From the IMG/VR virus record IMGVR_UViG_3300037324_000037, positions 1 through 36,318 of that record: a stretch of DNA of 36,318 nt, one strand, 5' to 3'. Position 1 is the first letter of the stretch; each line of letters begins with the position of its first letter. Positions 1-36,318 of this stretch are shown here, one piece after another. The notes below the pieces were generated by a model, which saw nothing but the letters and a program-made list of their open reading frames with translations, was not told where the DNA came from and searched no databases. This DNA comes from a virus. Position numbers and translations under genes: made by a program.

Positions 1-127
1 GTTAGGCGTTCCGTATGCCACAATGTCACTTGAAACTCCGTCCAATCTAATTTTCGAACCTGAACTTTTGTGGGTGCTCCAATTTGCTATGTTCCAGGTA
101 GCGACATGATTGATGCCTGGAGCGAGT
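1..127. repeat. Terminal direct repeat, left copy
   Basis: These 127 bases are identical to 36192-36318. The tail-fibre reading frame crosses the junction without interruption, so the molecule is circular or circularly permuted with a 36,191-bp unit. Exactly 127 bp is a common de Bruijn k-mer length, so the overlap is most likely an assembly artefact rather than a biological terminal repeat. Confidence 0.95.
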
Positions 128-1083
128 GGCACCGTTGCTTTAACGCCGCTAGGTGACCAAACATTAGTTGCTAGATTTGCGGTAGTGCTGCTTTGGCCGC
201 CTGGTGCTCGCGCATGTTGAAACGCAAGGGTCTTGGCTTGGTTGGTAGTAGTAGCACCGGCTGCTCCTGCTGCTAAAAAAGTTTCAAAATCGTTGTTATT
301 ACCTATCTTTTGGTAACCCACAGCAAAAGTAACACCCCCAGTGAATGAAAACGGATGTGCGTTAGCAGAAAGAAAGTCATCCACACCGTCAAAGTCCAGC
401 CAATGCAGCCCTTCACCGGCTTGATATGTTGGTCTTTTTGGTGCTACCGATTGGGTAGCGTGGTTGCCCAAAATCTCCCTAGCTTCTGCGTTATCCCAGG
501 TGTTTACGCCCACTGTGCCGCGAAGGTACATGACAGAACTTGAATCAGTGGCTTTGAACACGCCGCTTGCAGTGCCCGGAGCGTCAAAGATGTGGTAGAT
601 AGGGGCGAGGGTGTTGCCACCTCGAAGCATTACACCCTCGTCTTCAAAGTTGGTTGACGAAACAAGCGTTGCAGTAAGTCTGTAATACCGACCGGCGACC
701 GTGGGAAAGTAATGGACTACTCCACCGGCGCCAGTTGGCTCAGTCCGCGTAAACACCAGCGTTCCGTCTTCACCGTGCGAAAGAATAGTGCTTGTCTGAT
801 TCGATTCCCAGTCGTCAACGCCATTGTCGAATGTGCTGTTGGTAATTAAATTTGGCCCAACACCCTTGCCTTTATCCAGCCACAACGCAACAGGTTGCTC
901 TGGAGCTGTGACGGGCGTAGTGGCTTCTACGTCCTGAAACATGCTGCTCAAATCGCTTGGGTCAAACCAAAGAACGCTGACGCCATTTGAGCCTAGAGTT
1001 TCAGGAGGAAATATTTCCAAGAGCCGCGCCCGTAGAACGGTCTGCGCCATTGGCACACGCATCGCCATCCCAATGCTAATCAT
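1..1083 (-). CDS. Tail fibre / receptor-binding protein, N-terminal 361 residues (continues at 36191)
   Basis: Starting at ATG 1083, which overlaps the upstream stop as TGATG, the frame stays open to base 1 and continues at 36191 to a stop at 36015, giving 419 aa. Residues about 36-72 hold a WFDPSD...MFQD...PVT...LDK segment that I recall from many phage tail proteins. Residues 78-100 begin a carbohydrate-binding-like stretch (NLITNSTFDNGVDDWE). Residues 229-241 carry LDFDGVDDFLSAN, typical of LamG/concanavalin-like beta-sandwiches. The expected role is binding the host surface at the tail tip. The DNA is visibly more AT-rich than neighbouring tail genes, as often seen for exchanged host-range modules. 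The function is inferred from domain style and position between the lysis genes and Rz. Confidence 0.85.
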   Translation of the reverse strand, partial: MISIGMAMRVPMAQTVLRARLLEIFPPETLGSNGVSVLWFDPSDLSSMFQDVEATTPVTAPEQPVALWLDKGKGVGPNLITNSTFDNGVDDWESNQTSTILSHGEDGTLVFTRTEPTGAGGVVHYFPTVAGRYYRLTATLVSSTNFEDEGVMLRGGNTLAPIYHIFDAPGTASGVFKATDSSSVMYLRGTVGVNTWDNAEAREILGNHATQSVAPKRPTYQAGEGLHWLDFDGVDDFLSANAHPFSFTGGVTFAVGYQKIGNNNDFETFLAAGAAGATTTNQAKTLAFQHARAPGGQSSTTANLATNVWSPSGVKATVPLAPGINHVATWNIANWSTHKSSGSKIRLDGVSSDIVAYGTPN

Positions 1084-1349
1084 CAAACGTACTCAATGAT
1101 GCCAGTGGCTGTGGTAGCAGCAGTAACGCGGTCAATGACGAAGGGACCGAGGTAACTTCCGCTGACCACGTTTTGGTGCGTGACCACGGTCCCGAACAGG
1201 TCACGAACAACCACGGCGCCGCCTGTGCCGACAAACAGCATTCGGCACGCGTATATCAGGTCGTCATTTGCCGGGGTGATCTCAACTAGGCGGCTGGCAG
1301 GGGCAGTGGGCGATTGAGAAAAGTTCTCGAATAGGTAGATGGATGACAT
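1083..1349 (-). CDS. Spike-base-like small tail protein (88 aa)
   Basis: An 88-residue protein rich in beta-type sequence: ITPANDDLIYACRMLFVGTGG then VVVRDLFGTVVTHQNV and a C-terminal TAATTATGIIEYV. The pattern (an early 'A..ITP.D', a 'LFVGTGG', ending in a short hydrophobic Y/V) resembles the small spike-base protein family annotated in gene transfer agents and many phages (RCAP_Rcc01079 type). That assignment is from memory and not verified. It sits immediately before the tail fibre (TGATG overlap), fitting a fibre-attachment or tail-spike base role. It lies downstream of the endolysin, 65 bases away. Confidence 0.6.
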   Translation of the reverse strand: MSSIYLFENFSQSPTAPASRLVEITPANDDLIYACRMLFVGTGGAVVVRDLFGTVVTHQNVVSGSYLGPFVIDRVTAATTATGIIEYV

Positions 1350-1414
1350 GTTGGGCTTTCAAAGTTAAAGTTTTTGTCAATTGCCGGAGAGCGATAGCGG
1401 GGTTTGGGTCATGC

Positions 1415-1960
1415 TCACGCCACCCTGTGCAGCAGCCAGCCGTGCACAAATGATTCTTGGCTCGGGCGGCCCTCGGCAATCTCGATGTAGCGCATGGCTT
1501 GCTGCGAATTGAGGGCGCGCAGCAGCACGGTGTGAGCATCTTTCCCACGCGCGCCGATGTACGCGCGCAGGGCGGCGATCGTCATGCGGCCAACAGCGCC
1601 ATCGGCAACAATGTCGGGGTAGTGCTTGCCTTCGCTGTTCAGCACGTTAAGCGCACGCTGCAAAAACCGGCCAGCCACTGCTGGGCCCATGTTCACACCG
1701 GTGTCGAGCATCTCCTCGGCCACGGGCGCGCTGTACTCGCTCACATTGTCAAACCCAGGCGCTTCCCAGAAGCGCTCCAGATAAATGCGGCGCGCTAGCG
1801 AGTACGGCAGGTCTTGCATGGCGCCGTGGTAGCCAAAGGCGCGCGCCACGTGCTCGGTGATGCCGTGATTTGTTGGCCCGCCCCGATCTGCGGGATGGTC
1901 AACATAGCCGCCCTCTCGAACCATGAGGTTGGTGATGTATTTGTCAACGTTGACATTCAT
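1415..1960 (-). CDS. Endolysin, GH108-type muramidase with peptidoglycan-binding C-terminus
   Basis: A 181-aa lysozyme-like enzyme that should cleave the glycan backbone of peptidoglycan at the end of infection. Near residues 16-35 it has the signature REGGYVDHPADRGGPTNHGIT; in GH108 enzymes the Glu of EGGY is the catalytic acid. A middle section, IYLERFWEAPGFDN, and a C-terminal half containing ADGAVGRMTIAAL match the peptidoglycan-binding domain 3 usually fused to this family. Length is normal. No signal peptide or TM segment is visible, so release should depend on a holin. Its ATG overlaps the stop of the holin-like gene 1957-2199 by ATGA. Confidence 0.92.
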   Translation of the reverse strand: MNVNVDKYITNLMVREGGYVDHPADRGGPTNHGITEHVARAFGYHGAMQDLPYSLARRIYLERFWEAPGFDNVSEYSAPVAEEMLDTGVNMGPAVAGRFLQRALNVLNSEGKHYPDIVADGAVGRMTIAALRAYIGARGKDAHTVLLRALNSQQAMRYIEIAEGRPSQESFVHGWLLHRVA

Positions 1961-2199
1961 TGAGTGTCCTTTTTGTGCAGCGTAGGCTGCAATTTCACAC
2001 GGGCAAAAATGCCTGCGAGGAAAACCACAAGCGCGGTTACGGCAACAGCTTTGTCACTTGGCAGGCCGAACAGATCCATTAGCGACTCTTTGTTTTCTTC
2101 TGACATCACAAGCCAAGCGCCCATCGCCGCCGCGCCGACGATTTGAACCTGAACGACTAAAAACCGCCAAGCCCGAGGCCAGTCGTCAATCAGCTTCAT
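1957..2199 (-). CDS. Putative holin (80 aa, two membrane segments)
   Basis: An 80-aa protein beginning MKLIDDWPRAWRF, with hydrophobic segments at about residues 12-31 (LVVQVQIVGAAAMGAWLVM) and 50-66 (AVAVTALVVFLAGIFAR), and a charged C-terminus (LHKKDTQ). This arrangement directly upstream of an endolysin, with ATGA overlap, is typical of small two-TM holins; the MKLIDDW..AWR start resembles a family often labelled as phage holin (DUF7940-like). It would form membrane lesions that release the endolysin. Holins are too diverse for certainty from sequence alone. Confidence 0.72.
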   Translation of the reverse strand: MKLIDDWPRAWRFLVVQVQIVGAAAMGAWLVMSEENKESLMDLFGLPSDKAVAVTALVVFLAGIFARVKLQPTLHKKDTQ

Positions 2200-2480
2200 T
2201 GCTTGCCTTTCGCTAGCTCACGCGCCAGCTGGTTTACGGCGATGTTGGTCTCTCTCACGTCGCGCTTTATCTCCGCCAAGGTGATATTTGTGCGGCTGTC
2301 CTGCTCGCTGATCCGCTGCTCGGCTGCAACAGTGCGCTGCTCCACAACGGTCACCCGCTTGTCCAGCGTGGCGTAGGCCAAAAAGCCCGTCACCAGAAAC
2401 CCCGCGAAGGTCAAAAGATGACCCGCGTTGATCGTTGGATCAAAGGTCAGGCGGCTCGGGGGTGGGTTGGGTTGTGTCAT
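2196..2480 (-). CDS. Membrane-anchored coiled-coil protein in the lysis cassette
   Basis: The start at ATG 2480 was chosen because it forms an ATGA overlap with the upstream stop; an 11-codon longer frame exists but would overlap more. The 94-aa product has one TM segment at about residues 18-38 (GHLLTFAGFLVTGFLAYATL), then a charged, heptad-like helix (DKRVTVVEQRTVAAEQRISEQ) to the C-terminus. The layout resembles XhlA-type haemolysin/holin-associated proteins, but no family is firmly recognised. It overlaps the putative holin gene by ATGA, pointing to a lysis or holin-accessory role. Confidence 0.7.
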   Translation of the reverse strand: MTQPNPPPSRLTFDPTINAGHLLTFAGFLVTGFLAYATLDKRVTVVEQRTVAAEQRISEQDSRTNITLAEIKRDVRETNIAVNQLARELAKGKQ

Positions 2481-2779
2481 ATAAAGCTCTGAAAAAAGTA
2501 AACAGCAACACAAGCGGCAATTGGCGCAGCAAAGTCGAGCACGGAGCCAATGTTCCAGATGCGCTTATCAGCCCAGCCCATTCCGGTCAGGTTTGCGCGT
2601 TTACCGTTGCCGAACTTAGTGATCCATCGGTATTCGGCCTGGGTGTGCTCGCGGGCGACAAACCAGGTGCAAGCCAGCGCTGCGCCTGCTAACCAGTCAC
2701 CGATCCACAGGCCAAAGGCGACTTGCACAGCGACTGCGATCAGGGCATGTTCGATTGGGGTTGGGTCTGGTGTGGTCAT
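2477..2779 (-). CDS. Conserved phage membrane protein (100 aa)
   Basis: A 100-aa protein with hydrophobic segments at about residues 10-40 and 80-98. Between them is a soluble loop bearing REHTQAEYRWI and GKRANLTGMGWADKRIWN. I recall proteins with the same 'REH.QAEYR' loop in lysis regions of many proteobacterial phages, but no established function. ATGA overlaps on both sides place it in a tightly coupled lysis cluster. It may be a second holin/antiholin or a membrane protein with an unrelated role. Confidence 0.7.
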   Translation of the reverse strand: MTTPDPTPIEHALIAVAVQVAFGLWIGDWLAGAALACTWFVAREHTQAEYRWITKFGNGKRANLTGMGWADKRIWNIGSVLDFAAPIAACVAVYFFQSFI

Positions 2780-3123
2780 GTGTATTGGTTGTGTTCGCGC
2801 TTGAGCGCTGCGAGTGCCGTGGGAATATCAATGCTGAGCCAGTATTTCGTAGCGAGCCAGCGCGCAGCCTCCTCGGGCGTGCAGCCGCCCATGTCAATCT
2901 GCACCCGGTGAGCGCGAACTTCTGCGGCAAGCCGGAACTTTGGAGACAGCAGGTAAGCAATCCACCACGGGATCACCAGCCAGCGGGCCTGCTCTTTTAA
3001 GTGAACTTCTTCGTGTGCGATCAGTGGAAGGTTGTCGATCTGCTCGGGCACCACGAATATGAGGGGCCAGATCGTCAGGCCCCAGGCGTTAAACAGGGCG
3101 GGCAGGCGTGATTTGATTAGCAT
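2776..3123 (-). CDS. Zincin-like protein with HEEVH motif
   Basis: A 115-aa protein from ATG 3123; a TTG seven codons earlier is an alternative start. The middle contains IAHEEVHLKEQARW, a match to the HExxH zinc-protease motif, followed about 25 residues later by AAEVRAHRVQ, whose Glu could be the third ligand. A hydrophobic stretch (WLVIPWWIAYLLS) lies between the two, so the protein may be membrane-associated. Small HExxH proteins of this kind occur near phage lysis genes, but their substrate is unknown to me. Catalytic activity is inference from motif alone. Confidence 0.68.
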   Translation of the reverse strand: MLIKSRLPALFNAWGLTIWPLIFVVPEQIDNLPLIAHEEVHLKEQARWLVIPWWIAYLLSPKFRLAAEVRAHRVQIDMGGCTPEEAARWLATKYWLSIDIPTALAALKREHNQYT

Positions 3124-3144
3124 GAATCTATTTAAATAGCACAA

Positions 3145-3873
3145 TCACCGCAATTCTGACCAAGAGAAAAGCGGGGCAGTACCGGAACTTACGGAAACTC
3201 TGTATCCTTGGCCGGGTGGCACGATAGCAGAAACAAAACCTCTTTCTCCTGTGACGGAGCTTTGAGCTTCCGCAACTGCAACACCGGATACCGTCATGTT
3301 TATATTCATACCGCCAGTGCTGGAAAAAAGAGACACAGAGACCGAAATGGATCTACCTGTTGTATTGGTGTAAGTTGTGCCTAATGCTCTTGATGCTTTA
3401 ACGTCCTGCCATGATTGACCTTGCCCGAAGAGGTTAGGGGCAGTGACGGCACCCGTAAACGTCTTGGTGCCTCCAATCGTTTGATCGCCCACCGTATAGA
3501 CGCCATTGGTCACACTGCCCGCGTTCCCTGTGGTGTTCTGGTTGCCCGCAACATTTACACCCGGCAGGCTAATATTTGCTGTGCCGTTGAACGACACACC
3601 CCCGATGGTCCTTGCAGTTTGAAAAGCCGTTGCCGTGGCGGCGTTGCCTGTGATGCTTATCGCATAAGTTGCAGTCAGAGCGACCCAGGCGCTGCCGTTC
3701 CAGCGCTGCCAGAGTCTTGCCGAAGAACTGAATCGCACGGTGTTTGTCGGCGGGTTCGTGACCGTGACGAAAGCCGGGTCGAATGCAGCGGCGCCGTCGA
3801 CCAGCCGCCCATTCAGCTCGCTGACGAAATTGAGATAGCCAGATGTGACGGTGGGAAGGTTGTGATTTGCCAT
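3145..3873 (-). CDS. Tail fibre-like protein downstream of J (242 aa)
   Basis: A 242-aa protein just downstream of the J-like gene (4-base gap). Residues 1-60 hold WQRWNGSAWVALT, a phrase common in phage fibres. Residues about 72-160 contain repeated short beta motifs (ISITGNAATATAF, FNGTANISLPGV, TGNAGSVTNGVYT, IGGTKTFTGAVTAPN) typical of trimeric tail-fibre shafts. The last 80 residues are a Ser/Val-rich beta domain, and the DNA there becomes AT-richer, consistent with an exchanged tip. Likely a side- or tip-fibre attached to J; the receptor is unknown. Confidence 0.82.
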   Translation of the reverse strand: MANHNLPTVTSGYLNFVSELNGRLVDGAAAFDPAFVTVTNPPTNTVRFSSSARLWQRWNGSAWVALTATYAISITGNAATATAFQTARTIGGVSFNGTANISLPGVNVAGNQNTTGNAGSVTNGVYTVGDQTIGGTKTFTGAVTAPNLFGQGQSWQDVKASRALGTTYTNTTGRSISVSVSLFSSTGGMNINMTVSGVAVAEAQSSVTGERGFVSAIVPPGQGYRVSVSSGTAPLFSWSELR

Positions 3874-3877
3874 GTGT

Positions 3878-6800
3878 TTAGCTCCCGCGAACAGTCCAGG
3901 ACACCAGGCCGGATTGCCTGTTGCCTGCGCTGTCGTACAGATAAATTCGCCCGCTGTTGGGGTAAGTGCTCACGGTGCCGCTGGTGTTGGCCAGCACAGC
4001 GGCGCAGGTGTAGGTGTTGGCGTTGGTGACGCTGGCCACCGTGTAGACGCCAATGGGCAGGTTGCCCGAGGACGCCGCCAGGCGCACCCGCTGGCCCACC
4101 AGCAGGTTGTGGGCCGTTGCATTGATTGTCACAGCGTTAGACGCTACGGTGTAGGTGCCAACGATGATGTTGTCTGAGAAGTCCCCGACCGCGACGCGCG
4201 CCACGGTGCCAATCGGGCTGGGCTGGAACGAGATTACGTCCACAAACTCGCTGCCGAAGTTGACGACAGTGCCTAGCGTGTCGGAGCTGGATACGTTGAG
4301 TGTGTTGCTGTCGGTCTTGAGCTTGCTGTCCAGGCGCACTCGCAGATCGGTGATTTCCCGCAGTGCGCCGGCTGTCGCCTGCGTCACCGTCAGGCGCACT
4401 TTAATATAGCGAAAATTGAATGCAAACAGCTGCGACAAGCCCGCGTAGTCGGTCCAGGTAGAGCCGTTCAGCGAGGTGCTTATCGTTGGCACAATATTTG
4501 ATGTGCCTGCTACCGCGCTGCTGTCAAAGTTAACCGTGACGCTTGATGAAGCCAGTGGCACGCCATAGTCGAATGTCTCTTCGTAAAAGCCAGTATTTAG
4601 GCCGGGCTGGGCGTAGATCGGTCGCCCGGCGTTGATTTGCGCTTGCGGCGAAGACCAGCCGTTGTTGACAAAGTGCTGGGTCCATGTCTCGGTGGTGTTG
4701 ACAGGCAGCACCGCGCGGCTGGCGTCGGTAAAGGCATTGGAGCGTGACCCTGATCGGCTCCACACATATGCCGCGTTAAACACAAAGTCAGGCGGCTGCG
4801 ACACAGAGGTGACCAGTGCCACCGGGTCCGACTCGTTGTCGTCGGTGTCGATCGTGGCAATCCAGTAGGTGTAGTTGCCACCTACAAGTTCAGAGATCGT
4901 GGTGAAGCCGCCATCTTTGGTGCCGATCAGGGTCGCTGTGGCCCAGGTTGCACCTTTCTTAAGCAAAACGTGAGCGACCGGCAGGCTGGTGCGAGCTGGT
5001 AGGTTCCAGTAGAGGAGCACGGTGTTGTCGATCACTTGGGCTCGGAAATTCGTCACCGGCGCCGGGGCCAGCTTGGTAGCCGGGTAAGAAGTCGGCTCGC
5101 TGGTGGCGCCAAATCGGTCAACCGTCACGATGCTGAATGTGCGGTTGCCCACCCAGTCGGCGGGAAGCTCGATGAAGTCGGCGCTGGTGGTGCGGGCCGT
5201 AGAGCCATCGTAGGACACGATGTAGCCGCCAAGGCCAAACGCCGGGTCCACGCCTGTCCAGCGCAGCGTGATGGTGGCCGATGTCAGGCTGGTGTCGGCA
5301 AAGCTGTGCGTGATGCCGGCGACAGCGGGAACAATCAGTGGTGAGTAGCTGACCGATGCCGAGGCGGCGCTAAACAATCCGCTGGTATCAAACGCGCGCA
5401 CAAACCAAGTTGCGGCAATCGGAGGCAACTCGCACGAAAGAGCCAATCCGCTGAACTGCGCGCCCTCGCTGCCCCATCCGCTATCGCTGGTGCGCACTTC
5501 GTAATAGCCAATGTCTGCGTCTGGAATCTCGGTCCACACCAAATCAAGCGTTTTTGACTGCGCGTTGTAGCGGGTGGCTACCGACGCAACATTTGTCGGC
5601 GGCTCGGTCTTGCCCACCACCACATGCGCGATCTGCGCGCCCCAATCGCTCACAGCCAGGGTGGTGCGGGTGCGCGCGCGGATGATGACGGTTTGCCCAT
5701 CAGGCGCGTTGTTCAGCACGGCCTGGGTGTCGCGCCCGCTGGTGGAGACAGACTGCCACTGCAACACAGGTGCGGCCACTGCCCACTGCACTTCGACACT
5801 GCCCGAATCGAGCACGCCCGCATCCAGCAGCGCGGGCCAGCTCACGCGCACGCGGCTGATGATGGTGCCGTCTGCCTGGCGAATCAGCTCTGCGGTGCCG
5901 CTGACGGCAGATAGGCTGGTTGGTGGGTCAATGTCCCACGGGCGGGGCAGGGAGGTGTTGTCTGCATAGCCGCTGGCCACAAACGCGGCATTGGGCTGGA
6001 ATATCGCAGCTGCGGTTTCCTTGAGCTGCAATTGCACCATGCCACCGAGAGTCCACTGCCTGCCAAGCACCATAAATTCTTTGGCCGCGAAGCCGTAGCG
6101 CGGCACCGTGAGGGTGATGGTGTCGAACAAGTCTAGCGGGTAGGCGCGCAGCTTGAATGCAGCTGTGAGCGTGAGCGGGTCGCGTGAGTCGCGCATCAAA
6201 ACACCTGCGATATGCTGCGCCTGCTGCGCAAAAAACACGCCCTGCATTTCGATTTCTTGCACTAGCTCAACGCCGTCAGCAGCGATCAGCGCGGCACCTT
6301 TGACCGGAGCGAGCGTAACTTGCTTGTATCCCTGCGCTTCGTCCCAGATGCGCACATTAACGCTGTTGAACCGATCGGCCCGTGGCGCGTGGGTGCTGAT
6401 GCTGATCGCTTGCTGGCCTTGCGAGCCAGATGCATCACGGGTAACGGTGGCCAGATCGGCCTCGGTCAGCGCCATGACTGGGGCACCGTAGACTCCGGCG
6501 CGCACAAAAAACTCGCCCCCGGCGTAGGCCCACTGCCCGGCCATGGCCTGCGCCAGATCGTCCAGGCCGTCGCGCGCAGCGGTGCCGTACGGCATCACGA
6601 TGCTGCTGCGGTACATGGGCACGGCACCGTCGCCATAGTTGTGCGCGATGTCACACGCGTTGGCAGCGGCTGTGATGCGCGCGTTTTCTGCGGCGCTCAG
6701 GCTTGGGTGCTTGCCGAAATAGGGGTGGGTGAGGATGTGGCGCTGCTGCAGCGCGGGGTTTTGCGTCCAGACGGTACTGCCGTTGCGCGGGTCAAAGCAG

Positions 6801-7564
6801 CGCGCGCCGCGAATGGTGGCTGTGACGTTGGGCAATCCGCTGGGAAAGGCCGTTTCGTCGTAGAAAAATTCGCACTTGAGGTATGCGATGCCATCAGCGC
6901 GGTGGGCGCTGGTCCACAGGCTGGGGAAGTCGGCAATTACGCCTGCGTCGGCGGTTTGACCTGGGGCGCCCCGGTAGATGGTGATCCTGGCCTTGGAGGT
7001 GAAAACCAGATATTGATATGAGGTGGTTAATTGACCCCCACCCCCATCGCCTCTCCGGTAATAGGTGTTCCTGCGCACGCTGCCCGGAATTGCATTGGAT
7101 GGCGCCACAGTGCCTGCGATGGAGCCGCTTTCGGTGCGAGACAACAGGTAGGGCTCGGTCTGCACCCAGCCGTCCGCATCCAGCGTCACAGCGACATCGT
7201 TAAGCCAGATTTGCTCGACAGCATCAATCTCATGCCCGGCAATGGCGATCAGCATCACGAACTTTTCGCGCTGCGAGCCGACCGAACCACGAAAGAACAC
7301 ATGGCCACCCTTGCGCACGCGGCCCAGCACCAGCTCTCGCGGCGCCACGGTGGCGGGGAAGTTGGCCAGGCGGTCCACCTGCGCGGCGTTGTACTGCGCG
7401 CGGGCCTGGCGCTCGGCTTTGCGCTTTGCGCTGCTGGAGAGCGCCATGGAGCCTAGCAGCAGCGCGCCGTTAAAAATCGCGGTGGCGTAAAACGTGACCG
7501 TGATGATGCTCGCGCCAGCGGCCACAAGTGCAGAAGAAATACCGGCAACAATGAAGCTAGGCAT
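3878..7564 (-). CDS. J: Tip attachment / host specificity protein J
   Basis: At 1228 aa this is the largest gene here. The N-terminus has a hydrophobic segment (about residues 5-45), as in J proteins of lambda-like tails. It is followed by the conserved block with LANFPATVAPRELVLGRVRKGGHVFFRG and HEIDAVEQIWLND. The middle (about 230-520) is the tail-hub part with QAQHIAGVLMRDSRDPLTLTAAFKLRAYPLDLFDTITL. At least four fibronectin-type-III-like modules follow between about 540 and 900 (for example PPTNVASVATRYN...YYEVRTS). The C-terminal 300 residues are beta-rich. It should cap the tail tip and trigger DNA release. The gene order TMP, tip proteins, J, fibre supports this. Confidence 0.93.
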   Translation of the reverse strand: MPSFIVAGISSALVAAGASIITVTFYATAIFNGALLLGSMALSSSAKRKAERQARAQYNAAQVDRLANFPATVAPRELVLGRVRKGGHVFFRGSVGSQREKFVMLIAIAGHEIDAVEQIWLNDVAVTLDADGWVQTEPYLLSRTESGSIAGTVAPSNAIPGSVRRNTYYRRGDGGGGQLTTSYQYLVFTSKARITIYRGAPGQTADAGVIADFPSLWTSAHRADGIAYLKCEFFYDETAFPSGLPNVTATIRGARCFDPRNGSTVWTQNPALQQRHILTHPYFGKHPSLSAAENARITAAANACDIAHNYGDGAVPMYRSSIVMPYGTAARDGLDDLAQAMAGQWAYAGGEFFVRAGVYGAPVMALTEADLATVTRDASGSQGQQAISISTHAPRADRFNSVNVRIWDEAQGYKQVTLAPVKGAALIAADGVELVQEIEMQGVFFAQQAQHIAGVLMRDSRDPLTLTAAFKLRAYPLDLFDTITLTVPRYGFAAKEFMVLGRQWTLGGMVQLQLKETAAAIFQPNAAFVASGYADNTSLPRPWDIDPPTSLSAVSGTAELIRQADGTIISRVRVSWPALLDAGVLDSGSVEVQWAVAAPVLQWQSVSTSGRDTQAVLNNAPDGQTVIIRARTRTTLAVSDWGAQIAHVVVGKTEPPTNVASVATRYNAQSKTLDLVWTEIPDADIGYYEVRTSDSGWGSEGAQFSGLALSCELPPIAATWFVRAFDTSGLFSAASASVSYSPLIVPAVAGITHSFADTSLTSATITLRWTGVDPAFGLGGYIVSYDGSTARTTSADFIELPADWVGNRTFSIVTVDRFGATSEPTSYPATKLAPAPVTNFRAQVIDNTVLLYWNLPARTSLPVAHVLLKKGATWATATLIGTKDGGFTTISELVGGNYTYWIATIDTDDNESDPVALVTSVSQPPDFVFNAAYVWSRSGSRSNAFTDASRAVLPVNTTETWTQHFVNNGWSSPQAQINAGRPIYAQPGLNTGFYEETFDYGVPLASSSVTVNFDSSAVAGTSNIVPTISTSLNGSTWTDYAGLSQLFAFNFRYIKVRLTVTQATAGALREITDLRVRLDSKLKTDSNTLNVSSSDTLGTVVNFGSEFVDVISFQPSPIGTVARVAVGDFSDNIIVGTYTVASNAVTINATAHNLLVGQRVRLAASSGNLPIGVYTVASVTNANTYTCAAVLANTSGTVSTYPNSGRIYLYDSAGNRQSGLVSWTVRGS

Positions 7565-7567
7565 GGC

Positions 7568-7984
7568 CTAAACCTTCCAGACCGCGATGGCCTGTTGCAT
7601 GGAAATGGAGGCCAGCCCGGCGTCACCGGCACACAGCGCCTCCAGCCCGTTGCACACTGCCAGCAGCTCGCGCCCGTCTTGCTCCATCAGCACAATGTCG
7701 CCCACAGCCGCGAAGGCCGGGGCCACGCTGGCGCCAAGCGCTGCGGTGGCTATGCCGCGCACGCCGGCCAGCTTTTTGAGCACACGCGAAGCCTCGGCGG
7801 CGGTGGCGTAGGTGCCGCGCAGATCGGCGGCGAAGTCTTGCCCGGTGAGCGTGTTCACGGTATCGGCGGCCCACAGGCAGCAGTCGTGTGCGCCCCACTT
7901 GAAAGCGCGCACGCGCCGCTCGATGCAAAGCAGTGCGAACCGGGTTTGCCAAGTGGGAAGACGAACAAGTGTGTCTTTAATCAT
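7568..7984 (-). CDS. Tail tip protein, NlpC/P60-like (DUF6950-like)
   Basis: A 138-aa protein with AFKWGAHDCCLWAADTVNTLTG at about residues 27-49. The Cys after HD is placed like the nucleophile of NlpC/P60 peptidases (the family pattern is DC..W/F), and ADLRGTYATAAEA follows. The C-terminal half has the hydrophobic strand pattern FAAVGDIVLMEQDGRELLAVCNG. A downstream catalytic His is not obvious, so the enzyme could be degenerate. In lambda the equivalent gpK sits near gpI and J. Here it is three bases upstream of J, supporting a role in tail-tip assembly or cell-wall penetration. Confidence 0.75.
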   Translation of the reverse strand: MIKDTLVRLPTWQTRFALLCIERRVRAFKWGAHDCCLWAADTVNTLTGQDFAADLRGTYATAAEASRVLKKLAGVRGIATAALGASVAPAFAAVGDIVLMEQDGRELLAVCNGLEALCAGDAGLASISMQQAIAVWKV

Positions 7985-7990
7985 GATGAT

Positions 7991-8566
7991 TTAGCGCAGG
8001 AACCACTCTCGGCTGGGCCACACAACAGGCTGGTCGGCCTGCGATGCCACGTATGCAAACGCCCGATCGCCAGGGCTTACGCTCTGCTGGTCGGCATGGC
8101 TCGTGGTGAGCGGGCTGCCGCGCAGCAGATCCACAGCGGTGCTCTCGGCCGTGGCGGTTACGCGGCAGGTGTCGCCGTCCTCGCTGATGCCCATGGTGTC
8201 GCCACGGCCCACCCAGTCAAGTGGTGCATCAACGATCTGCCCGGTTGCGGCGCTGAGCACCGCGGTGCGGATCGTGATGGGTGTGCCGGGCCATTCGCTC
8301 GCATCGTCCAAAGCCAGCGAAATAGACGCGGCAGACGCGCCCGACAGGGTGAATTGCAGGCCTTTGACTTCGCCGGGGCTGTCTTCAATGGCAGATATGT
8401 CGCCTAGGCCCGATGCGCCTTGGTAAATGATGCCGTCCCAGGTCAGATTCCAGTTGCTTGAATTTAGCGCAAGCGTACCGCCGGGGAATTGCAGCAGGAT
8501 CAATTGCACCAGCATCACCTCGGGCTGTGCCAGCGCGGCCAGGGTGGGGGAGGATAGGCTGCGCAT
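7991..8566 (-). CDS. Tail tip / baseplate hub protein (191 aa)
   Basis: A 191-aa protein beginning MRSLSSPTLAALAQPEVMLVQLILLQFPGG and later WDGIIYQGASGLGDISAIEDSPG. This phrase is typical of minor tail proteins between TMP and J in siphophages (the DUF2163/gpL-like position). The C-terminal part holds WVGRGDTMGISEDGDTCRVTATAESTAVDLLRG and HADQQSVSPGDRAFAYVASQ. It is probably a distal tail or hub subunit. The start overlaps the upstream stop by one base (8566). No enzymatic motif is visible. Confidence 0.78.
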   Translation of the reverse strand: MRSLSSPTLAALAQPEVMLVQLILLQFPGGTLALNSSNWNLTWDGIIYQGASGLGDISAIEDSPGEVKGLQFTLSGASAASISLALDDASEWPGTPITIRTAVLSAATGQIVDAPLDWVGRGDTMGISEDGDTCRVTATAESTAVDLLRGSPLTTSHADQQSVSPGDRAFAYVASQADQPVVWPSREWFLR

Positions 8567-9801
8567 CAGATCACCCGCTCGACAAAATCAAGCGTCACGC
8601 CCTCGGCATAGCCGCCCACGTAGCGTACCGCCGGGGTGCTGGCGAGGCGAAACGGCGCGGTCGGGCGGTCAAGCGTGACCGGGCGCACGATGTCTGCGGC
8701 GCGGGTGACGGAGGCTGTGGTGGTGGGGATGTAGCTGGTGGGGAAAGAGCCTAGTTCCAACTGCCAAGCTCCAAAAGTAGCAGCGCCGGTGGCATTTCCA
8801 AAAGTGCCCACCCCAAATCTAATAGAACCCCCACTAGTTGGTCCTGTTATAAATGTAATAGAGTACATCCCTGTTGCTACAATTTGTGTCGCATCCAGGG
8901 AAAGTACTCCTGTTGCATCAGCTAACCCAGCAACAGCTAGCACCGTTGATGCCCCTGACGTAATTAATGTATTGTCTTTATCAAAAAATACTGACACTGT
9001 ATAGGTTGTATTGGCTGCTAAATTCAAACCTAAGCTTAAGTATGAGCGCCCCAACACACTTTGCGTATGCTTAATTAGACTCTGTGATCCTGTCAATTGC
9101 CCAACGCCGGGAACAAGTTCTGTGCTGAAAGTCCCCGTGCCAAATCCAACAGTAAAGCCTGTGGGTATTGGAGCATCAGGAATGCTGCGCGGCAGAAGAT
9201 TCGTCCGAGCTTCCTCCACCAGCAACTGCCCGCCTTGATACCTCGGCACATTCACCCCTGCCGTGTGCACCACACCATCGTCATCAATAAAGGTTGCAGT
9301 GCTGGCGCGAGCAAGACCGGGCACGGCGCGGCGCAAGCGGTTGGTGAGCGGCACGGTCAGCAGGCCGTTGCTGTTCGCTGTGCAGTCTGCCGCGCAGCGC
9401 AGCAGCAGGCCATCAACGCCCAGCATGTCGCCCGCCAGCAGGGTGGCGCCTGCGGCGGTGGCGATCTGCAAAGTGGCGGCGCCTTGCGCGGCTGCGATCA
9501 CCAGGCCCGCGCTGCTTTGCGCTGTGCCCAGCGGCTGTGGTCGCCCGAAGTGGTACAGCTCGGTGTGGTTTGCTTGGCCGCGCATGGCTTCGACAAAGGC
9601 TTCTCGCTTCGCCGCGCGGTTGTGCTCGGTGGGCGGCAGATCAAGCGTGCAGCTCCAGCGGTCGTTGAGCATGTCGGTGACCTGCTCAGAGCCACCAAAG
9701 GGCGAGGCGAACGCGCGCTGGTTCGTTTGCAACGCAATCGAAAACGCGGCGGGCAAGAACGCCCGGCTGTCGCTGGCCACGGGGTAGACAACCAAGCTCA
9801 T
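8566..9801 (-). CDS. Distal minor tail protein with inserted carbohydrate-binding-like domain (411 aa)
   Basis: Residues 1-160 (FGGSEQVTDMLNDRWSCTLDLPP..., GDMLGVDGLL) and the final ~40 residues (DRPTAPFRLASTPAVRYVGGYAEGVTLDFVE) read as one conserved minor tail protein. Between them, residues about 163-370 form an extra module opening with LARASTATFIDDDGVVHTAG, then VPRYQGGQLLVEEARTNLL, and closing with TSYIPTTTASVTRAADIV. I recall that module from receptor-binding tail proteins, as a jelly-roll/carbohydrate-binding-type domain. The DNA of the insert (about 8.69-9.31 kb) is AT-richer than both flanks. The gene overlaps TMP by ATGA. Likely a tail-tip component displaying an accessory binding domain. 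Confidence 0.8.
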   Translation of the reverse strand: MSLVVYPVASDSRAFLPAAFSIALQTNQRAFASPFGGSEQVTDMLNDRWSCTLDLPPTEHNRAAKREAFVEAMRGQANHTELYHFGRPQPLGTAQSSAGLVIAAAQGAATLQIATAAGATLLAGDMLGVDGLLLRCAADCTANSNGLLTVPLTNRLRRAVPGLARASTATFIDDDGVVHTAGVNVPRYQGGQLLVEEARTNLLPRSIPDAPIPTGFTVGFGTGTFSTELVPGVGQLTGSQSLIKHTQSVLGRSYLSLGLNLAANTTYTVSVFFDKDNTLITSGASTVLAVAGLADATGVLSLDATQIVATGMYSITFITGPTSGGSIRFGVGTFGNATGAATFGAWQLELGSFPTSYIPTTTASVTRAADIVRPVTLDRPTAPFRLASTPAVRYVGGYAEGVTLDFVERVI

Positions 9802-11588
9802 GCCATGGCCCCACCGTAGCGTGAGCTGCGCTGTAGCTCACCCAAAATCTGCGCGCGCACAGTCTGCATGCCGGCCACCACATCGGCTTTGCTGGAAATG
9901 TCGCCGATTGAGGTCGGGATCGTGATGTTGTAGACGGTGCCGCCGGCTCGCTGGCCTTTGGTGTGATCCACCACCGTCTCGTTGGGGTGCACCATGGCCA
10001 TGAAGCCGCCGCGCCCGTCCATGCCGCCCGAGCGCGGGCCGGCTCCGGTGTAGCCGCCACCGTCAAAGCTGAAAAGCTTGCTGGTTAGGCCACTCAAGAT
10101 GCCACCACCTACACCAGCCTTGCCCAGCAGGCCGTCGGCAATTGATGTAGCCAAGCCGCTGCTCACGCGGGTAAAAACCACATTGGCCAGCGCATCGCCA
10201 AAGGCTCGGATCGGGTCTTTGGTGTCTCGAAATGCGTCGCTCAGGGCGCCCTTGACATCGCCATACAGCGTTTGGCTAAAGTCTTGAATGGCCAGCTCGT
10301 TGGCTCTGGCTGCGTCGGCTTCTGCTTGCAGGCGCTTTTCGTTTCTGTCTGCCAGGTAGTCATACCGGGCGTCGTCGAAGCCGCGCAGAAAGTCTTGGTG
10401 ATCGGCTTCCTGCTGCTCTTTTTCGCTGAGCAGTTTGCTGTTTAGATTCGATTTGTAGTCAAACGAGGCGTTGTCAAAGCCGCGTAGAAAAACCTGAAAG
10501 TCCTCTTCTGTTTTTTTGGATTCGGCAAACAGGCGCTGCGCCGCTTCCCGCTGCCGTTTTTCCTCTTCAGCCAGCCTCTTTTTTTCTTGGTCTGTGATGG
10601 GCGCCACAGGTGTGGGCACGGCAAGCGCAGGGTTCAGAAACCCACGCCCGCCACCGGCAGACGCTGGGCGCCCGGTGTCTGCTGCGTTGAATACCTGCCG
10701 GGCCTCGGCCAGTTGCTTTTTGGTGCTGGCTATCTGCTCTTGAAGGTTGCCCGCAAAGTTGAAGGGCCCGGCCTTGCGGCTTTCAAGCGCTTTGAGTTGC
10801 TTGTCCAGAGACAGCACATCTGACGCCAAACCCGCCAGAGACACCTTTTCCGGCAGGGCGAGAAGCGCTTTCAGCGCCTCATTCAACACCGGCAACAGGT
10901 TGTTTGCGATTTTGATGCCCAGCCCGCTGGCGGCTTCACCAATGCGGGTGAGGTTGTCGTTGAATTCGACCGCGGCGAGGCCAATGTCTGTGCTGATGAC
11001 CTGGCCGAATTTTTCAGCCTCAAGCCTGGCCGCGATCAGGGCAGCAGAGCCACCGGCGAGAAGCGGGATCAACTCGGGGCCGGCGCGCTCGCCGAGCAGC
11101 TTAGAGGCTGCTGCTGCGCGTTTGGCGGGCTCTTCAATACTGGCGATGACATCAGCAAACTCAAGCAGCAGTGCGTCGCTCGTTTTGGCTTTGCCGCCGG
11201 CGTCGTTGATGGCAATGCCAAGCTCGGCCAGCTTCTTGCCGCCGTCTGCGGCGTCTTTGCCAAGCTCGCGCAGCCCACGAGCCAGGGTGTTGTTGTCCAC
11301 ATCGTTGAGGCGCGCGGCGAAGGCCAGTGCGCTGATGGCCTCGGTGGTGACACCGGCGCGCTGCCCCAGCTTGGTCATCTCATCGGCGTAATCGGCGGTG
11401 CTGCGCACCACGTTTTTGATTGCCAAAAGGGCTGCTGTGGCGCCAATGCCAGTGATCAACCCAGCAACATTTCGCGCAGCCGCGCCCACGCCGCCGAGGT
11501 TTCTCTGCACAGAGTTGAGGCCGGCGGCGGTGCGGTCTTCGGCGGTGATCCGAATCCGGGCTTGTGAGGAAGCGTTACCGAGCAGCAT
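9798..11588 (-). CDS. Tail tape measure protein
   Basis: A 596-aa protein. The N-terminus has IRITAEDRTAAGLNSVQRNLGGVG, a common tape-measure start, and a hydrophobic segment GLITGIGATAALLAIKNVV near residues 43-61. Long Ala-rich helices follow, then a charged coiled-coil stretch (about 335-430: EEEKRQREAAQRLFAESKK, EKEQQEADHQDF). The C-terminus shows the tape-measure hallmark FDGGGYTGAGPRSGG...GGFMAMVHPNETVVDH. By the rule of about 0.15 nm per residue, a 596-aa measure predicts a tail near 90 nm. It lies directly after the frameshifted chaperone genes, as in lambda. Confidence 0.93.
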   Translation of the reverse strand: MLLGNASSQARIRITAEDRTAAGLNSVQRNLGGVGAAARNVAGLITGIGATAALLAIKNVVRSTADYADEMTKLGQRAGVTTEAISALAFAARLNDVDNNTLARGLRELGKDAADGGKKLAELGIAINDAGGKAKTSDALLLEFADVIASIEEPAKRAAAASKLLGERAGPELIPLLAGGSAALIAARLEAEKFGQVISTDIGLAAVEFNDNLTRIGEAASGLGIKIANNLLPVLNEALKALLALPEKVSLAGLASDVLSLDKQLKALESRKAGPFNFAGNLQEQIASTKKQLAEARQVFNAADTGRPASAGGGRGFLNPALAVPTPVAPITDQEKKRLAEEEKRQREAAQRLFAESKKTEEDFQVFLRGFDNASFDYKSNLNSKLLSEKEQQEADHQDFLRGFDDARYDYLADRNEKRLQAEADAARANELAIQDFSQTLYGDVKGALSDAFRDTKDPIRAFGDALANVVFTRVSSGLATSIADGLLGKAGVGGGILSGLTSKLFSFDGGGYTGAGPRSGGMDGRGGFMAMVHPNETVVDHTKGQRAGGTVYNITIPTSIGDISSKADVVAGMQTVRAQILGELQRSSRYGGAMA

Positions 11589-11591
11589 GTG

Positions 11592-11933
11592 TCACCTCTT
11601 GCGGTTGGCTTGCTCGCGCCACAGCTCCAGCGCGCGCCGCTCGATCACCTGTAGGGCGTCGAACACCTCGGGCCAATCGGCAGGTGGGATGCCGTGTGCT
11701 TCGCGCAGCACGCCCAGCGCCTCGTAGCGCAGGCCCACCACGCCGCTCATGCCCACATTCATCTGCGTGGATGCGGCTGCAAAGAGGCGCACCGCTGGCC
11801 AGTGCTCCGGCCACAGGTTGAGCGGGGGCGCGGCCAGCGGCGCCTCGGGTTTCAGTCCGAAGGCTGCCAGCGCGGTTTTCTGAGTTTGGGTGTCGGTACA
11901 TCCGTTGATCAGCCGGTTGGCAGCCTCTATGAG
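11592..11933 (-). CDS. Frameshift extension of the tail assembly chaperone (gpT-like part of gpG-T)
   Basis: This segment has no suitable start of its own; the frame extends upstream to 12131 only as a nonsense shadow of the gpG-like gene. It is reached by -1 slippage at 11933-11939 near the end of that gene, adding 113 residues (LIEAANRLINGCTDTQTQK... to LWREQANRKR). The fusion is 220 aa (107 + 113), analogous to lambda gpG-T. The T-like part would recruit tube protein to the tape measure. It contains a PADWPEVFDALQVIERRAL helix. Placement directly before TMP is the canonical one. Confidence 0.87.
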   Translation of the reverse strand, partial: LIEAANRLINGCTDTQTQKTALAAFGLKPEAPLAAPPLNLWPEHWPAVRLFAAASTQMNVGMSGVVGLRYEALGVLREAHGIPPADWPEVFDALQVIERRALELWREQANRKR

Positions 11934-12253
11934 TTTTTTCGTTTGGCCCTGGTCAACTCGAGCAAATAGCCGTCGCTGATCTCGAGGCGGGCGGGGGTGT
12001 AGGCCTCCAGCAGCTCGGCCAGCGCGGCGAAGCTGTAGGGCACAGGCTCGCCGTCTTTGCGCAAATCCCAGTCGGCAATTACTTGCTTCAGCGTTTCGGC
12101 GCTTGGGTCTGCCACATAGGCTTCGGTCCACTTGACCACCGCTGTGCGGGTTTTGTGGCGGAAGGTGAAGGTGACTTCAAGCGGCTGGGAAACGCCGGGC
12201 ACAGACAAGCCGATGGCGGCTTTGAAGGTGGGCGCGGGGGTAAGGTTGAACAT
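11927..12253 (-). CDS. Tail assembly chaperone (gpG-like)
   Basis: A 108-aa protein: MFNLTPAPTFKAAIGLSVPG, then beta strands (LEVTFTFRHKTRTAVVKW) and a helical C-terminus (AALAELLEAYTPARLEISDGYLLEL). It sits between the major tail tube gene and the tape measure, where lambda G is found, and ends in the slippery sequence. The zero-frame product would be made in excess over the 220-aa fusion. Both act during tail assembly by coating the tape measure and are absent from mature virions in lambda. Recognition rests on position, size and frameshift rather than sequence family. Confidence 0.87.
   Translation of the reverse strand: MFNLTPAPTFKAAIGLSVPGVSQPLEVTFTFRHKTRTAVVKWTEAYVADPSAETLKQVIADWDLRKDGEPVPYSFAALAELLEAYTPARLEISDGYLLELTRAKRKNS
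11933..11939 (-). promoter_or_regulatory. Programmed -1 ribosomal frameshift site (A AAA AAC)
   Basis: On the minus strand the gpG-like frame reads CGA AAA AAC TCA TAG. The heptamer A AAA AAC fits X XXY YYZ in the zero frame, and the stop follows two codons later. A -1 shift continues as CTC ATA GAG..., exactly the frame of the downstream segment. A downstream stimulatory structure was not worked out. Confidence 0.88.
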
Positions 12254-12262
12254 GCGCGCGCC

Positions 12263-13222
12263 TTACTTGGTGTAGATGATCAGGTCGTCGTTGCCGGCCA
12301 GGGGCACGCTGCCCAGCTCAAACCCGATCAAGCGCCGGCCGTTGACCTCTTGCTGGGTTGGGTTGCTCAGCTGCACAGCGGCCATGAACACGCCCACGAT
12401 GGTGCCCGCCGCGCTGCCGTGCTCAAGGCTCATGGAGCTGAGGGCGTTGGATTTCACAGCGGTCATCAGCGCCACCTGCTCGATGGCGGTGAGGTCCATC
12501 TGGATCGTGCCGGTGACAGCGCGGGCCGACAGGTCGATGAACTCCCCGCCAAGCAAGGGCGTGAACGAGACGGTATTCCCCAGGCTGAGCTCAAGCCCGC
12601 GCGAGGTGTAGGCCGTGCCGCTGGTGACAGCGCCCGTGGCGTAGGTGCCGCCCATGCGTAAATCGCCGGTGTTGGCGTCGGTGATGACAAGTGGTGCGCG
12701 GAAGGCTGTGAGGGTTACCGCAGGGTTGCTCACTGCGGTGTCGCCGCCATCCAGGCCCTGGAAAGTGAAGGCAAGCGTAGGCCGGTCCCCGACGCCAGCG
12801 CCCAGGGTGAAGGTGCCTTTTGCGCCGAGGAGCCGGTGGCGCACACCGTCATCAAAATAATAGATGCTGCAGCTCTTCTGGCTTGCCGGGCTGCCAGGGG
12901 CAAACTGGCGAAAGCCTGCTGCGCCGCTGCCAACGAAGCCACAGGCCTCGACCAGAGGACCCCAGGCGGGCGCTGTGCCAGCGGTGCCGCTGCCAGCCAG
13001 CTCCACCGTGAAGCTGACCTCTTTGAACGACGGGCCAGCCAGCTGCTCGTTGCCGCCGAAAAATGGCCGAAGCAGATCGCGATCGACGTTTTGCGCGTTG
13101 AGCGCGTTGATAGACACGTCGGACACCAACAGCGCGTTGGCCGCGCCGGTGGGCACCGAGTCTGTGCCCTCGGTGGTTTCGATCTTGGCCAATATGGCTG
13201 TGTTTCTGATGTAGCGGGTCAT
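12263..13222 (-). CDS. Major tail tube protein
   Basis: A 319-aa protein starting MTRYIRNTAILAKIETTEGTDSVPTGAANALLVSD, a start I recognise from siphophage tail tube proteins. It is rich in beta and turn sequence (SFKEVSFTVELAGSGTAGTAPAWGPLVEACGF, GAKGTFTLGAGVGDRPTLAFTFQGL). Its length is on the long side of the family; an Ig-like addition is not obvious. It should form the stacked hexameric rings of the non-contractile tail. The start overlaps the stop of the tail terminator gene by ATGA, and the chaperone gene follows after nine bases. Confidence 0.88.
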   Translation of the reverse strand: MTRYIRNTAILAKIETTEGTDSVPTGAANALLVSDVSINALNAQNVDRDLLRPFFGGNEQLAGPSFKEVSFTVELAGSGTAGTAPAWGPLVEACGFVGSGAAGFRQFAPGSPASQKSCSIYYFDDGVRHRLLGAKGTFTLGAGVGDRPTLAFTFQGLDGGDTAVSNPAVTLTAFRAPLVITDANTGDLRMGGTYATGAVTSGTAYTSRGLELSLGNTVSFTPLLGGEFIDLSARAVTGTIQMDLTAIEQVALMTAVKSNALSSMSLEHGSAAGTIVGVFMAAVQLSNPTQQEVNGRRLIGFELGSVPLAGNDDLIIYTK

Positions 13223-13659
13223 GGTGGATCCAGAGTGAGGGCGGCAGCCTGGTGCTGCACGGTCAGGGCGAGGGTGACGCTGGCCACCTGCTCGGCCTCT
13301 GCATCGAATTCGTAAGAGATTCGGGCCGGCGCCAGATCGAGCGCCAGCCCGCCGAGCGTTGGGTCTGCCACCAGGCGGGCATACACCGCAGACAGCAGCA
13401 CATCAACCGCCACATCTGGCGACTGCCCAGGCGCAGCGCGGGCAAAGCAAACCACTTCAATCTGCGATTCGAGGTTGATGGGGGCGCCCCGAATGGCCAG
13501 GCGTTCAAGCTCGGCGCTTTGCGGGGTGACTACCACGGCGGTGGTCCAGTCAGCAGAGATTGGCCGAACCCGGCTGCGGTGAATCTGCGCAGACACAGCA
13601 GGCGAGGCGGCCAGCGCGGCGACGATGGCGCCTGTGATCTGGGCAAAAACGGTGGCCAT
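13219..13659 (-). CDS. Tail terminator protein (gpU-like)
   Basis: A 146-aa protein: MATVFAQITGAIVAALAASP at the start, a central WTTAVVVTPQSAELERLAIRGAP, and EVVCFARAAPGQSPDVAVDVLLSAVYARLVAD. Size, the pattern of an N-terminal helix followed by mixed strands, and its place between the head-closure gene and the tube gene fit the tail terminator, which caps the tube and joins it to the head. Both boundaries overlap neighbours by one to four bases. Sequence identity to a named family was not established. Confidence 0.75.
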   Translation of the reverse strand: MATVFAQITGAIVAALAASPAVSAQIHRSRVRPISADWTTAVVVTPQSAELERLAIRGAPINLESQIEVVCFARAAPGQSPDVAVDVLLSAVYARLVADPTLGGLALDLAPARISYEFDAEAEQVASVTLALTVQHQAAALTLDPP

Positions 13660-13973
13660 CAGGCGGCCTTTTCCAGCACAAGCCGGGTCATTCCGGTGCC
13701 ATCTGGCTGGATCTCCACAATGGCCCAGGTGCGCGCGTTGATGTTGATCTGGCTGCCGTGCACGAGGTCTTGCAACAGCGCGCTTTGCACCAGGGCGGTG
13801 GGCCCGCTGGACTCGGCGAAGCCGCCGAGGGCGGGCTCATAGCCGTTGTCGAAGATGACCGGCAACGTGATCACCTCGCCGAACTTGGTGTTGGCGGTGG
13901 CCTGCGCGTTGGACAGGCGCCGCATGGTCGCATCGTTTACGCGCTGTTCGATGGCGGCAAAGGGGGCGAGCAT
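13659..13973 (-). CDS. Head-tail joining / head closure protein (gpFII-like)
   Basis: A 104-aa protein: MLAPFAAIEQRVNDATMRRLSNAQAT then FGEVITLPVIFDNGYEPALGGFAESSGP and INARTWAIVEIQPDGTGMTRLVLEK. The compact beta-rich C-terminal half and location after the capsid/decoration genes fit a connector protein such as lambda gpFII. The one-base overlap with the next gene (13659) implies coupling. Assignment is by size and synteny, with no catalytic motif. Confidence 0.68.
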   Translation of the reverse strand: MLAPFAAIEQRVNDATMRRLSNAQATANTKFGEVITLPVIFDNGYEPALGGFAESSGPTALVQSALLQDLVHGSQININARTWAIVEIQPDGTGMTRLVLEKAA

Positions 13974-14001
13974 GGCGATGCCTGGTTGACGCAGCGCGCG
14001 G

Positions 14002-14346
14002 TTAGGTGCCTGCTGGCAGGTAGCTGCCCAGCTTGATCTTCACCGTGGGCGATGGATTGGCGGCTGCAGCCACTGCAATGCCGACGCACACCTGCGAAGC
14101 TGCGGTGACGTTGACAGCAGCACTGCCGGGGATCCAAAACACCCGCGCGCCGACAGCGATGGCCAGGGCGCTGGTCTTGGCAATGTCCACGACGCCTTCG
14201 GTGATAAATTCGCCAGGGGTGTCGCTGGCCACGGCTGCGGTGGCAACGCCAAATAGGCCCGCGCCGGCCAGGAAGCCGACGCCAGAGGCCACGGCCACGT
14301 TGGGGGTGATGGTGAGCGTGTTGCCCGTCTGTACAAAGTTTCGCAT
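14002..14346 (-). CDS. DUF2190-type capsid-associated protein
   Basis: A 114-aa protein: MRNFVQTGNTLTITPNVAVASGVGFLAGAGLFGVATAAVA, then GEFITEGVVDIAKTSALAIAVGARVFW. This start and the 'AVGARVFW....VT' phrase match the DUF2190 family that commonly follows the major capsid gene, where it is a presumed decoration or stabilising protein. Here it lies directly downstream of the protease-capsid gene, separated by 67 bases that contain a stem-loop. It is small, beta-rich and Ala/Val/Gly-rich. Confidence 0.85.
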   Translation of the reverse strand: MRNFVQTGNTLTITPNVAVASGVGFLAGAGLFGVATAAVASDTPGEFITEGVVDIAKTSALAIAVGARVFWIPGSAAVNVTAASQVCVGIAVAAAANPSPTVKIKLGSYLPAGT

Positions 14347-14379
14347 GGGGGTGTTTCTCGTGTGATTTGGGGTGGATCA

Positions 14380-14406
14380 CAGAGACCGGCGCGGTGCCAG
14401 TCTCTG
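14380..14406 (-). promoter_or_regulatory. Stem-loop between capsid and DUF2190 genes
   Basis: CAGAGAC (14380-14386) pairs with GTCTCTG (14400-14406), and inside it GGC pairs with GCC around a GCGGT loop, with one mismatch between the two stems. It starts 28 bases after the stop of DUF2190's upstream leader region, upstream of the capsid stop at 14414 in genome coordinates but downstream of it in the mRNA. No U-tract follows, so it is more likely an mRNA-stability or processing element than an intrinsic terminator. Confidence 0.5.
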
Positions 14407-14413
14407 CAGGCAA

Positions 14414-16414
14414 TCAGGCGCCGTTGGCCTTGTGCAGGCCACGGAAGTCGACCGCTTTGGCGGCAAACCACAGCTTGCACTTGATGTCGACGCCGTCGAC
14501 TTCCCAGCCGCTTTTGCTGGTGACCGTGGGGCCTTCTGCGCCCTCGAGGTAGCAATATTCGACGGTATCAACCGCACCGCTGGAGGCGGCGGCGTACCAA
14601 GATGTGGCGCTCGTTTCGTCCAGAATCGGCTCGACGATGGGCTCCACAGCGGTGCGACCACCGGCTCGGAACTCGTTGATCGCGCCCACGGTGGCCGGCA
14701 CAAAGTTCGTGCTGGTGAGCTGGTAGGCGGTTTGCTCAAGCGAAACCGGCACGATCAGGTAAGCGGGTGCCAGGTTCAGCAGCTCGTTGCCTAGGCCTTT
14801 TTGCTTGCGCATGGCAGTGCGCGCGACAGCCAAAGAACTGGCCTGCAGTGCAGAAGGTGCGCCGGTTTGCAGGTTGCCGTTGGGTGCGCTGTAGTCGACG
14901 CCAACCAGCTGGGCGTATGCCAGGCGGTTTTCCAGGCGCGAGGCAGAGAAACCAAAGGCGCTCAGCAGCCGGTCAAAGCCGTTCAGGTCGTCGTTGATGA
15001 TGGCCTCTTCGGTCAACGACACAATGCGCCCGTACTTGACTACCTTGTAGCTGACCGCGCCGTCGACCAAGGTGCCGTAGGTGTATTCACCGGCTTCGTT
15101 GACCTGCATCAGATCGGGTGCGCCCGAGAGCTGCATCACGTTGATGTTTCGGGTGTCGGGTGCGTTTGGGGCGCGGCGAGCCCAGGCCTGGTACGTGCTG
15201 GCGCTTTCTTCGTAGGCGGCGCGCAGGCGCCGGTTGGCCACGCTGCCCAGCAGGCTGGCGAAGTCTGACGTGGTGTGCATGCCGCCGCTGCGCACCTGAA
15301 TCATGCCGCTGGCAATTTCGTTGCGCGCCATGCCGCGCGTGTTGACGCTGCTGCCCTCCAGCATTTCGCGCCCGATTTCGAGCAGGCTCATGCCCCGGTA
15401 CTGGCGGCCGTTGTCGTCCATTTGAGCGCTTGGGCTGATGCGGTGCATCATGGCTTGCTCAATGCCGGCCATGCGGGTGGTGTGCTGGTCGCGCACGGTC
15501 TCGATGCGGGGTGCTGAGTTGCGGTGCCCACCAGCGGCTGCGTCAACGCGGGCCAGCTCGTCTAGCACAGCGGATCGAGCGGCGCTCACATCGGCGCCGG
15601 ATCGAATGAGGCCAGCGGCCAGGGCGGGCACGCCGTGGCGGGCGCACAGCTCGCTGATGTCGGCGGCGCGGGCCTGCAGATCAACCGCCGGTGCGGCAGC
15701 TGCCTCGGGTGCGGCTGCTCGGGTTTCGGTGGCAGGGGTGACGGCGGCCGTGGTGGGGGTGCCGCCCTGTTCGTTTGCTTGGGGCATGGTTTCTTTCGGA
15801 GTGGTTTGGGCGGCTGCCCGGGTGACGAACTCGCAAGGCGTGGCGCCTGTTGAGGGTTGCGAGCGGGTGCCACTACCGGCGTCCGCAGGAACGGGAACAA
15901 AGGAGATTTCGGCGGGCGTCCAGCTGACAGCGCGGTAGAGCCAATTGGCACCGCCGTCGGTGCGCTGCTCGGGCGGCGTCATTTCCATACGCTCAACGGT
16001 GTAGCCCGCGCTGATGTGGCGGATGACGCCAGAGCGAATGTCGGCCACGATGCCCGCGAGCTCAGGGCGCTCGCTCAGGCGCACCATGGCGCGGCCTTCG
16101 GTGCCCGCTATCCATGCGCGTTCGACAACGCCAATCACGTCGCGCAGCTGGTATTGGCCGTGGGTGTCGAGCACGCTAGCACCGGCTGCCATTCGGCTCA
16201 TGTTCACAGCCGAATCACTCACCTCGAGCTCTTCGTCGTACAGGCGATCGCGCATGTAGTCGTAGCGGCGAACGCGGGCGCCGGTGGTGAACACCACCTC
16301 GACCGTGCGCGCGGCCTCATCGAATGTGGCTGGCTGAATCTGCGCTGCGCGGATCTGCGTGGGCAGGTCTGCGGTCTCGATGGCCGGGCTCGGCTGGGTT
16401 ACAGGGTGGGGCAT
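14414..16414 (-). CDS. Prohead protease / major capsid protein fusion (666 aa)
   Basis: One frame encodes both maturation protease and HK97-fold capsid. Residues about 20-180 are the protease: VLDTHGQ (His85), IRHISAGY (Ser135) and PAEISFVPVPADAG (Glu169 region) match the catalytic His and Ser motifs of HK97-type prohead proteases. Residues about 210-290 are an Ala/Pro-rich helical linker suited to a scaffold or delta domain. Residues about 330-666 are the major capsid protein (ASTYQAWARRAPNAPDTRN, EAIINDDLNGFDRL, WYAAASSGAVDTVEYCYLEG). Fusions of this kind occur in other phages. An internal ATG at 15787 (residue 210) with a modest GAAAG upstream could produce the capsid part alone. Confidence 0.92.
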   Translation of the reverse strand: MPHPVTQPSPAIETADLPTQIRAAQIQPATFDEAARTVEVVFTTGARVRRYDYMRDRLYDEELEVSDSAVNMSRMAAGASVLDTHGQYQLRDVIGVVERAWIAGTEGRAMVRLSERPELAGIVADIRSGVIRHISAGYTVERMEMTPPEQRTDGGANWLYRAVSWTPAEISFVPVPADAGSGTRSQPSTGATPCEFVTRAAAQTTPKETMPQANEQGGTPTTAAVTPATETRAAAPEAAAAPAVDLQARAADISELCARHGVPALAAGLIRSGADVSAARSAVLDELARVDAAAGGHRNSAPRIETVRDQHTTRMAGIEQAMMHRISPSAQMDDNGRQYRGMSLLEIGREMLEGSSVNTRGMARNEIASGMIQVRSGGMHTTSDFASLLGSVANRRLRAAYEESASTYQAWARRAPNAPDTRNINVMQLSGAPDLMQVNEAGEYTYGTLVDGAVSYKVVKYGRIVSLTEEAIINDDLNGFDRLLSAFGFSASRLENRLAYAQLVGVDYSAPNGNLQTGAPSALQASSLAVARTAMRKQKGLGNELLNLAPAYLIVPVSLEQTAYQLTSTNFVPATVGAINEFRAGGRTAVEPIVEPILDETSATSWYAAASSGAVDTVEYCYLEGAEGPTVTSKSGWEVDGVDIKCKLWFAAKAVDFRGLHKANGA

Positions 16415-16436
16415 GGGGTGGGATGTTGTTTGGGTT

Positions 16437-16465
16437 GGTGTCGCATTGCTGGCAGGGCTGCGACT
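16437..16465. repeat. 29-bp hairpin repeat, copy 1 (portal 3' end)
   Basis: Identical over 29 bp to 18204-18232. It contains GTCGCA and TGCGAC as inverted arms around a 13-base centre with a further GC/GC pair. This copy overlaps the last two bases of the portal stop codon and fills most of the gap before the capsid gene. Confidence 0.85.
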
Positions 16466-17966
16466 ATTTCGGGGGCGGCGCGTCTTCTGCGGGCATGACG
16501 GCGGCCACGTTGCCGCTCTTCATGGCCAGCAGATAGGCCAGGGTTCCGTCTGAGGCCAGGCGCTCCATGTCGCTCTTGATTTCCGCAAAAACGAGGTCGG
16601 GTTTGTATCCACGGCGGCGCAGCTTTTCGCTGATGGAGCACAGGCCGCCCTGCACTTCCGCGTTGTCTGCGTTCACTTCCTGCAGCGGGTTCACGTAGTC
16701 CCACTTCGGGGTGCACCAGTCGACCGCGTATTCGGCCTGGGGCATGGCGCCGCTGAGCACAGCAGCGTCAACCCACTCGCGCCAGACGCGCCGGCACAAA
16801 ACGGGGATGACCAGCAGAAACTGCACCTGCTCGACCGATCGACGAAAGTCAATCAACGCCACGCGGGCGCTGCTGAAATTGGTGCCAGACATATCGCCCG
16901 TGGCCATTTCGTATGTCACGCCGATGCCGGCCGCGATGGTGTGCTTCTGCTCTTTCACGTATTCGACGTAACCGGGCGCGACCTTGGGCTCGACCACGGT
17001 GAGCGTCATGCCGGGCGGGATCATTGTGATGCCGCCACTCGCGAGCTGGCCCAGCTCTTTCGGGTCGCTTGAGTCTTCGCCACCAGGGCCTGGGCCTTGC
17101 ATGGCGCTCAGATCGCCGGTGGCCAGCACGGCCAGGCGGGTCTCCAGGTTCTTGCGCTGCAACTCGGCGTCTTCGTACAACTGAAGGTCTCGCACGCGCG
17201 AAATCACCGGCGACAAGCGCGAGAAACCGCGCTGCTGGCCCGGCCGGTCGGGCCGGAAGAGGTGAATGATTCGGGTGGCGGGCACCGGGCGGCTGTAGGT
17301 TCCAGCGCGGCGCACAGCGGTTGTGATCTCGCCGGGGTGGCGGTCATACAGCCAGTAATTGACGATGCGGCCCAGTGGGTCGCATTCGATGCCGTTGACG
17401 ATGGTGTTGCCGCCCGCGGTGCCGTTTTTGCTGCTGTCGAGCCAGTCAATTTCGATCACCTGAAGTTGCATGGGCACAGGCAGGCCGTCGGCGGGGGCAC
17501 GCGGTCGAATGCGCACCAGCACCTCGCCGTCAACCTCCATGGCCCGGTAGGCGCGGGCCTGCAGGCCGTAAAAGTCGCTCAGGCCATCGGCGTCGGCCAC
17601 CTCGGCCCACTGGTCCCACAGCTTGTCAACGCGCTGGCGCGCAGCAGCGGTGTCGGCCAGGCTGCGCGGAGAGATGCCGGTGCCCACGGTGTACGACACG
17701 AGCGACTCGATGGCGCGCGAGACATAGGGCACGTTTTGCACCAGCGAGCGGGCGCGAATGCGCAGCTCGGCGCCGTCGCCCATGTGGTCGGTGTTGGCAC
17801 TGGCGCCTGGGCGCCGGGGCGCCCAGCCATCGCGCCGACTGGCGCCCTCATAAGCCCGGGTCAGCTGCTCGCGCGCAACAGCGCGCATGAGGCCAGCGCG
17901 CGGGGCAAAGTAGCCCACCACGCGATCAACAACGTTGCGGGTCATGGCCGCTTTTTTGTCGGCCAT
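16464..17966 (-). CDS. Portal protein (lambda gpB family)
   Basis: A 500-aa protein of the lambda-type portal family. Diagnostic stretches are LVQNVPYVSRAIESLVSYTVGTGI near residues 73-97, YRAMEVDGEVLVRIRPR near 138-154, QVIEIDWLDS near 168-177, GFSRLSPVISRVRDLQLYEDAELQRKNL near 244-272, and FSSARVALIDFRRSVEQVQF near 368-388. It should form the dodecameric ring at one capsid vertex through which DNA enters and exits. Its start overlaps the gpW stop at base 17966, and its end abuts a duplicated hairpin before the capsid gene. Confidence 0.94.
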   Translation of the reverse strand: MADKKAAMTRNVVDRVVGYFAPRAGLMRAVAREQLTRAYEGASRRDGWAPRRPGASANTDHMGDGAELRIRARSLVQNVPYVSRAIESLVSYTVGTGISPRSLADTAAARQRVDKLWDQWAEVADADGLSDFYGLQARAYRAMEVDGEVLVRIRPRAPADGLPVPMQLQVIEIDWLDSSKNGTAGGNTIVNGIECDPLGRIVNYWLYDRHPGEITTAVRRAGTYSRPVPATRIIHLFRPDRPGQQRGFSRLSPVISRVRDLQLYEDAELQRKNLETRLAVLATGDLSAMQGPGPGGEDSSDPKELGQLASGGITMIPPGMTLTVVEPKVAPGYVEYVKEQKHTIAAGIGVTYEMATGDMSGTNFSSARVALIDFRRSVEQVQFLLVIPVLCRRVWREWVDAAVLSGAMPQAEYAVDWCTPKWDYVNPLQEVNADNAEVQGGLCSISEKLRRRGYKPDLVFAEIKSDMERLASDGTLAYLLAMKSGNVAAVMPAEDAPPPK

Positions 17967-18181
17967 CAGTAGCGTTCACGCGAGGTGGCGAAGCTGAAAT
18001 AGCCGGTGCGCGCGGTGCGCCCGGGCTGAGCGGCAGCAATTTCGGCTTGGATGGTTTCCTTGGCCTTGAGCAGGTCGCCCATGCTGCGATAGGTGACCGT
18101 GCGCCCGTTGTGGCTGACGGTGAGCTCGCCGCTTGCAATGGCCGCGTCAACTGCGGCGAGGTCCGATGATGTGAATGCCAT
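17966..18181 (-). CDS. Head-tail joining protein gpW-like
   Basis: A 71-aa protein: MAFTSSDLAAVDAAIASGELTVSHNGRTVTYRSMGDLLKAKETI. This is the gpW pattern of an N-terminal helix, a two-strand hairpin (LTVSHNGRTVTYRS) and a second helix. gpW binds below the portal and stops DNA leakage. Length equals the family's usual 65-75 aa. Directly upstream of the ATG an inverted repeat (GCGCGG 18184-18189 with CCGCGC 18196-18201) may modulate translation. No strong Shine-Dalgarno is visible. Confidence 0.93.
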   Translation of the reverse strand: MAFTSSDLAAVDAAIASGELTVSHNGRTVTYRSMGDLLKAKETIQAEIAAAQPGRTARTGYFSFATSRERY

Positions 18182-18203
18182 AGGCGCGGATGTTCCCGCG
18201 CAC

Positions 18204-18232
18204 GGTGTCGCATTGCTGGCAGGGCTGCGACT
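18204..18232. repeat. 29-bp hairpin repeat, copy 2 (upstream of gpW)
   Basis: Second exact copy of the repeat at 16437-16465. It lies in the 5' leader of the minus-strand head operon, just before the gpW start, and shares several G-rich bases beyond the 29-bp core. Together the two copies bracket gpW plus portal. Confidence 0.85.
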
Positions 18233-18283
18233 GTTTTGGGGGTGTGGGCGCGCTTACCGTTTGTCGGCTGGCTTGTTTATCTG

Positions 18284-18311
18284 TTGACGTTACGCGTAAC
18301 GATGGTATGAT
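18284..18311 (+). promoter_or_regulatory. Sigma70-type promoter with perfect palindromic operator
   Basis: TTGACG (18284-18289), a 16-bp spacer and TATGAT (18306-18311) form a good promoter facing right. The spacer is occupied by CGTTACGCGTAACG (18288-18301), a perfect 14-bp palindrome, the expected position for a repressor site. It would drive the two-gene cassette starting at 18346, with a leader of about 28 nt and GGAG at 18336-18339. Confidence 0.78.
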
Positions 18312-18345
18312 TCATTCACACCAACCAGCCACCCCGGAGAAAAAA

Positions 18346-18522
18346 ATGAAAATCGCCCTTCGCAACTGCCGCAAATTCAAACACCTGGAATTCGCGCAAA
18401 GCGCGGCCATGCACCAGGTGTATTGGGTTCCCGTGTTGATGGGCGATGACGGTTACTTCTGGGTGCCCAGCACCAACCGCGAAGCCGGTATGTTGATGCG
18501 CGCTGGGTACGATTCGGTATGA
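18346..18522 (+). CDS. Small cassette protein 1 (58 aa), unknown function
   Basis: ATG 18346 was chosen because GGAG lies six bases upstream and the promoter ends at 18311. A longer frame from 18190 would start inside the head-operon leader. The 58-aa product begins MKIALRNCRKFKHLEF and ends in GMLMRAGYDSV; it is basic near the start and aromatic in the middle (YWVPVLMGDDGYFWVP). No family is recognised. It is on the strand opposite to all neighbouring head genes and overlaps the next gene by ATGA, so the two form a separate operon, consistent with a moron. Confidence 0.75.
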   Translation: MKIALRNCRKFKHLEFAQSAAMHQVYWVPVLMGDDGYFWVPSTNREAGMLMRAGYDSV

Positions 18523-18791
18523 CCGCGAAGACCAATACCGAGCGTCAGGCGGCCTACCGGGCCCGCAAAGCGGATGCCAATCTACCCGAGGTGCGCGGCA
18601 TCTTTGCGGCGCCCGAGCTGCACCTGGCGATCAAAGCAGCAGCCGCCAAGCTGGCGCGCAAAACCTCAAAGGCTCAGGCCGCCTCCAGCTCGTCAAACAG
18701 GCCGCGCACCTTTTCAGCCGATACGCAATGCGGGCTGCACCAGATCGTTTCGCTGGCCGAATTGCCCACCGCCTCTTCGGTCAGGGCGTAG
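18519..18791 (+). CDS. Small cassette protein 2, possible RHH-type DNA-binding protein (90 aa)
   Basis: MTAKTNTERQAAYRARKADANLPEVRGIFAAPELHLAIKAAAAKLAR: this start with KTNTERQAAYRARK is recurrent in small phage proteins, and the strand-then-helix pattern (VRGIFAAPELHLAIKAAAAKL) resembles ribbon-helix-helix regulators. Known relatives that I recall stop soon after this point; here the frame runs on over the 3' end of the convergent methylase gene for about 118 bases, so the last ~40 residues are read opposite that gene and may be unstructured. It could autoregulate the palindromic promoter of its own operon; that is inference. Confidence 0.7.
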   Translation: MTAKTNTERQAAYRARKADANLPEVRGIFAAPELHLAIKAAAAKLARKTSKAQAASSSSNRPRTFSADTQCGLHQIVSLAELPTASSVRA

Positions 18792-19687
18792 CCCTTGCGC
18801 GCGGTCCAGTCGCGGGTGTGCCAGCCGTGGGCCAGCAGCGCGTCGTGCTCGCCCGCGTGGCCGCACAGCACGATGCGCAGCTTTTTGTCGGCGCCGTTGT
18901 CCACACACCAGGCGCGCACCGCCTCGGCAATGCCCAGGCCCATGCCTCCCGCGCTGTAGTCCATGGCCCCCTTGGCATAGGGCGGGTCGAGAAAAACAGC
19001 GGTCAGGCCGTGGCGCGTGGTCACGCTGTCTTTGCACACGCGCGCCCAATTGCCGCAGGCCACGCGCACATCGCGCAGGCGCTGGTGCAACAGGCCAAAC
19101 CATTCCTCGATGTAAGCGCGGCGCGGCTGCTGCGTGCTGCGGTTGATGCCCTGCCCGGCGTCGCCCAGGTGCGGGAGTTGGCGGTTGATGCCCTGCCCGG
19201 CGTCGCCCAGGTGCGGGAGTTGGCGGGCATTCACCAATGTCTCGCCATCGTGAACCCATGGGCCGGTGCCGCTGCACCAGCCTGAGCCGATCCAGTTGCA
19301 CGAACCCCAGCACCACCACCCGGCAATCTTGGCGTCGAACCAAGCGGGGTCGGCGTGTAGCTGTGTGGTCAGGCTGTCGCGCTGGCGCACCAGCCACGAA
19401 TGGCGGGCGAACAGGTCGACCTCGTTGCATGGCCAGTCGGCATGGTGCGCCACGGCATCGGGGTCGGCGGCGATCGCGCGCCAGAAGTTCGCCACGAAGC
19501 CGTCGAAGTCGTTGATGGTCTCTACCCGCTTGCCATCGGGCGCTCCGAGCAGCATGGCGGCAGACCCGGCGAAGGGTTCGACGTAGTTGTCGACCACGCC
19601 GAATGCAGCCCAAACCGGCTCGCAAGCGTTGGACTTGCCACCGAACCAGGGGAACGGGGCGGCGAGGGTTCCGGCAATGGACTTCAC
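18674..19687 (-). CDS. DNA adenine methylase, Dam-like (D12 class)
   Basis: The start GTG 19687 overlaps the upstream stop as GTGA. A longer frame to 19915 is a shadow of the upstream gene. The 337-aa product has PFPWFGGKSNACEPVW (11-26, FGG motif), YVEPFAGSAAMLLG (35-48, SAM-binding FxGxG-type), and VFLDPPYAKGAMDYS (231-245) with the catalytic DPPY of N6-adenine methylases. It would methylate adenine in the phage genome, most likely against host restriction. A 42-bp in-frame tandem duplication repeats residues 156-169 as 170-183, lengthening a loop between the motifs. The 3' end overlaps a convergent plus-strand gene. Confidence 0.92.
   Translation of the reverse strand: MKSIAGTLAAPFPWFGGKSNACEPVWAAFGVVDNYVEPFAGSAAMLLGAPDGKRVETINDFDGFVANFWRAIAADPDAVAHHADWPCNEVDLFARHSWLVRQRDSLTTQLHADPAWFDAKIAGWWCWGSCNWIGSGWCSGTGPWVHDGETLVNARQLPHLGDAGQGINRQLPHLGDAGQGINRSTQQPRRAYIEEWFGLLHQRLRDVRVACGNWARVCKDSVTTRHGLTAVFLDPPYAKGAMDYSAGGMGLGIAEAVRAWCVDNGADKKLRIVLCGHAGEHDALLAHGWHTRDWTARKGYALTEEAVGNSASETIWCSPHCVSAEKVRGLFDELEAA
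19141..19224. repeat. 42-bp tandem duplication inside the methylase gene
   Basis: Two perfect adjacent copies, 19141-19182 and 19183-19224. The unit is a multiple of three and encodes QLPHLGDAGQGINR twice, so the frame is kept. Perfect identity suggests a recent event (or an assembly issue). Confidence 0.95.
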
Positions 19688-20034
19688 ACGCTTCCCCCCG
19701 GCTGCTTTAAAAGACGGTAAACGTGCGGCCGACTGATGCCCAGGCGGCGCGCGACTTCGCGGGCGTTGCGCCCGTTGAACAAGGCCAGCGCCTTGCGGGC
19801 CATGGCGGCGCTGTTGGGCCGGTTGGTGACGGTGCCGCGCAGGCCCAGCAGCTGGTGGCGCACCGCATCCTCGTGCTCTTCGCGCGCCTGGGGTGCGATG
19901 CCGCCTGACTCGCACAGCAGATCAAAAATGGCGGTGACCAGATCGGGCTCGGGGCGGGTGTAGCTGGTGGACTGCCCCACAAACACGTCGCCCTGTTGTT
20001 GCTCGGCTTTTCGGCTTTTGGTGGTTTCGATCAT
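19684..20034 (-). CDS. HTH DNA-binding protein (116 aa), Mor/ParB-like helix-turn-helix
   Basis: The C-terminal third holds a clear helix-turn-helix: NAREVARRLGISRPHVYRLLKQ, residues about 89-110. The N-terminus is charged (MIETTKSRKAEQQQGDVFVG), and the middle is helical (PDLVTAIFDLLCESG; EEHEDAVRHQLLGLRG). It resembles regulators of the Mor-activator type found in Burkholderiales phages. Position between terminase-associated genes and the methylase/head operon suggests control of late genes, but this is inference. It overlaps the methylase start by GTGA. Confidence 0.75.
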   Translation of the reverse strand: MIETTKSRKAEQQQGDVFVGQSTSYTRPEPDLVTAIFDLLCESGGIAPQAREEHEDAVRHQLLGLRGTVTNRPNSAAMARKALALFNGRNAREVARRLGISRPHVYRLLKQPGGSV

Positions 20035-20058
20035 GGGCGGTCGGTGGTGGGCTTGGGA

Positions 20059-20751
20059 TCAGCGGGCGCTGGCGAGGGCGGCGGCGAGCGCGGTGTTGAA
20101 GTGGCCGGCAAACTTGGCGTTTGTGGTGGTCTTGGCCAGGCCTTCAAAATTGAACTTGGCTTTGTAGGTGGCGGGCGTCTTGCTGAACACGATCACCGGA
20201 ACCAGCTTTCCCTTGCCACCTGGCGTGCTGGATGGCTCGCGGCGCCATATACCCATGGGCGCTTTGTTCCAGCCCTTGCCTTGCGGGATGCCGTAGAAAA
20301 GCTGTACCGCTCCCTTGCCGCTGGCGTTTATGCGCCTGGCAAGCGCGCCGCCAAGGCTGCCGCTTTTTGCCGCCGCCTTGAGCCGGGCAATGGTGCCCTT
20401 GGGAATGTTTCCGAACCCGTTGAGTTGAATGTTGCCGGGCAGCTTGATGCCAGCAGGGCCGGGCGCGCGCCGGCCACCGGCGATCTGAAGCGCCATGTAG
20501 CGGGCCTGGCGGTCTTTGAATCCAACTGTGGCCTCTAAATTGTTTTTCTTGGCGGGCGTTAGATAGGTGCTGTTTCGGGTGGTGAATGTGGTGGGGTTGT
20601 CGAGCACGCGGCTCAGTTCTGCGGGGATGGCTTGCTGGAGATCTTTGGCGGTGCGGTTCAGGGCTTGCGAGGCAGCGAAGCGGGCCTGGTTGCCGTACTG
20701 CGCGATGGCGGCGCGCACTTCTTCGAGGTTGGTGGTGATGTTGATTTGCAT
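20059..20751 (-). CDS. Putative tail completion protein (minor tail protein Z-like)
   Basis: A 230-aa protein: MQINITTNLEEVRAAIAQYGNQARFAASQALNRTAKDLQQAIPAEL. The 'ASQALNRTAKDL' segment followed by a basic, Gly/Ala/Lys-rich body (LARRINASGKGAVQLFYGIPQGKGWNK) and a C-terminal FNTALAAALASAR is reminiscent of lambda gpZ-type proteins, which help attach tail to head. No enzymatic motif is visible. It is one base away from the upstream small membrane gene's stop. The first ~13 codons were copied into the recombination scar at 20957-21034. Confidence 0.62.
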   Translation of the reverse strand: MQINITTNLEEVRAAIAQYGNQARFAASQALNRTAKDLQQAIPAELSRVLDNPTTFTTRNSTYLTPAKKNNLEATVGFKDRQARYMALQIAGGRRAPGPAGIKLPGNIQLNGFGNIPKGTIARLKAAAKSGSLGGALARRINASGKGAVQLFYGIPQGKGWNKAPMGIWRREPSSTPGGKGKLVPVIVFSKTPATYKAKFNFEGLAKTTTNAKFAGHFNTALAAALASAR

Positions 20752-20752
20752 G

Positions 20753-20935
20753 TCAGTCCTTGGTGTTCAAATACGCAATAACAGCTGCCGTGCCGCCGAA
20801 TGCAAGGCCCAGATAAGCAAACGCCAAAAGCGTTCCCCCACGCTCAGAAAAATCAAACCCACCAGCCCAGAAAAGCCAAAACAACAGCGTGTGAACTGCG
20901 GCAAATGCTCCGGCGGCTGCGATAAAAGGCTTCAT
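20753..20935 (-). CDS. Small two-TM membrane protein (60 aa)
   Basis: From ATG 20935 (five codons inside a slightly longer frame), MKPFIAAAGAFAAVHTLLFWLFWAGG gives one TM segment and LLAFAYLGLAFGGTAAVIAYL a second, with a short charged loop (FDFSERG). GGAAAA lies just upstream as a possible ribosome-binding site. No family is recognised. It lies between a recombination scar and the Z-like gene and is AT-richer than its neighbours. Confidence 0.62.
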   Translation of the reverse strand: MKPFIAAAGAFAAVHTLLFWLFWAGGFDFSERGGTLLAFAYLGLAFGGTAAVIAYLNTKD

Positions 20936-20956
20936 AGTTTTTCCGATCAATTTTGT

Positions 20957-21034
20957 TTACCAGTAGCGAGGTTGGGCGGCACGCGGTGGGGAGCGGCGCA
21001 CTTCGGGCAGGTTGGTGGTGATGTTGATTTTCAT
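20957..21034 (-). pseudogene. Chimeric 25-codon ORF: recombination scar
   Basis: MKINITTNLPEVR, nearly identical to the start of the gene at 20751 (MQINITTNLEEVR), is fused in frame to RSPPRAAQPRYW, the exact C-terminus of the terminase large subunit. The ATG overlaps the stop of 21031-21255 by ATGA, so it may still be translated. At DNA level the 3' half is a 41-bp perfect copy of the terminase end. I read it as the remnant of an illegitimate recombination event rather than a functional gene. Confidence 0.8.
20959..20999. repeat. 41-bp direct repeat, copy 1
   Basis: Perfect match to 21263-21303, which is the 3' end of the terminase large-subunit gene. Further upstream in this copy, 21009-21030 repeats the 22 bp at 20726-20747 (start of the Z-like gene). 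Together these bracket the gene at 21031-21255. Confidence 0.95.
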
Positions 21035-21255
21035 GTTAGGGAGTCCACCGATTCTTTCCAGACTGAATAAGCCATTTGTGGGGTTACTCCATAGCGCGCC
21101 AACACCGACCCTCTTGGAACCAAGAACCTACCGGGGATTGGTCCGACACACACCCAAAGCCTCCCCTTCTTTTTTATCCTTGGTTTGTCTTCACTGGGCA
21201 CATGGCAACCACTTGAAAAACCAGACAGCAAATACTTAAAAGAAAACAAATTCAT
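21031..21255 (-). CDS. Small unknown protein inserted after the terminase (74 aa)
   Basis: ATG 21255 lies five bases after the terminase stop; a much longer open frame upstream (to 21690) is a terminase shadow. The 74-aa product begins MNLFSFKYLLSGFSSGCHV and continues with basic EDKPRIKKKGRLWVCVGPIPGRFLVPRG. The first 17 residues could be a weak signal or membrane anchor. No family is recognised. The DNA is AT-richer than its flanks and is bracketed by a 41-bp duplication, which suggests a recently inserted moron-like gene. Confidence 0.6.
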   Translation of the reverse strand: MNLFSFKYLLSGFSSGCHVPSEDKPRIKKKGRLWVCVGPIPGRFLVPRGSVLARYGVTPQMAYSVWKESVDSLT

Positions 21256-21260
21256 GGCGG

Positions 21261-23267
21261 TCACCAGTAGCGAGGTTGGGCGGCACGCGGTGGGGAGCGG
21301 CGCGTGGCGGGGGTGGTTGTGGTGATCGGCGGAGCGATCACAGGATCGGACATAGCCGCTGGTGCGCTGAACAGATCCACCGAAGGCTGAAACTTGGCTT
21401 CGCGCCGTGCCCAGCCGGTGTCTCGGTAGGTCTGAATGCCGAGGTAGCAGGCTGCGGCGTAGGCGTAGACCATGCAATCGCCGCCCTCTTCGCGGTGCCC
21501 TTGCGGGGTGATCCAGCGCATGCTGGCTTTGCCTTGCACAACCACAGGCAGCAAGCGCGCGGCGGTCATCTGCTCGAATTCGTCGGTGACGATCAGGGCC
21601 TTGGGCACATGCACGTAGCCCGGCCCGGCCTGGGTGATGCGCATGCGGCCGTACAGCAGGTGTTTGGCGGTGTCGGTGCCCACGGGCCACAGCTTCACGC
21701 CGCCGCGCTGGGTGGCGCCGCGCCAGTTCACATCAACCTGGCTTGGCCTGCCGAGCACGGGTCGGCCGTATTGGCTGGCGCCCTTGACAGCGAGCACGCC
21801 CGAGTGGGCATGGGCGCGGCAGTAGGCGTAAACGGCGTGGGTGTTGTGGCCGCCTGAGTCGATGCCGGTGGCTTCGATCGGCATCTGCGCACCGGTGGCG
21901 GTGTGCAGCGGGGTGCGCCTGATTTCGGTCAGGCGGGTCCATGGGCTGCCCTCGGTGTTTTCGTCTAGGTTCGGGTCGCCGTAGATGATGTGGCGGTCGA
22001 CCAGCCAGCTTTCTTCACCGCGGCCGTAGGCGTAGACGCGGGCTTCCAAGCGGTCGGGCTGGGTGTCCACGCCCATGGCGAGCATGAGGCCACCACGGGG
22101 CACGACGCCCATCGGGTAGTCTTCGGCGCGCACGGCCAGGGCCTTGCTGTCGGCACCGGTGCCCTGCTCTTCCCATGTCTCGGCCAGCGAGCTATTGAGG
22201 AACTTTTTGAGCGGGGCGCTGTTGCCTGCGCGCCGGGCCTCTTGCGCGCCCTCCCACTCTTCCACCAGGTCGCCCCAGCTGCGCCAGCCGAGCGGGCTGT
22301 AGAGCTTGTTGAGCCAGAAGCCAGCGCGCTTGCCCTGCCCTGCGCCGGGCGCCTGGGGCACCCACACGCCCCTGCGCAGCATGCAGTCTTTGCGGTGCTC
22401 TTCGATGGCCGCGCCACAGTGGCGGCAAACGTAAACGGTGGTCTCGGGCCGGGCCTTGCCCTGGGCGTCTTTGAGCCACTTGATGCCCCACGCTTCTTTG
22501 GCGCCCCACAGTAGCACCTGAGACTCGCCACAATGCGGGCATGGCACGTGGTACTGGCGCCGGTCGCTGGCCATGTATTCGCGCTCGATGGTGCTTTGGC
22601 CCTTGATGTTGCAGGTGCTGGCGATGATCAGTTTGCGCCGGCTGAAGTTGCTCATGCGCTCTTCCAGCAGACCCAGCGGCGGGCCTTCGTTGTCGACATC
22701 GGCGGGCCACTTGTCCACTTCGTCGGCCACCGCAAAGCCCAGCGGCTTGGACGCGAGCGAGGCCGCGCTGTTGGCACCGGCGAAGAACACCGTGAAGCCG
22801 CCTTGAATACTGCGGCTGCGCCAGCTGGTGGATTCGTCTCGGCTCTTGCGCACCGCCACCTTGCCGTGCATGGCGGGCGTCTGCAGGATGGTGGGCAGGA
22901 AACGCTGGGCGCTGTGGTCTTGCGCGTCTTGCAAGGTGGGCTGCACCATCATCATGTCTTGCGGGTCGGTGTGGATCCGCTGCATGACGGCGTTGTAAAG
23001 CACCTCCGATTTGCCGAGCTGGGTGGCGAACCACAGCACGACGCGCTCGTAAGGCTGGTGCGAGCTGGCGCATTGCATGGGTTCGACCAGGTAGGGCGTG
23101 CGCTCGTTGCGCCACGGGCCGCGCTCAGGTCCTTTGGCAATGTGGCGAAAGCGGGCAGCCCATTCGGCGGTGTCGATGCGCGGCGGGGGCGCGAAAAACT
23201 GGCGCTTGGCACCGGCCACCAGCTCGGCGGCGCGGGCGCAATCGGCCGGGGTGTCGCGTGCGGTCAA
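21261..23267 (-). CDS. Terminase large subunit (lambda GpA family)
   Basis: A 668-aa packaging motor and nuclease. Residues 79-88 (WFATQLGKSE) hold a Walker A-like loop and 176-186 (LGFAVADEVDK) the Walker B acid pair. STCN at 217-220 fits the coupling motif. Two CxxC pairs (CPHC 243-246, CRHC 281-284) form the zinc site typical of GpA proteins. GLMLAMGVDTQPDRLEARVYAYG near 402-424 begins the nuclease domain. GpA relatives cut at cos sites, so the virion DNA is probably cos-ended. It overlaps the small subunit by ATGA. Confidence 0.95.
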   Translation of the reverse strand: MTARDTPADCARAAELVAGAKRQFFAPPPRIDTAEWAARFRHIAKGPERGPWRNERTPYLVEPMQCASSHQPYERVVLWFATQLGKSEVLYNAVMQRIHTDPQDMMMVQPTLQDAQDHSAQRFLPTILQTPAMHGKVAVRKSRDESTSWRSRSIQGGFTVFFAGANSAASLASKPLGFAVADEVDKWPADVDNEGPPLGLLEERMSNFSRRKLIIASTCNIKGQSTIEREYMASDRRQYHVPCPHCGESQVLLWGAKEAWGIKWLKDAQGKARPETTVYVCRHCGAAIEEHRKDCMLRRGVWVPQAPGAGQGKRAGFWLNKLYSPLGWRSWGDLVEEWEGAQEARRAGNSAPLKKFLNSSLAETWEEQGTGADSKALAVRAEDYPMGVVPRGGLMLAMGVDTQPDRLEARVYAYGRGEESWLVDRHIIYGDPNLDENTEGSPWTRLTEIRRTPLHTATGAQMPIEATGIDSGGHNTHAVYAYCRAHAHSGVLAVKGASQYGRPVLGRPSQVDVNWRGATQRGGVKLWPVGTDTAKHLLYGRMRITQAGPGYVHVPKALIVTDEFEQMTAARLLPVVVQGKASMRWITPQGHREEGGDCMVYAYAAACYLGIQTYRDTGWARREAKFQPSVDLFSAPAAMSDPVIAPPITTTTPATRRSPPRAAQPRYW
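21263..21303. repeat. 41-bp direct repeat, copy 2 (terminase 3' end)
   Basis: The original copy, encoding the C-terminal RSPPRAAQPRYW of the terminase large subunit. The other copy is at 20959-20999. Confidence 0.95.
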
Positions 23268-23884
23268 TCGAATGCTCCTTCAATTTGCTCAACGCGGTCG
23301 GACGCACCGGCCAGGTCGAGCAGTGCTTGGTGGATCTCGGCATGCAGCAGGTTTTGCACCTTGGCGGTGTCGCTCTCGGCAGCCAGCAGCGGCCCCATGC
23401 GTGCCGGGATCTGCAGCAGGGCATCGCGGGTGGTGGCGAAGTCGACCGACATCTGCGCTTGCACGGCAGATACGCGGATCAGCTCGCGGCGCATGCGGGC
23501 CTCTTCCATTTCGGCGATGTTGGCGTCGGCAATTTCGCGGCGGGTGCGGGCCTCGTCGCGGTCTTCGCCCATGCCGATGTCGGGCGGCATGTCGAAGCTG
23601 CCACCGCTGCCACCGAACATCGGGCGGCCACCAACCGCTATGCGGTCGGCTTCGCTCACGCGCTGGCGCAGGCGATCGCCGCCAAGCTCGTCGCGCATCG
23701 GGTCGGTTCGGCGGCTGGCTGCGGCGGCAGCGTCGGGCGCGGGCTTGCGCTGCGCCACGTTCTGACGCGCTTCGCGCCACGCCTGGGCAGCGGCCACCGA
23801 ATCGACCGGCATGCCCTGCCCTTTGAGCTTGCTGATGGCTTGCTTCGACAGCCCGAGTGCGCGAGCCAGATCGCTCTGGGTCAT
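23264..23884 (-). CDS. Terminase small subunit (Nu1-like)
   Basis: ATG 23884 forms TGATG with the upstream stop. The 206-aa product opens with MTQSDLARALGLSKQAISKLKGQGMP, an HTH comparable to the Nu1 winged helix that binds cosB. A charged middle (RTDPMRDELGGDRLRQRVSEADR) and a helical C-terminal half (EARTRREIADANIAEMEEARMRRELIR) should mediate oligomerisation and contact with the large subunit. It recognises the packaging site and stimulates the large subunit. It overlaps the large-subunit start by ATGA. Confidence 0.87.
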   Translation of the reverse strand: MTQSDLARALGLSKQAISKLKGQGMPVDSVAAAQAWREARQNVAQRKPAPDAAAAASRRTDPMRDELGGDRLRQRVSEADRIAVGGRPMFGGSGGSFDMPPDIGMGEDRDEARTRREIADANIAEMEEARMRRELIRVSAVQAQMSVDFATTRDALLQIPARMGPLLAAESDTAKVQNLLHAEIHQALLDLAGASDRVEQIEGAFD

Positions 23885-24261
23885 CACGTTGCGTCCACTC
23901 CGGTACACCGTCCACCGTCAACCGTCCACCCTTTACCAACCGCATGCACTAGCGAATCCTCGCGATGTGAATGACCCGCATGCAATAGGTGAGGGGAGGA
24001 CCCAACACGGGGGGTGGGGTCTACCTCGATCACCTTCTGAATAGCTTCCGGCTGTAGCACCGGAACGCCGCGCTTCTGGAGCCACACAACACGCTTGTCG
24101 ACATCGGCCGGGCCCACGGCCGCCCACAGATCGCAGGCAGCCCAGTGCGCCAGCGTGATCGCTCGCGTCTGCTTGAGCGAGCACAGGGCATGACCCAGCT
24201 CGCCAGCCCAGGCAGGCACGCCTTGGCTGGTCCAGTTACGGCATGTCAGGCACGTGCTCAC
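23884..24261 (-). CDS. Small Cys-containing protein upstream of the terminase (125 aa)
   Basis: Starts MSTCLTCRNWTSQGVPAWAGELGHALCSL, with a CxxC near the N-terminus and a further Cys at residue 27 and one at 44. Many phages carry small CLxCxxW proteins next to replication and terminase genes, function unknown. Residues 1-80 look like a folded domain (AITLAHWAACDLWAAVGP). The remaining 45 residues are low-complexity, and their DNA contains the CGTCCAC repeats, so that part may be dictated by a cis element. ATGA overlap with the helicase gene upstream and TGATG with the small terminase. Confidence 0.65.
   Translation of the reverse strand: MSTCLTCRNWTSQGVPAWAGELGHALCSLKQTRAITLAHWAACDLWAAVGPADVDKRVVWLQKRGVPVLQPEAIQKVIEVDPTPRVGSSPHLLHAGHSHREDSLVHAVGKGWTVDGGRCTGVDAT
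23891..23930. repeat. CGTCCAC repeats just upstream of the terminase small-subunit start
   Basis: ACCGTCCACC occurs exactly at 23907-23916 and 23921-23930 (14-bp period), and a third CGTCCAC lies at 23892-23898. They sit immediately before the small-subunit ATG, where lambda has its cosB R-sites. They could be binding sites for the small subunit; they overlap the 3' end of the upstream gene. Confidence 0.5.
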
Positions 24262-25616
24262 AGATCACCCCCGCGATGCGCCGTGCTGCGACCCGATGGC
24301 GCCTGCCCCGACCACGCATCAAACCGTGTCTGATCGCCTTGGTAGAACAGGCTCAGCACACCACAGCGCCCGTTGCGGTTCTTGCTGACGCTCAGCTTCG
24401 CGTAGTTCAAGAACTCGCTTCCGCAGTCGGGCCGCGCCTGAATCGGGCGGTGCACGAACAGCACCACGTCTGCGTCTTGCTCAATCGCGCCCGAGTCCCG
24501 CAGATCGCTCAGGCTGGGCGTGCTGTCGGCTCGCTCTTCCACCTTGCGGTTCACCTGCGCCAGGCAGATCACCGCGATTTCCAGCTCCTTAGCCAACGTC
24601 TTCAAGCCGCGGCTGATCTCTTCGAGCTGGTACACGCGAGGCTGGCGCGCATCGGTGCCAGACATCAGCCCAATGTAGTCAACCAGCAGCACATTGAGCC
24701 CATGCAGCCGCTTGATATTGCGCGCCTTGCTTCTCACCTGGTTGATGTTCAGCCCGCCCTGATCGCTCGCGTAGAAGTTCAGGCTCTTCGCCTTTTCAAC
24801 CCCATCCAGCACGCGCCCCCAATCGAGCCCATTGCCCTTGCTGGGCCGCTTCACACTGCTCAGGCTCACGCGGCCCAGCATCGCCGTCATGCGGTCGCGC
24901 AGTTCAACGTGTGGCATCTCCATGCTTAGCATCGCCACCGAGTAATCAGCCGCCATGTTGAGCCCGATCGTCATGGCAAGCGCTGTCTTGCCCATGCTTG
25001 GGCGCGCCCCCACGATCACCAGCTCACCCGGGCGCACACCACCCTCAAGCATTTCGTCCAGGTCGTGCAAGCCCGTGGCCATGGCCGACGTTTTGCCGTC
25101 AGACCGCGCCTGCAGCACATCGCTGTGCAGCACCATTCCGTCATACGCGGGCACCCATTCGTCGCGCGGCGCATCGCTCAGCAGCTTCACCAGCTCACCC
25201 TGCGCCTGGTCCACGCGCTCCTCAATCGAGCGGCCATGGTCCATTGCCAGCAGACCAACCTGCTCACTTACACCCAGCAGGGAGCGGCTGCGCGAGCGCT
25301 CCACCACCAGCTCCACATACCGGCGCAGATTCGCCGAACTCGGCACGAACTGCGCCAGGCCCTGTAGCGTCACCAGATCCACCCGACCCTTTAGGGCGTG
25401 GTAAACCGTCACCACATCAACCGGCTTGCCCGCCATGTGCTGGCGCACGATTTCGCCATAGACCTCGCCATGCACATCGTCGTAGAAGTCGCTCGGCTTG
25501 ATCAAGTCCACCACCCGATCGAGCGATGAAACGTCGAGCAGCAGCGCCCCAACAATCGAGGCCTCAGCCTCCGGTGCTGCCAACTCGCGCAGCTCATGGT
25601 TCGTGGTTGCGGTCAT
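24258..25616 (-). CDS. Replicative DNA helicase, DnaB-like
   Basis: ATG 25616 was chosen because it makes an ATGA overlap with the initiator stop. The 452-aa product has the N-terminal DnaB domain (APEAEASIVGALLLDVSSLDRV, residues 14-36) and the RecA-type core: Walker A GARPSMGKT at 203-211, SMEMPHVELRDRM near 230-242, and a Walker B-like VLLVDYIGLM near 316-325. LAQVNRKVEERADSTPSLSDLRDSGAIEQDADVV is the usual DnaB sensor and arginine-finger region. It unwinds the phage replication fork. Placement after a wHTH initiator parallels lambda O-P or P22 18-12 modules. Confidence 0.94.
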   Translation of the reverse strand: MTATTNHELRELAAPEAEASIVGALLLDVSSLDRVVDLIKPSDFYDDVHGEVYGEIVRQHMAGKPVDVVTVYHALKGRVDLVTLQGLAQFVPSSANLRRYVELVVERSRSRSLLGVSEQVGLLAMDHGRSIEERVDQAQGELVKLLSDAPRDEWVPAYDGMVLHSDVLQARSDGKTSAMATGLHDLDEMLEGGVRPGELVIVGARPSMGKTALAMTIGLNMAADYSVAMLSMEMPHVELRDRMTAMLGRVSLSSVKRPSKGNGLDWGRVLDGVEKAKSLNFYASDQGGLNINQVRSKARNIKRLHGLNVLLVDYIGLMSGTDARQPRVYQLEEISRGLKTLAKELEIAVICLAQVNRKVEERADSTPSLSDLRDSGAIEQDADVVLFVHRPIQARPDCGSEFLNYAKLSVSKNRNGRCGVLSLFYQGDQTRFDAWSGQAPSGRSTAHRGGDL

Positions 25617-26497
25617 GCGGTTACCTCCGTTTTTTCGATCACGGCTTTCATGCCCTTGTCGCCCAGCAGAAAGTCCAGATCGCACTGCCAGCCCTCATGG
25701 CCCGCAGCACGGACCACGCGGCCCATCAGGTGATCCGAGCACCTTGCCCGCTCGAAATACGACCGAAACCACGCCATGCCGTCGGCTGAGGTCTGCGCCC
25801 GCTTCACGCCATCGGGCTTTTTCGAGGTCAGCACCCACGACCAGCGGCGCTTGATCGCCTTGCTGCGGTCTTCGGGCATCAACCGGCAGCGCGGCAGCTC
25901 GGGCAAAACCTCGTGGTACAGCTCGACAAGCTGGGCAACAGGGCATGCTGGCAACCGCTCAGCGCCATCGGTCGGCGGGGCGGCGAGAGCCGGCCTGGCG
26001 ACGGAAGGTTTACCTTCCTCTCTCTTCTCTTCTCTTCTCTTCTCTAGGTCACGCACCGCTAACGCTTTGGTAACGCTCACTGCGTTACCTTCTGTCAATT
26101 CGTGCGTTACTGACTCACCGCCAACGGCGCCCACGTCAACATCGGCGGCGTTACCCGCTTTGTGCGCAGCTACACGTCTCGCGGTTTGCATGCGTTTTTT
26201 CGCACTCGACCCGTTGTGTTCTTCAAACTCTGGTATCCGCACATTGGCGCCCTCAGCGACCAGCCAACCGGCGGCCACCACAGCATCTCCAAAACCCGGA
26301 ACACCCGTCTTGCGGTCGATCTGCCGAAGCGACAGGCCCACCAGCAAACCATCGTCGCTGTGCTGGTCTGCGGTAGACCACAGCCAAAACAGCGCGCCCA
26401 CCACCGTCGCCTCACCAACGTCGGTTGCGTCGCAGATCTGCGCCACCCGAGGGTGGTCCCAGAGGTTGCAGCGCATCTTGATCCAGTCACCCGCCAT
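25613..26497 (-). CDS. Replication initiator (lambda O-like organisation)
   Basis: ATG 26497 (22 codons inside the longest frame) opens with MAGDWIKMRCNLWDHPRVAQIC, the common start of phage replication proteins with an N-terminal winged helix. WLWSTADQHSDDGLLVG and SLRQIDRKTGVPGF continue the DNA-binding domain (residues 1-110). Residues about 115-185 are a charged linker (KKRMQTARRVAAHKAG..., EKRREEKREEG) whose DNA contains five GCGTTAC-type repeats. The C-terminal domain (about 200-294, DGMAWFRSYFERARCSDHLMG...) resembles DnaT/helicase-loader regions. It probably binds the origin within its own gene and loads the DnaB-like helicase downstream. Confidence 0.83.
   Translation of the reverse strand: MAGDWIKMRCNLWDHPRVAQICDATDVGEATVVGALFWLWSTADQHSDDGLLVGLSLRQIDRKTGVPGFGDAVVAAGWLVAEGANVRIPEFEEHNGSSAKKRMQTARRVAAHKAGNAADVDVGAVGGESVTHELTEGNAVSVTKALAVRDLEKRREEKREEGKPSVARPALAAPPTDGAERLPACPVAQLVELYHEVLPELPRCRLMPEDRSKAIKRRWSWVLTSKKPDGVKRAQTSADGMAWFRSYFERARCSDHLMGRVVRAAGHEGWQCDLDFLLGDKGMKAVIEKTEVTA
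26013..26155. other. Candidate replication origin: iterons plus pyrimidine tract inside the initiator gene
   Basis: Five GCGTTAC/G-type repeats lie at 26058-26065 and 26069-26076 (inverted: GCTAACGC, GGTAACGC) and 26082-26089, 26104-26110, 26148-26155 (direct). Immediately left is a run of CTCTT repeats (about 26013-26046), an asymmetric strand that could open easily. The arrangement matches lambda ori, whose iterons lie within gene O. Confidence 0.6.
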
Positions 26498-26711
26498 GGC
26501 TAACCTCGCCAGATGGGGTATCCAAGCCAAACCGGCGCGATCGGCGCAGCTTGGCAATGCCAAACATCGCGGCTTGCCAGATCAACGCCAGTTCGCGGTC
26601 TTCATTGGCCATGGCCAACATCAGCAGATCGCCGCATCGCTCAGCCTGCTGAGCCAGCGCAGCATCAGCCGCATAAGAGGCCGGGCGGGCCATCAAAGAC
26701 AGCGCGCTCAC
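26487..26711 (-). CDS. Small early protein (74 aa)
   Basis: GTG 26711 overlaps the upstream stop as GTGA; an ATG six codons later (MARPASY) is an alternative. The product is helical: AADAALAQQAERCGDLLMLAMANEDRELALIWQAAMFGI, with a basic patch KLRRSRRFG near the end. The tail overlaps the initiator start by about 11 bases. No family is recognised. The position just upstream of the initiator suggests a replication-accessory or purely regulatory role, unproven. Confidence 0.65.
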   Translation of the reverse strand: MSALSLMARPASYAADAALAQQAERCGDLLMLAMANEDRELALIWQAAMFGIAKLRRSRRFGLDTPSGEVSHGG

Positions 26712-27064
26712 GCCACCATCTCCGCCTGGCGCTCGCGCAGCCAATACACCTTTACCCGCACCGTGGTGACCGTGCACTGGCGCTTGTTCTCGCGATCGCA
26801 CACCACGCGCTTCGCGCCTTCAAGCAACCCCAACGCAGCCTCGGCATTGTTCGGGAACAGCACCAGCGGCCGGCGCGTCTTCCGGTGCATAAACCCTGCC
26901 TCGTTGAACGCCTTGCACACCTCGCTCACCGTCATGTTGTGCCCACCACCGCGCTGGTGGTTCGCCAGCATCCGCTCCACGCGATCGGCGCGCGTGGCTG
27001 AGTCCTTCAAAGGCAACGCGCCAGTTGTGTAGCGCTTCACGCCTTGGGTATCTAACGTGCTCAT
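26708..27064 (-). CDS. Conserved early phage protein (118 aa), possible wHTH
   Basis: A 118-aa protein: MSTLDTQGVKRYTTGALPLKDSATRADRVERMLANHQRGGGHNMTVSEVCKAFNEAGFMHRKTRRPLV. The section 'MTVSEVCKAFNEAGFMHRKT' could form a helix-turn-helix, followed by FPNNAEAALGLLEGAKRVV and a basic C-terminal strand region (TVTTVRVKVYWLRERQ). I do not recognise a named family. It lies in the early operon three bases after 27068-27268 and overlaps the next gene by GTGA. Confidence 0.7.
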   Translation of the reverse strand: MSTLDTQGVKRYTTGALPLKDSATRADRVERMLANHQRGGGHNMTVSEVCKAFNEAGFMHRKTRRPLVLFPNNAEAALGLLEGAKRVVCDRENKRQCTVTTVRVKVYWLRERQAEMVA

Positions 27065-27067
27065 GGC

Positions 27068-27268
27068 TCAGCCCTCGAAAGAGGCAGCGCACCAGCCGCC
27101 ACCAAAACACAAGAAAAACCCCCCCACCACCGGCCCGGCCTGCTGGTTGTTGGCCGGGGAGTGGCAGCCGGCACAGATCGAGCCAGCACGCTGATGTGCG
27201 CGCCAATTGGCGGTGGGGGAGGAAAAGGAGGTAGGCATTTCTTCGCCTGTCTGTTCGGCGCCGCTCAT
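27068..27268 (-). CDS. Small Cys-containing early protein (66 aa)
   Basis: ATG 27268 overlaps the preceding stop by ATGA. The product contains WRAHQRAGSICAGCHSPANN, i.e. a CxxC, and a second Cys pair region (FFLCFGGGWCAASFEG) near the end, which together could bind zinc. Related small Cys-rich proteins occur in early regions of many phages, but the C-terminal half is Gly-rich and unusual. An internal ATG (MPTSF, ten codons in) is an alternative start. Moderate confidence because it is short and composition-biased. Confidence 0.52.
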   Translation of the reverse strand: MSGAEQTGEEMPTSFSSPTANWRAHQRAGSICAGCHSPANNQQAGPVVGGFFLCFGGGWCAASFEG

Positions 27269-27513
27269 GGCCGGCCAGCATCGTTGCCAAAAGACTCCCG
27301 CATGGTCGCCAGTAGCGCCTTCGTACTAGCGTCTTTATCCTTGGCCAAATGAAGCGAATATGTCTCGCCTGCAAACCCCAGGTAAATCATGTCTCGCACC
27401 AGGTCTGCTTTGATGATGCTCAAGGTGTGAGCGCATGCGGCCAGTGCGTCGGCAAATGCCTCGGTCACACTGGTCTCGATGCGGTTATCGAGTTTTCCGG
27501 TGTGCAGGTTCAT
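27265..27513 (-). CDS. Small early protein (82 aa), unknown
   Basis: An 82-aa acidic/helical protein: MNLHTGKLDNRIETSVTEAFADALAACAHTLSIIKADLVRDMIYLGF, then a basic, lysine-rich stretch (LAKDKDASTKALLATMRESFG). The ATG follows the stop of the Cro-like gene without any gap, so it is the second gene of the leftward early operon. No family is recognised. The overall helical pattern suggests a small protein-interaction factor. Confidence 0.68.
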   Translation of the reverse strand: MNLHTGKLDNRIETSVTEAFADALAACAHTLSIIKADLVRDMIYLGFAGETYSLHLAKDKDASTKALLATMRESFGNDAGRP

Positions 27514-27762
27514 TTAAGCGGCGTCCTTTTCGGTGGATTGCTCGGCCAGCTCTGGCCAGATGCGGCGCCAGTCCTGCGGGAACAGGTGCTGGCGAGTCAC
27601 CGCACCAGCAGTAAAGCCTTCGATAAGCGCGGCGTGGCGCATAGGCAGGGGCTTGCGCCTGCTGAGCCAGGCATTGACCACCGGAGGTTGCACGCCCAGG
27701 TGGCGGGCAAGCTGCACTTGGCGCCCGTGCGCTTGTCCCAGCCAGTCTTTAAGTTCGTTCAT
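27514..27762 (-). CDS. Cro/YdaS-like HTH regulator (82 aa)
   Basis: MNELKDWLGQAHGRQVQLARHLGVQPPVVNAWLSRRKPLPMRHAALIEGFTAGAVTRQHLFPQDWRRIWPEL follows the YdaS/Cro pattern: an HTH at about residues 15-36 (QLARHLGVQPPVVNAWLSRR), the 'LP..HAALIE..T.GAV.R..L.P' segment, and the C-terminal DWRRIWPEL. It is the first gene of the leftward operon. The -10 box at 27771-27776 places the start site within a few bases of the ATG, so the mRNA is nearly leaderless, as for lambda cI made from PRM. It likely competes with the repressor for the shared operators and commits the phage to lytic growth. Confidence 0.86.
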   Translation of the reverse strand: MNELKDWLGQAHGRQVQLARHLGVQPPVVNAWLSRRKPLPMRHAALIEGFTAGAVTRQHLFPQDWRRIWPELAEQSTEKDAA

Positions 27763-27770
27763 GACCGAGA

Positions 27771-27813
27771 TTATTAGCCACGGCGTAAAGTCATGTCAAT
27801 AGCTACCGCGTCA
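27771..27813 (-). promoter_or_regulatory. Leftward early promoter with two operators (PR/OR-like)
   Basis: Read on the minus strand: TTGACA (27799-27794), a 17-bp spacer, TAATAA (27776-27771). Operator a, TTACGCCGTGGCTAA (27788-27774), fills the spacer; operator b, TGACGCGGTAGCTAT (27813-27799), overlaps the upstream edge of the -35. Their starts are 25 bp apart. The whole 45-bp block is about 82% identical (37/45) to that at 28625-28669 in the opposite orientation. Confidence 0.85.
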
Positions 27814-28236
27814 TTTTGTTTTTTGCGCGGCCGACGTGTAATTTCCGGCGCGCAAACAATCTCAGAAACACGAAGACAGCGCCTAGCCATGCTTATCCAA
27901 AAGCACGGCAGCTTGGCTGTCTTGAACGAAACCATCGGCTTAGCGCGCACCGATGCCACGCTATCGCAGATAAAAAACCAGTCGGCCCACCACAACACCG
28001 GAAAACCCCGATCAATGGGTGACGACCTTGCTAGAAAAATCGAGCAAACGCTGAACCTGGATGTTGGCTGGATGGACACCCCAGCCAGCTATGCAGAGCT
28101 GCATGGGCAAGCCGACACGATCGGACTAGCCGTCAAAGTGCTGGAGGCAATGGAGCCAGAAGAACGTTATCAAGCACTTCTACTTCTTGGTGCGCTTGCG
28201 AAACCAGCAGGGGCCAACGGCACGACAGGAAACTGA
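27793..28236 (+). CDS. CI-like repressor without a cleavage domain (147 aa)
   Basis: The DNA-binding domain is SETRRQRLAMLIQKHGSLAVLNETIGL...ATLSQIKNQ...MGDDLARKIEQTLNLDVGWMD (residues about 24-97), the typical phage-repressor HTH ending in 'LARKIEQ.L.L..GWMD'. The remaining ~50 residues (LAVKVLEAMEPEERYQALLLLGAL) form a short helix region; no S24/LexA-type peptidase with its Ser-Lys pair is present, so RecA-driven self-cleavage is not expected. The start is uncertain: ATG 27793 overlaps the -35 of the opposing promoter, TTG 27823 is possible, and ATG 27889 would cut the first helix. It is flanked on both sides by matching operators, which it probably binds. Confidence 0.82.
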   Translation: MSIATASFCFLRGRRVISGAQTISETRRQRLAMLIQKHGSLAVLNETIGLARTDATLSQIKNQSAHHNTGKPRSMGDDLARKIEQTLNLDVGWMDTPASYAELHGQADTIGLAVKVLEAMEPEERYQALLLLGALAKPAGANGTTGN

Positions 28237-28314
28237 GAGCCAAGCCAAATTGGTGCTCAGGCTGGTGTCGAAACCGAAGCCTCTATGATAAGCTGACCCG
28301 CAACAGGAGCGCAC

Positions 28315-28563
28315 ATGCACAAAATTCCCTGGCTTCTTCCTTTGTTCGGCGCAATTTTTGGCTTTGTTGCCATCTTCGCCTCGATCTTTTTTACAAGAAC
28401 TGCACAGCAAGAAATGGTGGGCTACTCAATGGCGTGCGCCTTTGCCATAGTCCCATACGTGCTCGTGCGCAGCGTCACCGAGCTGGCCGATGATCGCGAT
28501 GAACTTAGGGAGCTGCGCGGCATAAGAGAGCTGCTGGCCAAAGCGCAGAATCCCAAACCCTGA
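28315..28563 (+). CDS. Small two-TM membrane protein next to the repressor (82 aa)
   Basis: MHKIPWLLPLFGAIFGFVAIFASIFF gives TM1, and MACAFAIVPYVLVRSVTEL TM2, followed by a charged helix (DDRDELRELRGIRELLAKAQ). CAGGAG about ten bases upstream is a fair ribosome-binding site. It lies 78 bases after the repressor gene and just before a terminator, so it may be expressed from the prophage with the repressor. Candidates are superinfection exclusion or lysogenic conversion, but nothing in the sequence proves it. Confidence 0.75.
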   Translation: MHKIPWLLPLFGAIFGFVAIFASIFFTRTAQQEMVGYSMACAFAIVPYVLVRSVTELADDRDELRELRGIRELLAKAQNPKP

Positions 28564-28580
28564 GATAAATCCCGCTCATA

Positions 28581-28606
28581 AAAACCGCCCCTCGGCGGTT
28601 TTTTTT
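28581..28606 (+). terminator. Intrinsic terminator of the repressor transcription unit
   Basis: AAAACCGCC (28581-28589), loop CCTC, GGCGGTTTT (28594-28602): a perfect 9-bp stem leading into a run of eight T (28599-28606). It follows the two-TM gene by 18 bases and isolates the repressor operon from the strong rightward promoter at 28639. Confidence 0.92.
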
Positions 28607-28624
28607 CGCCCGCGCATAAATAAA

Positions 28625-28667
28625 TTACGCCGTGGCTATTGACAAAGCGTTACGCCGTGGCTAATAC
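28625..28667 (+). promoter_or_regulatory. Rightward early promoter with two operators (PL/OL-like)
   Basis: TTGACA (28639-28644), 17-bp spacer, TAATAC (28662-28667). Operator copies TTACGCCGTGGCTAT (28625-28639) and TTACGCCGTGGCTAA (28650-28664) are 25 bp apart; the second fills the spacer. The design mirrors 27771-27813 on the other side of the repressor. It drives the accessory operon beginning at 28699. Confidence 0.88.
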
Positions 28668-28698
28668 TCGCCTCACGTTAAACCCAACGGAGAGGCAG

Positions 28699-28878
28699 AT
28701 GCAACCAACCCCCGCCACCATCAAGCTCAGCGAGCTACGCCTGGTGCTCTCGGTCGCCAAGCTGATCGAGAGGGTTAAGTGCAGGCATGGCCTGCGCGAA
28801 GTGCGCGCCACCTGGGGTATCGGCCCCAAGGCCTTGCTGGCTGAGCCCCGATACGTGCTTTGCGGTGGTGCCGCATGA
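28699..28878 (+). CDS. First gene of the rightward operon (59 aa), unknown
   Basis: ATG 28699 is preceded by GGAGAGG and lies about 25 bases after the predicted start site; a longer frame from 28639 would begin inside the promoter. The product, MQPTPATIKLSELRLVLSVAKLIERVKCRHGLREVRATWG, is small, basic and helical, and could bind nucleic acid. No family is recognised. It holds the place of lambda N-like early genes, but no arginine-rich N-peptide pattern is evident. It overlaps the next gene by ATGA. Confidence 0.7.
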   Translation: MQPTPATIKLSELRLVLSVAKLIERVKCRHGLREVRATWGIGPKALLAEPRYVLCGGAA

Positions 28879-29078
28879 ACACAAACACGCACACCCGTGC
28901 CCGAGGCAGCGCCTGGACAGGCCGCGCCCCTCGCACCATGAACGAGGCGTTTGGGCCTCACGTTAGCCTTCCCGGCGAGCGCGAAGCGGCATACCACCGC
29001 AACGACCGCATCGTGATGTGGGCATGCGCCATCGCCTTCGCCGCCCTGCTCGCAATGGCCGCACTGCGCTGGATCTGA
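28875..29078 (+). CDS. Small single-TM protein (67 aa)
   Basis: ATG 28875 overlaps the preceding stop by ATGA. MNTNTHTRARGSAWTGRAPRTMNEAFGPH is a basic soluble part, and IVMWACAIAFAALLAMAALRWI a C-terminal TM segment, i.e. a tail-anchored layout. No family is recognised. The gene is coupled within the rightward operon. Confidence 0.68.
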   Translation: MNTNTHTRARGSAWTGRAPRTMNEAFGPHVSLPGEREAAYHRNDRIVMWACAIAFAALLAMAALRWI

Positions 29079-29083
29079 CAGCC

Positions 29084-29344
29084 ATGGTCAACACGCGCAC
29101 CATGCCCAGCCGTCGACTGCTCGACCCGGGCTTTCGCTACACACCGGCCGTGGCCACAGACATCGGCGCGCGCTTCGCGGCGATGCGCGCAGCCGATGCC
29201 CGTGCCCAGCGCAAGGAGCGCGACGCCCGCCAGGCCGTGCTCGACCTGGAGCCCTGCGCCGCCATCCAACTGCTGCCCACCGCCGTCGTGCTGCAGCTGC
29301 GCCCACCCGCCAAACGCAAATCGCCCGCGCGCCGCACCGCGTGA
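29084..29344 (+). CDS. Small conserved phage protein (86 aa)
   Basis: MVNTRTMPSRRLLDPGFRYTPAVATDIGARFAAMRAADARAQRKERDARQ: the phrase 'LLDP.F.YTPA..TDI...F...R' is one I recall from many short phage early proteins of unknown function. A charged helix follows. ATG 29084 lies five bases after the previous stop; the internal MPSRRLLD at 29102 is an alternative start and matches the usual beginning of relatives better. The C-terminal 30 residues (VVLQLRPPAKRKSPARRTA) are basic. Confidence 0.7.
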   Translation: MVNTRTMPSRRLLDPGFRYTPAVATDIGARFAAMRAADARAQRKERDARQAVLDLEPCAAIQLLPTAVVLQLRPPAKRKSPARRTA

Positions 29345-29748
29345 CCCGATCACCCACCCACCCAGGCAAACCCATGCAAACGCCAGACACAACCATTAAA
29401 CAGGCCGACGAAGCCATGACCCGCATCAAACAGCAGATCAACCGGTCCGCTGGCCAGCACCTGCGCGCGGTGCGCCGCGTGCGCGCTGGCCAGCCGGTAT
29501 TGAGCGAGGGCACGGAAAGCGCACAGAATATCTTGCGCAACGTGCCGCTGGCACCGCTGCACCAGGCCCAGACCGATCCGCCACCAGACACCCGCTCGAT
29601 CGCTCGCTGTTGTGAGCCTACCGAAGAGGAAATTAAAGAAGCTGAGCAGCCCGAGAGCGGCATGCAGATGCTCACCTACCTGCTGATCGCCCTGGCCGTC
29701 GCCGGCCTCGTGTTAGCGGTCGTTCTTTTGATGGCAGCGCAACGCTGA
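29341..29748 (+). CDS. Tail-anchored membrane protein (135 aa)
   Basis: GTG 29341 overlaps the previous stop as GTGA; ATG 29374 (MQTPDTTIKQADEAM) is an alternative. A hydrophilic helix and a Pro/acidic linker (EPTEEEIKEAEQPESG) lead to a C-terminal TM segment, MLTYLLIALAVAGLVLAVVLLMAAQ. The protein should sit in the inner membrane with most of its mass in the cytoplasm. No family is recognised. Confidence 0.68.
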   Translation: MTRSPTHPGKPMQTPDTTIKQADEAMTRIKQQINRSAGQHLRAVRRVRAGQPVLSEGTESAQNILRNVPLAPLHQAQTDPPPDTRSIARCCEPTEEEIKEAEQPESGMQMLTYLLIALAVAGLVLAVVLLMAAQR

Positions 29749-29758
29749 GGCACCCGCC

Positions 29759-29989
29759 ATGCCGCCGGTCACGGATCAACACCGCCGCGCGGCCTTCGCA
29801 GCCTTCGCCTGGTTGGGCTGGACATACGAGCAAGCCATGGCAGACGACACCCGTCAGCGCGTGGTTGAGGCGCGCGCCCACCACCTACGCAAAGCAGAGT
29901 GGCTCAACAGCCAGCGCCGCGTGGTACGCCCTGCCCTGCCACACGCCAGAGATCTCAAGCGAGCGGCGGCCGGCGACTTCGACGACTGA
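29759..29989 (+). CDS. Small soluble protein (76 aa), unknown
   Basis: MPPVTDQHRRAAFAAFAWLGWTYEQAMADDTRQRVVEARAHHLRKAEWLNSQRR. A predominantly helical, basic protein with several Trp/Tyr residues in the first half. It is ten bases after the preceding stop. I have seen similar 'FAWLGWTYEQAM.D...R' small proteins in Burkholderiales phages but know no function. Confidence 0.65.
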   Translation: MPPVTDQHRRAAFAAFAWLGWTYEQAMADDTRQRVVEARAHHLRKAEWLNSQRRVVRPALPHARDLKRAAAGDFDD

Positions 29990-30041
29990 GCCCGAGCCCC
30001 TGTTTTCTCATTTCCTTTACCACCACCAACAACCCCACCCC

Positions 30042-30248
30042 ATGGCCGAAATCACCCTCACCTTGCGCGACACGCCCGCCGGCGGCGTGTCCATACAAAG
30101 CAGCTTCAAGCCCGCCGTGGGCAGCAGCTGCACACCAGCACAAGCCCAGGCGCTCGACCTGCACCACATCGTTGTCAAGGCTTGGCCAGCGAGCATTGAC
30201 TCCGTGGGTGCTGAGATGTCCAGACTGTACCAAGGCGGTGCGGCGTGA
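30042..30248 (+). CDS. Small beta-rich protein (68 aa), unknown
   Basis: ATG 30042 gives MAEITLTLRDTPAGGVSIQSSFKPAVGSSCTPAQAQALDLHHIVVKAW. The opening 'ITLTLRDTPAGGVSI..SF.P..G..CTPAQ' pattern is recurrent in small phage proteins of unknown function (two strands then a helix). A 52-base gap without a clear ribosome-binding site precedes it. The stop overlaps the next candidate start as GTGA. Confidence 0.68.
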   Translation: MAEITLTLRDTPAGGVSIQSSFKPAVGSSCTPAQAQALDLHHIVVKAWPASIDSVGAEMSRLYQGGAA

Positions 30249-30328
30249 GCATCACCTACCCCACCGGCGAAACGGTTGATGAATTGGAAAGCATGCGCAA
30301 GACGCTTAGCACTGAGGTCCGCCCATGA
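30245..30328 (+). CDS. Mini-gene (27 aa), GTG start
   Basis: GTG 30245 overlaps the previous stop as GTGA, and its own stop overlaps the next ATG as ATGA, filling exactly the space between two genes. The product would be MSITYPTGETVDELESMRKT followed by LSTEVRP. Coupling on both sides supports translation; the peptide may matter mainly for ribosome hand-over. Confidence 0.5.
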   Translation: MSITYPTGETVDELESMRKTLSTEVRP

Positions 30329-30942
30329 CCTTCGTGACCACCGCCACCGGCCGCGAGCACCACCTGGCCGGCTTTTACAAGCAGCTCAACACCCCCTGCA
30401 TCGAAGAGATCGCCCACGCCCTCGCGCAGATCAATCGGTTCACCGGCCACGCCAGGCGGCCCTACAGCGTGGCCGAGCATTCTTTGCTGGTAGCGGCCAT
30501 CGCAGCCAGCGAAGGTGCCACCCCAATCGCCCAGCTCGCCGCCCTGCTGCACGACGCCCACGAGGCCTACGCCGGCGACGTGGCCAGCCCAATCAAGTGG
30601 GCGCTGGGCAACGCCTGGACCGTGTTCGAGCAAGAGCAAGAGTTCCAGGTGCACCGAGCCCTCGGCGTGCTTGGCGCCATGCACAGCCACCGCGCCGACA
30701 TCAAGCGCTGGGACTTGATGGCGTTGGCCATCGAGCGGCGCGACCTCATCAACTGGGATCCGGCCACCAGCCGGCCCTGGCCTGTACTGGACACGCCGGG
30801 GCACGAGGTGCTGCCGCTCCCCCTAATGCGTCTCACAAACAACTGGCGTGCCAGACGATCTTGGGCAAGGTGGGCAGAGGTTTTTCTAGGCAAATACCGT
30901 GGGATCAAAAAAGCGGTGCAGGCACAGGGAATCACCCAATGA
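30325..30942 (+). CDS. HD-domain phosphohydrolase (205 aa)
   Basis: An HD-superfamily metal-dependent hydrolase: PYSVAEHSLL (His52), LLHDAHEAYAGD (His76-Asp77, with Asp85) are the metal ligands, arranged as in YfbR-type 5'-deoxynucleotidases. FYKQLNTPCIEEIAHALAQINRFTGHARRPYS is the helix-rich start. The likely role is hydrolysis of deoxynucleoside monophosphates or related nucleotides, altering pools during infection; an anti-defence role against nucleotide signals is possible but unproven. It is coupled on both sides by ATGA. Confidence 0.88.
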   Translation: MTFVTTATGREHHLAGFYKQLNTPCIEEIAHALAQINRFTGHARRPYSVAEHSLLVAAIAASEGATPIAQLAALLHDAHEAYAGDVASPIKWALGNAWTVFEQEQEFQVHRALGVLGAMHSHRADIKRWDLMALAIERRDLINWDPATSRPWPVLDTPGHEVLPLPLMRLTNNWRARRSWARWAEVFLGKYRGIKKAVQAQGITQ

Positions 30943-31337
30943 TCCACCACACACCCACCAAGAAAAACGCGATCGCAGCCCAGCAGCTAGCTAGAGTGCG
31001 GCTTGAGCTGAAACGATCCAAAGAGCCGATCAGGGCGGCCGACCTTGCGCAGCGCGCAAGCGTTGACGTGACCACCGCCACCACCATGCTGGTGCGCCTG
31101 CGCACTGAGGGCTTGGCCAGGGCAGCGGGCAAGGACACAAACCCAGCAGCCACTTGCAAAAACAAGGCCAGCAAAAGCGTCACGCTGTGGGCTTGGCACG
31201 CACTGCGCCCGGTCAGCGTCGCGCCCCCCACCTACATCCCACACCTCCCCAGCACCCAGCCCAACGGATCTGTCGAGTTTTGGAGCGCCTGGAGCCAGGC
31301 AATGAACGCGCCGGCGCGCCTGGAGCTGCAACCATGA
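30939..31337 (+). CDS. Winged-helix-like protein (132 aa)
   Basis: ATG 30939 overlaps the HD gene stop as ATGA. The N-terminal half, IAAQQLARVRLELKRSKEPIRAADLAQRASVDVTTATTMLVRLRTEGLARAAG, is a clear winged-helix fold (helix, turn, recognition helix, wing), like MarR/GntR regulators. The rest is Pro-rich and ends WSAWSQAMNAPARLEL. It may regulate this operon or a host promoter. No specific family is assigned. Confidence 0.72.
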   Translation: MIHHTPTKKNAIAAQQLARVRLELKRSKEPIRAADLAQRASVDVTTATTMLVRLRTEGLARAAGKDTNPAATCKNKASKSVTLWAWHALRPVSVAPPTYIPHLPSTQPNGSVEFWSAWSQAMNAPARLELQP

Positions 31338-31567
31338 CCGCCACCCGAAAACCCTGGACGCCCGAGCAGATCAAGGCCCTGCGCCGCCTCTACCCCCACT
31401 ACAGCGCCGATGTGGTGGGCCGCGTGATCGGCCGGGCCATGAGCAGCGTGCATGCAAAAGTCAACGCGCTCGGCATCGCCAAAAGCGAAGCCTTTCAAGC
31501 GAGCGCCCACACCCAAGGCGCCCACAACCCTTTTTCGGCGAGCGTAAGGCACCGGCTGCAGGGGTAG
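31334..31567 (+). CDS. Myb/SANT-like DNA-binding protein (77 aa)
   Basis: ATG 31334 overlaps the previous stop by ATGA. WTPEQIKALRRLYPHYSADVVGRVIGRAMSSVHAKVNALGIAKS (residues about 8-51) matches the short phage Myb-like HTH often written 'WT...I..L...YP......A..LGRS..AV..KA..LGL.K'. Such proteins probably bind DNA; targets are unknown. A 26-residue tail follows. Confidence 0.78.
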   Translation: MTATRKPWTPEQIKALRRLYPHYSADVVGRVIGRAMSSVHAKVNALGIAKSEAFQASAHTQGAHNPFSASVRHRLQG

Positions 31568-31571
31568 ACCG

Positions 31572-32066
31572 ATGACCCGCAAAACCAGCAGCTACACGCG
31601 CAACCGACAACGCCAAACGCCTTGGCAGCGCGAGCGCCAGAAGTCCGTCAACGCAGTCAAAGAAGCCGTGATGCTGACCCTGATCAACACCGACATCGAG
31701 CGCCTGCGCACCGGGGTCGACATGCAGGCCTGGGCAGGCAGCAACGCCCCGGCGCTGGTGAACCTGTGCGGCCGGCTGATCTACATCGTCTGCCACGCCG
31801 CGCGTCACCACGGCCTGGGCGAGTCTGCCGATGCGCGCATCCTCGCATCCACCGCCAACGCGCTGGCCGACTTGGCCAAGCGCCCGGCAAGACTAGAGCA
31901 GCAGCGCGCCAGCATCCAAGGCGGGCTGCTCGCCATCGACCGCATGCTGCCCCACCTCAACACCTGGAGCCTGGCAGCGGGTGCGCTGGAGCTCGACGGG
32001 CTGCTGCAGCGCACCGAGGGCATGGGCACGGCCGACGTGCGGCAGTTCATCCTAAAAAACATCTGA
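31572..32066 (+). CDS. Conserved helical phage protein (164 aa)
   Basis: A 164-aa, mostly helical protein: TPWQRERQKSVNAVKEAVMLTLINTDIERLRTGVDMQAWAGSNAPALVNLCGRLIYIVCHAARHHGLG and ILASTANALADLAKRPARLEQQRASIQGGLLAIDRML. The N-terminal 20 residues are basic. Similar proteins occur in early/accessory regions of Burkholderiales phages, function unknown to me. No catalytic motif or TM segment is evident. It starts four bases after the Myb-like gene. Confidence 0.7.
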   Translation: MTRKTSSYTRNRQRQTPWQRERQKSVNAVKEAVMLTLINTDIERLRTGVDMQAWAGSNAPALVNLCGRLIYIVCHAARHHGLGESADARILASTANALADLAKRPARLEQQRASIQGGLLAIDRMLPHLNTWSLAAGALELDGLLQRTEGMGTADVRQFILKNI

Positions 32067-32076
32067 GGAGAACGCC

Positions 32077-32574
32077 ATGAAAAAATACACACAGGCGGAA
32101 TTCGACGCCTTCCTAATCGTTAATGGTTTTCGACAGTGCCCGTCAGGGGACTACAGTGGAATCCGTGTCTTTGATGAACAATGCCGCTTCGGTGAGTGGT
32201 GCATCTTCGGTGATGGGTGCAGCTTCGGTGCGTGGTGCATCTTCGGTGAGGGGTGCAGCTTTGGTGCGTGGTGCAACTTCGGTGAGGGGTGCAGCTTCGG
32301 TGCGTGGTGCAGCTTCGAGGGCAGCAAAGTAAAGAAGGGGTATCCGTTTATAGCCATTGCAGGGGCAGGCACTGAAGCACGCACCACGTATTTCTTCAAC
32401 CACGTAGACGCTATCCGGGTACGCAGTGGCTGCTTCTTTGGCACGCTAGCAGGATTTCGCTCAAAGGTGCTCATTGACACCCAAGAGGATAAGACGCATA
32501 TTAAAGCGCTCCAGTACCTTGGCATGGCCAACATTGCAGCTGCCACCTTTGACCCAACACAGATCAAAAAATGA
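32077..32574 (+). CDS. Cys-periodic hexapeptide-repeat protein (165 aa)
   Basis: Residues 36-80 are a hexapeptide array in which Cys recurs every six residues (36, 42, 48, 54, 60, 66, 72, 78), with FG following two later (CRFGEW, CIFGDG, CSFGAW and so on). Such a period suggests a left-handed beta-helix, with stacked Cys and Phe ladders. A ~35-residue N-terminal part and an ~85-residue C-terminal globular domain (TTYFFNHVDAIRVRSGCFFG, DTQEDKTHIKALQYLGMANI) frame it. I recall similar proteins in phages and none with a known function; metal binding or DNA mimicry are guesses. It is AT-richer than upstream genes. Confidence 0.8.
   Translation: MKKYTQAEFDAFLIVNGFRQCPSGDYSGIRVFDEQCRFGEWCIFGDGCSFGAWCIFGEGCSFGAWCNFGEGCSFGAWCSFEGSKVKKGYPFIAIAGAGTEARTTYFFNHVDAIRVRSGCFFGTLAGFRSKVLIDTQEDKTHIKALQYLGMANIAAATFDPTQIKK
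32182..32316 (+). repeat. 36-nt tandem repeats encoding the hexapeptide array
   Basis: The hexapeptide array is encoded by near-identical 36-nt units (two hexapeptides each), with short 18-nt sub-repeats alternating between GCGTGG-type and GAGGGG-type ends. Copy number could change by slippage in multiples of 18 or 36 without altering the frame. Confidence 0.88.
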
Positions 32575-32957
32575 TACTCACTGACGAAAAATTAAAAAGT
32601 ATTTACGACGATCACCAAGATCAAATGGTGAGCATTGAATTGGGACGATCAGTTGAAGCCGCAGTGCTGGCAAAGCTTGCCAGCGGGCAGGAGCCTGTGG
32701 CTTGGCAAACCTTCGACGGTGAAGGGGGCTATGAGTTCCGGCAATTTGCAGAAAACGAAACGTACCACGATGACTACATCAAACGGAACGGTGAAAAGTA
32801 TTCAGCGTGGGTCACGCCACTATACACCCACCCAGCACCAGCACAGCAGCCGCTAACCCTGCGCGAGATGGCAGCAGCCATAGGCACATTCGCAGACGAT
32901 GCAATTAACATTGCCCGCGCTATCGAATACGCACACGGCATCAAGGAAAAGAAGTGA
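32571..32957 (+). CDS. Accessory protein A of a paralogous pair (128 aa)
   Basis: MILTDEKLKSIYDDHQDQMVSIELGRSVEAAVLAKLASGQEPVAW then a variable middle, TPLYTHPAPAQQPLT and a C-terminal helix ending AYAHGIKEKK-like (AIEYAHGIKEKK). The phrase 'SGQEPVAW ... TPLY.HPAPAQ.PL' is shared with the next gene and with many phage accessory proteins; function unknown. ATGA overlaps connect it to both neighbours. A bait or protein-interaction module would fit but is not shown. Confidence 0.72.
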   Translation: MILTDEKLKSIYDDHQDQMVSIELGRSVEAAVLAKLASGQEPVAWQTFDGEGGYEFRQFAENETYHDDYIKRNGEKYSAWVTPLYTHPAPAQQPLTLREMAAAIGTFADDAINIARAIEYAHGIKEKK

Positions 32958-33331
32958 GCGATAAACAATTGATGCAAGACGCTTATGACGCGCTTTGCGT
33001 AGTTTTTCCAGGACAGCTAGCAATGGCTGAATGGGAGCAAAACGAAACACTTAGAGCAGCTCTACGCGAGCGGCTGGCGCAGCCTATTGCCAGCGGTCAG
33101 GAGCCGGTAGCTTGGTGGGATGAAGATGGCGTTCGTCTGCGCTACAGCGACACTGTTGACGTACCGCGTGGCACTCCGCTCTATTTTCACCCAGCACCAG
33201 CACAGCATCCGCTACGTCGTGATGAAGTTGCAGACTTGCATGAGGAAACCGAGCCACTGTGCTCGTTGTATACATTTCGGGATATTGTCGCAGACATAGA
33301 AGCCAAACACGGCATCAAGGAAAAGCCATGA
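32954..33331 (+). CDS. Accessory protein B of a paralogous pair (125 aa)
   Basis: Starts MSDKQLMQDAYDALCVVFPGQLAMAEW, then IASGQEPVAWWDEDGVRLRYSDT, TPLYFHPAPAQHPLRRDE, and ends EAKHGIKEKP. The central and C-terminal phrases match the preceding gene at protein and DNA level, so the two arose by duplication; the N-terminal 30 residues differ. Overlaps both neighbours by ATGA. No recognised function. Confidence 0.72.
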   Translation: MSDKQLMQDAYDALCVVFPGQLAMAEWEQNETLRAALRERLAQPIASGQEPVAWWDEDGVRLRYSDTVDVPRGTPLYFHPAPAQHPLRRDEVADLHEETEPLCSLYTFRDIVADIEAKHGIKEKP

Positions 33332-34023
33332 TATTGAACACGACTTTGGAAAAAATCAGGGAGCACTCGCCATGCCGCGACGGCTGGGCGAAATTGCTCA
33401 AGCATCTGGGCAAGACCGCAGCCGACAACGAGCCGCTGGCCATCGTCACGATCATCGACGCAAACAAGCTCGATGACGCGCTGTGGTGCTTGCGCGCTGT
33501 CAGCGGCCATGACCATGAGATTCGGCTTTTTGGCGTTTGGTGCGCCCGCCAGGTGCAGCACCTGATGAAGGACCCGCGATCAATTGCCTCGCTCGATGTT
33601 GCAGAACGCTTTGCGAATGGCGAAGCGAGCGAGAAAGAGTTGTCCGACGCAGGGGCCGCCGCATGGGCAGCAAGGGCCGCCGCAGGGGCCGCCGCAGGGG
33701 CCGCCGCAGGGGCCGCCGCATGGGACGACGCAAGGGCCGCCGCGTTGGCCGCATGGGCCGCCGCAAGTGCCGCAGGGGACGCCGCAAGGGACGCCGCAGG
33801 GGCAGCAAGGGCCGCCGCATGGGCAGCAGGGGCCGCCGCAGGGGCCGCCGCAGGGGCCGCCGCAGGGGCCGCCGCAGGGGCCGCCGCGTTGGCCGCATGG
33901 GCCGCCGCAAGGGACGCCGCAAGGGCCGCCGCAAGTGCCGCACGGGACGCCGCAAGTGCCGCCCAGGAAAAAGAGCTTCGCGCCGTATGCGCCCGCATTA
34001 CCGAGCAGGAGGCAGGAAATTAA
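33328..34023 (+). CDS. Ala-rich repeat protein with conserved N-domain (231 aa)
   Basis: ATG 33328 overlaps the previous stop by ATGA; a longer frame exists upstream. Residues 1-100 are a conserved domain (SPCRDGWAKLLKHLGKT, LAIVTIIDANKLDDALWCLRAV, EIRLFGVWCARQVQHLMKD, SLDVAERFANGEAS) seen in phage and bacterial proteins sometimes labelled 'putative immunity'. Residues about 109-214 are an Ala-rich array (AAAGAAAGAAAGAAAW...), encoded by a 12-nt GGGGCCGCCGCA repeat, likely one long helix. A charged tail (QEKELRAVCARITEQEAG) ends it. Expansion of the repeat is stronger than in relatives I recall. Function unknown. Confidence 0.75.
   Translation: MILNTTLEKIREHSPCRDGWAKLLKHLGKTAADNEPLAIVTIIDANKLDDALWCLRAVSGHDHEIRLFGVWCARQVQHLMKDPRSIASLDVAERFANGEASEKELSDAGAAAWAARAAAGAAAGAAAGAAAWDDARAAALAAWAAASAAGDAARDAAGAARAAAWAAGAAAGAAAGAAAGAAAGAAALAAWAAARDAARAAASAARDAASAAQEKELRAVCARITEQEAGN
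33650..33966 (+). repeat. 12-nt GC-rich tandem repeat array
   Basis: About 26 units of GGGGCCGCCGCA and variants (GGGACGCCGCAA, TTGGCCGCATGG, AAGTGCCGCA...). Because the unit is a multiple of three and free of stops, all six frames stay open here, producing spurious long frames on both strands. G-runs every 12 bases could form quadruplexes. Confidence 0.92.
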
Positions 34024-34056
34024 AATGAACCGCAAAACAACTTTGAAGGAATAATC

Positions 34057-34458
34057 ATGGGCATGCAAAGCCACCAACAACAGGTAGTTGATTTCCTCCG
34101 TGAAAATCCAAAAAGTACCGGCGCAGAGATAGCTGCCGGTCTTGCGAAATACGGCAAGAGCCAGAATTCAATTGACTTACTTATTAAAGCGTTGCGCACA
34201 AAAGGATTGTGCAAAATGACGGGCCGGCCGGGTATTGAGTGGCGGTATGAACTGACCGAGCTTTGCAAAGCCAATGGCTTTTGTAGTGTGCTTCCAGACA
34301 AGACCGTCACGGTCTCAGTCAAGACAATGGCCCCGGTTCCCGAGGGCACAGCTCTAGTCAAAATGCCATCTGTGTATCGACCATACGTGCCCGGCGCGTG
34401 GGAGTCGGTTCGGCCCGGCGCTGACGATCACAAAAGGCATAAGTCCTTGGTCATCTAA
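34057..34458 (+). CDS. wHTH protein closing the rightward operon (133 aa)
   Basis: MGMQSHQQQVVDFLRENPKSTGAEIAAGLAKYGKSQNSIDLLIKALRTKGLCKMTG is a winged helix (VVDFLRENPKSTGAEIAAGL, SIDLLIKALRTKGLC). The C-terminal part (PVPEGTALVKMPSVYRPYVPGAWESVRPGAD) is Pro-rich and unlike the rest. It is preceded by AAGGAATAATC, a fair ribosome-binding site. It is the last gene before a strong terminator; a regulator or host-takeover factor is plausible. Confidence 0.78.
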   Translation: MGMQSHQQQVVDFLRENPKSTGAEIAAGLAKYGKSQNSIDLLIKALRTKGLCKMTGRPGIEWRYELTELCKANGFCSVLPDKTVTVSVKTMAPVPEGTALVKMPSVYRPYVPGAWESVRPGADDHKRHKSLVI

Positions 34459-34461
34459 AAG

Positions 34462-34499
34462 AAAAAGCCCGACATGGGTTTTCACATATCGGGCTTTTT
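34462..34499. terminator. Bidirectional intrinsic terminator between converging operons
   Basis: AAAAAGCCCGA (34462-34472) pairs with TCGGGCTTTTT (34489-34499) over 11 bp around a 16-base loop, with T-runs on both strands. It ends the rightward operon and, reading left, the late transcript coming from Rz and the 48-aa gene. Confidence 0.92.
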
Positions 34500-34571
34500 G
34501 GTTGATAACAGCATCGGATTGCACCGACTTCTGAACCGTTCCTTGGGGCCGGGTAGGTTATTTACGGGCTT

Positions 34572-34792
34572 GCCATCAAATAAACGGGCCGGAGCTGATC
34601 CCGGCATCCCCTGCAAACCATGACAGGGCTTTTGGTTGGTTCGCGTATCAGCCTACGCATTCCGCTAAAAAGTTTGATGGTGGCCGGTGCTGATCTCCGG
34701 CTTGTTCTGCTCACCACGTCGGCAGTCTCGCGATTTTAATGTGCGGGTCACACGTCTGTCGGTCGGCGCATCAGCCTGCGCGGTTCACCATC
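34572..34792. ncRNA. Tandem structured-RNA candidate (two units) in the gene-free stretch 34500-34798
   Basis: Unit A is closed by CCATCAAA (34573-34580) with TTTGATGG (34673-34680). Unit B is closed by GATGGTG (34676-34682) with CACCATC (34786-34792); the shared strand means they compete. Each unit has hairpin 1, GCCGG...CCGGC (34588-34605; 34683-34701) with GCTGA in the loop, and hairpin 2 with loop TCAGCC (GCGTA/TACGC 34643-34658; GCGCA/TGCGC 34766-34781). The loops GCTGA and TCAGC are complementary. Unit A has a middle CCCTG/CAGGG stem. The strand is undetermined; on the minus strand it would sit between the 48-aa gene and the terminator. No coding frame or tRNA was found here. Confidence 0.6.
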
Positions 34793-34798
34793 ATCAGT

Positions 34799-34945
34799 TT
34801 ACTTGTTTTTTGCCGTCTTTGCGGACTTTTTAAAGTCTTTCGCGGACGGCGCGGCCTTGGAGCCGACCGGGTTCATGCGCTCTTTCGATCCTGCTTTGAT
34901 GCGATCTTGTTTCGCATTGATGTTTGCGTACAGTCCTGCTTTCAT
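34799..34945 (-). CDS. Small basic conserved phage protein (48 aa)
   Basis: ATG 34945 to TAA 34799 encodes MKAGLYANINAKQDRIKAGS then KERMNPVGSKAAPSAKDFKKSAKTAKNK. I recognise this type ('MKAGLYANINAK..RI.AGS.EKM..PGSKGAPTAK.FK..AKTAK') as a recurrent short, Lys-rich phage protein without known function. It is intrinsically disordered in appearance, with a repeated KxAKTAK tail. It follows Rz on the minus strand. Direct and inverted repeats seen at 34812-34850 are explained by its codons. Confidence 0.82.
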   Translation of the reverse strand: MKAGLYANINAKQDRIKAGSKERMNPVGSKAAPSAKDFKKSAKTAKNK

Positions 34946-35009
34946 GGTCACCGTTCTTTCTGTTGGTTGAGTAGTTTTTACTTGCGATCTAGGTGCGCAG
35001 TATGCCAGA

Positions 35010-35534
35010 TCACCGCGTCAGGGCTTCGCGGGCTTCGCCGTACCTGCGCTGGCAGGCGGCACCGGCAAAGTGGGCGTCGTCAGCCGCGAGAGCCAAGATT
35101 CCCGCAGCCTCGTCAGCCCGCTCTCGCAAGTCGGAGAGCAAATTGGCGGCAGCGCTGGCTGCTGCGCGTACCTCGGCAGCGGTGGCATCTGCGCGGGTTT
35201 GACCGGCAAGCTCGGCAGTGGCGCGGGCGGCGTCGCGCAGCCGGATAGCAACAACAGCGCCAGCGACACGCTCGGCAGTGCGAGCCGCGTTAGCCGCGGC
35301 GATTTCTTTGGCGTGTATTTCGACGGCATCATTCAGCTCCTGCTCGATCTGTCGGTTTTTCGATTCTTGATTCGCTCGGGCCGTCTGCTGCGCTAGGCGC
35401 TCGATATTCCAGAGCGCCTGAGTACTCGCCGTCCCGGATCGCACCCCGCTGTTGTGCGCGTACCAAACACCAGCGGCAAGTAAGATGCTGATAGCCGTGG
35501 TCGCAGCTATTCGGGAGGACAGGGGTGTCCACAT
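35010..35534 (-). CDS. Rz: Rz-like inner-membrane spanin (DUF2514-type)
   Basis: ATG 35534 is preceded by GGAGG with six-base spacing; a longer frame to 35612 lacks such a site. The 174-aa product has a single N-terminal TM segment (residues about 8-26, RIAATTAISILLAAGVWYA) and a long Ala/Glu/Arg periplasmic helix (AQQTARANQESKNRQIEQELNDAVE...) suited to the coiled coil of an i-spanin. The DUF2514-like layout and the nested lipoprotein gene identify it as Rz. Together with Rz1 it fuses inner and outer membranes in the last step of lysis. Confidence 0.88.
   Translation of the reverse strand: MWTPLSSRIAATTAISILLAAGVWYAHNSGVRSGTASTQALWNIERLAQQTARANQESKNRQIEQELNDAVEIHAKEIAAANAARTAERVAGAVVAIRLRDAARATAELAGQTRADATAAEVRAAASAAANLLSDLRERADEAAGILALAADDAHFAGAACQRRYGEAREALTR
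35018..35332 (-). CDS. Rz1: Rz1-like outer-membrane lipoprotein spanin, nested in Rz
   Basis: Fully inside Rz in another frame. MMPSKYTPKKSPRLTRLALPSVSLALLLLSGC is a lipoprotein signal peptide: a basic start, a hydrophobic core and lipobox LSGC with Cys32. The mature part (73 residues) is Pro-rich (TPPAPLPSLPVKPAQMPPLP), the classic o-spanin composition. Two extra Cys (ICSPTC) could form a disulfide or dimer. Its partner is Rz. Embedded Rz/Rz1 pairs are known from lambda-like phages. Confidence 0.9.
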   Translation of the reverse strand: MMPSKYTPKKSPRLTRLALPSVSLALLLLSGCATPPAPLPSLPVKPAQMPPLPRYAQQPALPPICSPTCESGLTRLRESWLSRLTTPTLPVPPASAGTAKPAKP

Positions 35535-35593
35535 CAAAGCCCTCCGTTCAGTTTTGCGGCTGTTTCCGAGTCCAACGGCTTGCGATTGCTCAT
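35534..35593 (-). CDS. Mini-ORF (19 aa) upstream of Rz
   Basis: ATG 35593 overlaps the previous stop as ATGA, and its TGA overlaps the Rz start as TGATG. It reads MSNRKPLDSETAAKLNGGL and fills the gap exactly, with the Rz ribosome-binding site inside its last codons. It may serve mainly to hand ribosomes to Rz; a real peptide function is doubtful. Confidence 0.42.
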   Translation of the reverse strand: MSNRKPLDSETAAKLNGGL

Positions 35594-36018
35594 GCCACAT
35601 ACTCCAGCTCAATCAGCACCAGCCCCATAGCGGCCAACACTGCCAGCGCATCGTTACCTGGGCAAGCGGTCAGCTTGTTGGGCATTGCTGCTACTGGCTC
35701 CAGGCTGTACACCAATGCCGTCTGCGCTCGACGTGCTGCGTACATGTCAATAATGCCATCACCACCGGGGCTACCAACACCTTCCTCGTCGGCAGTTTCG
35801 CCAACAACATCCCACTGTGGCCGCTGCAATTCGCCCTGCAATCTTTCAACCAGATTTTTGGGAGCCACGAAGGAGGCACAGGAATACAAATTTCCCGCTG
35901 CGTCCTGCCAATTTGGCTCTCCATAGGTAAGCGCATCTGCCGGGCCATAGCACAGCACCATTGCAAGGTGGTTCGCGTCGCCTCGCAATGCGGCAGGACA
36001 AGCGGCTGTTACTCTCAT
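35590..36018 (-). CDS. Conserved protein after the tail fibre (142 aa), unknown
   Basis: MRVTAACPAALRGDANHLAMVLCYGPADALTYGEPNWQDAAGNLYSCASFVAP, then helix ERLQGELQRPQWDVV and a C-terminal AMPNKLTACPGNDALAVLAAMGLVLIELE. The phrase 'AACPAALRGDANHLAMVLGYGPADALTYGEPNWQDAAGNLY' is one I recall from genes following tail fibres in Burkholderiales prophages. Its role may be fibre assembly, but that is inference from position. It is coupled to the fibre by ATGA and to the next mini-ORF by ATGA. Confidence 0.7.
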   Translation of the reverse strand: MRVTAACPAALRGDANHLAMVLCYGPADALTYGEPNWQDAAGNLYSCASFVAPKNLVERLQGELQRPQWDVVGETADEEGVGSPGGDGIIDMYAARRAQTALVYSLEPVAAMPNKLTACPGNDALAVLAAMGLVLIELEYVA

Positions 36019-36318
36019 ATCGTAACTCCAGTCTTTTCGGCCAAGTATTTTTCGATTGACGTGATTTCTTCCAGCGTTGATTGGGTGTTACGAGCAACTA
36101 GCCCGTACATGCGGCCTTTATAAAAAGAGCTAGCTAGTACAAGGGGATCATAAACGCCTATGAATAGCGGCCCTGCAAGAAGTTGTGTGGGGTTAGGCGT
36201 TCCGTATGCCACAATGTCACTTGAAACTCCGTCCAATCTAATTTTCGAACCTGAACTTTTGTGGGTGCTCCAATTTGCTATGTTCCAGGTAGCGACATGA
36301 TTGATGCCTGGAGCGAGT
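36015..36318 (-). CDS. Tail fibre / receptor-binding protein, C-terminal part
   Basis: This is the continuation of the tail-fibre gene that begins at 1083. Unique sequence is 36015-36191 (58 codons plus stop); the rest duplicates bases 1-127. The end reads as the closing strands of the LamG-like domain, with a short helical tail ending in YLAEKTGVTI. The stop overlaps the next start (36018) as ATGA, so the two products are translationally coupled. A TTG at 36236 could be mistaken for a start, but it is internal to the 419-aa frame. Confidence 0.85.
   Translation of the reverse strand, partial: LAPGINHVATWNIANWSTHKSSGSKIRLDGVSSDIVAYGTPNPTQLLAGPLFIGVYDPLVLASSFYKGRMYGLVARNTQSTLEEITSIEKYLAEKTGVTI
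36192..36318. repeat. Terminal direct repeat, right copy
   Basis: Exact duplicate of bases 1-127. It lies inside the tail-fibre gene on the minus strand, so it is not a separate element. It should be trimmed when the genome is circularised. Confidence 0.95.

Follow-up and report, generated by a model that had tools for sequence, protein, structure and literature searches.

Genes and Features of the Region

The window analyzed here spans an entire viral contig (36,318 bp), and no similarity was found between its DNA and known phages and plasmids. In and next to the interval 27771-28667, a short repressor gene and a cro-like gene are divergently transcribed around a shared operator region (OR), and a second operator set (OL) is present at the early promoter beyond the repressor (Table 1). 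The cro-like gene is the first of the PR operon and is followed by replication initiation and DnaB genes. Its product matches solved phage Cro proteins in the PDB (8co2/8c7k, 4e-08); the Cro types taken together were too diverse for their alignment to serve as a search query. The small hydrophobic ORF occupies the slot held in lambda by rexAB, which in relatives is filled by unrelated genes. A hairpin similar to the one before PL was seen in a related locus, L202 (loci are numbered with the prefix L).

Among the rightward ORFs scanned, none was recognized as encoding an antirepressor. Further to the right, the ORF at 32077-32571 encodes repeated W-C-x-F-G-x-G-C-S-F-G-A type hexapeptide-like repeats with a weak match to PF00132, and the ORF at 33322-34020 encodes a strongly alanine-rich repeat protein (phrog_18326, 7.7e-51; function not assigned). 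A tyrosine integrase was sought in the contig and no match was obtained, so temperance was inferred from the repressor.

Table 1. Coordinates of features in and around the predicted immunity region (bits, relatives-only weight matrix)
Feature	Position	Strand	Evidence and remarks
cro-like gene (YdaS / P22-Cro family)	27514..27762	-	PF15943, E 6.8e-13; P22_Cro, 8.1e-06; phrog_35, 3.5e-15
PR	27771..27799	-	-35 TTGACA at 27799-27794, -10 TAATAA at 27776-27771; sequence and promoter scan
Predicted operator OR1, TTACGCCGTGGCTAA	27774..27788	-	Fills PR spacer; 25.0 bits, joint first in window
Predicted operator OR2, TGACGCGGTAGCTAT	27799..27813	-	Abuts PR -35, adjoins putative PRM; 14.3 bits, fourth in window
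Putative PRM -10, TGTAAT	27837..27842	+	7 nt before expected repressor start; deduced from relatives
Repressor (CI analogue)	27850..28236	+	phrog_12107, 1.6e-16; HTH and short C-terminal helical hairpin, no peptidase
Small hydrophobic ORF	28315..28563	+	phrog_12304, 1.6e-07; between repressor and PL
Terminator-like hairpin and T run	28580..28606	+	Before PL; sequence; not listed by the scan tool
Predicted operator OL2, TTACGCCGTGGCTAT	28625..28639	+	Abuts PL -35; 24.9 bits
PL	28639..28667	+	-35 TTGACA at 28639-28644, -10 TAATAC at 28662-28667; sequence and promoter scan; conserved in relatives
Predicted operator OL1, TTACGCCGTGGCTAA	28650..28664	+	Fills PL spacer; 25.0 bits
First ORF of PL operon	28699..28878	+	ORF list; no family match

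Mirrored Promoters and Predicted Operators

A consensus promoter scan of 27,400-29,200 returned exactly two sigma-70-like promoters, PR and PL, where 0.5 were expected. PR is conserved in L202, L203, L204, L061, L215, L216 and L219. The original prediction placed these promoters in two 45-bp blocks of about 82% identity (27769-27813 on the minus strand and 28625-28669 on the plus strand), each with TTGACA, a 17-bp spacer and TAATAA or TAATAC. All of these elements were seen at their positions, and the blocks are identical at exactly 37/45 positions. No 45-bp inverted pair in the window matches better than 38/45, and that pair is found at these same blocks; the best pairs of three shuffled windows reached 31-34.

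The window operator, as predicted from the sequence, is TTACGC-N3-GGCTAA (15 bp). Candidate sites were scored with a weight matrix built from 27 sites of related loci, with the window excluded, and all window positions were scanned on both strands. The four sites claimed earlier ranked first to fourth, at 25.0, 25.0, 24.9 and 14.3 bits, and the next position scored 10.0. Each block had been described as holding two operator copies: the 25-bp spacing held in both, with the pair overlapping promoter spacer and -35, and three of the four copies were exact or one letter off, but the fourth, OR2, differs from the proposed 15-mer at 4 positions. Although diverged, OR2 was retained as a real member of the site set because it is the fourth-best position for a matrix made only from relatives. 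The half-site TGACGC of OR2 is seen again in L202 and L203, the closest relatives, a recurrence that points to a site maintained at low strength. OR1 has an exact copy in L140/L203.

No OR3 overlapping PRM was detectable in the window, the best score in the OR3 interval being -0.6 bits with the same matrix; OR3-like sites lie 23-24 bp beyond OR2 in L204/L217 and L219. Besides its OR3-like site, L204/L217 (IMGVR_UViG_3300042465_005916) has a pair of full-strength operators in each of OR and OL, and is the cleanest member of the TTACGC operator class for bench work.

A direct-repeat operator of the P2 type was set aside: the three central bases vary between two conserved 6-bp halves, the pattern that a dimer on a pseudo-palindrome would give. 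The half-sites xGCG and CGCTA of the KS9-type operator were not found at the window sites, which read TTACGC-N3-GGCTAA.

The Repressor and Its Start Codon

The description of the repressor as an HTH protein without a cleavage domain was supported. The phrog_12107 HMM matched residues 21-102 of the long frame that begins at 27793 (1.6e-16). An AlphaFold2 model (pLDDT 84.7) consisted of an HTH domain of four main helices followed by a two-helix hairpin. The best structural match of the HTH domain was Rep of phage SPC32H (Z 11.2, rmsd 1.7 over 73 residues), in a comparison that covers mainly model residues 1-86 and barely includes the fold of the C-terminal hairpin. No RecA-stimulated self-cleaving C-terminal domain was found; 127 residues follow the start codon, and in the model the protein has no room for a peptidase domain. 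Identity to the repressors of relatives was 72% for L202, 63% for L140/L203, 57% for L204 and about 50% for the Enterobacterales genomes L197-L201.

The repressor had been proposed to start at ATG 27793. This start was rejected, since it lies within PR, inside the -35, and the relatives place the start at the equivalent of 27850; differences from relatives upstream of 27853 also lacked wobble bias. By codon position, the differences from relatives numbered 15-20/8-10/38-44 downstream of 27853, and [6,7,8] and [3,6,6] upstream. In all relatives examined, an ATG or GTG immediately precedes the Q/K codon that matches window 27853, and five of them (L202, L203, L061, L216 and L219) have TGTAAT or TTTAAT exactly 7 nt upstream of the start, the arrangement that a PRM giving a leaderless mRNA would show. 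In the window both TGTAAT and the 7-nt spacing are present, but 27850-27852 reads GCG.

The GCG at 27850 leaves three possibilities: no repressor is produced, translation begins elsewhere, or the base is wrong. That the switch is anatomically intact but yields no repressor in this contig is a substantial possibility, close to an even chance but below it; the explanation would be natural virulence in a variant phage, a prophage in decay or a sequence error. Every relative examined has ATG or GTG at this codon; from the putative PRM start up to helix 1 there is no other ATG, GTG or TTG, and the next in-frame ATG, at 27893, would cut helix 1; OR3 is likewise undetectable. Against this, the frame has been under selection, because it is open and its differences from relatives are wobble-biased; ATG 27793 or TTG 27823 could serve if a transcript started further upstream; and GCG may be a single-base error in a metagenome contig. 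The possibility of an unmade repressor qualifies rather than excludes the reading of the region as an immunity region.

Conservation of the Arrangement in Related Loci

Single-protein scans with the repressor in viral and genome contig collections gave no match, and alignments were required. With a repressor alignment, 57 viral loci were found, which together with the window made 58. The triple of OL1, OL2 and OR beat all 20 shuffles in 52/58 of these loci with related repressors. When the pair spacing was left free between 16 and 40 bp, 25 bp came out best in 44 loci, and either 24 or 26 bp in 6 others. Relatives from Burkholderia, Bordetella, Pseudomonas and Enterobacterales have the same arrangement with other operator letters, and the named phages IFTN9, KS9, BgManors32, VW-6S and PseuP_224 carry, again with other letters, an O2-TTGACA-O1-(-10) block beyond the repressor, in which the -35 is TTGACA or a close variant.

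Searches were also made with DNA only. The PL block TTACGCNNNGGCTATTGACANNNNNTTACGCNNNGGNTAA was searched against 2.9 million viral contigs and was found in 7; all of the stretches that reach genes (6/6) carry the repressor-Cro pair beside the block, and the same 6/6 also have sites at OR. The bare 14-mer matched 117 stretches in viral contigs, about the number expected by chance for 14 letters, and was therefore not used as stand-alone evidence; two of these stretches, L051 (which lies on the L140 contig) and L061, turned out to be genuine relatives.

The lambda-like OL/PL-OR/PR reading is supported because the four predicted sites rank first to fourth and the block recurs in 52/58 loci. The 82% identity of the two blocks to each other could also come from chance or from a recent duplication of a promoter segment with no regulatory meaning. 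We give this next to no credence: the paired, mirrored arrangement recurs with other letters in dozens of loci, and relatives keep the operator letters while the flanks diverge. Comparative evidence upheld the compact OL/PL-OR/PR analogue, short of full equivalence for the second operator on the Cro side.

Sequences resembling boxA (CGCTCTTTAACAA / CGCTCTTTAAAAA) were noted shortly downstream of PL in IFTN9 and VW-6S (L130, L134) and hint at antitermination in those phages; by eye, none was seen in the PL leader of the window.

Co-variation of Operator and Repressor

Operator, repressor and Cro distances were compared across 50 distinct loci. Operator distance was correlated with repressor distance when Cro distance was held fixed (partial r 0.63, 0/2000 permutations), and with repressor distance held fixed it was not correlated with Cro distance (partial r 0.07, p 0.11). 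Across these loci, the predicted operator tracks the repressor rather than Cro. Related loci share ancestry, and counts of co-variation overstate the number of independent events. The 15-bp sites might instead be mainly sites for the YdaS-like Cro, with the repressor acting elsewhere, and the Cro recognition region in the TTACGC class does have a shared PPxV too; but Cro distance explains nothing once repressor distance is fixed, and three loci (L162, L154 and L164) combine the operator type that goes with their repressor with a Cro of another type. We consider such an assignment of the sites to Cro very unlikely.

The repressor segment after the recognition helix was compared with the half-sites. 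HHxTG went with TTACGC/GG half-sites in 4/4 loci, DSKTG or DSKSG with xGCG (one AGCA)/CGCT in 49/49, and KSSTG with AGCA/TGCT in 7/7; four further loci of the TTACGC class had a PHSKTG or PHSVSG segment. This association was taken as a lead and not as proof, because the loci are related by descent. Operator specificity may be set partly by this segment (HHxTG/PHSxxG, DSKTG/DSKSG and KSSTG classes), and the window phage may belong to a separate immunity group, not yet catalogued, whose OR has two operators. This proposal is tentative and less likely than not; if it is true, immunity groups would be readable from sequence.

The operator had been called one of an unrecognized family. It belongs to a single specificity class, TTACGC-N3-GGCTAA, which was seen in 8 contigs, the window among them, and no description of this class was found in the open literature searched.

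Comparison with Known Systems

In lambda, one operator lies in the promoter spacer and one abuts the -35, at a spacing of about 24-25 bp; PRM adjoins OR2, cI is leaderless, and one or more extra genes lie between cI and PL. The window resembles lambda in gene order, mirrored OL and OR, operator placement and spacing, a putative PRM beside OR2, a predicted leaderless cI and an extra gene before PL. Unlike lambda, its repressor lacks a RecA-cleavable peptidase domain, OR3 and OL3 are not detectable, and the operator sequence is unrelated. Lambda N and CII were not among the genes recognized in the window.

The closest studied precedent is CP-933P of E. coli O157:H7 (PaaR2/YdaS). In CP-933P, the sites footprinted in OR by PaaR2, a protein without the peptidase motif, and by YdaS overlap, repeats are also present at PL933P, and cI is leaderless (PMC8630535). 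Like CP-933P, the window has a short CI analogue without a peptidase motif (the 27850..28236 product), a Cro of the YdaS family (the 27514..27762 product), divergent PR and putative PRM with predicted overlapping operators, operators also at PL beyond the repressor, and a predicted leaderless cI. Unlike those of the window, the CP-933P operators are 18-bp palindromes, GTTTAGTAA, four of them in OR. CP-933P also has paaA2-parE2 in the slot after cI, unlike the window, and a YdaT (CII) gene after ydaS, where none was recognized in the window.

The Pfam name of the Cro-like family, YdaS_toxin, raises the question of whether the product is a toxin and the region a toxin-antitoxin module, and YdaS of Rac was reported as a toxin (PMC5700373). 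The CP-933P work argues that YdaS and YdaT are Cro and CII analogues and not a toxin-antitoxin pair (PMC8630535). Position, operators and family place the 27514..27762 product as Cro, and a toxin-antitoxin module is highly improbable.

Two named phages share with the window the mirrored block, PL beyond the repressor and a YdaS-type Cro. In Burkholderia phage KS9 (gp41/gp42), the repressor gp41 has 133 aa. Bordetella phage IFTN9 has the same 25-bp pair spacing, but its repressor, at 235 aa, is unlike that of the window. The operator of both is TTCGCG-TTT-CGCTAA or a close variant, as against TTACGC-N3-GGCTAA, and both have a clear OR3, unlike the window. No papers on KS9 or IFTN9 operators were found in the open literature searched. 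Rep of Salmonella phage SPC32H (5d50), the best match of the HTH domain, was solved as a Rep-Ant complex; its C-terminal part is longer than that of the window repressor, and no antirepressor gene was recognized among the rightward ORFs scanned in the window.

Proposed Mechanism and Significance

The region at 27771-28667 is, as judged from sequence, a lambda-type immunity region of the short-CI/YdaS-Cro sort, and the original prediction was correct in substance. The four predicted sites and the two promoters, with their conservation, come from sequence and comparison, as do the gene order and the way operator and repressor co-vary. A temperate lambdoid phage very probably has its immunity region here.

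The lambda repressor blocks PL and PR and stimulates PRM from OR2, and Cro competes with it. By analogy, the repressor (27850-28236) would bind as a dimer to the 15-bp TTACGC-N3-GGCTAA sites, of which each early promoter, PR (cro, replication) and PL (rightward early genes), has two; both promoters are directed away from the repressor gene. Occupied OL1/OL2 and OR1/OR2 would cover the spacer and the -35, turning off both promoters and giving lysogeny and immunity. Repressor bound at OR2, which adjoins PRM, would probably also stimulate its own synthesis from a leaderless mRNA, and the Cro-like protein would compete for the sites and favor lytic growth.

The kind of switch, governing the choice between dormancy and lytic attack, is ordinary and widespread, and its operator letters are its own. 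The points of interest are the 25-bp paired architecture and its conservation, the co-variation of operator and repressor and the odd start codon. The switch offers a clean, testable immunity group, defined by its 15-bp sites, its short repressor and YdaS-type Cro, and an operator common to eight contigs; it also favors taking the "YdaS toxin" annotation at loci of this sort to mean Cro. The paired 25-bp OL/OR architecture is kept across phages of several proteobacterial genera and the operator letters change with the repressor, which would make it possible to predict, from DNA alone, the immunity group to which an uncultured phage belongs.

Follow-up and report, generated by a model that had tools for sequence, protein, structure and literature searches.

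A tandem phage RNA element with a conserved clamp and exchangeable inserts, located at the putative 3' end of a late transcript

The stretch of viral DNA analyzed here (36,318 nucleotides, IMG/VR record IMGVR_UViG_3300037324_000037; in the following called the window) carries its late genes on the minus strand, among them those for the portal and the major head protein (14417–17966), an Rz-like spanin gene (35013–35612; PHROGs phrog_312, E 1.6e-19) and, further along the same late operon, a small gene encoding 48 aa of unknown function (34799–34945; phrog_16028, PHROGs E 1.7e-18). The phrog_16028 family comprises small basic proteins, and its gene lies directly upstream of the RNA described below and in the same late transcript. 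Directly after this gene two tandem units follow, read on the minus strand from 34797 to 34671 and then from 34669 to 34580, with an outer stem that extends to 34573. Behind them we read from the sequence a GC-rich hairpin flanked by A and T runs (34462–34499), which can serve as a terminator on either strand and can close the minus-strand transcript. As the units are located between the last late gene and this two-way hairpin, the late transcript would have them as its 3' end. Our proposal is that a structured noncoding RNA is made from this locus as the 3'-terminal part of the minus-strand late (lysis) transcript, and this explanation, taken as a whole together with the role discussed below, has in our judgement slightly less than an even chance of being correct. 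No tRNA was found in the window using ARAGORN. An ORF at 33259–34023 contains long GC-rich repeats that encode alanine-rich runs.

The minus strand could be assigned as the RNA strand using the covariance model R1, which scored unit 1 (34671–34797) with 75 bits (E 2.6e-16) and unit 2 (34580–34669) with 41.3 bits when filters were off, compared to 6 bits for the plus strand. A first-pass annotation made from the sequence had implied the plus strand, and the elements within a unit therefore run in the reverse of the order given there. Its description of two adjacent units with a common architecture could be confirmed at the same place: in both, a closing stem encloses two hairpins with complementary loops, A (loop AGGCUGAU) and B (loop AG-AUCAGC-A), and a variable insert between them, with unit 1 as a canonical family member and unit 2 as a divergent copy. 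On the minus strand, unit 1 starts with the 5' strand of the closing stem TGATGGTG (34786–34793), which pairs with 34675–34682 and whose equivalent covaries in 64 and in 111 homologues. It is followed by hairpin A (GCGC-AGGCTGAT-GCGC, 34766–34781), nearly invariant among the homologues, an insert of 64 nt (34702–34765) and hairpin B (GCCGG-AGATCAGCA-CCGGC, 34683–34701), the loop of which is complementary to that of hairpin A and may take part in a kissing contact, for which homologues show limited covariation. Unit 2 has the hairpins GCGT-AGGCTGAT-ACGC (A, 34643–34658) and GCCGG-GATCAGCT-CCGGC (B, 34588–34605) on both sides of an insert of 37 nt (34606–34642), and its inner closing stem (34583–34666) is formed by AGCGG (34662–34666) and CCGTT (34583–34587), with a forced fold of -69.5 kcal/mol. 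GATCAGC is present in the hairpin B loops of both units. The change from GCGTA/TACGC to GCGCA/TGCGC between the units, noticed in the first pass, is indeed there and is compensatory.

The folding energy of the locus is no better than that of shuffled sequences (z -0.67 for the plus and -0.92 for the minus strand), so the case from a single sequence would have been weak and it is the homologues that settle it. A blastn search against phage records detected a piece of the element of about 35 nt repeatedly in gaps without annotation, in phages that are unrelated to each other, including lambdoid HK629 and Klebsiella, Pseudomonas, Alcaligenes and Schitoviridae phages. When these gaps were read in the opposite orientation they resolved into one frame, with a closing stem nnnGGTG...CACCnnn and hairpins A and B flanking a variable stretch. 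Using the exact frame as pattern (GCGC-AGGCTGAT-GCGC plus GCCGG-AGATCAGCA-CCGGC within the closing stem, 40-plus bases) we found at least 80 IMG/VR contigs with inserts of 40–70 nt, 99 stretches with inserts of 66–96 nt and eight with inserts of 8–38 nt, amounting to well over 150 IMG/VR contigs in all. Related copies are present in 240 INPHARED phage records and in PLSDB (319), and the named carriers are P1, P7, D3, HK629, HK633, IME11 and the BASEL phage Bas79. The exact pattern was detected in only eight contigs among 84,980 species genomes, showing that the element is mainly phage-borne. Copies in tandem occur in the window, in P1 and in three further loci (L066, L067 and L009). P1 (L089:2058-2187) and P7 (L090:2025-2150) also carry a further divergent unit (28–29 bits) with shortened loops, GGCTAA facing AAGCA or AGGCA.

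Covariation was analyzed for 64 sequences, in which 84 cells are changed on both sides of a pair, compared to 29.8 expected from shuffles, and sliding the partners abolished the signal. The closing stem (columns 7–138) shows six pair types and is paired in 63 of the 64. Since bases outside the search pattern offer an unbiased test, we also followed the outer closing pairs through the 111 clusters of unrelated inserts. The first pair is formed in 111 of them, the second in 107 and the third in 100, and all four Watson-Crick types are found at the first two. In hairpin A the fourth pair varies while staying paired (C-G, U-A, U-G and G-C). The structured RNA suspected in the first pass, for which a covariance check with homologues had been suggested, is supported, with strong covariation of the closing stem.

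For the loops, which had been described as complementary and able to kiss, the picture is more limited. With search patterns leaving loop B free, the outer loop pair of the contact is G-C in 133 cases, G-U in nine, A-U in three and A-C in two (Fisher p 0.004, or 0.0005 with P7 added), and it is A-U in P7 and G-C in P1. Two other kissing pairs were scanned for compensatory change and none was found. Otherwise the contact is nearly invariant, with covariation at one of the six pairs and the remaining ones being invariant or showing a single mismatch. The kissing contact is likely to be real, with limited direct covariation behind it.

The surroundings of the element in other phages point to a preferred strand. 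The tRNA genes up to 2.5 kb away from a module are without exception on its strand, and terminator-like sites within 100 nt on the same strand are located downstream at 20% of the loci and upstream at 2%, with 0% on the opposite strand. In lambdoid phages the element is located between Q/pR' and the holin gene, in P1 between tRNA-Thr and tRNA-Ile (ban region) and in other homologues inside tRNA clusters. As it can be found in a leader, at a 3' end or in a tRNA cluster, its position relative to genes is flexible, whereas strand and neighbourhood are not. A packaging element, which had also been considered in the first pass, is not favoured by these locations. When P1 genes were targeted by CRISPRi, plp (the gene opposite the RNA), upl, trnT and trnI scored as non-essential (PMC10695390), so any role would be accessory under laboratory conditions. 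The plp ORF (L089:1455-1832) crosses the start of the module in antisense orientation and may be a spurious gene call. Unannotated gaps of 2–3 kb are present in IME11 and in Klebsiella phage MDA2066, and the one in MDA2066 (L007:600-3816; 3.2 kb from a tRNA to the next gene) holds the module as well as an Rfam STnc100 match and is possibly a giant RNA locus.

The most variable part of the element is the insert, as 189 copies with the exact frame contain 145 distinct inserts that fall into 111 unrelated clusters. Unrelated inserts are present between flanks that are 98.8 and 97.3% identical (L022 and L050) or 91% and 93% identical (L002 and L075), and the same insert is found between unrelated flanks (L020/L022 and L026/L035). 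The insert of unit 1 in the window likewise shares 81% identity with the insert of L015/L126, the flanks being dissimilar. From similar flanks around unrelated inserts and identical inserts between unrelated flanks we conclude that the insert acts like a cassette; homology for its exchange could come from the constant frame. Such an exchange between constant arms is also what a DNA element would offer, that is a recombination, packaging or replication site that forms hairpins incidentally; we regard this as very improbable, because the bias towards the strand of tRNAs and terminators and the pairwise covariation of the closing stem both point to a single-stranded RNA.

The inserts are slightly more structured than shuffled sequences (mean z -0.67, s.e. 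0.12). A search for their partner, in which complementarity to the own locus and likeness to rRNA were compared, found none. Inserts as antisense RNAs against the locus of their own phage were rejected with complementarity at the shuffled level. Inserts as general rRNA mimics were rejected as well, with only one insert group standing out: that of L027, L050, L073, L082 and L085 resembles 16S rRNA helices 11–12 (29 nt, 86% to E. coli 16S), with an E value of 0.004 for one query that is not significant when allowing for 59 insert clusters. General tRNA mimicry was also discarded, as strict T-arms were present in four of 87 upstream stretches and two of 87 inserts, which is rare though above background; with so few upstream stretches carrying them, acting as a decoy is no general property.

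A variable insert in a constant frame would fit a base-pairing small RNA, in which the clamp stabilises the molecule and antisense seeds against mRNAs of the host or of rival phages are located in the insert. Prophage sRNAs with divergent seeds (STnc100/Pas) are encoded in late/lysis Q-to-holin neighbourhoods (PMC13192938), the same ones in which the element occurs, and the STnc100 match in the MDA2066 gap adds to this. The window itself has no STnc100 match and the one in MDA2066 lies elsewhere in the gap than the module. With inserts that tend to be structured and lack excess complementarity to their own locus, we consider a small RNA of this kind rather improbable.

The two units of the window share a strand (CACCATCAAA, 34673–34682, minus strand), which can close unit 1 on its 3' side or serve unit 2 as outer strand on the 5' side. 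It was rightly noted in the first pass that this strand, CCATCA(AA), can pair either with 34786–34793 or with 34573–34580, the latter being the outer 3' strand of unit 2 (TTTGATGG, minus strand) that competes for it. With the hairpins fixed, the alternatives have energies of -71.5 and -68.3 kcal/mol, and the difference between them ranges from 0.1 to 3.2 kcal/mol. At many other loci an extra helix is present directly 5' of the module, and because its 3' strand overlaps the closing stem, typically by 3–5 nt, the same bases can pair upstream or downstream. Thus the alternative pairing recurs in the family, and from the notion of a switch this part stands; that the pairing acts as a regulatory switch is only possible. 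Sharing a strand between neighbouring stems probably guides co-transcriptional folding or lets tandem units alternate.

The main rival to a scaffold role starts from this competition and takes the element for a cis-acting switch or processing element, in which the shared strand would decide how the late or tRNA transcript is terminated or processed or how stable it is, with the insert being no more than a tolerated linker. The recurrence of the strand competition in many homologues, the enrichment of terminators just downstream and the sites in late leaders or at 3' ends near tRNA genes all agree with it. We nevertheless judge it unlikely, even if it comes before the other rivals, the small RNA included: the position relative to genes varies from a lambdoid leader over the 3' end in the window to tRNA clusters elsewhere, and a mere linker would leave unexplained why inserts are structured and exchanged as whole cassettes and why the loops are conserved beyond their pairing.

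Several known RNAs were compared with the element. In the purine riboswitch fold one stem closes a junction with two hairpins, the loops of which pair with each other. The element shares the closing stem and the two hairpins with complementary loops but has a long variable insert between the hairpins and no conserved ligand-binding junction, and the Rfam model for the riboswitch did not match in the window. The c4 antisense RNA is a phage RNA with hairpins as well. It had been considered in the first pass, and its model (RF01695) gave no match at gathering score in the window and none up to E 10 within 34400–35000, so this assignment was dropped. None of the Rfam 15 families matched the window at gathering score and matches at E up to 10 were at chance level, in agreement with the earlier suggestion of an undescribed motif.

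Closer parallels are offered by two large phage RNAs. GOLLD is encoded by phages or prophages close to tRNA islands and has kissing loops as well as a variable region that sometimes holds a tRNA (PMC12286853). ROOL, also a phage RNA of tRNA islands, has kissing loops too, and its linker shows no similarity in sequence or structure across homologues (PMC12286853). Many homologues of the element are likewise located in phage tRNA clusters on the same strand (the window itself being without a tRNA), and with both RNAs it has probable kissing loops and a variable part in common. It differs from GOLLD, which is longer than 800 nt, by its modules of about 110 nt, their tandem arrangement and the cassette exchange of inserts, and from ROOL by another secondary structure and a much smaller unit. 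Membership in either family was excluded, as no GOLLD or ROOL model matched in the window or in the loci scanned.

This likeness also raises the idea of an oligomerising RNA similar to the GOLLD and ROOL cages, with kissing between molecules or between tandem units. Besides kissing loops, tRNA-cluster locations and a variable linker able to hold tRNA-like sequence, the tandem copies and the 2–3 kb gaps of IME11 and MDA2066 would suit it. A single copy already has both complementary loops, making intramolecular pairing the simplest solution, and with no match to GOLLD or ROOL we place this idea below the small RNA in probability.

By analogy to GOLLD and ROOL, a phage scaffold RNA whose insert sets the partner is the reading we favour, with a confidence just short of even. 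The comparison of homologues shows a conserved RNA clamp with a nearly invariant frame that holds an exchangeable insert. In this clamp the closing stem brings hairpins A and B together, and a contact of five to six bases between their loops (GCUGAU with AUCAGC) is likely. In the proposed model the clamp would be a constant presentation scaffold. The insert would confer specificity by contacting a partner in trans, which might be an RNA-binding or RNA-cleaving factor of the host or another RNA. That the insert changes rapidly while the frame is fixed agrees with a specificity part that experiences changing selection. The element may belong with the scaffold RNAs of phage tRNA islands and has some chance of being a new class.

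More tentatively, and with less confidence than in the scaffold role as such, it might represent a class of phage RNA not yet described. Here the clamp would serve as a universal display frame for a specificity cassette, the insert, which would change fast, be exchanged horizontally and act for example as a decoy or binder against RNA-acting factors of the host. If this is true, such a class is present and unannotated in the classical phages P1 and D3. The family is found in textbook phages, an N4-like one among them, and in hundreds of records and yet has no Rfam family, and in P1 an ORF has been annotated antisense to it. It is unusual for an RNA to combine an invariant frame with exchangeable inserts, which points to a fast adaptation to varying partners. 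The element may also shed light on the reason for which phages maintain noncoding RNA next to tRNA genes, a question it shares with GOLLD and ROOL, and as laboratory phages carry the element its role is directly testable. A literature search, covering few subscription journals, found no paper with the core sequences or with the tag peptides described next.

A tmRNA-like stretch is located upstream of the module in some phages (L002, L007, L092, L093 and L096-L120) and encodes an in-frame tag of 10 residues in 29 of 29 loci. The tags are ANEEMYLAVA, ANDNTFLAVA, ANDQTFLAVA, ANDDVVLMAA and ANDDLMLMAA, with a synonymous change in one of them. Most of these 29 loci have the loop-A motif of the module within 300 nt downstream, and the Rfam tmRNA model reaches only 13 bits. 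The module as a part of a tmRNA was rejected: it has no tag itself, and the tag stretch is located upstream of it in some phages only, the window, P1 and D3 being without one. Directly upstream of the module in another locus (L045:2873-2936) we observed a tRNA-like sequence that was not called by ARAGORN, reaches 44.9 bits with the Rfam tRNA model and seems to be without a normal anticodon arm.
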